40,189 bases of DNA from assembly GCA_947581835.1 (NCBI GenBank), contig CANPVV010000008.1, positions 1-40,189 on the forward strand, read 5' to 3'. The notes under the pieces are model-generated. The model made no database searches, was not told the origin of the DNA, and saw only the letters and a program-made list of their open reading frames with translations. Shown here one piece after another: positions 1 through 40,189 of this stretch. How positions within the stretch are numbered: position 1 is the stretch's first letter; the number at the start of each line of letters is the position of its first letter. A program made the translations under genes and the position numbers. This stretch comes from an uncultured Bacilli bacterium (lineage in GTDB: Bacteria; Bacillota_I; Bacilli_A; RF39; UBA660).

Positions 1-14
1 TTATCTTATCAATA

Positions 15-66
15 GGACATTTTAACTTGTAAATCTTTTTCAAAAAGCGGACATTTTAACTTATAA
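15..66. repeat. Pair of 18-bp direct repeats, possible insertion-sequence terminus
   Basis: GGACATTTTAACTTGTAA at 15-32 and GGACATTTTAACTTATAA at 49-66 match at 17 of 18 bases, 34 bp apart. Repeated short motifs of this kind are known at the ends of IS21-family elements; assigning them to such an end is inference, since no transposase is visible in the window and the edge lies only 14 bp away. Confidence 0.4.
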
Positions 67-135
67 TTCACAAAATACACAATTATTTTTTATTAATTTA
101 AAAATAGACATGAGAAAATAAATTTGGTGGTATGT

Positions 136-234
136 ATGTTTTATGGTAAAAAATTAAAATCTTTACGAGAAAGAATTGGTATTAGCCAGAGTGCCAGTGG
201 AAAATTAATAAATTTAGATAGTGGTATTTATTAG
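136..234 (+). pseudogene. Truncated XRE-type HTH gene fragment
   Basis: An ATG preceded by TTTGGTGG opens a 32-codon frame beginning MFYGKKLKSLRERIGISQS and ending at TAG (232-234). The N-terminus looks like the first two helices of a Cro/C1-type HTH (the K-x-L-R-x-x-x-G-I-S-Q pattern), then stops where the recognition helix should continue. No compensating frame restores the rest of the domain. It is probably a decayed regulator left beside the repeats at 15-66; a functional 32-residue peptide cannot be excluded. Confidence 0.5.
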
Positions 235-305
235 GAAGAGTTGATAGTCCTAAATATTTAGAGTAACGTTAAATTTTGCAGAATGATTTTTTTGATTATA
301 CTTTT

Positions 306-374
306 TTTAACATATACAAAAAATATGTTAAATTTTTGCAATTTTTTTAACATGTTTTACAATTATGTTAAAAA
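306..374. repeat. Two tandem palindromes sharing a TTAACAT core
   Basis: The first palindrome has arms TTTAACAT-AT (306-315) and AT-ATGTTAAA (323-332) around a 7-base loop. The second has arms TTTTTAACAT (344-353) and ATGTTAAAAA (365-374) around an 11-base loop. The same half-site therefore occurs four times in 69 bp. They could be operator sites for a lost regulator or a double terminator; neither has a clean T-tract. Apart from these, 235-398 holds nothing I recognise. Confidence 0.45.
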
Positions 375-398
375 TTTCTTTAATATCTATAATTTAAA

Positions 399-428
399 AA
401 ATATCCAAAATTAAATATTTGGATATTT
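399..428 (-). terminator. Terminator of the MBL-fold gene
   Basis: Perfect 11-bp arms AAATATCCAAA (399-409) and TTTGGATATTT (418-428) flank an 8-base loop. Read on the minus strand the hairpin starts at the stop codon of the upstream gene and is followed by a T-rich stretch. Confidence 0.65.
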
Positions 429-1305
429 ATGGGGTATTCTTTTCCCAAAGAAGTTGGTTGTCTTCTAAAATTATTTTTAGTTTATTATTGGTATATAAAT
501 AACTTAGATAAGCTTTAAGGGTACTTCCTATAATTAGATATTGGGTTAAATTAAAATGTAAATGATAATAGTTAAATATTTCTTTTAAGATATTTTCATA
601 GTTTTGTTTGGTTGTGCATATTTGAAGAATTGTATTACAAATTTCTTTTATTTTGTTTCTATTTAGATTGATTAAGTCAGTAATATCTTGTAAAGGTTCA
701 GTGTGGGATGGGATAAATAGTTTACCTTTTAGAGTACTTAAATAATCTAGGGTGTTTAGATATTCTTCAACATTATAGATATAAAATAAATGATATTTAT
801 TAATGGTTAGAGAACTAATTAGACTATCACCTAAAAAGTAAATATCATCGGGAGTTTTTATGCCTATCATATCAAGAGAATGACCAGGTAATTTAAAATA
901 TTCTAAACACTTTGGTAAATCTGCTACAGATTTGGTTACTGTTGATTTTTCTGCCATAAAGATTTTATTTTGAAATTCTTTAAAGGGATAAGCACCATAA
1001 AATTGACTAGGTGATAAGATAGGATTATTGATAATAGCCCCTTCTAAATTATTGGCATAAATATCAGTTTTGTTTCTATCTTGAATAATTTTATTCCCAC
1101 CAATATGGTCAGCATGAGAGTGAGTATTAATTATGCCTTTAATGGTCCAATTTTGGTTTGATATCGCTTTAAGAATTTTTTTACCAGCATCAGAATCATT
1201 GCCAGTATCAATTAAATAAACTTCACTTTCATTTATTTTATAAATACCAATATTGGTATTATTTTTTAAGTAATAAGTATTAGTTCCTATTTGGATTAAT
1301 TCCAT
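427..1305 (-). CDS. MBL-fold metallo-hydrolase
   Basis: This is a predicted cytoplasmic metal-dependent hydrolase of the metallo-beta-lactamase fold, 292 aa. The diagnostic motif THSHADHIGG lies at 61-70, giving metal ligands H62, H64, D66 and H67; further ligand candidates are H142 (LPGHS), D160 (FLGDS) and H201 (PSHTE), so the di-metal site looks complete. The order and spacing fit small glyoxalase-II/TTHA1623-like hydrolases, but the substrate cannot be read from sequence. The start ATG follows AAAGGAAA at a normal distance. It sits 18 bp downstream of the small gene at 1324-1632, probably in one transcript, and ends in a hairpin overlapping its stop. The C-terminal third (about 205-292) is less typical and may form a lid or dimerisation helix bundle. 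Confidence 0.85.
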   Translation of the reverse strand: MELIQIGTNTYYLKNNTNIGIYKINESEVYLIDTGNDSDAGKKILKAISNQNWTIKGIINTHSHADHIGGNKIIQDRNKTDIYANNLEGAIINNPILSPSQFYGAYPFKEFQNKIFMAEKSTVTKSVADLPKCLEYFKLPGHSLDMIGIKTPDDIYFLGDSLISSLTINKYHLFYIYNVEEYLNTLDYLSTLKGKLFIPSHTEPLQDITDLINLNRNKIKEICNTILQICTTKQNYENILKEIFNYYHLHFNLTQYLIIGSTLKAYLSYLYTNNKLKIILEDNQLLWEKNTP

Positions 1306-1323
1306 ATTTAGTTTCCTTTCTTT

Positions 1324-1632
1324 TTATAAAAAAACTCTTAGATAAGAGTTATTCTTCATTTTTTGATACTCATAATTATTTAATTTAACATTTTTTTCAA
1401 TGTAAGTAACAAAATATTCATAAGTAAAATTAAAATCTTTTTCAACTTGAGCAATTTTTTCGTTTATTTCAGTTTGATACTTTTGGTAAAACTCATCATT
1501 ATCAAGATTAAGAATTTCAAAGTGGTCTTTTTCGTTTAAAAGCAACATAGCTAATAACTTCCATGGTTTTTCTCTTAAACCAGTTTCGTGATATTCTGTT
1601 AATTTTAAATTATATAAATCTATTAAATTCAT
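1324..1632 (-). CDS. Small hypothetical protein
   Basis: This 102-aa protein has no family I recognise. It is soluble, rich in Asn, Glu, Lys and Tyr, has no Cys and no membrane segment, and is predicted to be largely helical (for example NEKIAQVEKDF around 57-67). A strong site, GGGGAG, lies 9 bp before the ATG, which supports translation. It precedes the MBL-fold hydrolase on the same strand with an 18-bp gap, so the two may be co-expressed. Its last codons form a hairpin with a T-tract, so a terminator is built into the 3' end and could limit readthrough to the hydrolase. Confidence 0.65.
   Translation of the reverse strand: MNLIDLYNLKLTEYHETGLREKPWKLLAMLLLNEKDHFEILNLDNDEFYQKYQTEINEKIAQVEKDFNFTYEYFVTYIEKNVKLNNYEYQKMKNNSYLRVFL
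1326..1350 (-). terminator. Terminator-like hairpin inside the 3' end of the 102-aa gene
   Basis: On the minus strand AACTCTTA (from 1350) pairs with TAAGAGTT (to 1333) and is followed by a run of T that contains the final codons and stop. It could act as an attenuator between this gene and the hydrolase. Confidence 0.5.
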
Positions 1633-1678
1633 AGCAAAACTCCCCTTTTTTAACTAAAAATATATTATAAACAAATTA

Positions 1679-1755
1679 TGGCGTCCCCGATTGGAATCGA
1701 ACCAACGACCTACCCCTTAGGAGGGGGCCGCTCTATCCTGCTGAGCTACGGGGAC
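1679..1755 (-). tRNA. tRNA-Arg(CCT)
   Basis: On the minus strand the cloverleaf is complete: acceptor GTCCCCG/CGGGGAC, D arm GCTCAGCAGGATAGAGC, anticodon stem GCCCC/GGGGT with loop CTCCTAA (anticodon CCT at 1719-1721, reading AGG), T arm with GGTTCGATTCC, discriminator G and an encoded CCA (1679-1681). It lies between valS and the 102-aa gene, on their strand. Confidence 0.95.
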
Positions 1756-1759
1756 ATAT

Positions 1760-1794
1760 AAGTAAAATAATTATATAACTATTTTACTTTTTTT
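1760..1794. other. Hairpin between valS and tRNA-Arg
   Basis: Perfect 10-bp arms AAGTAAAATA (1760-1769) and TATTTTACTT (1780-1789) surround a 10-base loop. The T-tract follows on the plus strand (1787-1794), while the flanking genes are on the minus strand. It could therefore stop antisense transcription, act as an mRNA 3' end for valS, or be a processing site upstream of the tRNA. Confidence 0.5.
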
Positions 1795-1807
1795 ACAAAC
1801 TATCTTG

Positions 1808-4330
1808 TTAATTTTCTTGTAATTTTTGTAATTTTTCTTTTTCTAAAGCAAGTTTGGATTTTTCTTGTTCAACTAAGGCAGCTGGAGCTTTAGAAGTAAA
1901 ATTAGCATTGGCAAGTAGATTTTCTCTTTTCATAATAGAGGCTTTAAGAGCATCTATTTCTTTTTCTTGAGCTTCCCTACTTTCTTTGGTTACTTCTTTT
2001 TCATAGTATATAGTAATATCATATTTAGCATAGTTTATATTGTAACTAGTAATATTTAAAGTTTCTTCAGTAATATTGGTTATTTTTAAGAGTTTTTTTA
2101 GTAATTCATAATTAGAAGAATTGTTAAATTTAACTTGAATAGATTTATCTAAGTGATTTTCTTGATAGGTTTTACGATAAATACGGATAAATTCAATCAT
2201 ATCAGCTATATCTTTTTCTTCTTCTTTAAATATTTCTTTTTTATTATAGATAGGATAAGAACTAATCATAATATTAGTGTCTATATAAGGTATTTTACTA
2301 TATATTTCATCAGTTACATAAGGCATGAAAGGATGTAACATTTTTAGAATACCTATTAAGACTGTTCTTAAAACATTTTTAGTGGTGTTGTCATTTAAAC
2401 TAAATTTAGCAAATTCAATATAATTATCACAAAAATCATTATAGATAAAGTTATAGATTTCATTGCCAGCATTATTAAGTTCAAATTTATCCATATACTT
2501 AGTTACATTTTTTATAGTTTCATTAAATCTAGTAAGTAACCATTTATCGATATCTTTTAATTCTAATTTAGGAGTTAGTTTTATATCCTCTATATTCATT
2601 AATACAAAACGAGAAGCATTCCAGAGTTTATTGATAAAATTCCAAGTAGAGGCAAGATTTTCTTCATCAAATTTTAAATCCATACCATTAGATACAGCAG
2701 TAGTTAAATAAAATCTTAGGGCATCAGCACCATATTTATCACACATTTCAATTGGGTCGATACCATTACCGAGACTTTTAGACATTTTACGACCTAATTT
2801 ATCACGAATTAAACCATGAATTAGACAATATTTAAAGGGTCTTTCACCTAAAAATTCTAAACCTTGAAAAGTCATACGATTAACCCAGAAAGGAATAATA
2901 TCATAACCAGTTACTAAACAATTATTAGGATAATAAGTTTTTAAGTCTTCTGTAAGATTAGGCCAACCTAAAGTAGAAAATGGCCATAAAGCACTTGAAA
3001 ACCAAGTATCTAAAACGTCAGGGTCTTGAATCCAGCCTTCTTCTTTTGGAGCTTCTAAGCCAACATAGACTTGATTATCTTTATACCAAGCAGGAATTCT
3101 ATGTCCCCACCAAAGTTGACGAGAAATACACCAATCATAGGTTATTTCCATCCAGTGGTTCATGATTTTTTCAAATCTTTTAGGAACAAAATTTACTTTT
3201 TTATCCTTTTGTTTTTGATTTTCTAAGACATGGTCCGCGAGAGGACGCATTTTAACAAACCATTGTTTAGATAAAATTGGTTCAATTAAGACACCACTTC
3301 GTTCACTAAAAGGAGCATTATGAGTTATTTGTTCTACCTCTAAAAGTAAGCCTTGTGCTTTTAGATCTGTAAGTAATTTTTCACGAGCAATAAAGCGGTC
3401 TAAGCCTTCATAACCAAGGGCAGTATCAGACATAGTACCATCTAAGTTAATACATTTGATAGCTTTTAAGTTATGACGTTTTCCTACTTCATAATCATTA
3501 GGATCATGATAGGGAGTTATTTTAACACAGCCGGTTCCTTTTTCCATGTCGGCGTGGTCGTCTAATATGATAGGAATTGGTTTATTTAGAATTGGTAATA
3601 TGACATTTTTACCATGATATTTTTTATATCTTTCATCATTAGGATTAACTGCAACGGCGGTATCACCAAAAAGAGTTTCAGGACGAGTGGTGGCAACGTC
3701 TAGGTATTCTTCACTATCTTCTATTTGATATTTTAAATGATAAAATGCGCCAGGTATGTCTTTATATATAACTTCTTCATTAGATAAAGCAGTCATAGCA
3801 ACGGGATCCCAATTGATTATTCTTTCTCCTTGATAGATTAAGCCTTTATTATATAAATCGACAAATACTTTTCTTACAGCTTGAGATAAGCCTTCATCAA
3901 GAGTAAATCTTTCTTTAGAATAAGCAAGAGATAAACCTAATTTAGCCCATTGTTCATGGATATTTTGTGCATACTCTTCTTTCCAATCCCAAGCATATTT
4001 AAGCCAAGCATCTCTTGTTAAACTACGAGGATTAATCCCCTTTTCTTTTAGTCTTGCATCAACTTTAGCTTGAGTGGCAATTCCCGCATGGTCCATACCT
4101 GGTAGCCAAAGAGTTTTAAAGCCTTGCATTCTTTTATAACGGATAATTGTATCTTGAATACTAGTATCCCAAGCGTGTCCTATATGGAGTTTTCCAGTAA
4201 CATTAGGGGGTGGTATAACAATACAAAATGGTTCTTTAGCTTCCTTATTAGGTTCAAAATAATTGTTTTTTAACCAATTTTCATATTTTCCTTGTTCAAC
4301 CATTAAATGGTCATATTTTTTATCTAACAT
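1808..4330 (-). CDS. valS: Valyl-tRNA synthetase
   Basis: A class I aminoacyl-tRNA synthetase that charges tRNA-Val in the cytoplasm. The HIGH signature (PPNVTGKLHIGH) lies near residue 50 and KMSKS (GRKMSKSLGNGIDP) near 517; between them is the CP1 editing domain, and the C-terminus ends in a Lys/Glu-rich coiled coil (about 790-840) typical of ValRS. About 840 aa is slightly short of the usual 870-900. Two ATGs are possible: 4336 lies only 3 bases from AAAGG, so I prefer 4330 (8 bases). A T-box leader at 4394-4585 indicates control by uncharged tRNA-Val. tRNA-Arg(CCT) lies downstream on the same strand. Confidence 0.97.
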   Translation of the reverse strand: MLDKKYDHLMVEQGKYENWLKNNYFEPNKEAKEPFCIVIPPPNVTGKLHIGHAWDTSIQDTIIRYKRMQGFKTLWLPGMDHAGIATQAKVDARLKEKGINPRSLTRDAWLKYAWDWKEEYAQNIHEQWAKLGLSLAYSKERFTLDEGLSQAVRKVFVDLYNKGLIYQGERIINWDPVAMTALSNEEVIYKDIPGAFYHLKYQIEDSEEYLDVATTRPETLFGDTAVAVNPNDERYKKYHGKNVILPILNKPIPIILDDHADMEKGTGCVKITPYHDPNDYEVGKRHNLKAIKCINLDGTMSDTALGYEGLDRFIAREKLLTDLKAQGLLLEVEQITHNAPFSERSGVLIEPILSKQWFVKMRPLADHVLENQKQKDKKVNFVPKRFEKIMNHWMEITYDWCISRQLWWGHRIPAWYKDNQVYVGLEAPKEEGWIQDPDVLDTWFSSALWPFSTLGWPNLTEDLKTYYPNNCLVTGYDIIPFWVNRMTFQGLEFLGERPFKYCLIHGLIRDKLGRKMSKSLGNGIDPIEMCDKYGADALRFYLTTAVSNGMDLKFDEENLASTWNFINKLWNASRFVLMNIEDIKLTPKLELKDIDKWLLTRFNETIKNVTKYMDKFELNNAGNEIYNFIYNDFCDNYIEFAKFSLNDNTTKNVLRTVLIGILKMLHPFMPYVTDEIYSKIPYIDTNIMISSYPIYNKKEIFKEEEKDIADMIEFIRIYRKTYQENHLDKSIQVKFNNSSNYELLKKLLKITNITEETLNITSYNINYAKYDITIYYEKEVTKESREAQEKEIDALKASIMKRENLLANANFTSKAPAALVEQEKSKLALEKEKLQKLQEN

Positions 4331-4393
4331 ATTCATTTTCCTTTCATATAATTTTTTTATTAAAACTTAAGGGTTTAGAAGTTTTTTAGCAAA

Positions 4394-4585
4394 TAAAAAA
4401 GGTAATACCAAAGGGCGAAATTTCGCGGTACCACCTTTTATTATACTTAATATTTTAACGCATCTCTGCGAGCTTTTAAGCCAACTCCCAAGCAACCTTC
4501 AATAATTATTCTTACTTAATTTACACCAGTATTAAGCTCTCTTTAAAGAAATCATTATTTACTCCTCTTGTTCTTCGTTTTGATA
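4394..4585 (-). promoter_or_regulatory. T-box riboswitch leader of valS
   Basis: On the minus strand the leader contains AGAGAGC, a small arm with a GGTG distal-loop motif, the T-box core AAGGTGGTACCGCG (4424-4437) and a terminator in which AAAGGTGGTACC pairs, with wobbles, with GGTATTACCTTT before T6 (4394-4438). T-boxes sense uncharged tRNA and switch to an antiterminator. Stem I is unusually short and I could not place the Val specifier codon with certainty; a GUA next to the distal arm is possible. Confidence 0.9.
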
Positions 4586-4590
4586 GATTT

Positions 4591-4619
4591 ATTGTAGCAA
4601 AGTTTTTAAATTTTAGCAA
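4591..4619 (-). promoter_or_regulatory. Promoter of the valS leader
   Basis: TTGCTA (4614-4619), a 17-base spacer and TACAAT (4591-4596) on the minus strand, ending 4 bases short of the upstream stop codon. The thrS T-box promoter uses the same -35 hexamer. Confidence 0.75.
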
Positions 4620-4622
4620 GTA

Positions 4623-6824
4623 CTAATTGCTATCTTCAATAATAATTCCATAATTATCAACGCGATATTTAGTATTAGTACTTTTAATAGTTATAACATA
4701 ACCACCATTGTCTTTTTCCACAGTATAATTATTTTGATAGTTGGCACCAATATCAATTTGGCGAGATAAACTAAAGGTTGGATCATCATATTTAGCTAAA
4801 TCAAGATTATAATTAGAAGTAACTACTGCATAGAAATCACTACCTAGAGTAATATCTAAATAACCAGTGCTATCAAAACTATAACCTTTAAAATCACTTA
4901 CATAGTATCTACCTGAACTATCCATTGTTTTTAGGTGTTCACCATTGTAATCAACAATTTTGCGACCTAATTTATCTGTGATAATTTCACCTTTAGAATC
5001 GATAAGCATATAGTTATCGGCATTACCAGTAGCCATAAAGTATTCTTTTATTTTTTCAATTTTATTATATTCAAAGGGTATAGCACTACTTACTTTATCT
5101 TTACTTATTTTAATAACACCATATTTATTACTTTTATTGCTAGCCATGACATAAGCCTCTTCAGTTTCAATAAAGGTTAGGTTAGGTTCAGTTGTATAAT
5201 TACCAGCATCAACACTGCTATATTTACTTAAAGTTTTTTTATCTTTTAAGTCATATAAAGTTATGGTTGGTTTAGAAGTATCTAAGGTATCTTCAATAAA
5301 GGCATAACGGTCATTAAATATTGGTAATAAACCTAAGTTTTCTGTATTATCGGTTTCAATTTCATTAGTACTAAAGAATGATTCTTGAGCAATAGTACAG
5401 TTTTTAAAGGAATCATCAGCACTATTTAAAATATTTTTATTAGAACAAGTATAAACTCCGATTAGTTCACTTTTAATATCATCTTTGTAAATATAGAGTT
5501 TACCATCAAAATAGTTTAGATTAGATATTTTAGAACTAGCTAGACCTTCATAAATATTGATTGTTTTTTCTTTTGGAGTGTTATGATTTTTGTAAGAAAC
5601 AGTTATAATATTATCATTAATTGAAAGATTAAAGGCTTCTTTTTTCTCTATGAAAATTTTGTTTTTATCATAAACATTTAATGGAGTATAGTCTTTACTA
5701 TTTAAATCAATACCATCTTCTAAATATTTATTGTTTTCAAAATCTTTTAGATATAGAGTTTGATTTTGGATTAAGACAGCATATTTATCAAATAAAGTTA
5801 TATATTCATATTCTTCATTAAATATTTGATTGGCACTATAATCAAAAACATAGTAATTATTTTCATTTTCAACAATAATATGGTCTTTATCATAGTTTTT
5901 AATTGGGTAAGCTAGAGCTTTGCTTTGAACTTCACCAGCTTGATTATAGATATAGTAATTATTTTCATTTTTAATAACTAAGTTACTATCTTTATTTAAC
6001 ATACCAATATATGAGAAACCAAATTCAACTTTTGTTTTATAGGTATCATCTTCAAAAGATATAGTTCCATATTTATCATTGGTATCTTTTAAAATTACAT
6101 AATCAGAATCACTAAATCCTTTTACTAATTTATAGGTGCCTAATTTTTCTTGGTCTTTGATATTGTATAGAATTAGAGAAGGTTCTTCTTCACTTGAGGA
6201 ATCATTTATAAAAACATAGTTATCTAAATAGATTTTACTGCGTTTAGGAATAACGGTATTATTTTCATAAACATTTTTAGAGATATCAAAGTTATCTTCA
6301 TCAGAATAACTGGCAACATAGCATAGTTTTTCTTCTTTATTGGTACATTCATAGGTTCCAAGTTCATTTTCATTGACATCTAAGAAAGTTAAAGTACCAT
6401 CTTGGTAGCGATAGTTTTCGGCTTCAACAATTACTGTTGGTTTATTAGGTTTTTTAGTATCTTCAGAATGATGAGGTTTTATAAATAGAAAATAGATAAC
6501 TAGGCCAATTATAATTAAAGCAAGTATAATAGATGCTATTACAATTATTTTTTTCTTAGGTGAGGAAGAAGATTTTTTTTCTTCTTTTAAGGCTTTTTTC
6601 TTTTCTTTTTTGGTTTTAGGAATTTCAGGGATTTCAAAATCATCAGTAGTTTCTTTAGCACCCTTTACAGCATCTGATGCGTTGGGACTAACTAGGCCAA
6701 AAGTTAAATCATCAGTTAATTTATCTTTATTTATCCCCTCTTCTTCTATATTATCAATGGGAGTTGGGACGCTTTCTTTAATATCAAATAAATCTTGAGT
6801 CTTTTCTAAATCGTCATACTTCAC
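4623..6824 (-). CDS. Large single-pass membrane protein with Tyr/Asn/Asp-rich extracellular domain
   Basis: I do not recognise a named family. With the GTG start at 6824 the protein is 733 aa. A charged cytoplasmic region of about 92 residues ends in a Lys-rich stretch (KKEKKKALKEEKK), followed by one transmembrane helix near 93-116 and then about 615 extracellular residues of short beta-rich repeats (patterns like 'YxVFD', 'NNYYIYNQ', 'KYGTISF', 'KYGVIKI'). These resemble WG/KWG-type beta-propeller repeats, which is inference. Two Cys pairs (ECTNKEEKLC, and a second in the middle) suggest disulphides. The longer frame to 6860 would run through the -10 region, and GTG has AAAGGAG 8 bases upstream, so GTG is the better start. 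It is transcribed alone, before the valS leader. Confidence 0.75.
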   Translation of the reverse strand: MKYDDLEKTQDLFDIKESVPTPIDNIEEEGINKDKLTDDLTFGLVSPNASDAVKGAKETTDDFEIPEIPKTKKEKKKALKEEKKSSSSPKKKIIVIASIILALIIIGLVIYFLFIKPHHSEDTKKPNKPTVIVEAENYRYQDGTLTFLDVNENELGTYECTNKEEKLCYVASYSDEDNFDISKNVYENNTVIPKRSKIYLDNYVFINDSSSEEEPSLILYNIKDQEKLGTYKLVKGFSDSDYVILKDTNDKYGTISFEDDTYKTKVEFGFSYIGMLNKDSNLVIKNENNYYIYNQAGEVQSKALAYPIKNYDKDHIIVENENNYYVFDYSANQIFNEEYEYITLFDKYAVLIQNQTLYLKDFENNKYLEDGIDLNSKDYTPLNVYDKNKIFIEKKEAFNLSINDNIITVSYKNHNTPKEKTINIYEGLASSKISNLNYFDGKLYIYKDDIKSELIGVYTCSNKNILNSADDSFKNCTIAQESFFSTNEIETDNTENLGLLPIFNDRYAFIEDTLDTSKPTITLYDLKDKKTLSKYSSVDAGNYTTEPNLTFIETEEAYVMASNKSNKYGVIKISKDKVSSAIPFEYNKIEKIKEYFMATGNADNYMLIDSKGEIITDKLGRKIVDYNGEHLKTMDSSGRYYVSDFKGYSFDSTGYLDITLGSDFYAVVTSNYNLDLAKYDDPTFSLSRQIDIGANYQNNYTVEKDNGGYVITIKSTNTKYRVDNYGIIIEDSN

Positions 6825-6892
6825 ATGAAACACTCCTTTATAATAATTATAGTATAACACAAAAGAAAATAATAATCTATATTTTTGATAAT

Positions 6893-6917
6893 AAAAAAAG
6901 TTAGACTTTACTCTAAC
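6893..6917 (-). terminator. Terminator of yceD-rpmF
   Basis: GTTAGA (6900-6905) pairs with TCTAAC (6912-6917) around a 6-base loop, followed on the minus strand by T7. The stem overlaps the rpmF stop codon. Confidence 0.8.
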
Positions 6918-7102
6918 TATTCTTCTTCATTAACTTTGATTACTTCATTATTTTTGTAGTAACCACATTTAGTACACGCACGATGTGGTCTTAGGGTTTC
7001 TCCACATTTTGGACACTTAGTTAAAGCTCCTACCTCTTTTTTTAAGTGAGTTCGACGCATTCTTTTTTTGGTTTTACTTGTTCTTCTAAATGGAACTGCC
7101 AT
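6917..7102 (-). CDS. rpmF: 50S ribosomal protein bL32
   Basis: A 61-aa ribosomal protein of the large subunit. The N-terminus [19 protein letters not shown] is the classic bL32 start, and C30, C33, C43 and C46 (CPKC and CTKC) form the zinc ribbon of the zinc-binding form. It lies 4 bp downstream of the yceD-like gene on the same strand, a conserved pairing in bacteria, and ends in a strong terminator. The C-terminal tail is acidic (NEEE). Confidence 0.97.
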
Positions 7103-7106
7103 ATTA

Positions 7107-7592
7107 TCACTCCTCCCTATTTTCCAAAAGTTTAGCTAATTTAGCCATTCTTGGGTCGATTGTATCTTTTTTATTTGGGGTGCCAAGATGCCAACCTTCG
7201 CCAAAAGCTTCGGCATTTTCAACATTGGTATGGCGCATGGGCACTTCTAAAACAATATTTTCCCACAAAATACCGATAATATCAAGTGTATTTTGTTCTT
7301 TTTCGTAATAATCTTGTAAAAATGGACTATTTAAGGCATATTCTTCTTCAATTGTTAGGTCTAAAGGATAAGAATAATCTGATAGAGAAACACTATCAAT
7401 TAGAAGCATAGTACCAGTTAAATGAAGATTAAATTCTAAATTATCTGTCCGGTTAAAGTTAATAGTACCGGTTACATGAATATTATTTAAAGCTTTTATT
7501 TCTTTATTAGGAAATTTAGTTAAATCTATGTTAATATCAGTATCTATATTTAGAAAGTCTTGGGTATTTAGTTTAGTTAAATCAATAGGCAT
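7107..7592 (-). CDS. yceD: YceD-family protein (DUF177), 23S rRNA accumulation factor
   Basis: The 161-aa protein is a DUF177/YceD member, recognised from its pairing with rpmF and from the C-terminal signature ([23 protein letters not shown]) with the typical D-P-R-x-x-x-L ending. In other bacteria the family supports 23S rRNA accumulation, and plant homologues act with the ribosome; that role here is by family. The frame opens with a TTG at 7604, but ATG at 7592 is preceded by GGTGAT with 4 bases between, so I use the ATG. The region before it carries a 17-bp-spaced promoter. Divergent to tmcAL. Confidence 0.85.
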
Positions 7593-7608
7593 TTTTATCA
7601 CCAATTAA

Positions 7609-7637
7609 ATTATATTATAAATTAGTTTTTTTAACAA
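7609..7637 (-). promoter_or_regulatory. Promoter of yceD-rpmF
   Basis: TTGTTA (7632-7637), 17-base spacer, TATAAT (7609-7614). The transcription start would fall within about 10 bases of the ribosome-binding site, so the leader is very short. Confidence 0.65.
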
Positions 7638-7741
7638 GTAGTTATATGAGAGAGATTAAATATTTAATTTGTAAAATTTTGATTAATTAGAGGAAATTGT
7701 TTTAAATATAAATTTTTTTTGATATACTTATTTTGGTGATT

Positions 7742-8857
7742 ATGGTGGAAGCAGTAGGTATTATTTGTGAATATAATCCTTTACATAAGGGACATATATA
7801 TCATATAGAAGAGACTAAAAAGAAGTTTCCTGGTAGAACTTTAATATTAGTTTTAAATGGTTATTTTTTGGAACGAGGAGAAGTTAGTTTACTTTCAAAA
7901 GAAAATAAAACTTTGGCAGCTTTAATTTATGGGGTTGATTTAGTAGTAGAGTTACCCTTTATATTTGGAGGACAAAGTGCTGATATTTTTGCAGAAGCAG
8001 CTTTGAAAATTTTAAATATTTTAGGGTGTAAAGATATTGTTTTTGGAAGTGAATGCGATGATATTGAAATTTTAAAAAAGGTAAGTTTAATTCAAAATAC
8101 TAGTGAATATAATAAAAAAGTAAAAGAATTATTAGATACAGGACTTAATTATCCCACTGCTTTAGCTAAAGCTTTAGATATTAAAGAGAATATTTTTAAT
8201 CCAAATGATTTATTAGGGATTTCTTATTTAAAAGCAATTAATAAAAATAATTATCAAATTGATGCCCATACAATAAAAAGAACTAGTAATTATCATAATT
8301 TAGAAGAAAATAAAGAGATTATAAGTGCGAGTAATATTAGAAATAGAATTAAAAATAAAGAAGATATTTCATTATATGTACCAAGAAAAGTAATTAAATT
8401 AATTGAGAATTTAGATTTAGATATGCTTTTTCCTTATTTAAAGTATAAGATATTAATAGATAATGATTTAAGTAGATATTTAACGGTAGATGAAGGAATA
8501 GATAATAGATTAAAAGAAAAAATTAAAGATGCAAATAATATCGAGGAATTAATAAAGTTAGTTAAGAGTAAAAGATATACTTATAATAAAATTCAAAGAA
8601 TGCTTATACATATATTACTTGAAGTTCCTAAAGATATTAATAAGATTGCAGATATTGAATATATTAAGATTTTAGGATTTAATAAGAAAGGAAGAAGTTA
8701 TTTAAAAAGTTTGAAAGATTTAGAGGTAGGATTGGTACCTATTCCTAATTCTAATACTTATAAATATGAAATTAAAGCAGCTTTATTATATAGTTTGATT
8801 AGTAAAAATAATATTATGAAATTTGAAAAGAGTAATAAACCGATATTTTTAGAATAA
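7742..8857 (+). CDS. tmcAL: tRNA(Met) cytidine acetate ligase
   Basis: The TmcAL (YlbM) family activates acetate with ATP and installs N4-acetylcytidine at position 34 of elongator tRNA-Met. The N-terminus V-G-I-I-C-E-Y-N-P-L-H-K-G-H is the nucleotidyltransferase HxGH core (family form EYNPFHNGH), followed by LVLNGYFLERGE and the conserved ELPF and S-E segments (FGSECDD). Length (about 371 aa) is somewhat short of the usual 390-420. Homologues begin one residue later, so GTG at 7745 is an equally good start, with GGTGAT (7735-7740) at the short spacing seen in other genes here. A -10-like TATACT lies at 7723-7728. It is divergent from yceD and followed by the ATPase cassette, which has its own promoter. 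Confidence 0.93.
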   Translation: MVEAVGIICEYNPLHKGHIYHIEETKKKFPGRTLILVLNGYFLERGEVSLLSKENKTLAALIYGVDLVVELPFIFGGQSADIFAEAALKILNILGCKDIVFGSECDDIEILKKVSLIQNTSEYNKKVKELLDTGLNYPTALAKALDIKENIFNPNDLLGISYLKAINKNNYQIDAHTIKRTSNYHNLEENKEIISASNIRNRIKNKEDISLYVPRKVIKLIENLDLDMLFPYLKYKILIDNDLSRYLTVDEGIDNRLKEKIKDANNIEELIKLVKSKRYTYNKIQRMLIHILLEVPKDINKIADIEYIKILGFNKKGRSYLKSLKDLEVGLVPIPNSNTYKYEIKAALLYSLISKNNIMKFEKSNKPIFLE

Positions 8858-8912
8858 AGTTTATTATTTTTTTTGAATATATTTTAATATATCGGAAATA
8901 ATAAGTGTGTAT

Positions 8913-8941
8913 TTGACTTTAAACGAAAAATACGTTATAAT
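8913..8941 (+). promoter_or_regulatory. Near-consensus promoter of the ATPase/TOPRIM-like cassette
   Basis: TTGACT (8913-8918), exactly 17 bases, then TATAAT (8936-8941), 20 bases before the ATG. It is the strongest plus-strand promoter I see in the window and makes the cassette independent of tmcAL. Confidence 0.85.
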
Positions 8942-8961
8942 TTAGATGAATTGAGGGATAA

Positions 8962-10098
8962 ATGATGAGATTATTAAAAATTATAATTAAAAATTATAAA
9001 TTATTAGATGATAACTTTAGTTTAGAATTTATACCTAAGGGAAGAAAGAATATTGAAGATAAGGAGTTTGAGTTAAATCAGATTGATGATAATTTGTATA
9101 CGTTTGCAACAATGGCTGTAATTGGAAAAAATGCAAGTGGAAAGACTACAACTTTAGAAGCTCTAGCTATAGCTTATGATATTCTTTCTAATTTTAAAAT
9201 AAAACACTCTTTAAATGAAATTAAAAATAATAATAAAACTATTAGTTTGGAATTATATTTTTATTATAATAAATATTTATATTATTATAAAACAGATTTA
9301 GGATATGAACCTATTAATGATTTTGTAAGCTTTAAAAATGAAGAATTATATAATTGTTTTTATTATAAAAGTTATAGTAATGATATTTTTAATTTAGATA
9401 AATATTCTAAAATAATAAATAATACTGTACTTCCTGATGATACTTCAATAATTTATACTATTTTAAATAAAATTACAATGCGAGGATTATATTATTGGTC
9501 AGATTTTGAGTTATCTTATGATATAGATAAAATTATTGAAATTTATAAAACTTTAGATACTAATATGCTAAGTGTAGTAGTTAATTTACTTGATGAACAT
9601 ATAAAGGATATTAAAAGAGAAAATAATAATAAATTTATGATTTTATATAATGATAATACGCAGGAAGTTAAAACCAAAAAAGAATTATTTAGTATGCTTT
9701 CAAGTGGAACTACAAAAGGTTTATTTTTATATATACAAATTATTACAGCAATGCTTTCCGGAGCGGACGTTTTAGTTGATGAAATAGAAATACACTTTCA
9801 GAGAACTTTAATTGATAATATTATTAATTTATTTAAAGATAAAAGCATTAATAAATATCATTCTACTTTAATTTTTTCAACTCATTATCCTGAATTATTA
9901 GATTTAACTAGTAGAACAGATAACATTATTATTTGTAAGCAAAATAAAAAGAGAATAATTGTAGAAAATATGTATGATTACAATTTAAGAAGTGATTCAA
10001 TTAAAAGTAAAAAACTTTATGAAAATTATTTTAATACTGCAATTAATTATGAAACACTAATGAATTTAAAAAAGGAGCTTATGCAGGAAATTAAATGA
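8962..10098 (+). CDS. AAA/ABC-type ATPase of a two-gene cassette
   Basis: The 378-aa protein is an SMC/Rad50-like ABC ATPase of the AAA_15/AAA_21 type. Walker A is GKNASGKTT (55-63), a signature-like segment SSGTTKG sits near 248-254, Walker B with the catalytic pair is VLVDEIEIHF (D273, E274) and the H-loop is FSTHYPE (H308). The inserted middle (about 85-240) is Asn/Tyr-rich and too short for a long coiled coil. No nuclease domain is fused to it. The final ATGA overlaps the next gene, so the two are translationally coupled. GAGGGA (8953-8958) favours either ATG 8962 or 8965. ATPases of this type paired with a TOPRIM or RloB-like partner occur in defence systems such as PARIS, AbiL and Gabija; function here is inference. 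Confidence 0.85.
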   Translation: MMRLLKIIIKNYKLLDDNFSLEFIPKGRKNIEDKEFELNQIDDNLYTFATMAVIGKNASGKTTTLEALAIAYDILSNFKIKHSLNEIKNNNKTISLELYFYYNKYLYYYKTDLGYEPINDFVSFKNEELYNCFYYKSYSNDIFNLDKYSKIINNTVLPDDTSIIYTILNKITMRGLYYWSDFELSYDIDKIIEIYKTLDTNMLSVVVNLLDEHIKDIKRENNNKFMILYNDNTQEVKTKKELFSMLSSGTTKGLFLYIQIITAMLSGADVLVDEIEIHFQRTLIDNIINLFKDKSINKYHSTLIFSTHYPELLDLTSRTDNIIICKQNKKRIIVENMYDYNLRSDSIKSKKLYENYFNTAINYETLMNLKKELMQEIK

Positions 10099-10631
10099 AA
10101 TATTTAATTATGTGTGAAGGACCTAATGAGAAAGCTGTAGTAAATTTACTTTTAGATAATAATCTATTAATATTTAATAGAAATGATTTGTTGGGATTAG
10201 ATATTTATCATGCTAGACAATTAGTTCCTTATCTTGTTAATTTAATAAACTCTTATAATTGTAGTAATTTAAAAATAATTAGAATTGGTGATAAATTCAC
10301 AGATAAATTAAAAATTCCTGAAAGTATTAAACATATAATTGATTATAAACAAATATTAAAATGTCATACACATCCTGAGTTAGAAATTTTACTTATTATT
10401 GATAAAAATTTATTTGATAAATTTAATAAAGAAAAATCTAAAATTAAAGCTAAAGATTTTGCAAAAAAGCATATTTCTTTAAATGGGCATTTATATGATA
10501 ATACAACTCAATTTTGGAATGATTATTTTAAAAATAATATTAAAAATTTAGTTAATGATATTAAAAAATGTAAGAAAATTGGTAAAAATAAAAAAGAAGA
10601 AATATATTTAGCTGATTTATTAAAAAAATAA
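10095..10631 (+). CDS. Small TOPRIM-like partner of the ATPase
   Basis: The 178-aa protein opens with MKYLIMCEGPNEKAV, where E8, G9 and E12 fit the first TOPRIM motif (hydrophobic strand, E-G-x-x-E). A second acidic patch, IGDKFTDKL (D66, D70), could supply the metal-binding aspartates, followed by a strand rich in branched residues with E95, E97 and D103. The C-terminus ends in a Lys-rich stretch and YLADLLKK. The small size argues against a complete OLD or DUF4435 nuclease. It overlaps the ATPase gene by 4 bp, so the pair is one unit. RloB-like proteins are an alternative. TOPRIM is an assignment by motif only. The gene runs toward mutM with a gap of 18 bp and no obvious strong terminator. 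Confidence 0.7.
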   Translation: MKYLIMCEGPNEKAVVNLLLDNNLLIFNRNDLLGLDIYHARQLVPYLVNLINSYNCSNLKIIRIGDKFTDKLKIPESIKHIIDYKQILKCHTHPELEILLIIDKNLFDKFNKEKSKIKAKDFAKKHISLNGHLYDNTTQFWNDYFKNNIKNLVNDIKKCKKIGKNKKEEIYLADLLKK

Positions 10632-10649
10632 AACAATTTATTCTTCTTA

Positions 10650-11468
10650 TTATTTTTGGCAAGTAGGACAATAGTAAGTACTTCTTCCACCAATTTTAAT
10701 ATTTACAATGGGAGTATTACAGATTGAACATGGTTCCCCTTCTTTTTTATGGACTTTGAGTTTTTGTTGAAATCTTCCTGTTACACCTAGACTTGAAGTA
10801 TAACTTTTAATCGTAGTTCCACCCATTTTTATAGCTTCCGTTATAATTTCGTTACTTCCTTTAACAATTAGATCACATTCTTCTTTAGTTAACTTTGATG
10901 CTTCTTTTAAAGGATTAATACGAGCATAAAATAAGACTTCATTAACATAAATATTGCCTAAACCACTAATTATAGTTTGGTCTAATAAAACTGTTTTGAT
11001 GGGGAGTTTTTTATTTTTAAATTTAGTTAATAAATAAGAGCTAGTTAAATTTTTATCGCCAGGTTCAAGGCCTTGTTTAGCAATACTTGCAGTAGTTGCT
11101 AGTTCTTCTTTTTTGATTAAATTCATACGACCAAATTTACGGGTATCATGATATCTTAAAGTGGTATTATCTTGAAAGGTAAAAATTACGTGTTCATGTT
11201 TGTCTTTGGGTTCGTTTGATTTTTTTAGAAAGAACTTTCCTTCCATACGAAGATGAGATAATAAATAACGATCTTCAGTTTCAAAGATTAACCATTTACC
11301 TTTTCTTTTAATATCAATAAAACTATGATTGATTAAATCTTTAGTAAAACTAGTTATATTACTTTCAATCATGGGTTCATAGAAGACTTCTACTTTAGTT
11401 ATTTTTTTATTTAAAATTTGAGATTTTAGAGTATTTCTTACTGTTTCTACTTCAGCAATTTCAGGCAT
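10650..11468 (-). CDS. mutM: Formamidopyrimidine-DNA glycosylase
   Basis: Base-excision repair glycosylase/AP lyase that removes 8-oxoguanine and formamidopyrimidines. The N-terminus M-P-E-I-A-E-V-E gives the catalytic Pro and Glu after Met removal. LEPGD and the H2TH region (LDQTIISGLGNIYVNEVLF) are present, and the C-terminal zinc finger is intact (CSICNTP ... YYCPTCQ). Length of 272 aa is normal. AAGGAGGAA precedes the ATG. The gene lies 19 bp after polA on the same strand, a common repair pairing. Confidence 0.97.
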   Translation of the reverse strand: MPEIAEVETVRNTLKSQILNKKITKVEVFYEPMIESNITSFTKDLINHSFIDIKRKGKWLIFETEDRYLLSHLRMEGKFFLKKSNEPKDKHEHVIFTFQDNTTLRYHDTRKFGRMNLIKKEELATTASIAKQGLEPGDKNLTSSYLLTKFKNKKLPIKTVLLDQTIISGLGNIYVNEVLFYARINPLKEASKLTKEECDLIVKGSNEIITEAIKMGGTTIKSYTSSLGVTGRFQQKLKVHKKEGEPCSICNTPIVNIKIGGRSTYYCPTCQK

Positions 11469-11487
11469 ATTAATTCCTCCTTTTTAA

Positions 11488-14064
11488 TTATTTTGCTTCA
11501 TATAAATCTTTACCACTAGCTATTCCTACTTTTAGAGGAACAGATAATTCTATAACATTTTCCATAACATTTTTGACAATATCGGTGACTATTTCGACTT
11601 CTTCATTTAGAGTATCTATAACTAATTCGTCATGTATTTGAAGAACCATTTTACTTTTGATATTATGTTTTTTAAATTCTTCAAAAACTAGGACCATAGC
11701 TTTTTTTATTATATCGGCACTAGTTCCTTGAATTGGAGTATTTAGGGCAATTCTTTCTCCTGACTGACGAATCATATAGTTACGATTATTTAATTCTTCA
11801 ATAACTCTTTTACGATTAAATAGAGTTCTTACATAGCCATTTTGATAAGCTTCTTTAATTATATTATCCATATAGTTTTTTACACCAGGATATAATTCAT
11901 AATATTTATTTATAAATTTAGAGGCTTCTTTAGCATCAATGTTTAAGTTTTCACCGAGGCCAAAACCACTTATACCATAAACTATACCAAAAATAACAGC
12001 TTTGGCAGTAGAACGCATAAGTTTGGTTACGTCTTGTTCATTTACACCATATATATCGGCAGCAACTTTAGTGTGAATATCTTGGTCATTTTGAAAAGCG
12101 GCGATTAATTCTGGACTACCAGAGATATGAGCTAAAATACGAAGTTCTATTTGCGAGTAATCAATACTTAAAAATAAATCATTAGAAGGAATAAATGCCC
12201 TTCTTACACGACGACCTTCTTCCCCTCTTACAGGAATATTTTGAAGATTAGGCTCAACACTTGAGAGACGTCCCGTTCTAGTTAGAGTTTGTTTAAAAAT
12301 GGTATGAATTTTAGAATCAGGAAATTTAGCATTTTCTAAACTAATGGTGTAGGTAGATAATATTTTACTATAATTACGATATTCTAAAATTAAATCTATT
12401 ATGGGGTGTTTGGTACGAAGTTTTTGTAAAGTGGCAGCATCTGTTTTATAGCCTTTTAAAGTTTTTTTACCGGTAGCAAGCCCAAGTTTTTCAAAGAGGA
12501 TTTCACCAAGTTGTTTAGGACTTTGAATATTAAAAGTACAACCGGCCATATTATAGATTTCTTTAGATATTATATCTAATTTAAGAGTGGCTTCTTCTTT
12601 TATTTCGTCTAAAACGTTACTATCAATTTTGACACCAACATATTCCATATCGGCAAGAACATAGGTTAGAGGCATTTCGATATCTTTAAATAATTCATAC
12701 ATACTTTCTTTTTTTAATTCTTTGATATAATAGTCACGTGTTTCATGGATAAAACGAGATTTTAAGACTAAGTCTTTTTTTAGATTGGTAATATTACTAA
12801 AATTAGTTTTTTTAGCATCTTCATAAAAGGTAACTTCAATTCCTTCAGGACGCATTAAGAAGGCAATATCATCTTTGGTAAAACCATTTAGAAGATAGGC
12901 ACTAATCATTAAATCATAATTGCAGGTAAGAGGCTCACCTTTAAATCTTTTTCTTAAGACTTCAAGAGCTTTAGCATTGTAGGTATATACTACTTTATTT
13001 TTAAGATAAGTAAAGACAGCAGGAAAAAATTTAGCATCGAGATAATAGTTATGGAGTTTATCACTTAGAGCAAAACCTAAAATAGAGCCTTTATGATAGT
13101 TTTCATTATCAGTTTCAACATAGATACTTACTTCTTCAGTTAAATTTAGATTAGTTAAGTCCGTTACTTCAGTAAATTCTAAGTCAGTTTTGGGTAGTTC
13201 TTTTTGAGTAAAATTTTTAAGTAAGGAATAGAACTCTAAATCTTCATAGATTTCTCTTAATTCATCTTCTTTTTCGCCAGTGTATTTTATATCTTCGAAG
13301 GTTATATTTAAAGGGACTTCACGATAAATTGTGGCAATATCTTTACTCATAAAAGCATTTGCTTTATCAAGTTCTAATTTTTCTTTAGTTTTTCCTTTAA
13401 TAGAGGAGATATTATCATATACTCCTTCTAAAGAGCCGTATTCTTGAAGAAGTTTTAAAGCTGTTTTTTCCCCTATTCCTTTTACACCGGGAATATTATC
13501 TGAGGAATCACCGGCGAGAGCTTTTAAATCTATAATTTTTAGAGGTTCAATTCCATAGTCATTAAAAAAAGTTTCGGGATTATATTTAATATAACCAGTT
13601 TGCTTTAAGAGTTTGACATCTACGACAGGGCTTATTAATTGTAATAAATCGCGATCACTAGATATGATAGTTGCATCATATTCAGGGTCTAAGTCGGCCA
13701 TTTTAGCAAGGGTTCCAATGATATCATCGGCTTCATAAGGAGCAAGTTCAAAATGTTTAATACCCATCGCATCAAGAATATCACGAGCAACTGGCATTTG
13801 TTTTATTAAATCATCGGGAGTTTTTTCTCTTCCTTCTTTATAAAAATCATATTTTTCTTTTCGAAAGTTTTTACCTATATCAAATGCGACCGCGATATAA
13901 AGAGGTTTTTCTTCATTAATAATTTTATTTATCATATTTACAAAGCCATATAAGGCATTAGTTGGAAAACCTTTTGAATTACGCATGGTATTACCAGTAT
14001 ATGCGGTTGCATAATAACTTCTAAACATTAAATTGTTGCCATCTACTAAAATAACTCTCTTCAT
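11488..14064 (-). CDS. polA: DNA polymerase I
   Basis: Family A polymerase for gap filling and Okazaki processing, 858 aa from the ATG at 14064. The N-terminal 5'-3' exonuclease is intact (LVDGNNLMFR at the start; ALAGDSSDNIPGVKGIGEKTA). In the middle 3'-5' exonuclease-like domain the first acidic pair is reduced (IYVETD where a proofreading enzyme has D-x-E), so proofreading is probably lost, as in many Bacillota. Polymerase motifs A (DYSQIELRILAH), B (RSTAKAVIFGIVYG) and C (QIHDELV) are complete. The ATG has AGGTGGT and 4 bases before it, so the GTG at 14073 is probably not the start. mutM follows directly. Confidence 0.97.
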   Translation of the reverse strand: MKRVILVDGNNLMFRSYYATAYTGNTMRNSKGFPTNALYGFVNMINKIINEEKPLYIAVAFDIGKNFRKEKYDFYKEGREKTPDDLIKQMPVARDILDAMGIKHFELAPYEADDIIGTLAKMADLDPEYDATIISSDRDLLQLISPVVDVKLLKQTGYIKYNPETFFNDYGIEPLKIIDLKALAGDSSDNIPGVKGIGEKTALKLLQEYGSLEGVYDNISSIKGKTKEKLELDKANAFMSKDIATIYREVPLNITFEDIKYTGEKEDELREIYEDLEFYSLLKNFTQKELPKTDLEFTEVTDLTNLNLTEEVSIYVETDNENYHKGSILGFALSDKLHNYYLDAKFFPAVFTYLKNKVVYTYNAKALEVLRKRFKGEPLTCNYDLMISAYLLNGFTKDDIAFLMRPEGIEVTFYEDAKKTNFSNITNLKKDLVLKSRFIHETRDYYIKELKKESMYELFKDIEMPLTYVLADMEYVGVKIDSNVLDEIKEEATLKLDIISKEIYNMAGCTFNIQSPKQLGEILFEKLGLATGKKTLKGYKTDAATLQKLRTKHPIIDLILEYRNYSKILSTYTISLENAKFPDSKIHTIFKQTLTRTGRLSSVEPNLQNIPVRGEEGRRVRRAFIPSNDLFLSIDYSQIELRILAHISGSPELIAAFQNDQDIHTKVAADIYGVNEQDVTKLMRSTAKAVIFGIVYGISGFGLGENLNIDAKEASKFINKYYELYPGVKNYMDNIIKEAYQNGYVRTLFNRKRVIEELNNRNYMIRQSGERIALNTPIQGTSADIIKKAMVLVFEEFKKHNIKSKMVLQIHDELVIDTLNEEVEIVTDIVKNVMENVIELSVPLKVGIASGKDLYEAK

Positions 14065-14125
14065 TTTTACCACCTACTTTAATTATACAATAATTTTAAA
14101 TAATAGAAAAGAAAAAGACAGTCAT

Positions 14126-15256
14126 TTAACGTCTTATTTTTTCATAAATGGCTAAAGCTTTTTTTACAACTGAAGTACTGTTGTAGTGGTCAGCAATTTC
14201 TCTTAAATGATGGAGATTATAATCATCTAAGTGTTCATAAACATAGATAATACTTTCGGCAAGTTCTTCATAATCACCAATTCCTACAAGTTTACCACAG
14301 GTTTCGTCGATATATTCTTCAGGACCTAGACATTTAGTTGAAACAACTGGCATACCACTAGCTAAAGCTTCAATACCAGGAATACAGAAAGTTTCTTTGA
14401 GGCTTGCGATAACAAAAATATTGTGGTTTAATAATATATTAGATATTTCTTCTTTAGTTTTACGGCCAACAAAAGTAACATATTTATCCATACCTAAATT
14501 ATGACAAGCATCTTGATAATATTTTTCTTTAAAGCCGTCTCCTACAATGGTTAAAGTAGCATTATAACCTTTAGAATTGATTATTTTTAGAGCTTCAATT
14601 ATTTTATCTATTTCTTTTCCTTCTCGGAGGGCAGAGACTGTAACTAATTTTAGTTCTTTTATTTTATGACGAGGTTTTTTAAATATTTCCGTATCAACAA
14701 GATTTGGTAGAACGAGAGATTCAGCACCCATATCAGTGATTTCTTTGGTCATAAAATTACTTACAGTAGTAAAAGTACTGTTTTCTAAAACAAAACGACC
14801 ATATTTTTCATTTTCTTCATTGAAGAAACGTTTAAAATAACTGGCGTGTTCTGTTACAACAACAGGAATATTATATTTTTTACCTAAAAGACACGTAGCA
14901 TAGCCAGCAGGTATAGTTACCATCGCATGTAAAATATCAGGTTTAGAATTGGTTTTTAGATATTCTAAGTAAAGTTTTTCTAATTTTTGATAGTATTTTT
15001 TTAATTGATAGTTAAAACTTATTTTATGAATATCTAACATTCTTTTGATATAGACATGATAACCATTTTCGTTTACAATTACATTTTTTTTCATAAATAA
15101 ATATTTTAAAGGAGCATTTAGTCTTTGACGATCGATATAGAGCATATCTACTTCAATATTGTTTTTACTTAAAGCTTCACAATATTCTTTATGATAGATA
15201 CCTAATAATTTATCATGGCCATTGGGGTACCATGATGGAATAACTAACACTTTCAT
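14126..15256 (-). CDS. Glycosyltransferase family 4
   Basis: A GT-B fold glycosyltransferase, 376 aa, that transfers a sugar from a nucleotide donor, probably for a surface polysaccharide or glycolipid. The N-terminal Rossmann half begins MKVLVIPSWYPN with the acceptor loop, and the C-terminal half has the E-x7-E motif (KETFCIPGIEALASGMPVV) and LVTVSALREGKEID. There is no signal peptide. It starts inside the last codons of the upstream DUF218 gene (4-bp ATGA overlap), implying coupled translation. The acceptor cannot be inferred. Confidence 0.92.
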   Translation of the reverse strand: MKVLVIPSWYPNGHDKLLGIYHKEYCEALSKNNIEVDMLYIDRQRLNAPLKYLFMKKNVIVNENGYHVYIKRMLDIHKISFNYQLKKYYQKLEKLYLEYLKTNSKPDILHAMVTIPAGYATCLLGKKYNIPVVVTEHASYFKRFFNEENEKYGRFVLENSTFTTVSNFMTKEITDMGAESLVLPNLVDTEIFKKPRHKIKELKLVTVSALREGKEIDKIIEALKIINSKGYNATLTIVGDGFKEKYYQDACHNLGMDKYVTFVGRKTKEEISNILLNHNIFVIASLKETFCIPGIEALASGMPVVSTKCLGPEEYIDETCGKLVGIGDYEELAESIIYVYEHLDDYNLHHLREIADHYNSTSVVKKALAIYEKIRR

Positions 15257-15834
15257 ATATTTTCCTCCATTTTTAAATCACCTTTTAATGTATAGTTTGC
15301 AATACGGATTAATTCTTCCATTATTCTTTTTTTAGATTCTTGGATAGTATACCAATTATCTTTTTTGATATTTACTTCTAAACCATAAAAATTAATTTTT
15401 TCTAAGGGATAGTTTAAGTTATCTAAAGTCATTAATACACGTCTTCCAATAAAAGATTTGCCAATTATAAGAATTTTTTGATAGTTGGTAAAATCTTTAA
15501 TAATATCTTTTACATATAATAAGTTTTCTTTGATATTGGTGGCATTTTTTTCTAAAATACAGTCTAAATCTAAGCCTAATTCTAAGAGATGCTTAAAGAT
15601 TATTTCAGCTTCAGTTTCTCTTATATTTTCATTGATAGTTCCTTTATTACCCGTTATTATGATTTTTGTTGTATTAGTAATTTTTTCATTATCTAATAGT
15701 TTTTTAATGGTTAAAGCATTTTCTTTATAATAATCATTTCCTAAAATAATAACTAAATCATAGATAGTTAAATCTTGCCATGGAGTACCAATAAATAAAA
15801 AGTCAGTTATTTTTTTCCTAGTATCATTGTGCAT
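15253..15834 (-). CDS. YdcF-like protein (DUF218 domain)
   Basis: A DUF218/YdcF-type protein, 193 aa from the ATG at 15834. Family features visible are DLVIILGN near the N-terminus, IIITGNKG followed by ETEAEIIFKHLLELGL, the NIKENL segment and ILIIGKSFIGRR, ending in ESKKRIMEELIRIANY. DUF218 proteins bind S-adenosylmethionine or act on envelope precursors (SanA/YdcF), but the role is unsettled. The longer frame to 15846 is unlikely: GGTGA lies 5 bases before the 15834 ATG. It overlaps the GT4 gene by 4 bp, so an envelope-related role is reasonable. Confidence 0.85.
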   Translation of the reverse strand: MHNDTRKKITDFLFIGTPWQDLTIYDLVIILGNDYYKENALTIKKLLDNEKITNTTKIIITGNKGTINENIRETEAEIIFKHLLELGLDLDCILEKNATNIKENLLYVKDIIKDFTNYQKILIIGKSFIGRRVLMTLDNLNYPLEKINFYGLEVNIKKDNWYTIQESKKRIMEELIRIANYTLKGDLKMEENI

Positions 15835-15867
15835 TATCTTCACCATTTTAATTATAACTTAAAACTT

Positions 15868-15928
15868 AAAAAAAAGAAATGGTTAATCTTTTTATTATTG
15901 ATTATAATTTAGAAAGATTAACATTTCT
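15868..15928 (-). terminator. Strong terminator after thrS
   Basis: A 16-17-bp stem (15875-15891 with 15913-15928, one bulged base) followed on the minus strand by T8 (15868-15875). It separates thrS from the DUF218/GT4 pair, although no clear promoter for that pair was found downstream. Confidence 0.85.
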
Positions 15929-15939
15929 TGATTAGTTTT

Positions 15940-17703
15940 TTAGTTAGCAAATTCATGATTTTTGATTTCTTCTAATATTTTAGTTATAAATTCTTCTTTT
16001 GATATAGTTATAGTTTCTTCACTGCCATATTTTCGATAGCTAATAGTTTTAGCTTCTACTTCTTTATTGCCTAAAATTAGAGTATATGGGATTTTTTTCA
16101 TGACAGATTCACGCATTTTATAGCCTAGTTTTTCATCTCTATTATCTAAATTAACCCGAATGTTGTTATTTTTTAGGTCAGTAAATAAATTTTTGGCATA
16201 CTCTAGGTGATATTCATTGTTTACAGGAATAATATTTACTTGAACTGGAGATAACCATACTGGTAAGGCTCCTTTGGTTTCTTCTAAATAATACGCGATA
16301 AAACGGTCAAGACTGCCAAATACAGCACGGTGTAAAACAACTGGAGTTTTCTTTTCACCATCTTTATCAATATAGGTTAGATTAAATTTCATAGGTAGGC
16401 AAAAGTCTAATTGACAGGTAGATAAAGTATATTCGTTACCTACGGCTGGTCTTACTTGGACATCTAATTTAGGGCCATAAAAGGCAGCTTCTCCGATTTT
16501 TTCAAGATAGTCAATACCTATTTCATCTAAAACTTTACGAAGCATATTTTCAGCATTGTTCCACATTTCATCATCGGGATAGTATTTTACTTTATCTTCA
16601 GGATCTCTTAGGGATAATTCAAAACGGTAGTTGGTAATATTTAGTTCTTGGTAAACATTTAATATTAAATTTACAACTGATTCAAACTCAGATTTTATTT
16701 GTTCAGGAGTTACAAAAAGGTGAGCATCATTTTGACAGAAAGTTCTTACTCTTTCAATACCTTTTAAGGCTCCACTTGCCTCAAACCTGCAATCACGAGC
16801 TATTTCACCAATACGGATAGGTAAATCACGATAGGAGTGAATATCATTACCATAAATCATCATATGATGCGGACAGTTCATAGGTCTTAAAACAAATTCT
16901 TCCCCTTCTACTTCCATTTTAGGGAACATATTTTCTTGATAATGAGCCCAGTGACCAGAAGTTTTATAAAGTTCAACATTACCTAAAGGAGGAGTTAAAA
17001 CGTGTTTGTAGCCTAAAGCTTTTTCTTTACCTTTAATGTAATTTTCTAATTCTTCCCAAATAATATAACCATTGGGAAGATACATAGGAAGACCTTTACC
17101 GACTAAATCAGAAGTCATAAAGATACCTAGTTCTTTACCAAGTTTACGATGGTCTCTTAATTTTCTTTCTTCAAGTTCTTTTAAATGAGCTTCAAGTTCT
17201 TCAGGAGTTTCAAAGCAAATACCATAGATACGTTGAAGCATATGATTTTTAGCATCACCCTTCCAGTAAGCACCACTTACTTTTAGAAGTTTAAAATTTT
17301 TTAAAACTTTAGTAGATTCAACATGAGGACCACGACAAAGGTCAGTAAAATCTCCTTGAGTGTAACAACTGATTATTGTATTTTTTTCATCCATTCGGGA
17401 AATTAAGTCAATTTTATAAGGGTCATTTTTAAATTTTTCTAAAGCTTCACTTTTAGATATTTCTTCCCGGTAAATACGTTTGCCATCTTTAACAAGTTTT
17501 TTCATTTCTTTTTCGATAGCTGGTAAGTCTTCCTCAGTTAGAGTTATATCGCCTAAGTCAATATCATAATAGAAACCATCTTCGATTACAGGTCCTACCC
17601 AAAATAAAGCATTGGGATACAAATGCTTTACAGCTTGAGCAAGTAAATGAGCACAACTATGGTTCATTATACTTAATTTTTCATTTTCTTTAATATTAAT
17701 CAT
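15940..17703 (-). CDS. thrS: Threonyl-tRNA synthetase lacking the TGS domain
   Basis: Class II synthetase that charges tRNA-Thr. The editing domain opens with MNHSCAHLLAQ and continues to DLCRGPHV; the catalytic core contains RPMNCPHHMMIY (zinc Cys), the motif 2 region RFEASGALKGIERVR and motif 3 (VLHRAVFGSLDRF); the anticodon-binding domain ends the protein. At 587 aa it begins about 12 residues before the editing domain, so the usual 60-residue N-terminal TGS domain is absent, as in some Mollicutes. I chose ATG 17703 because AAAGAG lies 9 bases upstream; ATG 17712 lies against it. The T-box leader controls expression. Confidence 0.97.
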   Translation of the reverse strand: MINIKENEKLSIMNHSCAHLLAQAVKHLYPNALFWVGPVIEDGFYYDIDLGDITLTEEDLPAIEKEMKKLVKDGKRIYREEISKSEALEKFKNDPYKIDLISRMDEKNTIISCYTQGDFTDLCRGPHVESTKVLKNFKLLKVSGAYWKGDAKNHMLQRIYGICFETPEELEAHLKELEERKLRDHRKLGKELGIFMTSDLVGKGLPMYLPNGYIIWEELENYIKGKEKALGYKHVLTPPLGNVELYKTSGHWAHYQENMFPKMEVEGEEFVLRPMNCPHHMMIYGNDIHSYRDLPIRIGEIARDCRFEASGALKGIERVRTFCQNDAHLFVTPEQIKSEFESVVNLILNVYQELNITNYRFELSLRDPEDKVKYYPDDEMWNNAENMLRKVLDEIGIDYLEKIGEAAFYGPKLDVQVRPAVGNEYTLSTCQLDFCLPMKFNLTYIDKDGEKKTPVVLHRAVFGSLDRFIAYYLEETKGALPVWLSPVQVNIIPVNNEYHLEYAKNLFTDLKNNNIRVNLDNRDEKLGYKMRESVMKKIPYTLILGNKEVEAKTISYRKYGSEETITISKEEFITKILEEIKNHEFAN

Positions 17704-17731
17704 CTTTATCATCTCTTTCTTATTTTTTTAA

Positions 17732-17927
17732 ATAAAAACCACAGAATGCTTGGAGCAATTCTGCGGTACCATCCAATTAGTTACTTAATTTTGATAACGG
17801 TTTTTACCGGATATTATTATATCACTATAAAAGGAGTAACTTATAAAGATATTTATTAACTTACACCAAATGTTAACTCTCTTTAAAATATACTTTATAA
17901 ATCATATCTTTTAATTATCGCTTTAAC
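17732..17927 (-). promoter_or_regulatory. T-box riboswitch leader of thrS
   Basis: On the minus strand: AGAGAG, a small arm with GGTG, the T-box core TGGATGGTACCGC (17763-17775) and a terminator with perfect 10-bp arms ACCGCAGAAT/ATTCTGTGGT (17738-17767, with one G-T) and a T-rich tail. Uncharged tRNA-Thr is the expected ligand. I could not identify an ACN specifier codon in the short Stem I. Confidence 0.9.
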
Positions 17928-17933
17928 GTTTAG

Positions 17934-17962
17934 ATTATAGCATACATTTTATTATTTAGCAA
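17934..17962 (-). promoter_or_regulatory. Promoter of the thrS leader
   Basis: TTGCTA (17957-17962), 17-base spacer, TATAAT (17934-17939). The -35 directly abuts the upstream stop codon, the same layout as at valS. Confidence 0.85.
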
Positions 17963-18478
17963 TTAAATTATAACATTTTCGCCACTTTCACAGTGTTTAT
18001 AAAATTCTTTTAAACCAATATGGAATTTAGGTTTTTTATATTTATAAACACAGAGATAGTCATTATCCATAAATTTAATATTATTATATTTGATAAACTT
18101 AGTACGAATAGTAGTTAGTAAATCATATAAAGACATAAACTCGTGGATACCTTTGTCATGTTCCCAAGAAGATTCGAACCAATAAAATTTTTCATCTTGT
18201 TCATAAACAATAAATGTATGAGTGTAAATTCTTTTTGATTCATAATAAATCATAAAGTAAGCATTAAATTTAACACCTAGGTTTTTAAAATATGTTCTTT
18301 CAAGTTCAACTAAATCAAAACTAGTGCCAACTTTATTTTCTAAAGTTTCTTCAGGACTTTGTAAAACATATTTCTTTTTGAAACCTTTATCAATGTTTTT
18401 ATAGATATTTTTATCAATATCCATCCAACCATTTTCAATTTCTTTTAATTTTTCTAAAATTTCTAAAACTTGTTCCAT
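17963..18478 (-). CDS. Papain/transglutaminase-fold-like protein with Ser at the presumed nucleophile
   Basis: The 171-aa soluble protein resembles small transglutaminase-like proteins of Bacillota: GTSFDLVELER (51-61), THTFIVYEQDEKFYWFESSWEHD (86-108) and a helical N-terminus. In related proteins as I recall them, the first block reads G-x-C-x-D-x-V-E-L and the second supplies the His (H87 here). Here the Cys position is S53, so either the enzyme uses Ser or it is a binding protein that has lost activity. This is motif reasoning. ATG at 18478 has AGGTGG 5 bases upstream; the frame also opens at GTG 18487. It has its own promoter (18497-18525). The thrS promoter begins at its stop codon. Confidence 0.55.
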   Translation of the reverse strand: MEQVLEILEKLKEIENGWMDIDKNIYKNIDKGFKKKYVLQSPEETLENKVGTSFDLVELERTYFKNLGVKFNAYFMIYYESKRIYTHTFIVYEQDEKFYWFESSWEHDKGIHEFMSLYDLLTTIRTKFIKYNNIKFMDNDYLCVYKYKKPKFHIGLKEFYKHCESGENVII

Positions 18479-18496
18479 GTACTCCACCTAAGGGAT

Positions 18497-18525
18497 ATTA
18501 TAACAGAAAAATTGCAAACCCGCAA
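18497..18525 (-). promoter_or_regulatory. Promoter of the transglutaminase-like gene
   Basis: TTGCGG (18520-18525), 17 bases, TATAAT (18497-18502). The -35 lies in one arm of the terminator of the gene upstream, so the two overlap. Confidence 0.6.
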
Positions 18526-18527
18526 TT
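18506..18527 (-). terminator. Terminator of the SpoVIF-like gene
   Basis: AATTGC (18510-18515) and GCAATT (18522-18527) around a 6-base loop, with T4 following on the minus strand. Confidence 0.6.
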
Positions 18528-18535
18528 AAAAATTT

Positions 18536-18775
18536 TTAAAACATATCACTTACATTATTTGGAACATCATTAGAGACGACTTTTTTTAAGATTTTTTCTT
18601 TTAATTCAGGACTAACTTTTTTACCTGTCATTTGACTTAAAGTATCGATAACTTCAAGGATTGTTGCTTCATCTTGCATATTTCCTTTCTGTAATTTTTC
18701 GGCTAGAGAAATAATAGTTTTTTTGTCTACTTTGGTTTTTTTGTAAACTTTTTTAAATAAAGAATCATCAAGCAT
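18536..18775 (-). CDS. SpoVIF-like small protein
   Basis: The 79-aa protein has the layout of the stage VI sporulation protein F family: an N-terminal 'FF-x-x-[VI]-x-K-K-T-x-V' block (SLFKKVYKKTKVDKKTI), then an 'LA-x-x-[LV]-Q-x-x-N-[MF]-x-D-E-x-T' block and a 'V-S-P-E-L-K-E-K-I' segment. Similarity is by eye. In Bacillus, SpoVIF acts late in spore coat assembly; no other sporulation gene occurs in this window, so a spore role is unsupported. AGGAGGT lies 8 bases before the ATG. A terminator follows it. Confidence 0.6.
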   Translation of the reverse strand: MLDDSLFKKVYKKTKVDKKTIISLAEKLQKGNMQDEATILEVIDTLSQMTGKKVSPELKEKILKKVVSNDVPNNVSDMF

Positions 18776-18824
18776 AAAAAAATACCTCCTAAGATATTAT
18801 ATGTTAGAAAGTATTTTTGGGTTT

Positions 18825-19043
18825 TTATTTATAATAATCATAGAAAATATCATCAGGTTTTTTATTATATATTTTAGCAATTTTAAGAGCTAAATCATAA
18901 TAAAGACGGCGATTACCATTTTCTATTTGCCAATAATAAGCTTTGCAAATGCCAATATTTTTAGCAACTTCAGCACATGACATATTATTTTTTTGGCGTA
19001 AATTTTTTAAATTAAAATTTACTTTTGTACTACTTTTTACCAT
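18825..19043 (-). CDS. XRE-family HTH regulator
   Basis: A 72-aa Cro/C1-type DNA-binding protein with little beyond the HTH: FNLKNLRQKNNMSCAEVAKNI, then the recognition region KAYYWQIENGNRRLYYDLALKIAKIYNKKPDDIF. The start at ATG 19043 has GGAGGAATT directly before it; the frame open to 19073 would include the -10 box. A near-perfect promoter (TTGACA-17-TATTAT) drives it. It is divergent from another small HTH gene at 19163, 119 bp apart, so each may regulate the shared region. Confidence 0.88.
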   Translation of the reverse strand: MVKSSTKVNFNLKNLRQKNNMSCAEVAKNIGICKAYYWQIENGNRRLYYDLALKIAKIYNKKPDDIFYDYYK

Positions 19044-19061
19044 AATTCCTCCACTAGATAT

Positions 19062-19090
19062 ATAATATACCAAAAATTTAGTTATGTCAA
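19062..19090 (-). promoter_or_regulatory. Promoter of the XRE gene at 18825-19043
   Basis: TTGACA (19085-19090), 17-base spacer, TATTAT (19062-19067). Confidence 0.75.
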
Positions 19091-19112
19091 ATTTTGTATA
19101 GTTATAGGTGGG

Positions 19113-19141
19113 TAGACATTAGGAGTAATTATCAATAATAT
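19113..19141 (+). promoter_or_regulatory. Candidate promoter of the divergent HTH gene
   Basis: TAGACA (19113-19118), 17-base spacer, TAATAT (19136-19141), 8 bases before AAGGAG. The hexamers deviate from consensus, so activation or weak expression is likely. Confidence 0.45.
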
Positions 19142-19162
19142 TAAGTGTAAGGAGTTAATTAC

Positions 19163-19426
19163 ATGGATTTAAAAGTTATAATAGGAATGAATTTAAAATA
19201 TTTTCGTTATAAAAGTGGATTAAGTCAGGAAAAGTTTTATTCTAATTTAGGTTTATCACATAAGTATTTAGCTTGTGTAGAAAGAGGAGAAGAAAATATT
19301 ACAACTGATTATATTGATTTATTAGCTCATAAATTAGGAATTAGCCCTACTTTACTTACTACTTATAATGAAGAACATATTATTACTAAAAAAAGAGTTG
19401 ATGAACGAGAAAAAATAAAAAATTAA
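19163..19426 (+). CDS. XRE-family HTH protein
   Basis: An 87-aa single-domain HTH protein: IGMNLKYFRYKSGLSQEKFY, a recognition helix near SHKYLACVERGEEN, then ITTDYIDLLAHKLGISPTLLT, which is the standard five-helix layout. The C-terminal 20 residues are basic and polar. AAGGAG lies 8 bases before the ATG. It is one of only a few plus-strand genes and converges on der through a shared terminator. Its target is unknown; the divergent partner's promoter is the obvious candidate. Confidence 0.85.
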   Translation: MDLKVIIGMNLKYFRYKSGLSQEKFYSNLGLSHKYLACVERGEENITTDYIDLLAHKLGISPTLLTTYNEEHIITKKRVDEREKIKN

Positions 19427-19431
19427 TTATT

Positions 19432-19461
19432 AAAAAAGCTATTTTGAAAATGGCTTTTTTA
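19432..19461. terminator. Bidirectional terminator between the HTH gene and der
   Basis: AAAAAAGCTATTTT and AAAATGGCTTTTTT form a stem with one wobble pair, A-tract on one side and T-tract on the other, so it serves both converging genes. It overlaps the der stop codon. Confidence 0.75.
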
Positions 19462-20769
19462 TTCACGGTCGTTTTTATTTTTAAATTGAAGAATAATAGG
19501 TGTTCCTGTTAAATCAAAGTTTTCACGAAGTTTATTTTCTAAATAGCGTTCATAACTAAAATGAACTAAGTTTTTATTGTTTACTTGGAAAGTAAATTTA
19601 GGAGGTTTTAGACCGGTTTCACTTACAAAATATATTTTTAATCTTTTACCTTTAAAGGTTGGAGGAGCATTTAGGCTTACGGCATCATTTATAACGTCGT
19701 TAAGTTTATTGGTAGCTATTTGTTTTTGATTGTTTAAATAGGCATTAATAACCTCAGGCATTAAAGAAGAAATACGAGTTTTTTTGGTGCTTGATACAAA
19801 AACAACTTTGATAAAACTTGCAAATTGAAATTCATTGTTAAGTTTAGTTTTCCATTTTTTGATTTCTTGGTCAGGATTAGAGATAGTATCCCATTTATTT
19901 ACTACTAAAACTATACCTTTACCAGCAGAAAGAGCAAAACCTAATATATGTTTATCATGCTCAATTATGCCTTCTTCAGCGTTTATGACAACAACACAGA
20001 CGTCTGATTCATCTATTGCTCGCATACTTCTTAGATAGCTATATTTTTCAACATTTTCATAGATACGGCCTTTTTTACGCATACCAGCGGTGTCAACAAC
20101 TATGTATTCTTGTTTATTATATGTAAATTTAGTATCAAAAGAATCACGGGTAGTTCCAGCGATATTTGAGACAATGGCTCTTTTTTCATTTAATAAGGCA
20201 TTAATTAAACTGCTTTTACCAACATTAGGTCGACCTATAATACAGAATTTAGGAATTGGTTTGATATCTTGGAGATTTTCAGGAATATTTTTGGTAAGTA
20301 ATTCTAAAGTTTCAGTAAAACCAATATTGTGTTCAGCACTTACGGGAATAATAGTTTCAAAACCTAGTTCATAAAATTCATAGATATTGTCTTTTCTTTT
20401 TTCATTATCAACTTTGTTTACTAAAACGATAACTTCTTTAGAGGTTTTAATAAGCATATCACGGATAAAATAATCAGTATTATCAAGACCATTTTTACCA
20501 TCAACTACAAATAAAATAGTATCAGAGGCATCTATTGCAAGTTCCGCTTGCATTTTTATTTCTTGGTTAAAATCATGATTTTCGGTGGTAAGTCCTCCAG
20601 TATCAATTAAAGAAAAAGTTTTATTTTTATAGGTAACTGTACCATAAATACGGTCTCTGGTTATACCTGCTTCATCTAAAATAATAGATTTCTTAGATTT
20701 AATTAGTTTATTAAAAATACTGGATTTTCCAACATTGGGTTTTCCAATTAAACAAACACATTTTTTCAT
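19459..20769 (-). CDS. der: Ribosome biogenesis GTPase Der
   Basis: An essential double GTPase (EngA), 436 aa, needed for 50S subunit maturation. Two G domains are clear: the first opens with GKPNVGKSSIFNKL and has D-T-G-G and NKVD; the second has GRPNVGKSSLINALL, DTAGMRKKG and NKWD. A C-terminal KH-like domain (ending LTGTPIILQFKNKND) completes the family architecture. AAAAGGAG lies before the ATG. No partner genes are coupled. Confidence 0.97.
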   Translation of the reverse strand: MKKCVCLIGKPNVGKSSIFNKLIKSKKSIILDEAGITRDRIYGTVTYKNKTFSLIDTGGLTTENHDFNQEIKMQAELAIDASDTILFVVDGKNGLDNTDYFIRDMLIKTSKEVIVLVNKVDNEKRKDNIYEFYELGFETIIPVSAEHNIGFTETLELLTKNIPENLQDIKPIPKFCIIGRPNVGKSSLINALLNEKRAIVSNIAGTTRDSFDTKFTYNKQEYIVVDTAGMRKKGRIYENVEKYSYLRSMRAIDESDVCVVVINAEEGIIEHDKHILGFALSAGKGIVLVVNKWDTISNPDQEIKKWKTKLNNEFQFASFIKVVFVSSTKKTRISSLMPEVINAYLNNQKQIATNKLNDVINDAVSLNAPPTFKGKRLKIYFVSETGLKPPKFTFQVNNKNLVHFSYERYLENKLRENFDLTGTPIILQFKNKNDRE

Positions 20770-20815
20770 AGTTATTCTCCTTTTTTGATAGTTATTGTAT
20801 CACAGATTGTTGTTT

Positions 20816-21208
20816 TTAACAAATATTATCATTTTCGATTAAGACTTTTATTTGATTATTTAGTTTGTAGATAATTATTTTAGTATCATTTAGAGAAGTA
20901 TCATCTATAGGGTTTAATACTAAAGAATCTTTATCAGATTTTAGATTGCCACTTTTTACTAAATCATTGATAGTTATAGTAAGGCTAGGATTATTTTCAT
21001 ATAATTTGGAACTGTTGTCTAATTCATATTCATTGTTGTAGCCATAATTTTGGGCAGCAGTTTTTATGAGAGACATTTTAGTACAGTAGAGTTTTTCTTT
21101 ACTACTTTGAGAAAATTTTAGAATACTTGCCGAGGCAACACAGGCGATTAGAGAAAGTAGTACTATAACACAGAGTATTTCAATTAAAGTAAATCCTTTT
21201 TTATTCAT
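20816..21208 (-). CDS. Type IV pilin-like protein with prepilin signal
   Basis: The 130-aa protein begins MNKKGFTLIEILCVIVLLSL, a class III prepilin signal: cleavage after G5, N-methylated F6 and the E10 (mature E5) needed for assembly, followed by one hydrophobic helix. The soluble remainder has C42 and a terminal Cys (C130), which could form a disulphide. Length and layout fit ComGC-like or type II/IV pseudopilins. No prepilin peptidase, ATPase or other pilus gene is visible, so it is an orphan here. GGAGG lies before the ATG. Confidence 0.85.
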   Translation of the reverse strand: MNKKGFTLIEILCVIVLLSLIACVASASILKFSQSSKEKLYCTKMSLIKTAAQNYGYNNEYELDNSSKLYENNPSLTITINDLVKSGNLKSDKDSLVLNPIDDTSLNDTKIIIYKLNNQIKVLIENDNIC

Positions 21209-21257
21209 TTTAAAGACCTCCTAGACTAATTATAAGTATATCATAATTTTAGAAAAT

Positions 21258-21287
21258 TAAAAACTGAATTTAAAGTTTAATTCAGTT
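21258..21287 (-). terminator. Terminator of the DUF975-CmpB gene
   Basis: AACTGAATT (21262-21270) pairs with AATTCAGTT (21279-21287), followed by T-rich DNA on the minus strand. The stem overlaps the gene's last codons. Confidence 0.6.
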
Positions 21288-22844
21288 AGTTTCAGATTTG
21301 GTTAAATAAACTGTATTAGTAATACCCTCGCCTTTATTAGGGTTGATAGAGGAAATATAAAAATCATAGATAATTAAAGATACTAAAACTATAGAGATAA
21401 TAACTAAGAGTTCATGATTTATTTTATCAAAAATATTGCTTATTATAGGAGCTAAAATATAGGTTACTAAGACGCCACCAATGCCAAAGATTATTAAGCC
21501 TTCAAGACAGATACGACCATTTAGATTTAAGAAGAAACCTTCATAACTCCACCAAGATAAGTGATGAACTAATTCTAAATAAAGACTGGTTAGATATTCA
21601 ATTATACCACATACAAGCATGGTAAGAATAAAGTAGACAAAAGGATTTTTACGGTATTTTTTTAGTAAAACTAAAATAGCAAGACTTCCTCCGCCATAGA
21701 TAGGTAACCAGGGGCCATGTAAAGTTCCTTTTTTAACAAAATAGCCATAGCGAAATAAATGAAGGAATGTTTCCCAAAAGAAGCCCATAATAGAGACGGT
21801 AAAAAAGATTAATATTAAATAAAGCCAAGAATAATTACGATTATAGTTAAAGCTTAATAGTTTAGAAGCTTTAGTACCTTTTAATAAAGTATCATAGATA
21901 GGATATTCATTAAAGACTAAATCACCATCTAAGAGAGCATCGTTTAATAAAGAAGCTTTAGGGCAGCCTCTCGTTTTAGCTAAATCTTGTAAATAAAGAT
22001 AGACTTCAGCATAGGTAGCATTTATATAGGGATTAGTAAATACTAAATTAGAAATATTAAGAGTTAGAAAGCCTAAGAGTTGATAACCAAGAAAAGATGC
22101 ATCAAGTTTGAATAGTTCCCATTTATAGCCTTCTACCATACTTTTAGATAGATTAAGAGCATCTTTAGTTTTGATATTGGGGTTTTCAGCAAGAATAAAA
22201 GGAACTAAGCGATATTCATAATATTTGATAAAACCACCTATAATAGTTAGACCATATAAAATAGTTTGGAGGTTTTTAATAAACATGGTATAAGCAATAT
22301 TGGAAACTTTTTTTAAACGATATGGTAAGATTAGTTTGTTTACTTTAGTTTTGGTGAAACGATGGTTTTCTAAGAAAAAACGACATAGACCAACTTCTAA
22401 GACTTTACTTACAAATATCCAATAAAATAAAGAGAGAATGGCGCCGATTATAATAATAATACTGGCTCCAATACGGTCTTTAAATAAAGCTTCATTTAAG
22501 GCATTTAGACCACCAAAGAGGAAGGAGCCTGTTTTGGAAATATTATTTACTAATGTACCAATAATACCTCTTGTAGCTTTGGTTAAAAATTTGTTTTCAT
22601 ATGGTTTGGTGGGAGTTATACTATTGATAAATTCATTTACGATACTAGAGTTAGTATCCCCTTCTAAACTTCTTATATTTAAAACTTTAATATTATTACG
22701 ATAGTCATAATCAAATTCTTGATTGATTGTAACAATTGAGGAACCAATTAATATGGCGTATAAAAAGCAAATAATAATGGAATTTTTCCAGTTATGATAA
22801 AAAGCATTACGACCACGTTTTTTATATAAACTTCTTCTTAACAT
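21282..22844 (-). CDS. Membrane protein, DUF975 fused to ABC-transporter-permease-like (CmpB) domain
   Basis: The 520-aa multi-pass membrane protein appears to be two domains. Residues about 1-290 have the DUF975 character (short basic start, then ALNLSKSMVEGYKWELFKLDASFLG and NPYINATYAEVYLYL). Residues about 335-480 carry the putative ABC-transporter permease family (PF06541) motifs GFFWETFLHLFRYGYFV, GPWLPIYGGG, EYLTS, WWSYEGFFLNLNGRICLEG. About ten membrane segments are visible overall. Despite the family name, neither an ATPase partner nor a substrate is indicated. The two domains are usually separate proteins in my recollection. Confidence 0.75.
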   Translation of the reverse strand: MLRRSLYKKRGRNAFYHNWKNSIIICFLYAILIGSSIVTINQEFDYDYRNNIKVLNIRSLEGDTNSSIVNEFINSITPTKPYENKFLTKATRGIIGTLVNNISKTGSFLFGGLNALNEALFKDRIGASIIIIIGAILSLFYWIFVSKVLEVGLCRFFLENHRFTKTKVNKLILPYRLKKVSNIAYTMFIKNLQTILYGLTIIGGFIKYYEYRLVPFILAENPNIKTKDALNLSKSMVEGYKWELFKLDASFLGYQLLGFLTLNISNLVFTNPYINATYAEVYLYLQDLAKTRGCPKASLLNDALLDGDLVFNEYPIYDTLLKGTKASKLLSFNYNRNYSWLYLILIFFTVSIMGFFWETFLHLFRYGYFVKKGTLHGPWLPIYGGGSLAILVLLKKYRKNPFVYFILTMLVCGIIEYLTSLYLELVHHLSWWSYEGFFLNLNGRICLEGLIIFGIGGVLVTYILAPIISNIFDKINHELLVIISIVLVSLIIYDFYISSINPNKGEGITNTVYLTKSETN

Positions 22845-22940
22845 AATTTTGCCCCTTTAATGGTTTTATTTTACCATATTTTAGGAAATAGTGCAAATTA
22901 GATAGTAAGGAAATTAATTTTTTAAAAAGTTAGATTGAAA

Positions 22941-22980
22941 GAGACTAGGAAAAGAGATTAGAAAAGGAGATTAGAAAAAA
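22941..22980. repeat. Three imperfect 13-bp tandem repeats
   Basis: GAGACTAGGAAAA (22941-22953), GAGATTAGAAAAG (22954-22966) and GAGATTAGAAAAAA (22967-22980) lie between two minus-strand genes. They may be simple slippage products. Confidence 0.45.
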
Positions 22981-22987
22981 TTGAAGG

Positions 22988-23719
22988 TTAAAGAGTTTTT
23001 CTTAAGTACTCCTCTCCTTTTTTAGCTTGATCATATTCTTCATTATGAGATATTTTATAAATTTTACCATTCATTAAAAAGTTAGAACCAGTTTGATGGA
23101 AATTAAAGGGAACATGGTATTTTAAAGTATCTTTATAAATTTGTTTTACCCAGTTAAAATCACAGATTCGGGCATTGTCATAAGATTCACCACTTACTGA
23201 TACTCCTTCTATCTTGCCAGTTTTTAAGTAAGGTTTTAAATCTACATATTCTAATATAGGGCCGACAAAGACTAGTTTATGAGCAGCTTTAATATTTAAA
23301 AAGATAGGTAGACGATAATCGGCCATAGCTTGGTTTTCACAGGTTACAGCGATAGTTACATTGGGGTAGCCTTCATTCCAACCTTCAGGGATACAGGTAT
23401 TAAAACGGTCTATTCTTTTAGTGCATATTAAAAAATGGAGATCACTTCTAATTTTTATCATTTCCCAACAGTCTTTACGCCAAGCATCGGCTTCTTTAAG
23501 AAAAAAATCACTGGTAAAACAGGTAGCTACTTCAGTTCCACCGGGAATTTTATAGTTACCATGACGGTCCTTTTTTAAAGGAAGATTAAAATTGGTTTTA
23601 GATTTTGTGATAATACTGGCATCTTTGTTTCTTTTACTATCTAAATAGTAGACATAGCAGTTAAGACAGCCAGGACTACATTTATGGCAGCCATGCCAGG
23701 GAGACCAAAAGTTATTCAT
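22988..23719 (-). CDS. DUF5131 (phage Gp37/Gp68-like) family protein
   Basis: The 243-aa protein opens with NNFWSPWHGCHKCSPGCLNCYVY, a cluster of four cysteines (C11, C14, C18, C21) typical of the DUF5131/Gp37-Gp68 family, followed by NYKIPGGTEVATCFTSDFFLKEAD and FLICTKRIDRF, and a C-terminal VSGES motif. The CxxC-x3-C-x2-C start suggests an iron-sulphur or zinc site; a radical-SAM relationship is plausible but unproven. The family is frequent in phages and mobile regions. It stands before the ATP-grasp and unknown genes on the same strand with gaps of about 230 and 75 bp. Confidence 0.85.
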   Translation of the reverse strand: MNNFWSPWHGCHKCSPGCLNCYVYYLDSKRNKDASIITKSKTNFNLPLKKDRHGNYKIPGGTEVATCFTSDFFLKEADAWRKDCWEMIKIRSDLHFLICTKRIDRFNTCIPEGWNEGYPNVTIAVTCENQAMADYRLPIFLNIKAAHKLVFVGPILEYVDLKPYLKTGKIEGVSVSGESYDNARICDFNWVKQIYKDTLKYHVPFNFHQTGSNFLMNGKIYKISHNEEYDQAKKGEEYLRKTL

Positions 23720-23948
23720 AGGTACCCTCCTCTTTAGAATTAATATTTAATATTTTAATTTGAATTTTTAATTTTTTTATTGGTAGAAAATAAGACTTTA
23801 TTAAAATAAGCTTAAAATATTGAGTGTTTTTTAAAATGATAATTTTAGCGATTTTAATGTATTTTTTAAATTTAATTTATAAAGTAACTAAATAAATTTT
23901 AAAAAGAAAAAAGTAACAGTAAATTTTGATACTTATTTCTTATTTTTA

Positions 23949-24911
23949 TCATAAAGTTCTTTTTAGAACTGACTCTGAAATGGCAGTTGGAGTTATATAT
24001 TGATATTTATCTTGATTAAAACTTAGTATTATATCTTCAAGGGTTTCAGTTGTAAAGGAAATTTCGGTTTTATTGTCTATGGCACTTAGTAAAACATTGG
24101 GTAATTCTTGGTTATCATTGCTTATTAAAGTGCCCCTTTCATTTATATAATATAGAACATTACCATTTTTATTGATGAGCAGTATATTTTTATTGTTTGC
24201 TTGATAGTTATGATATAAAATTGGAGTAGCAGTTTTAATAATACTTGAAATATTGGATGTATCTTTATTGGTGAGTAACATTAATAACTTTTGATATTGC
24301 TCTTTAGATACAGAATATATAATATAGTTGGAATAGGTAGAATAATTTAAATATTCATATAGAGTGCTAGATAAAACTTTGGTTTGGCCTTCATGATTTA
24401 TTATTAACTTAGATAGTTTTTTTATATTTTTTGGGTTTAGATTAGTGGTGTTAGTTAAAATTTGTTGTTCTAATAGTTTGTATTTAGATAATTTATTATT
24501 AAATTCTTGGATTTTTTGAGAAATTTGGTGGTTTAAATCTTTGGAATATGGTAGATAAGACCAAGTTTTGGCGCATAATTTTTGATTTTTTTCGTTGGTA
24601 AATTCTAAAGCCTCTTCATAAGTATCAAATACTTTTTCGACAGTATTTGAATTAGTACACTTATTATTAAATGTTGGAATAACTCTTTTCCAATTATGAT
24701 ATTGACTTTTTTGATAGGGAAATACAACTTCATATTCATGCTCGGTTTTACCATCTTCTTTATATTTTATTTTATCGCTTATTAAATAGCATTTTGATAC
24801 TATATAGCAAACTACGTCATAATCTCTTTCTAATTCATTTAAACCATAAGACCACCCTACTTGTTCTATAATGGGCATAGCAGTATATTTAATTGGATAA
24901 TTATATTTCAT
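23949..24911 (-). CDS. Unknown protein, accessory cluster
   Basis: I do not recognise this 320-aa protein. The N-terminus has a distinctive block (NYPIKYTAMPIIEQVGWSYG, then LERDYDVVCYIVSKCYLIS), the middle is rich in Asn, Gln and Lys and likely helical, and the C-terminus is beta-rich. There is no signal peptide or membrane segment, and the 6 Cys do not form a clear metal motif. It shares the strand with, and lies 73 bp downstream of, the R2K-type ATP-grasp gene, so a joint role is possible. The ATG has GAGGA nearby. Confidence 0.6.
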   Translation of the reverse strand: MKYNYPIKYTAMPIIEQVGWSYGLNELERDYDVVCYIVSKCYLISDKIKYKEDGKTEHEYEVVFPYQKSQYHNWKRVIPTFNNKCTNSNTVEKVFDTYEEALEFTNEKNQKLCAKTWSYLPYSKDLNHQISQKIQEFNNKLSKYKLLEQQILTNTTNLNPKNIKKLSKLIINHEGQTKVLSSTLYEYLNYSTYSNYIIYSVSKEQYQKLLMLLTNKDTSNISSIIKTATPILYHNYQANNKNILLINKNGNVLYYINERGTLISNDNQELPNVLLSAIDNKTEISFTTETLEDIILSFNQDKYQYITPTAISESVLKRTL

Positions 24912-24984
24912 AAATTAATCCTCCTCATTTTATATTTTATCATATTTTTTATTCTGGTGGGGTTTTTATTAAAATAATTACGCT

Positions 24985-25911
24985 TTATATGTCTTTTCTT
25001 TGCCTGATAAGTTTAATTGATGGAGCTTTTTGATTTAATAAATCGTCTACTAAAAGATTACAAACCTCAAGGCCAGAGGAACAGATTGAATTATATTCGA
25101 TAATATCTATTACTTCCCTACCATTTATTGACATTTCTCCTATATCTAAGACATAACTACTTGGAAAATCAGGTATTAAAAGGGCTTTATTGATTTGCTT
25201 TTCAACAAATGATTTTATTTCATTTGGTACTAGGGTTGGATAATCAATATAGGACCTAGAAATACTTAATAAGGTATTATTTAAAATGAAAGCTCGATAT
25301 TCTTTACAATCTATATTATTTTCTTTATCTTCGATAGGTTGGAAAACGTCAGAAAGAAAAATGGTATCTTCTAAAGATATATTCCATAAGGGAGGCTTGG
25401 TTACAAAAAGTTGATTTTCGCCAATATTAACATTACCAAAATATTTTAAAATACAGTGGGTTTGACTTTTTTTAGCAGTTTTAAAAAATATATTTTTGAA
25501 ATTTTTTTGATAAGTTTCGACGTTTTGTTGAAATTCTTTATAAGAAGTTGGGATAACCCTTCTATAAATGGGTTGAATCTTTTGAGGCCAATTAATTATT
25601 TGTTCTAAATCTTTTAGTGTTTCAATAGATTTAGCACCATTTTGGTCTAAATAATTTAAAAGTTCTTCTTCATAAGGGATAAAACTGCGAGGAAAAATAA
25701 CTTTTCCTTTGAGATTAATTTCTTCATTATCCTTATAAAATTTTTTGGTGGTTCTATCAAATAATACTAATAGATTATTTTCTTTAGCAGATACCATTAA
25801 TTCTTGTTCTTGAGATTTTATCCAAATAGTGTTTTCATTATCTTCTTCATTTATAATATAATCATTTGAAGTTAGATTAGGAACACTAAAGCAAAAATAA
25901 TCTATTTCCAT
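24985..25911 (-). CDS. ATP-grasp protein, R2K-clade-like
   Basis: The 308-aa protein fits an ATP-grasp ligase of the R2K type. Candidate features are FPRSFIPY (73-80), IFFKTAKKSQ with K144 as a nucleotide-binding Lys, CKEYRAFILNN (202-212) with E204, YVLDIGEM (253-260) with D256, and VIDIIEYN (267-274) with E272 and N274 for metal binding. R2K ATP-grasp proteins are known from phage and conflict-related clusters and ligate amino or carboxyl groups; the substrate is unknown. I did not confirm the fold by structure. It is the first gene of an accessory trio on the minus strand. Confidence 0.7.
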   Translation of the reverse strand: MEIDYFCFSVPNLTSNDYIINEEDNENTIWIKSQEQELMVSAKENNLLVLFDRTTKKFYKDNEEINLKGKVIFPRSFIPYEEELLNYLDQNGAKSIETLKDLEQIINWPQKIQPIYRRVIPTSYKEFQQNVETYQKNFKNIFFKTAKKSQTHCILKYFGNVNIGENQLFVTKPPLWNISLEDTIFLSDVFQPIEDKENNIDCKEYRAFILNNTLLSISRSYIDYPTLVPNEIKSFVEKQINKALLIPDFPSSYVLDIGEMSINGREVIDIIEYNSICSSGLEVCNLLVDDLLNQKAPSIKLIRQRKDI

Positions 25912-26024
25912 ATTACTCCTTAAATATTAAACTTTAAATATTACTTGTAATCATTTTTAATAATATGCAAAAATAATATATAAAGTTTTTTTAAATTTAT
26001 AAATTGGTAAATATTTAACTATAT

Positions 26025-26054
26025 GAAAACTCAGACTATAAAAGTCCCGAGTTT
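26025..26054 (-). terminator. Hairpin after tRNA-Leu
   Basis: AAACTC and GAGTTT extended by wobble pairs (26027-26037 with 26043-26054). The following T-run is short, so strength is uncertain. Confidence 0.5.
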
Positions 26055-26063
26055 AATTCAATT

Positions 26064-26150
26064 TGGTGCAAGAAAAGAGACTTGAACTCTCACGAGCATA
26101 AGCTCACTACCCCCTCAAAGTAGCGCGTCTACCGATTCCGCCATTCTTGC
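26064..26150 (-). tRNA. tRNA-Leu(GAG)
   Basis: On the minus strand: acceptor GCAAGAA/TTCTTGC, anticodon stem CTACT/GGTAG with loop TTGAGGG (anticodon GAG at 26114-26116), a long variable arm (GTGAGCTTATGCTC) expected for a class II tRNA, T arm AGAGTTCAAGTCTCT and an encoded CCA (26064-26066). 87 nt in all. It reads CUC/CUU Leu codons. Confidence 0.95.
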
Positions 26151-26220
26151 ATATAAATAAATTATAATAATATTAAATCAAATTGTCAATTAAAGATAAA
26201 TTAAAAAATAAACCAATAGA

Positions 26221-27369
26221 TTATTTTCCACTGGTTATTAGTTTTAAATTATGTTTAAAATAATCAAAAAATTCAGCTTTTTTTAAATCTTCTTTTATTA
26301 TTATATCTTCTTCACCTATGATATTTCCTTCATTATCTATTATTTCAGCTGTACCTACTTTACTATTGGCTTTTAGAGGAGCTATTATTTCATTACCTTT
26401 AATATTAAAACTATAATTTTCGATTTTTTCAGTTGTTTTTAGAAGAACAGAAGCATCATTTTTTAAATAAACTGAAACTTTTTCTTTTTTACCATTGGTT
26501 ATATTTAGTTTACCTAACGCTTTATCTTTAGAGAAGATAATATTATTTTTATAAGAATTAAAGCCATAAGTTAAGAGAGTTGCGGTATCTTTACTACGCG
26601 CGTCAGCACTACTGGATTTCATAACAACACTAATTAAGCGCATATTATTTTTTTTAGCAGTGGCTGTTAGGCAGTATCCGGCCTCTGGAGTATAACCGGT
26701 TTTTAAGCCATCTACTCCATCATAAAATCTAACTAAACGATTAGTATTAACAAGCCATATTTGAGAGCCATCAGGTTTGGTTAAATAATCTTCATAAATG
26801 GAAGTAAAACGAAGAATTTCTTCATGTTTTAAAAGTTCTTGAGCTATTTTGGCCATATCAGATGCAGTTGAATAATGATTTTCATTATCTAGGCCATGAG
26901 GATTAGCAAAATGGGTATTAATTAAGTTTAATTCTTTAGCTTTAGCGTTCATAGCATCAACAAATGCTGTTTCACTGCCACTTATTTTTTCGGCCATAGC
27001 TACAACGGCATCATTAGCACTGGATACAGCAATGCATTTTAATAAATCTTCAACTTTATAGGTCTCACCTGCTTGTAAAAATACTTGAGAACCACCCATA
27101 CTACTAGCATTTTTACTGATTAAAACTGTGTCTTTAAAGTTTAGATTACCATTTGATATTTGTTCCATGATTAAAAGCATACTCATAATTTTAGTCATAC
27201 TTGCCATGGGTAGTTTGGTAGTAGAATTTTTTTCATATAAAACTTTACCTGTTTTATTATCTATTAAAATAGCACTTTCAGCATCTAAGTTTAGAGTATC
27301 TAAAGCTTTTGTAGGAGAAATATTTATAAAAAATGTCCCTAATAAGATAAATATCAATACTTTTTTCAA
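26221..27369 (-). CDS. dacA: D-alanyl-D-alanine carboxypeptidase (PBP5-type)
   Basis: A low-molecular-weight penicillin-binding protein that trims D-Ala from peptidoglycan pentapeptides outside the membrane. Using the TTG start, the 382-aa protein has a signal peptide (KKVLIFILLGTFFINI), the SxxK motif ASMTKIM (S57, K60), SAN at 117-119 and KTG at 223-225 in GVDGLKTGYTPEAGYC. The C-terminal PBP5 domain ends in an amphipathic helix (AEFFDYFKHNLKLI) for membrane anchoring. GAGGTG lies 6 bases before TTG 27369; GTG 27378 overlaps that site and is the less likely start. No sporulation partner is seen. Confidence 0.93.
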   Translation of the reverse strand: MKKVLIFILLGTFFINISPTKALDTLNLDAESAILIDNKTGKVLYEKNSTTKLPMASMTKIMSMLLIMEQISNGNLNFKDTVLISKNASSMGGSQVFLQAGETYKVEDLLKCIAVSSANDAVVAMAEKISGSETAFVDAMNAKAKELNLINTHFANPHGLDNENHYSTASDMAKIAQELLKHEEILRFTSIYEDYLTKPDGSQIWLVNTNRLVRFYDGVDGLKTGYTPEAGYCLTATAKKNNMRLISVVMKSSSADARSKDTATLLTYGFNSYKNNIIFSKDKALGKLNITNGKKEKVSVYLKNDASVLLKTTEKIENYSFNIKGNEIIAPLKANSKVGTAEIIDNEGNIIGEEDIIIKEDLKKAEFFDYFKHNLKLITSGK

Positions 27370-27383
27370 GTTAAACACCTCTT

Positions 27384-27408
27384 AGTAAAATGTACGTTTA
27401 GTTTTACT
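27384..27408. repeat. Inverted repeat upstream of dacA
   Basis: AGTAAAA (27384-27390) and TTTTACT (27402-27408) flank an 11-base loop just before the dacA ribosome-binding site. It could regulate dacA; function unknown. Confidence 0.35.
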
Positions 27409-27526
27409 TTTTATGACAATTTAATTCTTTTTTGTTTTTTAATTGATAATTAGAAATGTTTTAAATGGTAGTTAAATTAGTTTAAGACTAAAGAAATTTA
27501 AATAAAAAATTAGATTAATATAATTA

Positions 27527-27718
27527 TTATTTATCTAATTCTTGCTCTAGGTAGTTTTCATATTCATTTTCTTCTAACCATTCCTCAGGAGAAAGTCCAC
27601 TATTTATGGCATCTTCTATTTCTTCGTCGCTCATACCTAAGTCTCTTCCTTCTTCATAAATAAGATCTTCTGTGGTTTCTTTTTTCTCTTCTCTTGTTAA
27701 AAATTCAAATAAGCCCAT
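27527..27718 (-). CDS. Small acidic hypothetical protein
   Basis: A 63-aa protein, strongly acidic and unfolded-looking, beginning MGLFEFLTREEKKETTEDL and ending with several EEWLEENEY/YLEQEL pairs of acidic residues. I know no family. ATG 27718 has GGGTGAT three bases before it, the same type of Shine-Dalgarno as yceD; the longer frame to 27757 has no site. It lies 60 bp after the membrane protein on the same strand. Confidence 0.6.
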   Translation of the reverse strand: MGLFEFLTREEKKETTEDLIYEEGRDLGMSDEEIEDAINSGLSPEEWLEENEYENYLEQELDK

Positions 27719-27777
27719 ATTATCACCCTTGTTTTTTATTATACCATAAAAAGGCAAACTTACATATTAAATTTGTA

Positions 27778-28632
27778 TTAGATACTTTTTAATTTTTTAT
27801 TAGCTCTAACTATCATATAGATAGACATAGACGTATTTATTAAACATACTACAAAGCCCATAATACTAGTCATTATAATTTTAAATTCATTATCGTTTGC
27901 TCCAAACTCTGATACCATTGCTACTTCAAGAGAAGTCATAGAAATCATGGCTACAGTTAAATTAAGACATTTACTTGATGCTAAAAGTGGACTATGATCT
28001 TTGCGATATTTAATTACATTTATTATAGCACTTATGATTAAGTAAAAGTCATACATAGCAACTATATAAATAATAAAGCCAGCATAAGATATTTCTTCTT
28101 TTTGGTTAATTATTAGAATTACCATACCAGATAATATTAAATTTAAAAATAAAAGCATGATACCGGTTAATTTTAGTTTTTTATATTCAGCTTTTAAATT
28201 TTGGCCTACTTTATTTTTAATATCTTTTACAATAGATAGTTTCATTAAACATAAAATTAGATAGTAAACTGCAAAAGTGATAAACCACCAAGACATATAA
28301 TAGATTCCAGTTCCTAATTTAAAAATACCATAAATAAAATGAAGTAAAGTAGTAAAAGAAAGAATAATTTTGGTTATTAATAGTTCATGTTTTTTATACA
28401 ATTCATATTGTTTAGATTTTTTAATAGTATTATTGCTAAATTCACAGATTTTATAAAACCAAATACAAAATATAATTAAGGCATAGGTAGATAAAAGATA
28501 ACTTACATATGCAAGAGGTGTATTTTCTAAATGAAAAGTAAAAATATAAATAAGTAAGCCAAAAGATAAATTAAATAGAATTAATCCGATTATTTTATTA
28601 GGGAAAAAGATTTTGGTTAAGATTTTTTTCAT
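27778..28632 (-). CDS. Multi-pass membrane protein of unknown function
   Basis: The 284-aa protein has about eight hydrophobic helices, starting with NKIIGLILFNLSFGLLIYIF and ending with MGFVVCLINTSMSIYMIVRA, separated by short basic loops (KKSKQYELYKKHELL; VIKYRKDHSPLLASSK). No transporter or enzyme motif is apparent. It is the last of three genes in the TetR-facing operon (gap of 56 bp to the previous gene). Confidence 0.7.
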   Translation of the reverse strand: MKKILTKIFFPNKIIGLILFNLSFGLLIYIFTFHLENTPLAYVSYLLSTYALIIFCIWFYKICEFSNNTIKKSKQYELYKKHELLITKIILSFTTLLHFIYGIFKLGTGIYYMSWWFITFAVYYLILCLMKLSIVKDIKNKVGQNLKAEYKKLKLTGIMLLFLNLILSGMVILIINQKEEISYAGFIIYIVAMYDFYLIISAIINVIKYRKDHSPLLASSKCLNLTVAMISMTSLEVAMVSEFGANDNEFKIIMTSIMGFVVCLINTSMSIYMIVRANKKLKSI

Positions 28633-28688
28633 AGTACACCTCGATTATTATTAAAAGAAAAAGGAAGAATACTCTTCCATGTAAATAT

Positions 28689-29084
28689 TTAGTCTTTGTT
28701 ACTTTTTAAATAAGAATATATTGGATAGTTAAGTACACAGATAAGTAAACCAACAATACCTATTGCAATTCCTATTAGTAAATCAGTTTTGGATGGATTA
28801 TTAACCATTACTTTACTCATACCAAAACCCATTACTAAGGCACCTACTATTCCAACAAACCAGGTAAATACAATACTCCAATTGATGGGTGCGTGTTCTT
28901 TTTTAGGATGGTTTTTACGATATACAGGAATAATGCAAAGTAGAATGATAAATCCTAAAATTGTTACTACAACACCTGATGCAAATAAATCCCACTCTGG
29001 TATTAAACACATCGTCAAACCTATTGCAAATACTAAACCACCAATAGTTCCTAAGATAATTTCTAATAAAGTTTCTTTTTTCAT
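28689..29084 (-). CDS. Small four-TM membrane protein
   Basis: A 131-aa protein with four hydrophobic segments, including ETLLEIILGTIGGLVFAIGL and SIVFTWFVGIVGALVMGFGM, which read as two similar halves (each begins with a short polar turn and a Gly-rich helix). It has no catalytic motif. It lies 19 bp after the repeat-protein gene, in the TetR-controlled operon. The two-half pattern suggests an internal duplication. Confidence 0.72.
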   Translation of the reverse strand: MKKETLLEIILGTIGGLVFAIGLTMCLIPEWDLFASGVVVTILGFIILLCIIPVYRKNHPKKEHAPINWSIVFTWFVGIVGALVMGFGMSKVMVNNPSKTDLLIGIAIGIVGLLICVLNYPIYSYLKSNKD

Positions 29085-29103
29085 TTTTTACCTCCGTATA
29101 ATT

Positions 29104-29367
29104 TTATTTACTTAATTTTTCTTTGATTTCTTTTTGGATTTCATCAGTTGTTTTGAAGTATTTCTTTTGTTCTTGTTCTCTTGCCTTTTGGTCTTTTTGG
29201 AGTCTTGCTTTAGCTTCTTCTATTGTTTCACCATCTTGTTTTAAGAAAGTATCGACAAATTTATCTTCAACTTTCTTATATCCTTCAACAACTGTGTTTT
29301 CTATTTTTTTGTAACTATCAACAACGGCATTTTCAATTTTTTTATGAGTATCTACAATTTTAGACAT
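29104..29367 (-). CDS. Small protein with three 11-residue amphipathic repeats
   Basis: Using ATG 29367 the protein is 87 aa. Residues about 7-39 contain three hendecad repeats (THKKIENAVVD, SYKKIENTVVE, GYKKVEDKFVD), then a highly charged Gln/Glu/Lys helix. Eleven-residue repeats form right-handed coiled coils or membrane-surface amphipathic helices, so an envelope role is possible. There is no Cys and no signal peptide. The longer frame to 29445 covers the operator/promoter and is not used. AGTGATT precedes the ATG. It is the first gene of the TetR-facing operon. Confidence 0.75.
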   Translation of the reverse strand: MSKIVDTHKKIENAVVDSYKKIENTVVEGYKKVEDKFVDTFLKQDGETIEEAKARLQKDQKAREQEQKKYFKTTDEIQKEIKEKLSK

Positions 29368-29388
29368 ATAATCACTTCCCTTCAATAA

Positions 29389-29401
29389 ATAGACACTTGT
29401 C
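29389..29401. promoter_or_regulatory. TetR operator 1 (GACA-N2-TGTC dyad)
   Basis: ATAGACACTTGTC: a perfect GACA/TGTC dyad that lies over the -35 of the TetR promoter and just downstream of the minus-strand transcription start. Binding here could repress both directions. Confidence 0.55.
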
Positions 29402-29416
29402 TTTTTTGATAGTTTT

Positions 29417-29445
29417 AGTATAATATTTTTGAGAAAGAAATACAA
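29417..29445 (-). promoter_or_regulatory. Promoter of the three-gene operon
   Basis: TTGTAT (29440-29445), 17-base spacer, TATACT (29417-29422). The opposing TetR promoter uses TATAAT at 29419-29424 with TTGTCT at 29397-29402, so the two -10 boxes overlap. Confidence 0.55.
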
Positions 29446-29455
29446 TCAACAATTT

Positions 29456-29468
29456 ATAGACATTTGTC
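29456..29468. promoter_or_regulatory. TetR operator 2 (GACA-N2-TGTC dyad)
   Basis: ATAGACATTTGTC, matching operator 1 at 12 of 13 bases and 67 bp away, just upstream of the minus-strand -35 and in the leader of the tetR gene. Confidence 0.55.
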
Positions 29469-29488
29469 CAATTAAAAGGAGTGAATAT

Positions 29489-30016
29489 ATGAATACACCA
29501 AATAATAAGAGAAGAAAAGAAACAAGAGATAAAATTAGTAAGGTTTTTATATCTTTATTACAAACGAAAGAAATAAGTGAGATTTCTGTTACAGATATTT
29601 GTAAACTGGCCAAAATAAATCGTTCGACCTTTTATGTTAATTATCTTGATATTTATGATTTAGCAGATAAAATTGGGCAAGAATTGGAACAGGAAGTATC
29701 ATTTTTATATCAGGAAGAAAAAGATATGCAAAATAATTCAAATGATTTTTTAAAGCTTTTTAAGCATATAAAAGATAATCAGATATTTTATAAAACTTAT
29801 TTTAAATTAAATATGGATCAAAACTTTATTATAAGAGAATATGATTATAATTTATCAAAAAAATTGTATGATGATAAATATATAGATTATCATATGGAAT
29901 TTTTTAAAGCAGGACTTAATGCAATTATAAAGAGGTGGCTTAATAGTGGGTGTAAAGAGGCTCCAGAAGAAATAGAAAATATATTAAAAAGTGAATATTC
30001 AAATAAAAATAATTAA
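29489..30016 (+). CDS. TetR-family transcriptional regulator
   Basis: The 175-aa protein has a TetR N-terminal HTH (RDKISKVFISLLQTKEISEISVTDICKLAKINRSTFYVNYLDIYDL: helices two and three with the typical S-T-F-Y) and a helical C-terminal ligand domain whose sequence gives no ligand clue. AAAGGAGTG lies 8 bases before ATG 29489; the frame open to 29429 has no site. Two GACA-N2-TGTC dyads in the divergent region are the expected binding sites, which would make it autoregulated and a repressor of the 29104-27778 genes. A terminator follows (30028-30068). Confidence 0.9.
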   Translation: MNTPNNKRRKETRDKISKVFISLLQTKEISEISVTDICKLAKINRSTFYVNYLDIYDLADKIGQELEQEVSFLYQEEKDMQNNSNDFLKLFKHIKDNQIFYKTYFKLNMDQNFIIREYDYNLSKKLYDDKYIDYHMEFFKAGLNAIIKRWLNSGCKEAPEEIENILKSEYSNKNN

Positions 30017-30027
30017 TTTAATTATAA

Positions 30028-30068
30028 GAAAAGCAAACCTTAAATAGTGTTTGCTAATTGTTTTTTAA
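30028..30068. terminator. Bidirectional terminator after tetR
   Basis: AGCAAAC (30032-30038) pairs with GTTTGCT (30049-30055), with T-rich DNA on both sides, serving tetR and the converging DUF4097 gene. Confidence 0.7.
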
Positions 30069-30952
30069 TTATTTACTTTTATATCACCACAGTCATTTTC
30101 TATTTTTAGAGTAATATCAGATTTATTATAGTTGTTTTTTATTTTTAGTTTTCCTAAATCGGTTTTAGCATCAATAAATAATTCATTGGTATTACCTATA
30201 TTTATATTACCATAATCGGATTTGATATATGAATTTTTATTTAAGTTTAGATGGTCTATTTCGATATCGCCACAGTCTGTTTTAAGATTAAGATAGTTAG
30301 TAATTGATTTAATTTTTATATCGCCATAGTCACTTTTTATGGTTGCATCAAAGACACTTGAAATTAAAATATCACCACAATCGGCATTTATAGTAGAATT
30401 ATTTACTTTTTCAATTTCTATATTACCATAATTATTGTTTACTTTGATAGTATTCCCACCAAGTATTTTAATATCACCACAGTCTTCGTCAATATCAAGA
30501 TTGACTTTTAAAAATTCGTCAATAAAGATATCACCATAAGTATTTTTAATAGTAATATTTCCATTAAAATCTTCAGGTAAATATATTTCTACTTGGGCAG
30601 ATTTTTTAATAAAGCAGAAACCTAGACAGTTTTTTTCATTTATTTTAATATTTAGAGTATCAAGACTAGTTTCAACATTGGTATAATCTTTTTCGCCATA
30701 AATTATAGTTTTAATATTTTTATTGTTAGACTTTTTTATAAATATTTCACTGGTAGTGGAATTTATTATAATTTTATTAAATTCTTCTTCATAAGTTTTA
30801 TCTAATATTAATTCATTACTTGTTGGAAAGTTAATTTTAAAACCTTTTAAGTTAAAATTGCCTTGTAAAAGATTAACAAAAAAATAGATAAGAACTATCA
30901 TAATAATGGTTAGAATAATAATTAAGGTTATAAGCCATTTTTTATTTTTCAT
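30065..30952 (-). CDS. DUF4097-type protein with alternating YG/CG repeat turns
   Basis: The 295-aa protein has a membrane anchor (KKWLITLIIILTIIMIVLIYFFV) and an extracellular right-handed beta-solenoid of the DUF4097 type. Nine turns end in a [DNT]-[YCL]-G-[DKN] motif: Y139, C158, Y175, C192, Y209, C227, Y247, L266, C288 (spacing 17-22), with the Tyr and Cys forms alternating strictly through Y247. The regular alternation implies two faces or stacked cysteines; this is visible but unexplained. The start lies 11 bases inside the end of the XRE gene upstream, so the two are coupled. Adhesin or envelope-sensing is the family guess. Confidence 0.85.
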   Translation of the reverse strand: MKNKKWLITLIIILTIIMIVLIYFFVNLLQGNFNLKGFKINFPTSNELILDKTYEEEFNKIIINSTTSEIFIKKSNNKNIKTIIYGEKDYTNVETSLDTLNIKINEKNCLGFCFIKKSAQVEIYLPEDFNGNITIKNTYGDIFIDEFLKVNLDIDEDCGDIKILGGNTIKVNNNYGNIEIEKVNNSTINADCGDILISSVFDATIKSDYGDIKIKSITNYLNLKTDCGDIEIDHLNLNKNSYIKSDYGNINIGNTNELFIDAKTDLGKLKIKNNYNKSDITLKIENDCGDIKVNN

Positions 30953-31589
30953 CTTTATAACTCCTTAACATAAAGACTAATTTTAAGATTTCTTCAAATA
31001 AACCAAATATTACCCATATTATCCAAGTTAAATGCCAAGCCATAGTTTTAAAACTAATAATAAGATATATAATAGTAACTATGATTGCAACAACATTTGA
31101 AATTTGATTTCTTAATTTATCAAGTTCAGTTTCTTCGGGAGTTTTGGTTTTTTTATATCTAATACATACATAAATAATTATACTTGTTGCTAGACCACAG
31201 ATAAGTAAGAATATAGCGGATGATACGATAGGATTCATATTTATAACTGGGATAGTAATCATTATCCATATAACTCCTAAAAAATATAATACGGCACTTA
31301 GAGAGATGCCTTTTGCTTTTTTACTTATCTTTTGTTTTTCTTCTTCTACATTAATAGTAATTTTAGGATTTTTACTAATTTCCTTCCCTTTTAATTCAAT
31401 AAATAAATCATTTGGAGTAACATTATATAATTCACATAAAGGAATAACTTTATCAAAGTCGGGCATACTTTGTTCTGTTTCCCATTTAGAAATGGTTTGT
31501 CTTGTAACATTTAATTTTTCTGCGACTTCTTCTTGAGATAGTCTTTTATTCTTTCTTAATTCTAATAATCTTTTTCCTAAATTATTCAA
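30942..31589 (-). CDS. XRE regulator with four-helix membrane domain
   Basis: Using TTG 31589 (GAGGTGA, 5 bases) the protein is 215 aa. Residues 1-65 form a Cro/C1 HTH (RLLELRKNKRLSQEEVAEKL, then VTRQTISKWETEQSMPDFDKV); residues about 105-215 hold four hydrophobic helices (for example SAVLYFLGVIWIMITIPVI and IIVTIIYLIISFKTMAW). A membrane-tethered regulator is implied. It is coupled to the DUF4097 gene, which may be its target or sensor. The frame continues to 31643 without a better site. Its promoter shares a 25-bp box with another XRE gene in this window. Confidence 0.9.
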   Translation of the reverse strand: MNNLGKRLLELRKNKRLSQEEVAEKLNVTRQTISKWETEQSMPDFDKVIPLCELYNVTPNDLFIELKGKEISKNPKITINVEEEKQKISKKAKGISLSAVLYFLGVIWIMITIPVINMNPIVSSAIFLLICGLATSIIIYVCIRYKKTKTPEETELDKLRNQISNVVAIIVTIIYLIISFKTMAWHLTWIIWVIFGLFEEILKLVFMLRSYKDEK

Positions 31590-31610
31590 TTTTTTCACCT
31601 CTTGTTTAGA

Positions 31611-31664
31611 ATTATACATTTTATTTTGGTTGCAATCTACCAATTTTTATTGGAAATTTGTCAA
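31611..31664 (-). promoter_or_regulatory. Promoter with upstream box, XRE gene at 30942-31589
   Basis: Minus strand: the box at 31640-31664 (TTnnCAAAnTTCCAA, then AAAA, TTG) is followed directly by TAGATT (31634-31639), 17 bases and TATAAT (31611-31616). The same arrangement occurs at 34065-34118. Confidence 0.6.
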
Positions 31665-31694
31665 CTAATATTAACATTTTAATATTTATAGTAT

Positions 31695-31726
31695 GAAAAA
31701 AGCAACATTTAGATATTAGTTGCTTA
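31695..31726 (-). terminator. Terminator of the secreted-protein gene
   Basis: AAGCAAC and GTTGCTT around a 12-base loop, with T-tract on the minus strand. Confidence 0.75.
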
Positions 31727-31762
31727 TTTTTTAATTTTTTTATAAATTGTAGATTTATTATT

Positions 31763-32374
31763 TTAGTTTCTACATAGGTTTTGTTCATATTCAGTAGAAT
31801 AATCACCAATATAAATGTCTTTACTACCTGCTATAGCTTCACAAGTAATTATAGTTATATCTTTATCTTTAGATTTATATATGGTGGTACCACCATCATT
31901 TAAACTGCTATAATAGTCTAATTTATTAGTTATTTTTTGAATTGATTTATCTAAAGATTGATTATTGTTTTTAATGTATGTTTTTAAAGGCATAGTATTA
32001 CCGGCGATGACATAAAATTCTTTTATTTTATTTTGGAAATATATTTTTCTATCGGAAATAGTTAGGTATTCATTATATTTTGAATCATTATTAGCACTTT
32101 TGGATATATAGAAATCAAATTTTTCGGGATCACTAAGGGGACAAGTAAATTTTGAGGTTTTTAGATGCCAACTTACAGTTACTAAATCTTTATCCCAAAT
32201 ACAGTAATAAGTATCCATTAATATACCTTTATCTACATAACTATCTTGGTTTAATTTTTCTTTCCAGCTTATAATGGGACTGTTTTTAAATAGTCTTGCT
32301 TGGATAGTATCAAGGGTGATTATACTAATTAAAATTATTAGAATAGTTAAAATAATTTTTAGGCTTTTTTTCAT
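31763..32374 (-). CDS. Predicted exported protein of unknown function
   Basis: The 203-aa protein starts MKKSLKIILTILIILISIIT, a signal anchor or signal peptide without a lipobox. The rest has several Cys that could form disulphides (CIWDK, TCPLS, TCEAI, NLCRN) and no recognised domain. ATG 32374 has GGAGGAAAT before it and a TTGAAA-17-TACAAT promoter (32397-32425). The frame's upstream opening at 32425 would cover the promoter, so it is rejected. Confidence 0.72.
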   Translation of the reverse strand: MKKSLKIILTILIILISIITLDTIQARLFKNSPIISWKEKLNQDSYVDKGILMDTYYCIWDKDLVTVSWHLKTSKFTCPLSDPEKFDFYISKSANNDSKYNEYLTISDRKIYFQNKIKEFYVIAGNTMPLKTYIKNNNQSLDKSIQKITNKLDYYSSLNDGGTTIYKSKDKDITIITCEAIAGSKDIYIGDYSTEYEQNLCRN

Positions 32375-32396
32375 ATTTCCTCCATAAGTTAGGTAT

Positions 32397-32425
32397 ATTG
32401 TATCATATGGTTGTTTATTTTTCAA
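32397..32425 (-). promoter_or_regulatory. Promoter of the exported-protein gene
   Basis: TTGAAA (32420-32425), 17-base spacer, TACAAT (32397-32402). Confidence 0.7.
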
Positions 32426-32475
32426 GTTTTATTATATAACTTTTATTATAACTATTGTATTTTTAATAGATAATT

Positions 32476-33207
32476 TTAAGTTTTACGGGTGTATTTTTCT
32501 TTGGAGTATAAAGATATAGATATTAGAGCGAGTATTAATTCTATAATTAAGGTTGCATAATTTGTTATAAAGATGGTTGTTAAAGTATTATAGAGGCCAT
32601 GAAAGAAGGCACAACAAAATACTGAATTTGTTTTTCTATAAATATAAGCTAGAAAAATGCTAAACATAATTATTCCAAACATAAATGGAAAAAAACTTAA
32701 ATCAAATAAAGCATATCCTTGAATTATTTGAAGAGGAGCATGCCATAAGCCCCAGATAATCCCAGTAATTAAGGCACTAACAATAAAGGAATGCTTTTTT
32801 TCTAAATTAGGTTGTAATACTCCTCGCCATCCTAATTCTTCAAAACCTCCTCCAAAAGTTAAAGCATATATAAATAGAGGGATTATAAAATAAAGGGGTA
32901 TTTCTTTATTATAAGTCCCAATAATACCAAAACTTAAAATTAAAATAATACTAAAAAGAGTTAAATAGAAATAAGCTTTTTCTTTTTTATTAAATATAAA
33001 GTTTAAAATGTTTTTTAGATTTTTTTTACCATCTAATAGTATAATTGCTGAGATAGTTGGGCCTAAAGTTCCTATAATTCCTATCAAACCACTTAAAAGA
33101 TCCGGATATTTAGCTAAACCTAATTGCATTAATAAAATAACTATTAACCAACTTATCCAACTTATTCCAAAAGTGATAAATAAATATTTTTTACCTTTAT
33201 TTTTCAT
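32476..33207 (-). CDS. CPBP-family intramembrane metalloprotease
   Basis: A 243-aa integral membrane protease of the CPBP (CAAX/Abi) family. The catalytic motifs are in place: EELGWRG (E123, E124, R128), LWHAP (H156) and FFHGLYN (H203). About seven to eight membrane helices surround them. In Gram-positives such enzymes process prenylated or small hydrophobic proteins and can confer bacteriocin self-immunity; the substrate here is unknown. A TTGTAA-17-TATAAT promoter lies at 33292-33320. It is bounded by exported-protein and XRE genes. Confidence 0.9.
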   Translation of the reverse strand: MKNKGKKYLFITFGISWISWLIVILLMQLGLAKYPDLLSGLIGIIGTLGPTISAIILLDGKKNLKNILNFIFNKKEKAYFYLTLFSIILILSFGIIGTYNKEIPLYFIIPLFIYALTFGGGFEELGWRGVLQPNLEKKHSFIVSALITGIIWGLWHAPLQIIQGYALFDLSFFPFMFGIIMFSIFLAYIYRKTNSVFCCAFFHGLYNTLTTIFITNYATLIIELILALISISLYSKEKYTRKT

Positions 33208-33291
33208 TTTTCACCATTTTTTCTATGAGCTTTTGATATATTTTGTAATGTTTGGAAAAGAAGCTTTATATTAATTCTTGTTTTCATTAAA

Positions 33292-33320
33292 ATTATAGCA
33301 TCTATTATTTATAATTACAA
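33292..33320 (-). promoter_or_regulatory. Promoter of the CPBP protease gene
   Basis: TTGTAA (33315-33320), 17-base spacer, TATAAT (33292-33297), about 85 bases before the ATG. Confidence 0.65.
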
Positions 33321-33371
33321 TTAGATTTGAAATAATTATTAGTACTTAAAAATAATTGAAATATTAAACAT

Positions 33372-33410
33372 AAAAAATGACAGTAATATATTTTTTAGGC
33401 TTACTGTCAT
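33372..33410 (-). terminator. Terminator of the second membrane-anchored XRE gene
   Basis: ATGACAGTAA (33377-33386) pairs perfectly with TTACTGTCAT (33401-33410); T-tract follows on the minus strand. Confidence 0.8.
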
Positions 33411-33478
33411 ATTTGATAAAATAAATATTTGCGAATAAAGTAATTAGTATAATTCTTATATTCTTTTTCATATTCTAC

Positions 33479-34036
33479 TCAATTTTTATTAGGTTTACAA
33501 ATTCCTCCCTTTGCTATAACAGATTTTTTGAGTTCGTTTAAAAGGCTGTAAGCTTTAGAGATATCATCAGTATTTTTTTGATAAACAGGTTTATTTTCTT
33601 CAAAAGCTCTAATTGTAAAAGTATCATCATTTTTATTTTCAAGTTCAAAATAAGCCATACCATCATACCAATCATTTTTTACATAACAATTAAAATCATT
33701 GGTGTAATAATTAGTAAAATCTTTTTTGGTATACCAATAAACTCCAAAACTTATTATTCCTGTTAATACTAATAAATAACTACTAATAATAATTATTTTA
33801 GAAAATTTAATCTTCTTTTGAGCTTTTGGGGTAGTATCACTTTTATTATCAACTAAATCATCAAGACTTATTTTAAAAATATGAGCTAAAGCTTTTAATT
33901 GCTCAATGTTAGGATAAGTTTCCCCCAGTTCCCAGTTAGAGATTGTTTGCCTAGTTACATTAATAATATTACCTAGTTGTTCTTGAGATAAATTGTTTTC
34001 CTTTCTTAATTTAGAAATCTTATTTCCTAAGTTCAT
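33479..34036 (-). CDS. XRE regulator with one TM helix and extracellular domain
   Basis: The 185-aa protein has a Cro/C1 HTH at 1-65 (ISKLRKENNLSQEQLGNII, VTRQTISNWELGETYPNIEQ), a cytoplasmic linker, one membrane helix near 80-100 and a C-terminal domain outside with Cys residues (FNCYVKNDW, GGICKPN). Its recognition helix VTRQTIS is the same as in the regulator at 30942-31589, and the two promoters share a box, so they probably read similar sites. AAAGGAAG lies before the ATG. No gene is coupled after it. Confidence 0.88.
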   Translation of the reverse strand: MNLGNKISKLRKENNLSQEQLGNIINVTRQTISNWELGETYPNIEQLKALAHIFKISLDDLVDNKSDTTPKAQKKIKFSKIIIISSYLLVLTGIISFGVYWYTKKDFTNYYTNDFNCYVKNDWYDGMAYFELENKNDDTFTIRAFEENKPVYQKNTDDISKAYSLLNELKKSVIAKGGICKPNKN

Positions 34037-34064
34037 ATTTAAACTTCCTTTCTTTTTCTTTTCA

Positions 34065-34118
34065 AGTATATAATAATTTTGCTTTTAAATCTATCAAATT
34101 TTTTTGGAAGTTTGCAAA
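34065..34118 (-). promoter_or_regulatory. Promoter with upstream box, XRE gene at 33479-34036
   Basis: Minus strand: box at 34094-34118, then TAGATT (34088-34093), 17 bases and TATACT (34065-34070). Across the box plus the -35 and two flanking bases (33 positions), 25 agree with 31632-31664. Confidence 0.6.
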
Positions 34119-34165
34119 AAAACTTTTACATTATTAATATTTTGGGTTACATTTATTTTTTATAC

Positions 34166-34195
34166 AAAAAGCAAGAATTTTATCACTCGCTTTTT
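34166..34195 (-). terminator. Terminator of the lipoprotein gene
   Basis: AAAAGCAAG (34167-34175) pairs with CTCGCTTTT (34186-34194), with one G-T pair; T-tract on the minus strand. Confidence 0.7.
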
Positions 34196-34214
34196 TACTT
34201 TACAAATTCATAAT

Positions 34215-34700
34215 TTATTTTATTACACAAGTAGCTCCATCTTTTTCGGCTGATTCTTTACTTTCTTCTAAAGTGCCATCTTCATCTTTTAATCCATTAA
34301 ATCCTTGTTCTTTTAAATCTTCTTCGCTTGCTTTCTCGAAATCAATATCTAAAATTGTATTGTACTCATAATTTTGGTCGTTTATAACAACTTTTGAAAT
34401 TATTCCCTCTTTTTCAAATTCTTCATTATTTTCATCCATAGACTTTTTAAATGTTGCCCAATTTTCTCTTATGTCTCGATTATTAATTTTTGTATTAACT
34501 TCCATTTTCATTTGTTTTAATTTATCATTTTTGTAAGTCATTGAAATTACTTGCTCAATATCCATATCTTCATCACTTTCAGTAGTTGTACATACCAAAG
34601 TTTGTTCCTTTACTTCTTTAGCTTTTTCTTCGGTTGCTCCACATCCTGTTAAACCTACAACTAAAATCCCCATTAATAATATACTTAATATTTTTTTCAT
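34215..34700 (-). CDS. Small lipoprotein
   Basis: The 161-aa protein begins MKKILSILLMGILVVGLTGC, a signal peptide with lipobox L-T-G-C (C20). The mature part is rich in Glu/Lys/Asp and has a DUF1307/YehR-like feel (ISMTYKNDKLKQMKMEVNTKI), with a second pair of Cys (VCTTT and ATCVIK). DUF1307 is a guess. AAGGAGGTAA precedes the ATG. It is transcribed alone. Confidence 0.85.
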   Translation of the reverse strand: MKKILSILLMGILVVGLTGCGATEEKAKEVKEQTLVCTTTESDEDMDIEQVISMTYKNDKLKQMKMEVNTKINNRDIRENWATFKKSMDENNEEFEKEGIISKVVINDQNYEYNTILDIDFEKASEEDLKEQGFNGLKDEDGTLEESKESAEKDGATCVIK

Positions 34701-34812
34701 AATCTTTTACCTCCTTAAAATTAATATATATTATTTATTGTAAAAATAATTTTTCATTTCCTAAATATTTTGTTTTTTTCATTTTTTCTAATAATCCCCA
34801 ACAGCAAATCTA

Positions 34813-34842
34813 TTAAGTTGAAGCTAATTGTTTAGTTATCAT
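34813..34842 (-). other. Nine-codon ORF behind a perfect Shine-Dalgarno
   Basis: AGGAGG (34851-34856) lies 8 bases before ATG 34842, which opens MITKQLAST and stops at TAA. It could be a leader peptide or the remains of a truncated gene; another short frame (MKKTKYLGNEKLFLQ) follows. The lipoprotein gene is downstream on the same strand. Confidence 0.35.
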
Positions 34843-34899
34843 TATTGTACCTCCTAAAATAAATATTTATTTACTCATACAAATTGGAAGTTATATTGA

Positions 34900-35313
34900 C
34901 TATTTACGAATAACTTTTCTCATACCACTGCCACAAAATTCGTTTGGTATCTTTTTAAACCCAAGTTTTTCATAAAATCCTTCTTTTCCTTTTTCGGATA
35001 TTAATTGAATACTAGAACGACTACCTCTTATTGTTTCTTTGTCAACATAGTCAATAAGCATATTTATAATGTTGGTGCCTATACCCTTTCTTTGATAGTC
35101 TGGCTTCACAACAACGTCCACAATAACAAAGTAAATGCCATCTCCTATTAATCTTCCCATACCTACAGGATTATTTTCATCGAATACAGCTATAGTATAT
35201 ATACTATTTTTTATAGCTTTTTCTACTTCTATTTTTGGCTGTTCAGACCATTTCACACTTTTCCTTAATTTACAATAAATTTCGCTAGTTAAAACATTTT
35301 TTTCATATCTCAT
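34900..35313 (-). CDS. GNAT-family acetyltransferase
   Basis: A GCN5-related N-acetyltransferase, 138 aa. The acetyl-CoA-binding motif A is visible: IVDVVVKPDYQRKGIGTNII, with Q-R-x-G-x-G, followed by the C-terminal strand and YEKLGFKKIPNEFCGSGM. It would transfer an acetyl group from acetyl-CoA to an amine; the substrate is unknown. The ATG at 35313 lacks a strong ribosome site; TTG 35322 is an alternative start. Confidence 0.88.
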   Translation of the reverse strand: MRYEKNVLTSEIYCKLRKSVKWSEQPKIEVEKAIKNSIYTIAVFDENNPVGMGRLIGDGIYFVIVDVVVKPDYQRKGIGTNIINMLIDYVDKETIRGSRSSIQLISEKGKEGFYEKLGFKKIPNEFCGSGMRKVIRK

Positions 35314-35365
35314 AATAATCAACTTTCTTTACAAATTATTATTTTCTCATTAAGATTATACTATG

Positions 35366-35395
35366 AAAAAAGCAAATCTCATATAGATTTTTATT
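35366..35395 (-). terminator. Terminator-like element sharing 21 bases with 39918-39938
   Basis: AAATCT and AGATTT form a small stem followed on the minus strand by T6. The 21 bases at 35367-35387 recur exactly at 39918-39938. No gene ends just upstream, so this copy looks orphaned. The rest of 35323-35546 holds nothing I recognise. Confidence 0.45.
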
Positions 35396-35546
35396 ATATA
35401 ATTGTAATTTTATTAATTATTTTTTAACTTCTGTGAAATATATTATTCCTTAATTTACGATATATACTTAAATATATATGAAATATTTTGAACTAAAATT
35501 GTTCTAAATATTTTATAAGGTTTTAGGGTCTAAACTTAGGTAATGA

Positions 35547-35573
35547 AAAAAGCCTTTATTTAAAAGACTTTTT
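35547..35573 (-). terminator. Terminator of the ABC transporter operon
   Basis: AAAAAGTCTTT and AAAGGCTTTTT (minus strand) pair with one wobble around a 5-base loop, T-tract following. Confidence 0.75.
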
Positions 35574-35620
35574 GGATATGAGTGTTACAAAGTTTTTTAT
35601 TATATAATAGTTTGCTAATA

Positions 35621-36349
35621 TTATTTTATTTCACTTTCTTCTTTTACTTTCTTTAAATCATATATTATATCAACACTATCACAAACATTACTTGAATGAG
35701 TTACAATAATAACACATTTATTTTCTTCGTGAGCTAACTTTTTAAATATATCTAATATTTCAGTTTCGGTTTGTTTATCAAGATTTCCAGTTGGTTCATC
35801 CGCGATTATCATTTTAGGGTTATAAGATAGACTTCTGGCAATAGCAACTCTTTGTTGTTCTCCGCCTGATAATCTTAACACTTTACGATCGGCATAAGAT
35901 TCTTTTAAGCCAACTTTTGCCATTAATTCTATGGCTTTTTCTTTTTTATTTTTAATCTTTAGACCATTAGCATCCATAGAAAGAATTATATTTTCACTAG
36001 CTGTCATAAAAGGTAGTAGATTATAGCTTTGAAAAACGATACCAATATCACTATTACGATATTTATCTAAATTCATATCTTTTAGACTTTTACCATCAAA
36101 TATGATTTCACCTTCGGTGCATCTTTCAAGACCACTTATTAAAGATAATAATGTGGTTTTTCCTGTTCCACTTCGACCTCTTATAGCATATATTTTGCCA
36201 CTTTCAAAATCAAAACTGACATTTTTTAATGCATAATCATAATCTTGGGCATCACTATATCTATAACTGGCATTTTTAACACTTAAAATAATGTTTTTGG
36301 AAGATTTATTTTCTTTTATTTCTTCATTCTTTTTTACCTTATTTGTCAT
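35621..36349 (-). CDS. ABC transporter ATP-binding protein (MacB/Vex2-like)
   Basis: The 242-aa ATPase of an FtsX-type exporter. Walker A GRSGTGKTT (58-66), Q-loop VFQSYN (Q107), signature LSGGEQQRVA (160-169), Walker B IIADEPTGN (181-189) and H-loop IVTHSS (H218) are complete. Subfamily features agree with MacB/LolD-type exporters rather than importers. It follows the permease gene with a 2-bp gap and ends the operon. Substrates of such systems in Bacillota are often peptides or antibiotics. Confidence 0.93.
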   Translation of the reverse strand: MTNKVKKNEEIKENKSSKNIILSVKNASYRYSDAQDYDYALKNVSFDFESGKIYAIRGRSGTGKTTLLSLISGLERCTEGEIIFDGKSLKDMNLDKYRNSDIGIVFQSYNLLPFMTASENIILSMDANGLKIKNKKEKAIELMAKVGLKESYADRKVLRLSGGEQQRVAIARSLSYNPKMIIADEPTGNLDKQTETEILDIFKKLAHEENKCVIIVTHSSNVCDSVDIIYDLKKVKEESEIK

Positions 36350-36351
36350 TA

Positions 36352-37821
36352 TTAAGACCTCTCTTTCAATATGGTAAGTGGTGAAAATCTTTCTATACTA
36401 ACCATTGAGGCAATGGAACTTATTAATACAAGTGTTAGGCCAATACCAAGTAATTCAAGTAAGACTTTCATGTCTACTACAGCATCAATAGAATCATAAG
36501 CCTCGACAACCGGCATACCTTTACCTCGCATTTCGCCTTTGTTTCCTCCACGATTAGGCATTCCACCATTCATGTTAGTTCCACCAAAGTTTTTGCCTAT
36601 TTCTTCGGTTCTTTCATTACTACTATTTATTTCGCTTGCTAGTAAAGAATTACTTACTCCTTTTGAACTTACGGCACCAATACAAGCGCCAAGTATAAGA
36701 GCAACAACAGAAACAATAACAAGTTCTGATACAAACTCTATAGTTAATTTAAACTTACTAATACCGATTGTTCTTAAAACACCTATTTCGTATTTTCTTT
36801 CACGAATATTTATCATGTTAATTACAAATAAGACAATTCCACCAATAATAAGAGTAATTACTAAGAAGGTAGTAGCAAAGGAATTAATATTTTCTATACT
36901 TGATACGCCACTTAAGGCCAATTCTTCGTTTGTTTGTAATACAAAGTTTTCATCTAAACCTTTTTCGTAAAATTCAGATTGGAGTTTGTCCACATTATCA
37001 TAAGAATCGATAATAAAAGTTGGATTAATTGTAGCTTGTAAATCTTCATTATTTGTAGTAATCGTTGTTATGGCACTAGCATTCGTTACAAGAGTATTGG
37101 CGGAATTGGAAAACATTGACATTGTATTTGAACTTTCTTCGTCATTTTCTTTAAAAATTCCAATAATTTCAAATTCATAAGTATTTCCATCGTCATCTTC
37201 TAGTTTTATTTTATCATTTAAACTTAAATCGTTATAATCAGCAAGTTCTTCGTTAATAAATACATAGTTACCATTAAAGGCAATATCCCAAGCATTATCA
37301 GTTATTTCATTCATAGTGTAAGTACCATTTATAAATTCACTCATAGCATCTAGGGAACTATAGCCAGTTAAAGTAAAATCGGTAGATGATAGATTGTTTC
37401 CTTTTCCACGTCCAAAGCCAGTTGGCATATTATTATTTGATTCAATTTCAGCTTTTTCAAGATTGTTTCCATTAAGTCCAACACTATAAGTATAATAATA
37501 GCTTTCAATATACTTACTATCGGCGAAAGATTCTATATCACTAATTGTATAAGTTGCAATATTATCAAATTTTTCTCTGGCATTTTCTCTACCTTCAGTT
37601 TGGGATGGGTCAAAGTCTTTCATTAAACTTGCTCTATCAAAACTAATAGTTACTTCTTTGTCATAAGCACTTTTATAGGAATTTATTAAATCAACGGCGG
37701 TGTTTTTAATGGCAAGTGTTATGGTACAAGCACAAGCAATAATTAAAATAATAATTCCTATTAAAATGTTCCTTCCTTTATTTCTTTTAATTGAAATCCA
37801 TGCGTTTTTTAAAATAAACAT
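36352..37821 (-). CDS. FtsX-type ABC transporter permease
   Basis: The 489-aa protein has the MacB/FtsX layout: an N-terminal helix (NILIGIIILIIACACTITLAI), a large extracellular domain (about 40-310), and three C-terminal helices (FLVITLIIGGIVLFVINMI, LVIVSVVALILGACIG, LLGIGLTLVLISSIAS). Between the third and fourth helices lies a Gly/Asn/Met-rich insert (GGTNMNGGMPNRGGNKGEM). It is a Vex1/Vex3-like permease. A terminator separates it from the kinase gene, and a shared direct repeat precedes its promoter, so it may be controlled by the response regulator independently. Confidence 0.9.
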   Translation of the reverse strand: MFILKNAWISIKRNKGRNILIGIIILIIACACTITLAIKNTAVDLINSYKSAYDKEVTISFDRASLMKDFDPSQTEGRENAREKFDNIATYTISDIESFADSKYIESYYYTYSVGLNGNNLEKAEIESNNNMPTGFGRGKGNNLSSTDFTLTGYSSLDAMSEFINGTYTMNEITDNAWDIAFNGNYVFINEELADYNDLSLNDKIKLEDDDGNTYEFEIIGIFKENDEESSNTMSMFSNSANTLVTNASAITTITTNNEDLQATINPTFIIDSYDNVDKLQSEFYEKGLDENFVLQTNEELALSGVSSIENINSFATTFLVITLIIGGIVLFVINMINIRERKYEIGVLRTIGISKFKLTIEFVSELVIVSVVALILGACIGAVSSKGVSNSLLASEINSSNERTEEIGKNFGGTNMNGGMPNRGGNKGEMRGKGMPVVEAYDSIDAVVDMKVLLELLGIGLTLVLISSIASMVSIERFSPLTILKERS

Positions 37822-37863
37822 AATATTCCTCCTTTAAGAACAATACTATTTTATTATGTAAAT

Positions 37864-37889
37864 ATTAAAGAAACATTAAAAAACATTAA
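37864..37889 (-). promoter_or_regulatory. Response-regulator-type direct repeats before the permease gene
   Basis: On the minus strand TTAAT half-sites begin at 37889, 37879 and 37868 (10 and 11 bp apart), followed by CATAAT as a -10 candidate. The 19 bases at 37864-37882 recur exactly at 39857-39875. Spacing is that expected for OmpR-type dimers. Confidence 0.55.
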
Positions 37890-37907
37890 CTTTTTTTCGT
37901 TAATGTT
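37877..37907 (-). terminator. Terminator after the histidine kinase gene
   Basis: AACATTAAC (37882-37890) pairs with GTTAATGTT (37899-37907), followed on the minus strand by T6. It overlaps the kinase stop and the first direct repeat. Confidence 0.65.
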
Positions 37908-39132
37908 AATTTGTTTTAAATTTAACTTCAAAAGTGGTATATCCATCTTTGGAATAAGCTTTAATATTACCATTATGGGCTGAGACAATATTTTTGGCTA
38001 TAGCAAGACCTAAACCATATCTACCACTTTTACGATTATGACTTTTATCACTTCTATAAAACCTTTCAAATATTTTTTCATACTCACTTTCAGGAATAGG
38101 CTCACCTTCATTTATTATTTCTAATTTTATTTCATTTTTAGAAACTAATAAATTAACTTTGATTTTACTATTTTCTTGCGCGTGACTTATTGCATTATCA
38201 ATTAAAATAGATACTAATTCATCTATACTTTCTTTATGACAAAGAAAGTTTATTTTTGCAGGAATATTAGTTTCGATGGTTATATTTTTTTCGTATGCTA
38301 AACCCTCAAAGGTTAAAGCTCTTTTTTCTATAATCATAGAAATATCATTTTTACTAAAGTTTTCTTTTTTTAAATATTCAGTTTTAGATAAATCAAGTAA
38401 TCTTGTTATTAAATTACTCATCCTATCAGATTCACTTTTTAAATTGTTAATCCATTTTTCATTTTTCTTATTCACGTCTATTGAATCAATACTTGCCATC
38501 ATAACTGCAAGGGGTGTTTTAAGTTCATGAGAGGCATTCGCCACAAATTCTTTTTCTCTATCAAAGCTTTCTAAAACGGGTTTAGTAATCCATTCGGTTA
38601 TTTTTTTAGAAATGATATAAATAACAAACTCGCCAAGACAAATTAATAATAAAGAAATCAGTAAGTTCATAAGTAACATATTTTTAGTGCTGGTTATATT
38701 TACAATAGTTAAAGAATTGTTTTCTTCATAATTGTAAGCATATTTATTCCAATATAAACAGCCTATTTTTACTTTGTTTTGGTTATTATTTGAAATAATA
38801 TTTTTTGCTTTAGTTATAATTTCATCACTAATAGCATTATCACTATGACTTATTTTATCAACAATATCATTATTATCATTTAAGATAAAGGTATAAACTT
38901 CATAATCCATAACTTTTCGATTACGAAGCTCCTCATCATTTATGGGTCGCATTTCTTTGTCAGTTGGTAGAGGTCTTTTTATTGTCAAATTTCTCATTCT
39001 AGTTAGATTATTTAATATTCCGGTATATTCTCTATGATAGGTTTGAATATTAAAAAACATAGCAAAAACAAAGGCAAATAAAGAGATGATAATAAAAATG
39101 GTAAAAAATGTTTTCTTCTTTAAATTTTCCAT
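37906..39132 (-). CDS. Sensor histidine kinase
   Basis: The 408-aa membrane kinase has TM1 at about 8-30, an extracellular sensor (31-150), TM2 at about 152-175, then the H-box FVANASHELKTPLAV (H202), N-box LIDNAISHA (N313), F-box region EKIFERFYRSDKSH and G-box GRYGLGLAIAK. All ATP-lid residues look intact. The response regulator lies 6 bp upstream, so they form a pair; the ligand is unknown but the neighbouring exporter suggests antimicrobial or envelope sensing, as for VncS/BceS-type kinases. GGAGG precedes the ATG. Confidence 0.93.
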   Translation of the reverse strand: MENLKKKTFFTIFIIISLFAFVFAMFFNIQTYHREYTGILNNLTRMRNLTIKRPLPTDKEMRPINDEELRNRKVMDYEVYTFILNDNNDIVDKISHSDNAISDEIITKAKNIISNNNQNKVKIGCLYWNKYAYNYEENNSLTIVNITSTKNMLLMNLLISLLLICLGEFVIYIISKKITEWITKPVLESFDREKEFVANASHELKTPLAVMMASIDSIDVNKKNEKWINNLKSESDRMSNLITRLLDLSKTEYLKKENFSKNDISMIIEKRALTFEGLAYEKNITIETNIPAKINFLCHKESIDELVSILIDNAISHAQENSKIKVNLLVSKNEIKLEIINEGEPIPESEYEKIFERFYRSDKSHNRKSGRYGLGLAIAKNIVSAHNGNIKAYSKDGYTTFEVKFKTN

Positions 39133-39138
39133 AAATCT

Positions 39139-39816
39139 TTATTCCTCCATTTTATAACCTAAATTACGAACAGCTTTAATACTTACTTTTGAGCCAATAA
39201 TTTTTATTTTTTTTCTTAGAAATGATAAATAGGCCTCTAAATTATTGGATTCATAATCAGTATCTATTCCCCAAACTTTATCATAAATTTGTTCTTTGGA
39301 GATAATTTGTTCTTTATTATTCATAAAATATTCAAGTAGTAAGAATTCCCTATAAGGAATATTTATTGATTCGTTGGTACTTATACAAGTTAGAGTAGAG
39401 GTTCTAATATTTAATGATAAATCACTGTATTCTAAAATATTCTTAATTTTACTATTACCAGTACTCCTTAATTGAACATTTACTCTTGCGATTAATTCTT
39501 CAATATGAAATGGTTTAGTTACATAATCATCGGCGCCGGTATTAAATCCTTTTAATTTATCTTCTAATTCCGATTTAGCAGTAAGCATAATGACTTTAGC
39601 ACTTATATCATTTTCTTTTATCTCTTTTAGTATTTCTAGGCCATTCATTTTAGGGAGCATTATATCAAGAATGATTAAATCATATATATTAGATAAAGCA
39701 TTATATAAGCCATCTTCACCATCAAAGCAGGTATCAACTTCATATTTTTCTTTACGAAGCTTTGTTGCAATAACATCGGCGATTGTTTCTTCATCTTCGA
39801 CGACTAAAATTCGCAA
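39139..39816 (-). CDS. OmpR-family response regulator
   Basis: The 225-aa regulator has the receiver domain with acidic pocket E7-D8, phosphorylated D51 (LIILDIMLPKMNG), T79 and K101 (VTKPF), and a C-terminal winged helix (YDKVWGIDTDYESNNLEAYLSFLRKKI). It starts with TTG at 39816 after GGAGGTGGT. Direct repeats before its own promoter and before the permease promoter indicate that it controls both itself and the exporter. The kinase follows 6 bp later. Confidence 0.95.
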   Translation of the reverse strand: MRILVVEDEETIADVIATKLRKEKYEVDTCFDGEDGLYNALSNIYDLIILDIMLPKMNGLEILKEIKENDISAKVIMLTAKSELEDKLKGFNTGADDYVTKPFHIEELIARVNVQLRSTGNSKIKNILEYSDLSLNIRTSTLTCISTNESINIPYREFLLLEYFMNNKEQIISKEQIYDKVWGIDTDYESNNLEAYLSFLRKKIKIIGSKVSIKAVRNLGYKMEE

Positions 39817-39856
39817 GTCTTACCACCTCCAACTTTTAAAATTATATATTATAAAA

Positions 39857-39893
39857 ATTAAAGAAACATTAAAAATAAAATTATAAAAATTAA
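39857..39893 (-). promoter_or_regulatory. Response-regulator-type direct repeats before the regulator gene
   Basis: On the minus strand TTAAT half-sites begin at 39893, 39872 and 39861 (21 and 11 bp apart). The 19 bases at 39857-39875 equal those before the permease. TATAAT at 39841-39846 or 39848-39853 may be the -10 box. Confidence 0.55.
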
Positions 39894-39917
39894 ATTTTCA
39901 TAATAATTATACCAAAG

Positions 39918-39946
39918 AAAAAGCAAATCTCATATAGAATTTGCTC
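39918..39946 (-). terminator. Terminator of the partial right-edge gene
   Basis: GCAAAT and ATTTGC pair around a 10-base loop and are followed by T5 on the minus strand. Its first 21 bases recur at 35367-35387. Confidence 0.7.
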
Positions 39947-39948
39947 AT

Positions 39949-40189
39949 TCAAATTATATTTTTTGTTACTAATCTTGATCTATAAAAGAATGCTTTAATT
40001 TTATATTTTATTACATCACTAATAATCTTTTTGGAAATATTATATATTTCTGTTGCTTTATTCAAACTTAGATCTAATTTAATTACTAATTCACTTATTA
40101 TTTATCTTTATTTTTTTACTTATAAAAAAATTTTCTTCTAATATATCATTAACTAATATTGCTTTATTTTCGTTTAAATGAGCTTGTTT
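39949..40189 (-). pseudogene. 3' part of a frameshifted gene entering from the right edge
   Basis: From the edge, a frame reading K-Q-A-H-L-N-E-N-K-A-I-L runs to TGA at 40091-40093. A second frame overlapping it continues without a break (SELVIKLDLSLNKATEIYN onward) to TGA at 39949-39951, directly before a terminator. Joined by one frameshift they would give one Lys/Asn-rich, helical C-terminus. I recognise no family, and a sequencing error is possible. Confidence 0.4.

What the first reader, a model, noticed from the sequence alone, without database searches (positions are those of the whole stretch)
8913..10631. Two-gene ATPase + TOPRIM-like cassette as a candidate defence system
Seen: a TTGACT-17-TATAAT promoter, an ABC-type ATPase (Walker A 55-63, D273-E274, H308) and a 178-aa protein with E-G-x-x-E and G-D-x-x-x-D blocks, overlapping by 4 bp, inserted between tmcAL and mutM. 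Known: ATPase plus TOPRIM/RloB-like pairs include PARIS, AbiL, Gabija and OLD-type systems. Inferred: this is a compact relative in which the second protein is too small to be a standard DUF4435 or RloB nuclease.
Basis: partly seen in the sequence, partly recalled or inferred. Interest (0 to 1): 0.7.

Follow-up and report, generated by a model that had tools for sequence, protein, structure and literature searches.

The report
Divergent AbiL-like ATPase–TOPRIM defence pair
Two overlapping bacterial genes encode an ATPase and a small TOPRIM-type nuclease that the ATPase probably keeps in check until a phage attacks; it looks like a divergent form of the known AbiL/PARIS kind of phage defence, sitting in a gap between housekeeping genes where related species carry other defence genes.

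Summary
An OLD/AbiLi-type ABC ATPase (8962/8965-10098) and a 178-aa protein (10095-10631) overlap by 4 bp behind a conserved promoter, between tmcAL and mutM. The 178-aa protein matches no Pfam, PADLOC, NCBIfam or PHROG family, but AlphaFold (pLDDT 92) gives a fold whose best non-orphan PDB matches are the OLD and GajA TOPRIM domains. Across 28 diverse relatives E8-G-x-x-E12, D66 and T92-x-x-E95-x-E97 are invariant, close to the OLD two-metal set, with DxD reduced to one invariant Asp. The two genes always occur together, in Lachnospiraceae, Bacilli, Bifidobacterium and Ligilactobacillus, on plasmids and in predicted prophages. The tmcAL-mutM gap is a variable slot: empty in at least four congeners; others carry a TdeIII R-M system, DUF1016, Bro-N or, next to mutM, canonical AbiL. 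New here: in nine decayed loci the small gene is broken and the ATPase intact, in none the reverse (P about 4e-5 by length), as expected if the small protein is toxic and the ATPase restrains it. Verdict: a new variant of the AbiL/PARIS-like ATPase-TOPRIM kind, probably abortive infection. Trigger and nuclease substrate are unknown.

The parts
8913..8941 (+). sigma-70-type promoter TTGACT-17-TATAAT
   Evidence: 11/12 consensus; hexamers kept in L159 and L161
8962..10098 (+). ABC-type (OLD/AbiLi-like) ATPase; likely start 8965; proposed sensor and restraint of the nuclease
   Evidence: Pfam AAA_21 E 2.2e-15; PADLOC AbiLi E 2.9e-33; model pLDDT 86 matches Rad50/PtuA/AriA heads
9124..9147 (+). 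Walker A, GKNASGKT (residues 55-62)
   Evidence: G55 K56 N57 S59 G60 K61 invariant in 33 homologues
9697..9720 (+). ABC signature, LSSGTTKG (residues 246-253)
   Evidence: S247 G249 T250 K252 G253 invariant
9778..9789 (+). Walker B end, D273-E274-I-E276
   Evidence: D273 E274 E276 invariant
9883..9885 (+). H-loop/switch His, H308
   Evidence: T307 H308 Y309 invariant
10095..10098 (+). ATGA overlap, translational coupling
   Evidence: 4-bp overlap in 18 of 29 pairs, 1-bp in 6 more, 0 nt in 3
10095..10631 (+). 178-aa TOPRIM-fold protein, proposed toxic nuclease effector
   Evidence: AlphaFold pLDDT 92.2; OLD/GajA Toprim matches; 29-row alignment
10116..10130 (+). TOPRIM motif 1, E8-G-P-N-E12
   Evidence: E8 G9 E12 invariant in 28 diverse members
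10281..10304 (+). TOPRIM motif 2 (modified DxD), R63-I-G-D66-x-x-x-D70
   Evidence: D66 invariant in the broad set; 70 is D (20) or E (9) in the core
10368..10385 (+). third metal-site motif, T92-H-P-E95-L-E97
   Evidence: T92 E95 E97 invariant in the broad set; compare T506/E508 of Bp OLD (PMC6755086)
10434..10436 (+). K114, candidate catalytic Lys
   Evidence: invariant in 29 core members; equivalence to OLD K562 is a guess
7733..8857 (+). tmcAL, left border of the variable slot
   Evidence: PDB 5y0n E 1.4e-57
10650..11468 (-). mutM (fpg), right border of the variable slot
   Evidence: PDB 1tdz E 8.4e-62

Best explanation
It is a two-gene anti-phage system of the AbiL/PARIS kind. SHOWN: conserved, translationally coupled genes; an ABC ATPase with all catalytic motifs; a 178-aa protein predicted to have the TOPRIM fold, with most of the OLD two-metal residues; obligate pairing; mobile, patchy distribution; polarity of decay (effector lost, ATPase kept). 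INFERRED: the ATPase forms an oligomer that binds and restrains the small TOPRIM protein. A phage-dependent signal at the ATPase releases or activates it. The TOPRIM protein then cuts nucleic acid (tRNA, as AriB does, or DNA, as OLD/GajA do) and growth stops before phage can multiply.
For: ATPase: AbiLi profile E 2.9e-33; structural matches to Rad50, PtuA and AriA. Our ATPase HMM finds ATPases next to RloB at E 1e-22 to 5e-10. Small protein: Toprim matches 6njv Z 6.2, 4.2 A over 145 residues, and 8x5i GajA Z 5.9; in the viral library the only high-ranked match with probability over 0.5 is an RloB-like protein (prob 0.51, E 0.09). E8, E12, D66, T92, E95, E97 invariant, comparable with Bp OLD E400, E404, D455/D457, T506, E508 (PMC6755086). 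Pairing: Mantel r 0.91, 0 of 2000 permutations. Polarity: nine loci with the small gene broken and the ATPase intact, none the reverse; P 3.8e-5 for length-proportional hits, 3.6e-4 for a strict seven. Mobility: 10 of 291 family genomes and 15 of 392 phylum genomes; predicted virus contigs beside terminase, portal or recombinase genes; plasmids. Slot: empty or carrying other defence genes in congeners. Precedent: AAA plus TOPRIM_OLD pairs tested as toxin-antitoxin (PMC10440598); AriA holds AriB, a tRNase (PMC12409363).
Against: No experiment on any member is known to me. Foldseek alone gives no significant match for the small protein, and the VIA Z-scores of 5.8-6.2 for OLD and GajA lie in the range that common folds can reach. 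Profile-profile links are weak: RloB P 0.0017, OLD Toprim P 0.014. The DxD motif has one invariant Asp. Decay polarity rests on draft genomes, and it also fits a pure toxin-antitoxin module.
Confidence: 0.72

Rival explanations
1. A toxin-antitoxin or addiction module whose benefit is its own maintenance on mobile elements, not phage defence. The ATPase is the antitoxin and the TOPRIM protein the toxin.
For: Decay polarity; plasmid and prophage carriage; AAA/TOPRIM_OLD pairs behave as toxin-antitoxin in E. coli (PMC10440598).
Against: The chromosomal slot also holds R-M, AbiL, DUF1016 and Bro-N cargo, a defence-type mix. An ATP-hydrolysing ABC antitoxin is costly for a pure addiction module, and AbiL itself is an abortive-infection system.
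Confidence: 0.17
2. A true but highly diverged AbiL: the 178-aa protein is an RloB/AbiLii orthologue whose sequence has drifted beyond profile detection.
For: The ATPase is recognisably AbiLi; weak RloB profile hits in the Ligilactobacillus member (E 0.011) and weak AbiLii hits in 2 of 29 members; hhalign against RloB P 0.0017 versus 0.6-0.7 for a mutM control.
Against: No member reaches the RloB cut-off. Both forms are old and coexist at the same locus in one genus. This overlaps with the main explanation and differs only in naming.
Confidence: 0.35
3. A DNA-repair or housekeeping pair of Rad50/RecF type, with the small protein as a nuclease subunit.
For: The ATPase model resembles Rad50 heads and the pair lies beside mutM and polA.
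Against: Present in about 3-4% of genomes; congeners lack it with the flanks intact; repeated decay.
Confidence: 0.04

Closest known systems
AbiL (AbiLi + AbiLii/RloB), Lactococcus lactis and homologues
   Same: Two genes, AbiLi-type ATPase first, TOPRIM-related effector second; plasmid and prophage carriage; both forms occur next to mutM in this genus (window and G675).
   Different: The second protein is not recognised by the AbiLii or RloB profiles; it carries R-x-G-D-x3-D/E and T-x-P-E-x-E in place of RloB's motifs; 178 aa against about 200-300.
PARIS (AriA + AriB)
   Same: Separate ABC ATPase and TOPRIM effector; the ATPase model matches AriA (8v47, Foldseek E 2.6e-7).
   Different: No AriB or DUF4435 profile hit; effector smaller (AriB's size is from my own knowledge); trigger unknown.
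Gabija GajA / OLD class 1-2 nucleases
   Same: TOPRIM fold of the small protein is structurally closest to OLD and GajA C-termini; similar metal-site residues.
   Different: Domains on separate genes; no GajB helicase next to it.
AAA (node D29) + TOPRIM_OLD (nodes D44, D60, M70) pairs of the NetFlax network (PMC10440598)
   Same: Same architecture; tested as toxin (TOPRIM) neutralised by the AAA protein. One of these nodes may contain this family.
   Different: Membership of this family in any of those nodes could not be checked, as the supplementary tables were not readable here.

Membership tests
TOPRIM superfamily | invariant Glu after beta-1 (E-G-x-x-E in OLD/RloB) | tested here: met
   E8, G9, E12 invariant in 28 diverse members; beta-1 is residues 2-7
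TOPRIM superfamily | DxD after beta-3 | tested here: inconclusive
   one invariant Asp, D66, two residues after strand 59-64; second acid at 70 (D/E) in the core only; no DxD
TOPRIM superfamily | fold | tested here: met
   VIA Z 5.8-6.2 to OLD C-termini and 5.9 to GajA over 136-149 residues, moderate scores; Foldseek alone not significant
AbiL | AbiLi ATPase profile | tested here: met
   PDLC02335 E 2.9e-33
AbiL | AbiLii/RloB second gene | tested here: not met
   no PDLC02337 or PF13707 hit for the window protein; 2 of 29 members weak at best E 0.013
AbiL | abortive infection phenotype | not testable with these tools
   needs experiment
RloB (PF13707) | profile above gathering cut-off | tested here: not met
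   0 of 29 members; profile-profile P 0.0017, not decisive
PARIS | AriB (DUF4435) effector | tested here: not met
   no hit in Pfam or PADLOC
PARIS | AriA-like ATPase | tested here: inconclusive
   PDLC02980, whose match equals that of the generic AAA_21 model, E 2.1e-15, weaker than AbiLi
Gabija | GajA fusion plus adjacent UvrD-like GajB helicase | tested here: not met
   separate ORFs; neighbours are tmcAL and mutM
ABC ATPase (OLD/SMC-like) | Walker A, signature, Walker B Glu, H-loop | tested here: met
   all invariant or nearly so in 33 homologues
toxin-antitoxin-like module | toxin lost alone, antitoxin not lost alone | tested here: met
   9 against 0; P 3.8e-5
toxin-antitoxin-like module | toxicity and neutralisation in cells | not testable with these tools
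   needs experiment

The most novel reading that the evidence does not exclude
The 178-aa proteins are a separate, so far unnamed TOPRIM effector family with a rebuilt metal site (E-G-x-x-E / R-x-G-D-x3-[DE] / T-x-P-E-x-E in place of DxD), forming with their ATPase a defence system that present detection tools miss, and having their own trigger and nucleic-acid target.
Probability: 0.45. Interest if true: 0.55.

Novelty: new variant of a known kind. Interest (0 to 1): 0.42.

Why it matters
PADLOC finds the ATPase as AbiLi but finds no partner for it, so these systems are probably under-counted in gut Bacillota. The family offers a compact (about 555 aa in all), translationally coupled ATPase-TOPRIM pair for work on how ABC ATPases hold TOPRIM nucleases. 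The 9:0 decay polarity is computed evidence, independent of any assay, that the TOPRIM partner is the harmful one, and the same test can be run on AbiL, PARIS and Septu. The tmcAL-mutM gap is a small defence slot to mine in this genus.

Tried and rejected
Sequence searches of the 178-aa protein against Pfam, PADLOC, NCBIfam, PHROGs, PDB sequences and phage records gave nothing useful. Weak hits to glutathione reductase and a monooxygenase profile are chance. Foldseek alone on PDB and on the viral library gave no E below 0.001, and only the VIA re-alignment ranked Toprim domains high; DUF4435/AriB structures did not appear in that list, which excludes nothing. hhalign against OLD Toprim was not significant (P 0.014). 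Housekeeping role rejected by patchy distribution and empty sites. No Rfam RNA at the locus, so nothing points to a known retron or RNA antitoxin there. A compositional-island test was uninformative: GC of the pair is about 20%, as in tmcAL next to it. Krishnan et al. 2020 on ABC ATPases is not in the library.

Full report
OBSERVATION. Both ORFs, the ATGA overlap and the promoter are as described. Homologues of the ATPase begin at the second Met (8965). The -35 and -10 hexamers are kept, at the same spacing of 17, in two congeneric loci whose spacers have diverged. TmcAL and MutM are confirmed by PDB homologues.

THE ATPASE. Pfam AAA_21 E 2.2e-15; the best defence profile is AbiLi, E 2.9e-33. 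Walker A, the signature LSSGT, Walker B D273-E274 and H308 are conserved in 33 homologues. The AlphaFold model (pLDDT 86) matches Rad50 and SMC heads, the Septu/retron PtuA proteins (Z about 16) and AriA of PARIS (8v47, Foldseek E 2.6e-7).

THE 178-AA PROTEIN. No profile library recognises it. AlphaFold on 29 homologues gives pLDDT 92 and pTM 0.88. In the VIA-align list the first hit is an uncharacterised archaeal protein (2p62, Z 8.2), followed by OLD C-terminal domains (6njv Z 6.2, 4.2 A, 145 residues; 6nk8 Z 5.8) and GajA (8x5i Z 5.9). These Z values are moderate, and Foldseek alone was not significant. What makes the case is the position and invariance of the residues: E8 and E12 right after beta-1, D66 just after the strand 59-64, and T92, E95, E97 leading into a helix. 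In Bp OLD the metal ligands are E400, E404, D455, D457, T506 and E508 (PMC6755086). The motif order is the same; DxD is reduced to one invariant Asp with an acidic residue four positions on. The residue-by-residue equivalence is my inference, since no coordinates were available to superpose.

RELATION TO RloB/AbiLii. Profile-profile comparison gives P 0.0017 against RloB, 0.014 against OLD Toprim, and 0.6-0.7 against a MutM control; RloB against OLD, which are accepted relatives, gives 0.0004. The Ligilactobacillus member hits RloB at E 0.011. In the viral structure library the only high-ranked match with probability above 0.5 is an RloB-like protein (prob 0.51, E 0.09, not significant). I conclude that it is probably a distant relative, but not a demonstrable member.

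PAIRING AND SPREAD. Intact small genes have the ATPase directly upstream on the same strand; gene junctions are 4-bp overlaps in 18 of 29 pairs and 1-bp in 6. The two proteins' distance matrices correlate at r 0.91, 0 of 2000 permutations. The family occurs in 10 of 291 genomes of the bacterial family and 15 of 392 of the phylum, in 31 loci of GTDB contigs, mostly gut Lachnospiraceae and Bacilli, on Bifidobacterium and Ligilactobacillus plasmids and in three predicted virus contigs. One of the virus contigs (L047) carries terminase and portal genes near the pair; L048 has an HNH and a terminase-small-like gene; L049 a serine recombinase. A portal gene among the neighbours is by Pfam, the rest by my reading of the translations.

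THE SLOT. In congeners tmcAL and mutM are separated by about 10 to 100 bp in G668, G097, G669 and G218, so the empty site is known. G670 and G673 carry the same pair there (53-56% identical). Others carry a TdeIII restriction-modification system (G679), a DUF1016/YhcG nuclease (G672, and beside the pair in G670), a Bro-N protein (G681), or unannotated genes (G667, G682, G665, G677, G680). In G675, where mutM is not followed by tmcAL, the gene pair next to mutM is canonical AbiL (AbiLi E 3.1e-76 plus RloB E 2.3e-20). Elsewhere, neighbours of the pair include phage integrases, type I specificity subunits, a type II methyltransferase, DarG, TIR-TM and MADS components, mostly single cases.

POLARITY OF DECAY. 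Scanning each locus in six frames, I found nine with a broken small gene and an intact ATPase: L007 (late stop), L008 (stop at 135), L015 (deletion and frameshift), L041, L043, L046 (deletions or truncations), L066 (frameshift), L205 (5' deletion), and L014 with L210 (stop; the ATPase is split only by contig ends). Three have both broken (L042, L044, L045). None has a broken ATPase with an intact small gene. If lesions fell by length (372 against 177 codons), nine of nine in the small gene has P 3.8e-5; a strict set of seven has 3.6e-4. Eight of the nine were first found by searches with the small protein, a bias against this result; sequencing errors would hit the longer ATPase gene more often. 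So the small protein is probably harmful without the ATPase, while the ATPase alone is tolerated.

MECHANISM. Known systems give the model. In PARIS a hexameric AriA sequesters the Toprim tRNase AriB until triggered (PMC12409363). AAA/TOPRIM_OLD pairs from Clostridium and Streptococcus were tested as toxin-antitoxin pairs (PMC10440598), and F. nucleatum AbiLii is toxic, though AbiLi did not neutralise it there (PMC3985639), which is a caution. I propose ATPase-held nuclease, phage-triggered release and abortive infection. The target (tRNA or DNA) and the trigger are open.

NOVELTY. The architecture is known; the second protein's family is, as far as the libraries show, unnamed, and the system would be missed as AbiL because its partner profile fails. 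Hence a new variant of a known kind.

Noticed in passing
L150:6814-7464, L151:999-1643, L153:719-1372, L154:269-937: A family of 214-222-aa proteins without Pfam or PADLOC hit (one member tested) occupies the tmcAL-mutM slot in four congeners; another candidate cargo of unknown function.
   Followed up: partly
L157:5884-7853: TdeIII-type restriction-modification system between tmcAL and mutM in congener G679.
   Followed up: yes
L156:331-2527: Canonical AbiL pair (AbiLi plus RloB) directly next to mutM in congener G675.
   Followed up: yes
window 8834-8874: The tmcAL 3' end carries an A/T-rich inverted repeat (AATAAAC...GTTTATT) followed by a T run, longer and better paired in empty-site congeners: a likely terminator at the left edge of the slot.
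   Followed up: no
L052:3401-3943 (WP_095759350.1): The Ligilactobacillus salivarius relative of the 178-aa protein is annotated 'N-6 DNA methylase', which looks like a misannotation.
   Followed up: no
L028:3205-4167, L029:685-1647, L035:3830-4750: In three Bacilli loci a further small AAA-type ATPase lies upstream of the pair and weakly matches the same ATPase profile.
   Followed up: no
L040:6001-7482: In Intestinimonas the small protein's frame is kept to residue 144 and then stays open to the contig end (494 aa): a fusion or a frameshift.
   Followed up: no
PDB 2p62 (PH0156); not in the window: An uncharacterised Pyrococcus protein is the best structural match of the 178-aa model (Z 8.2, 164 residues, 19% identity) and may itself be a TOPRIM nuclease.
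   Followed up: no
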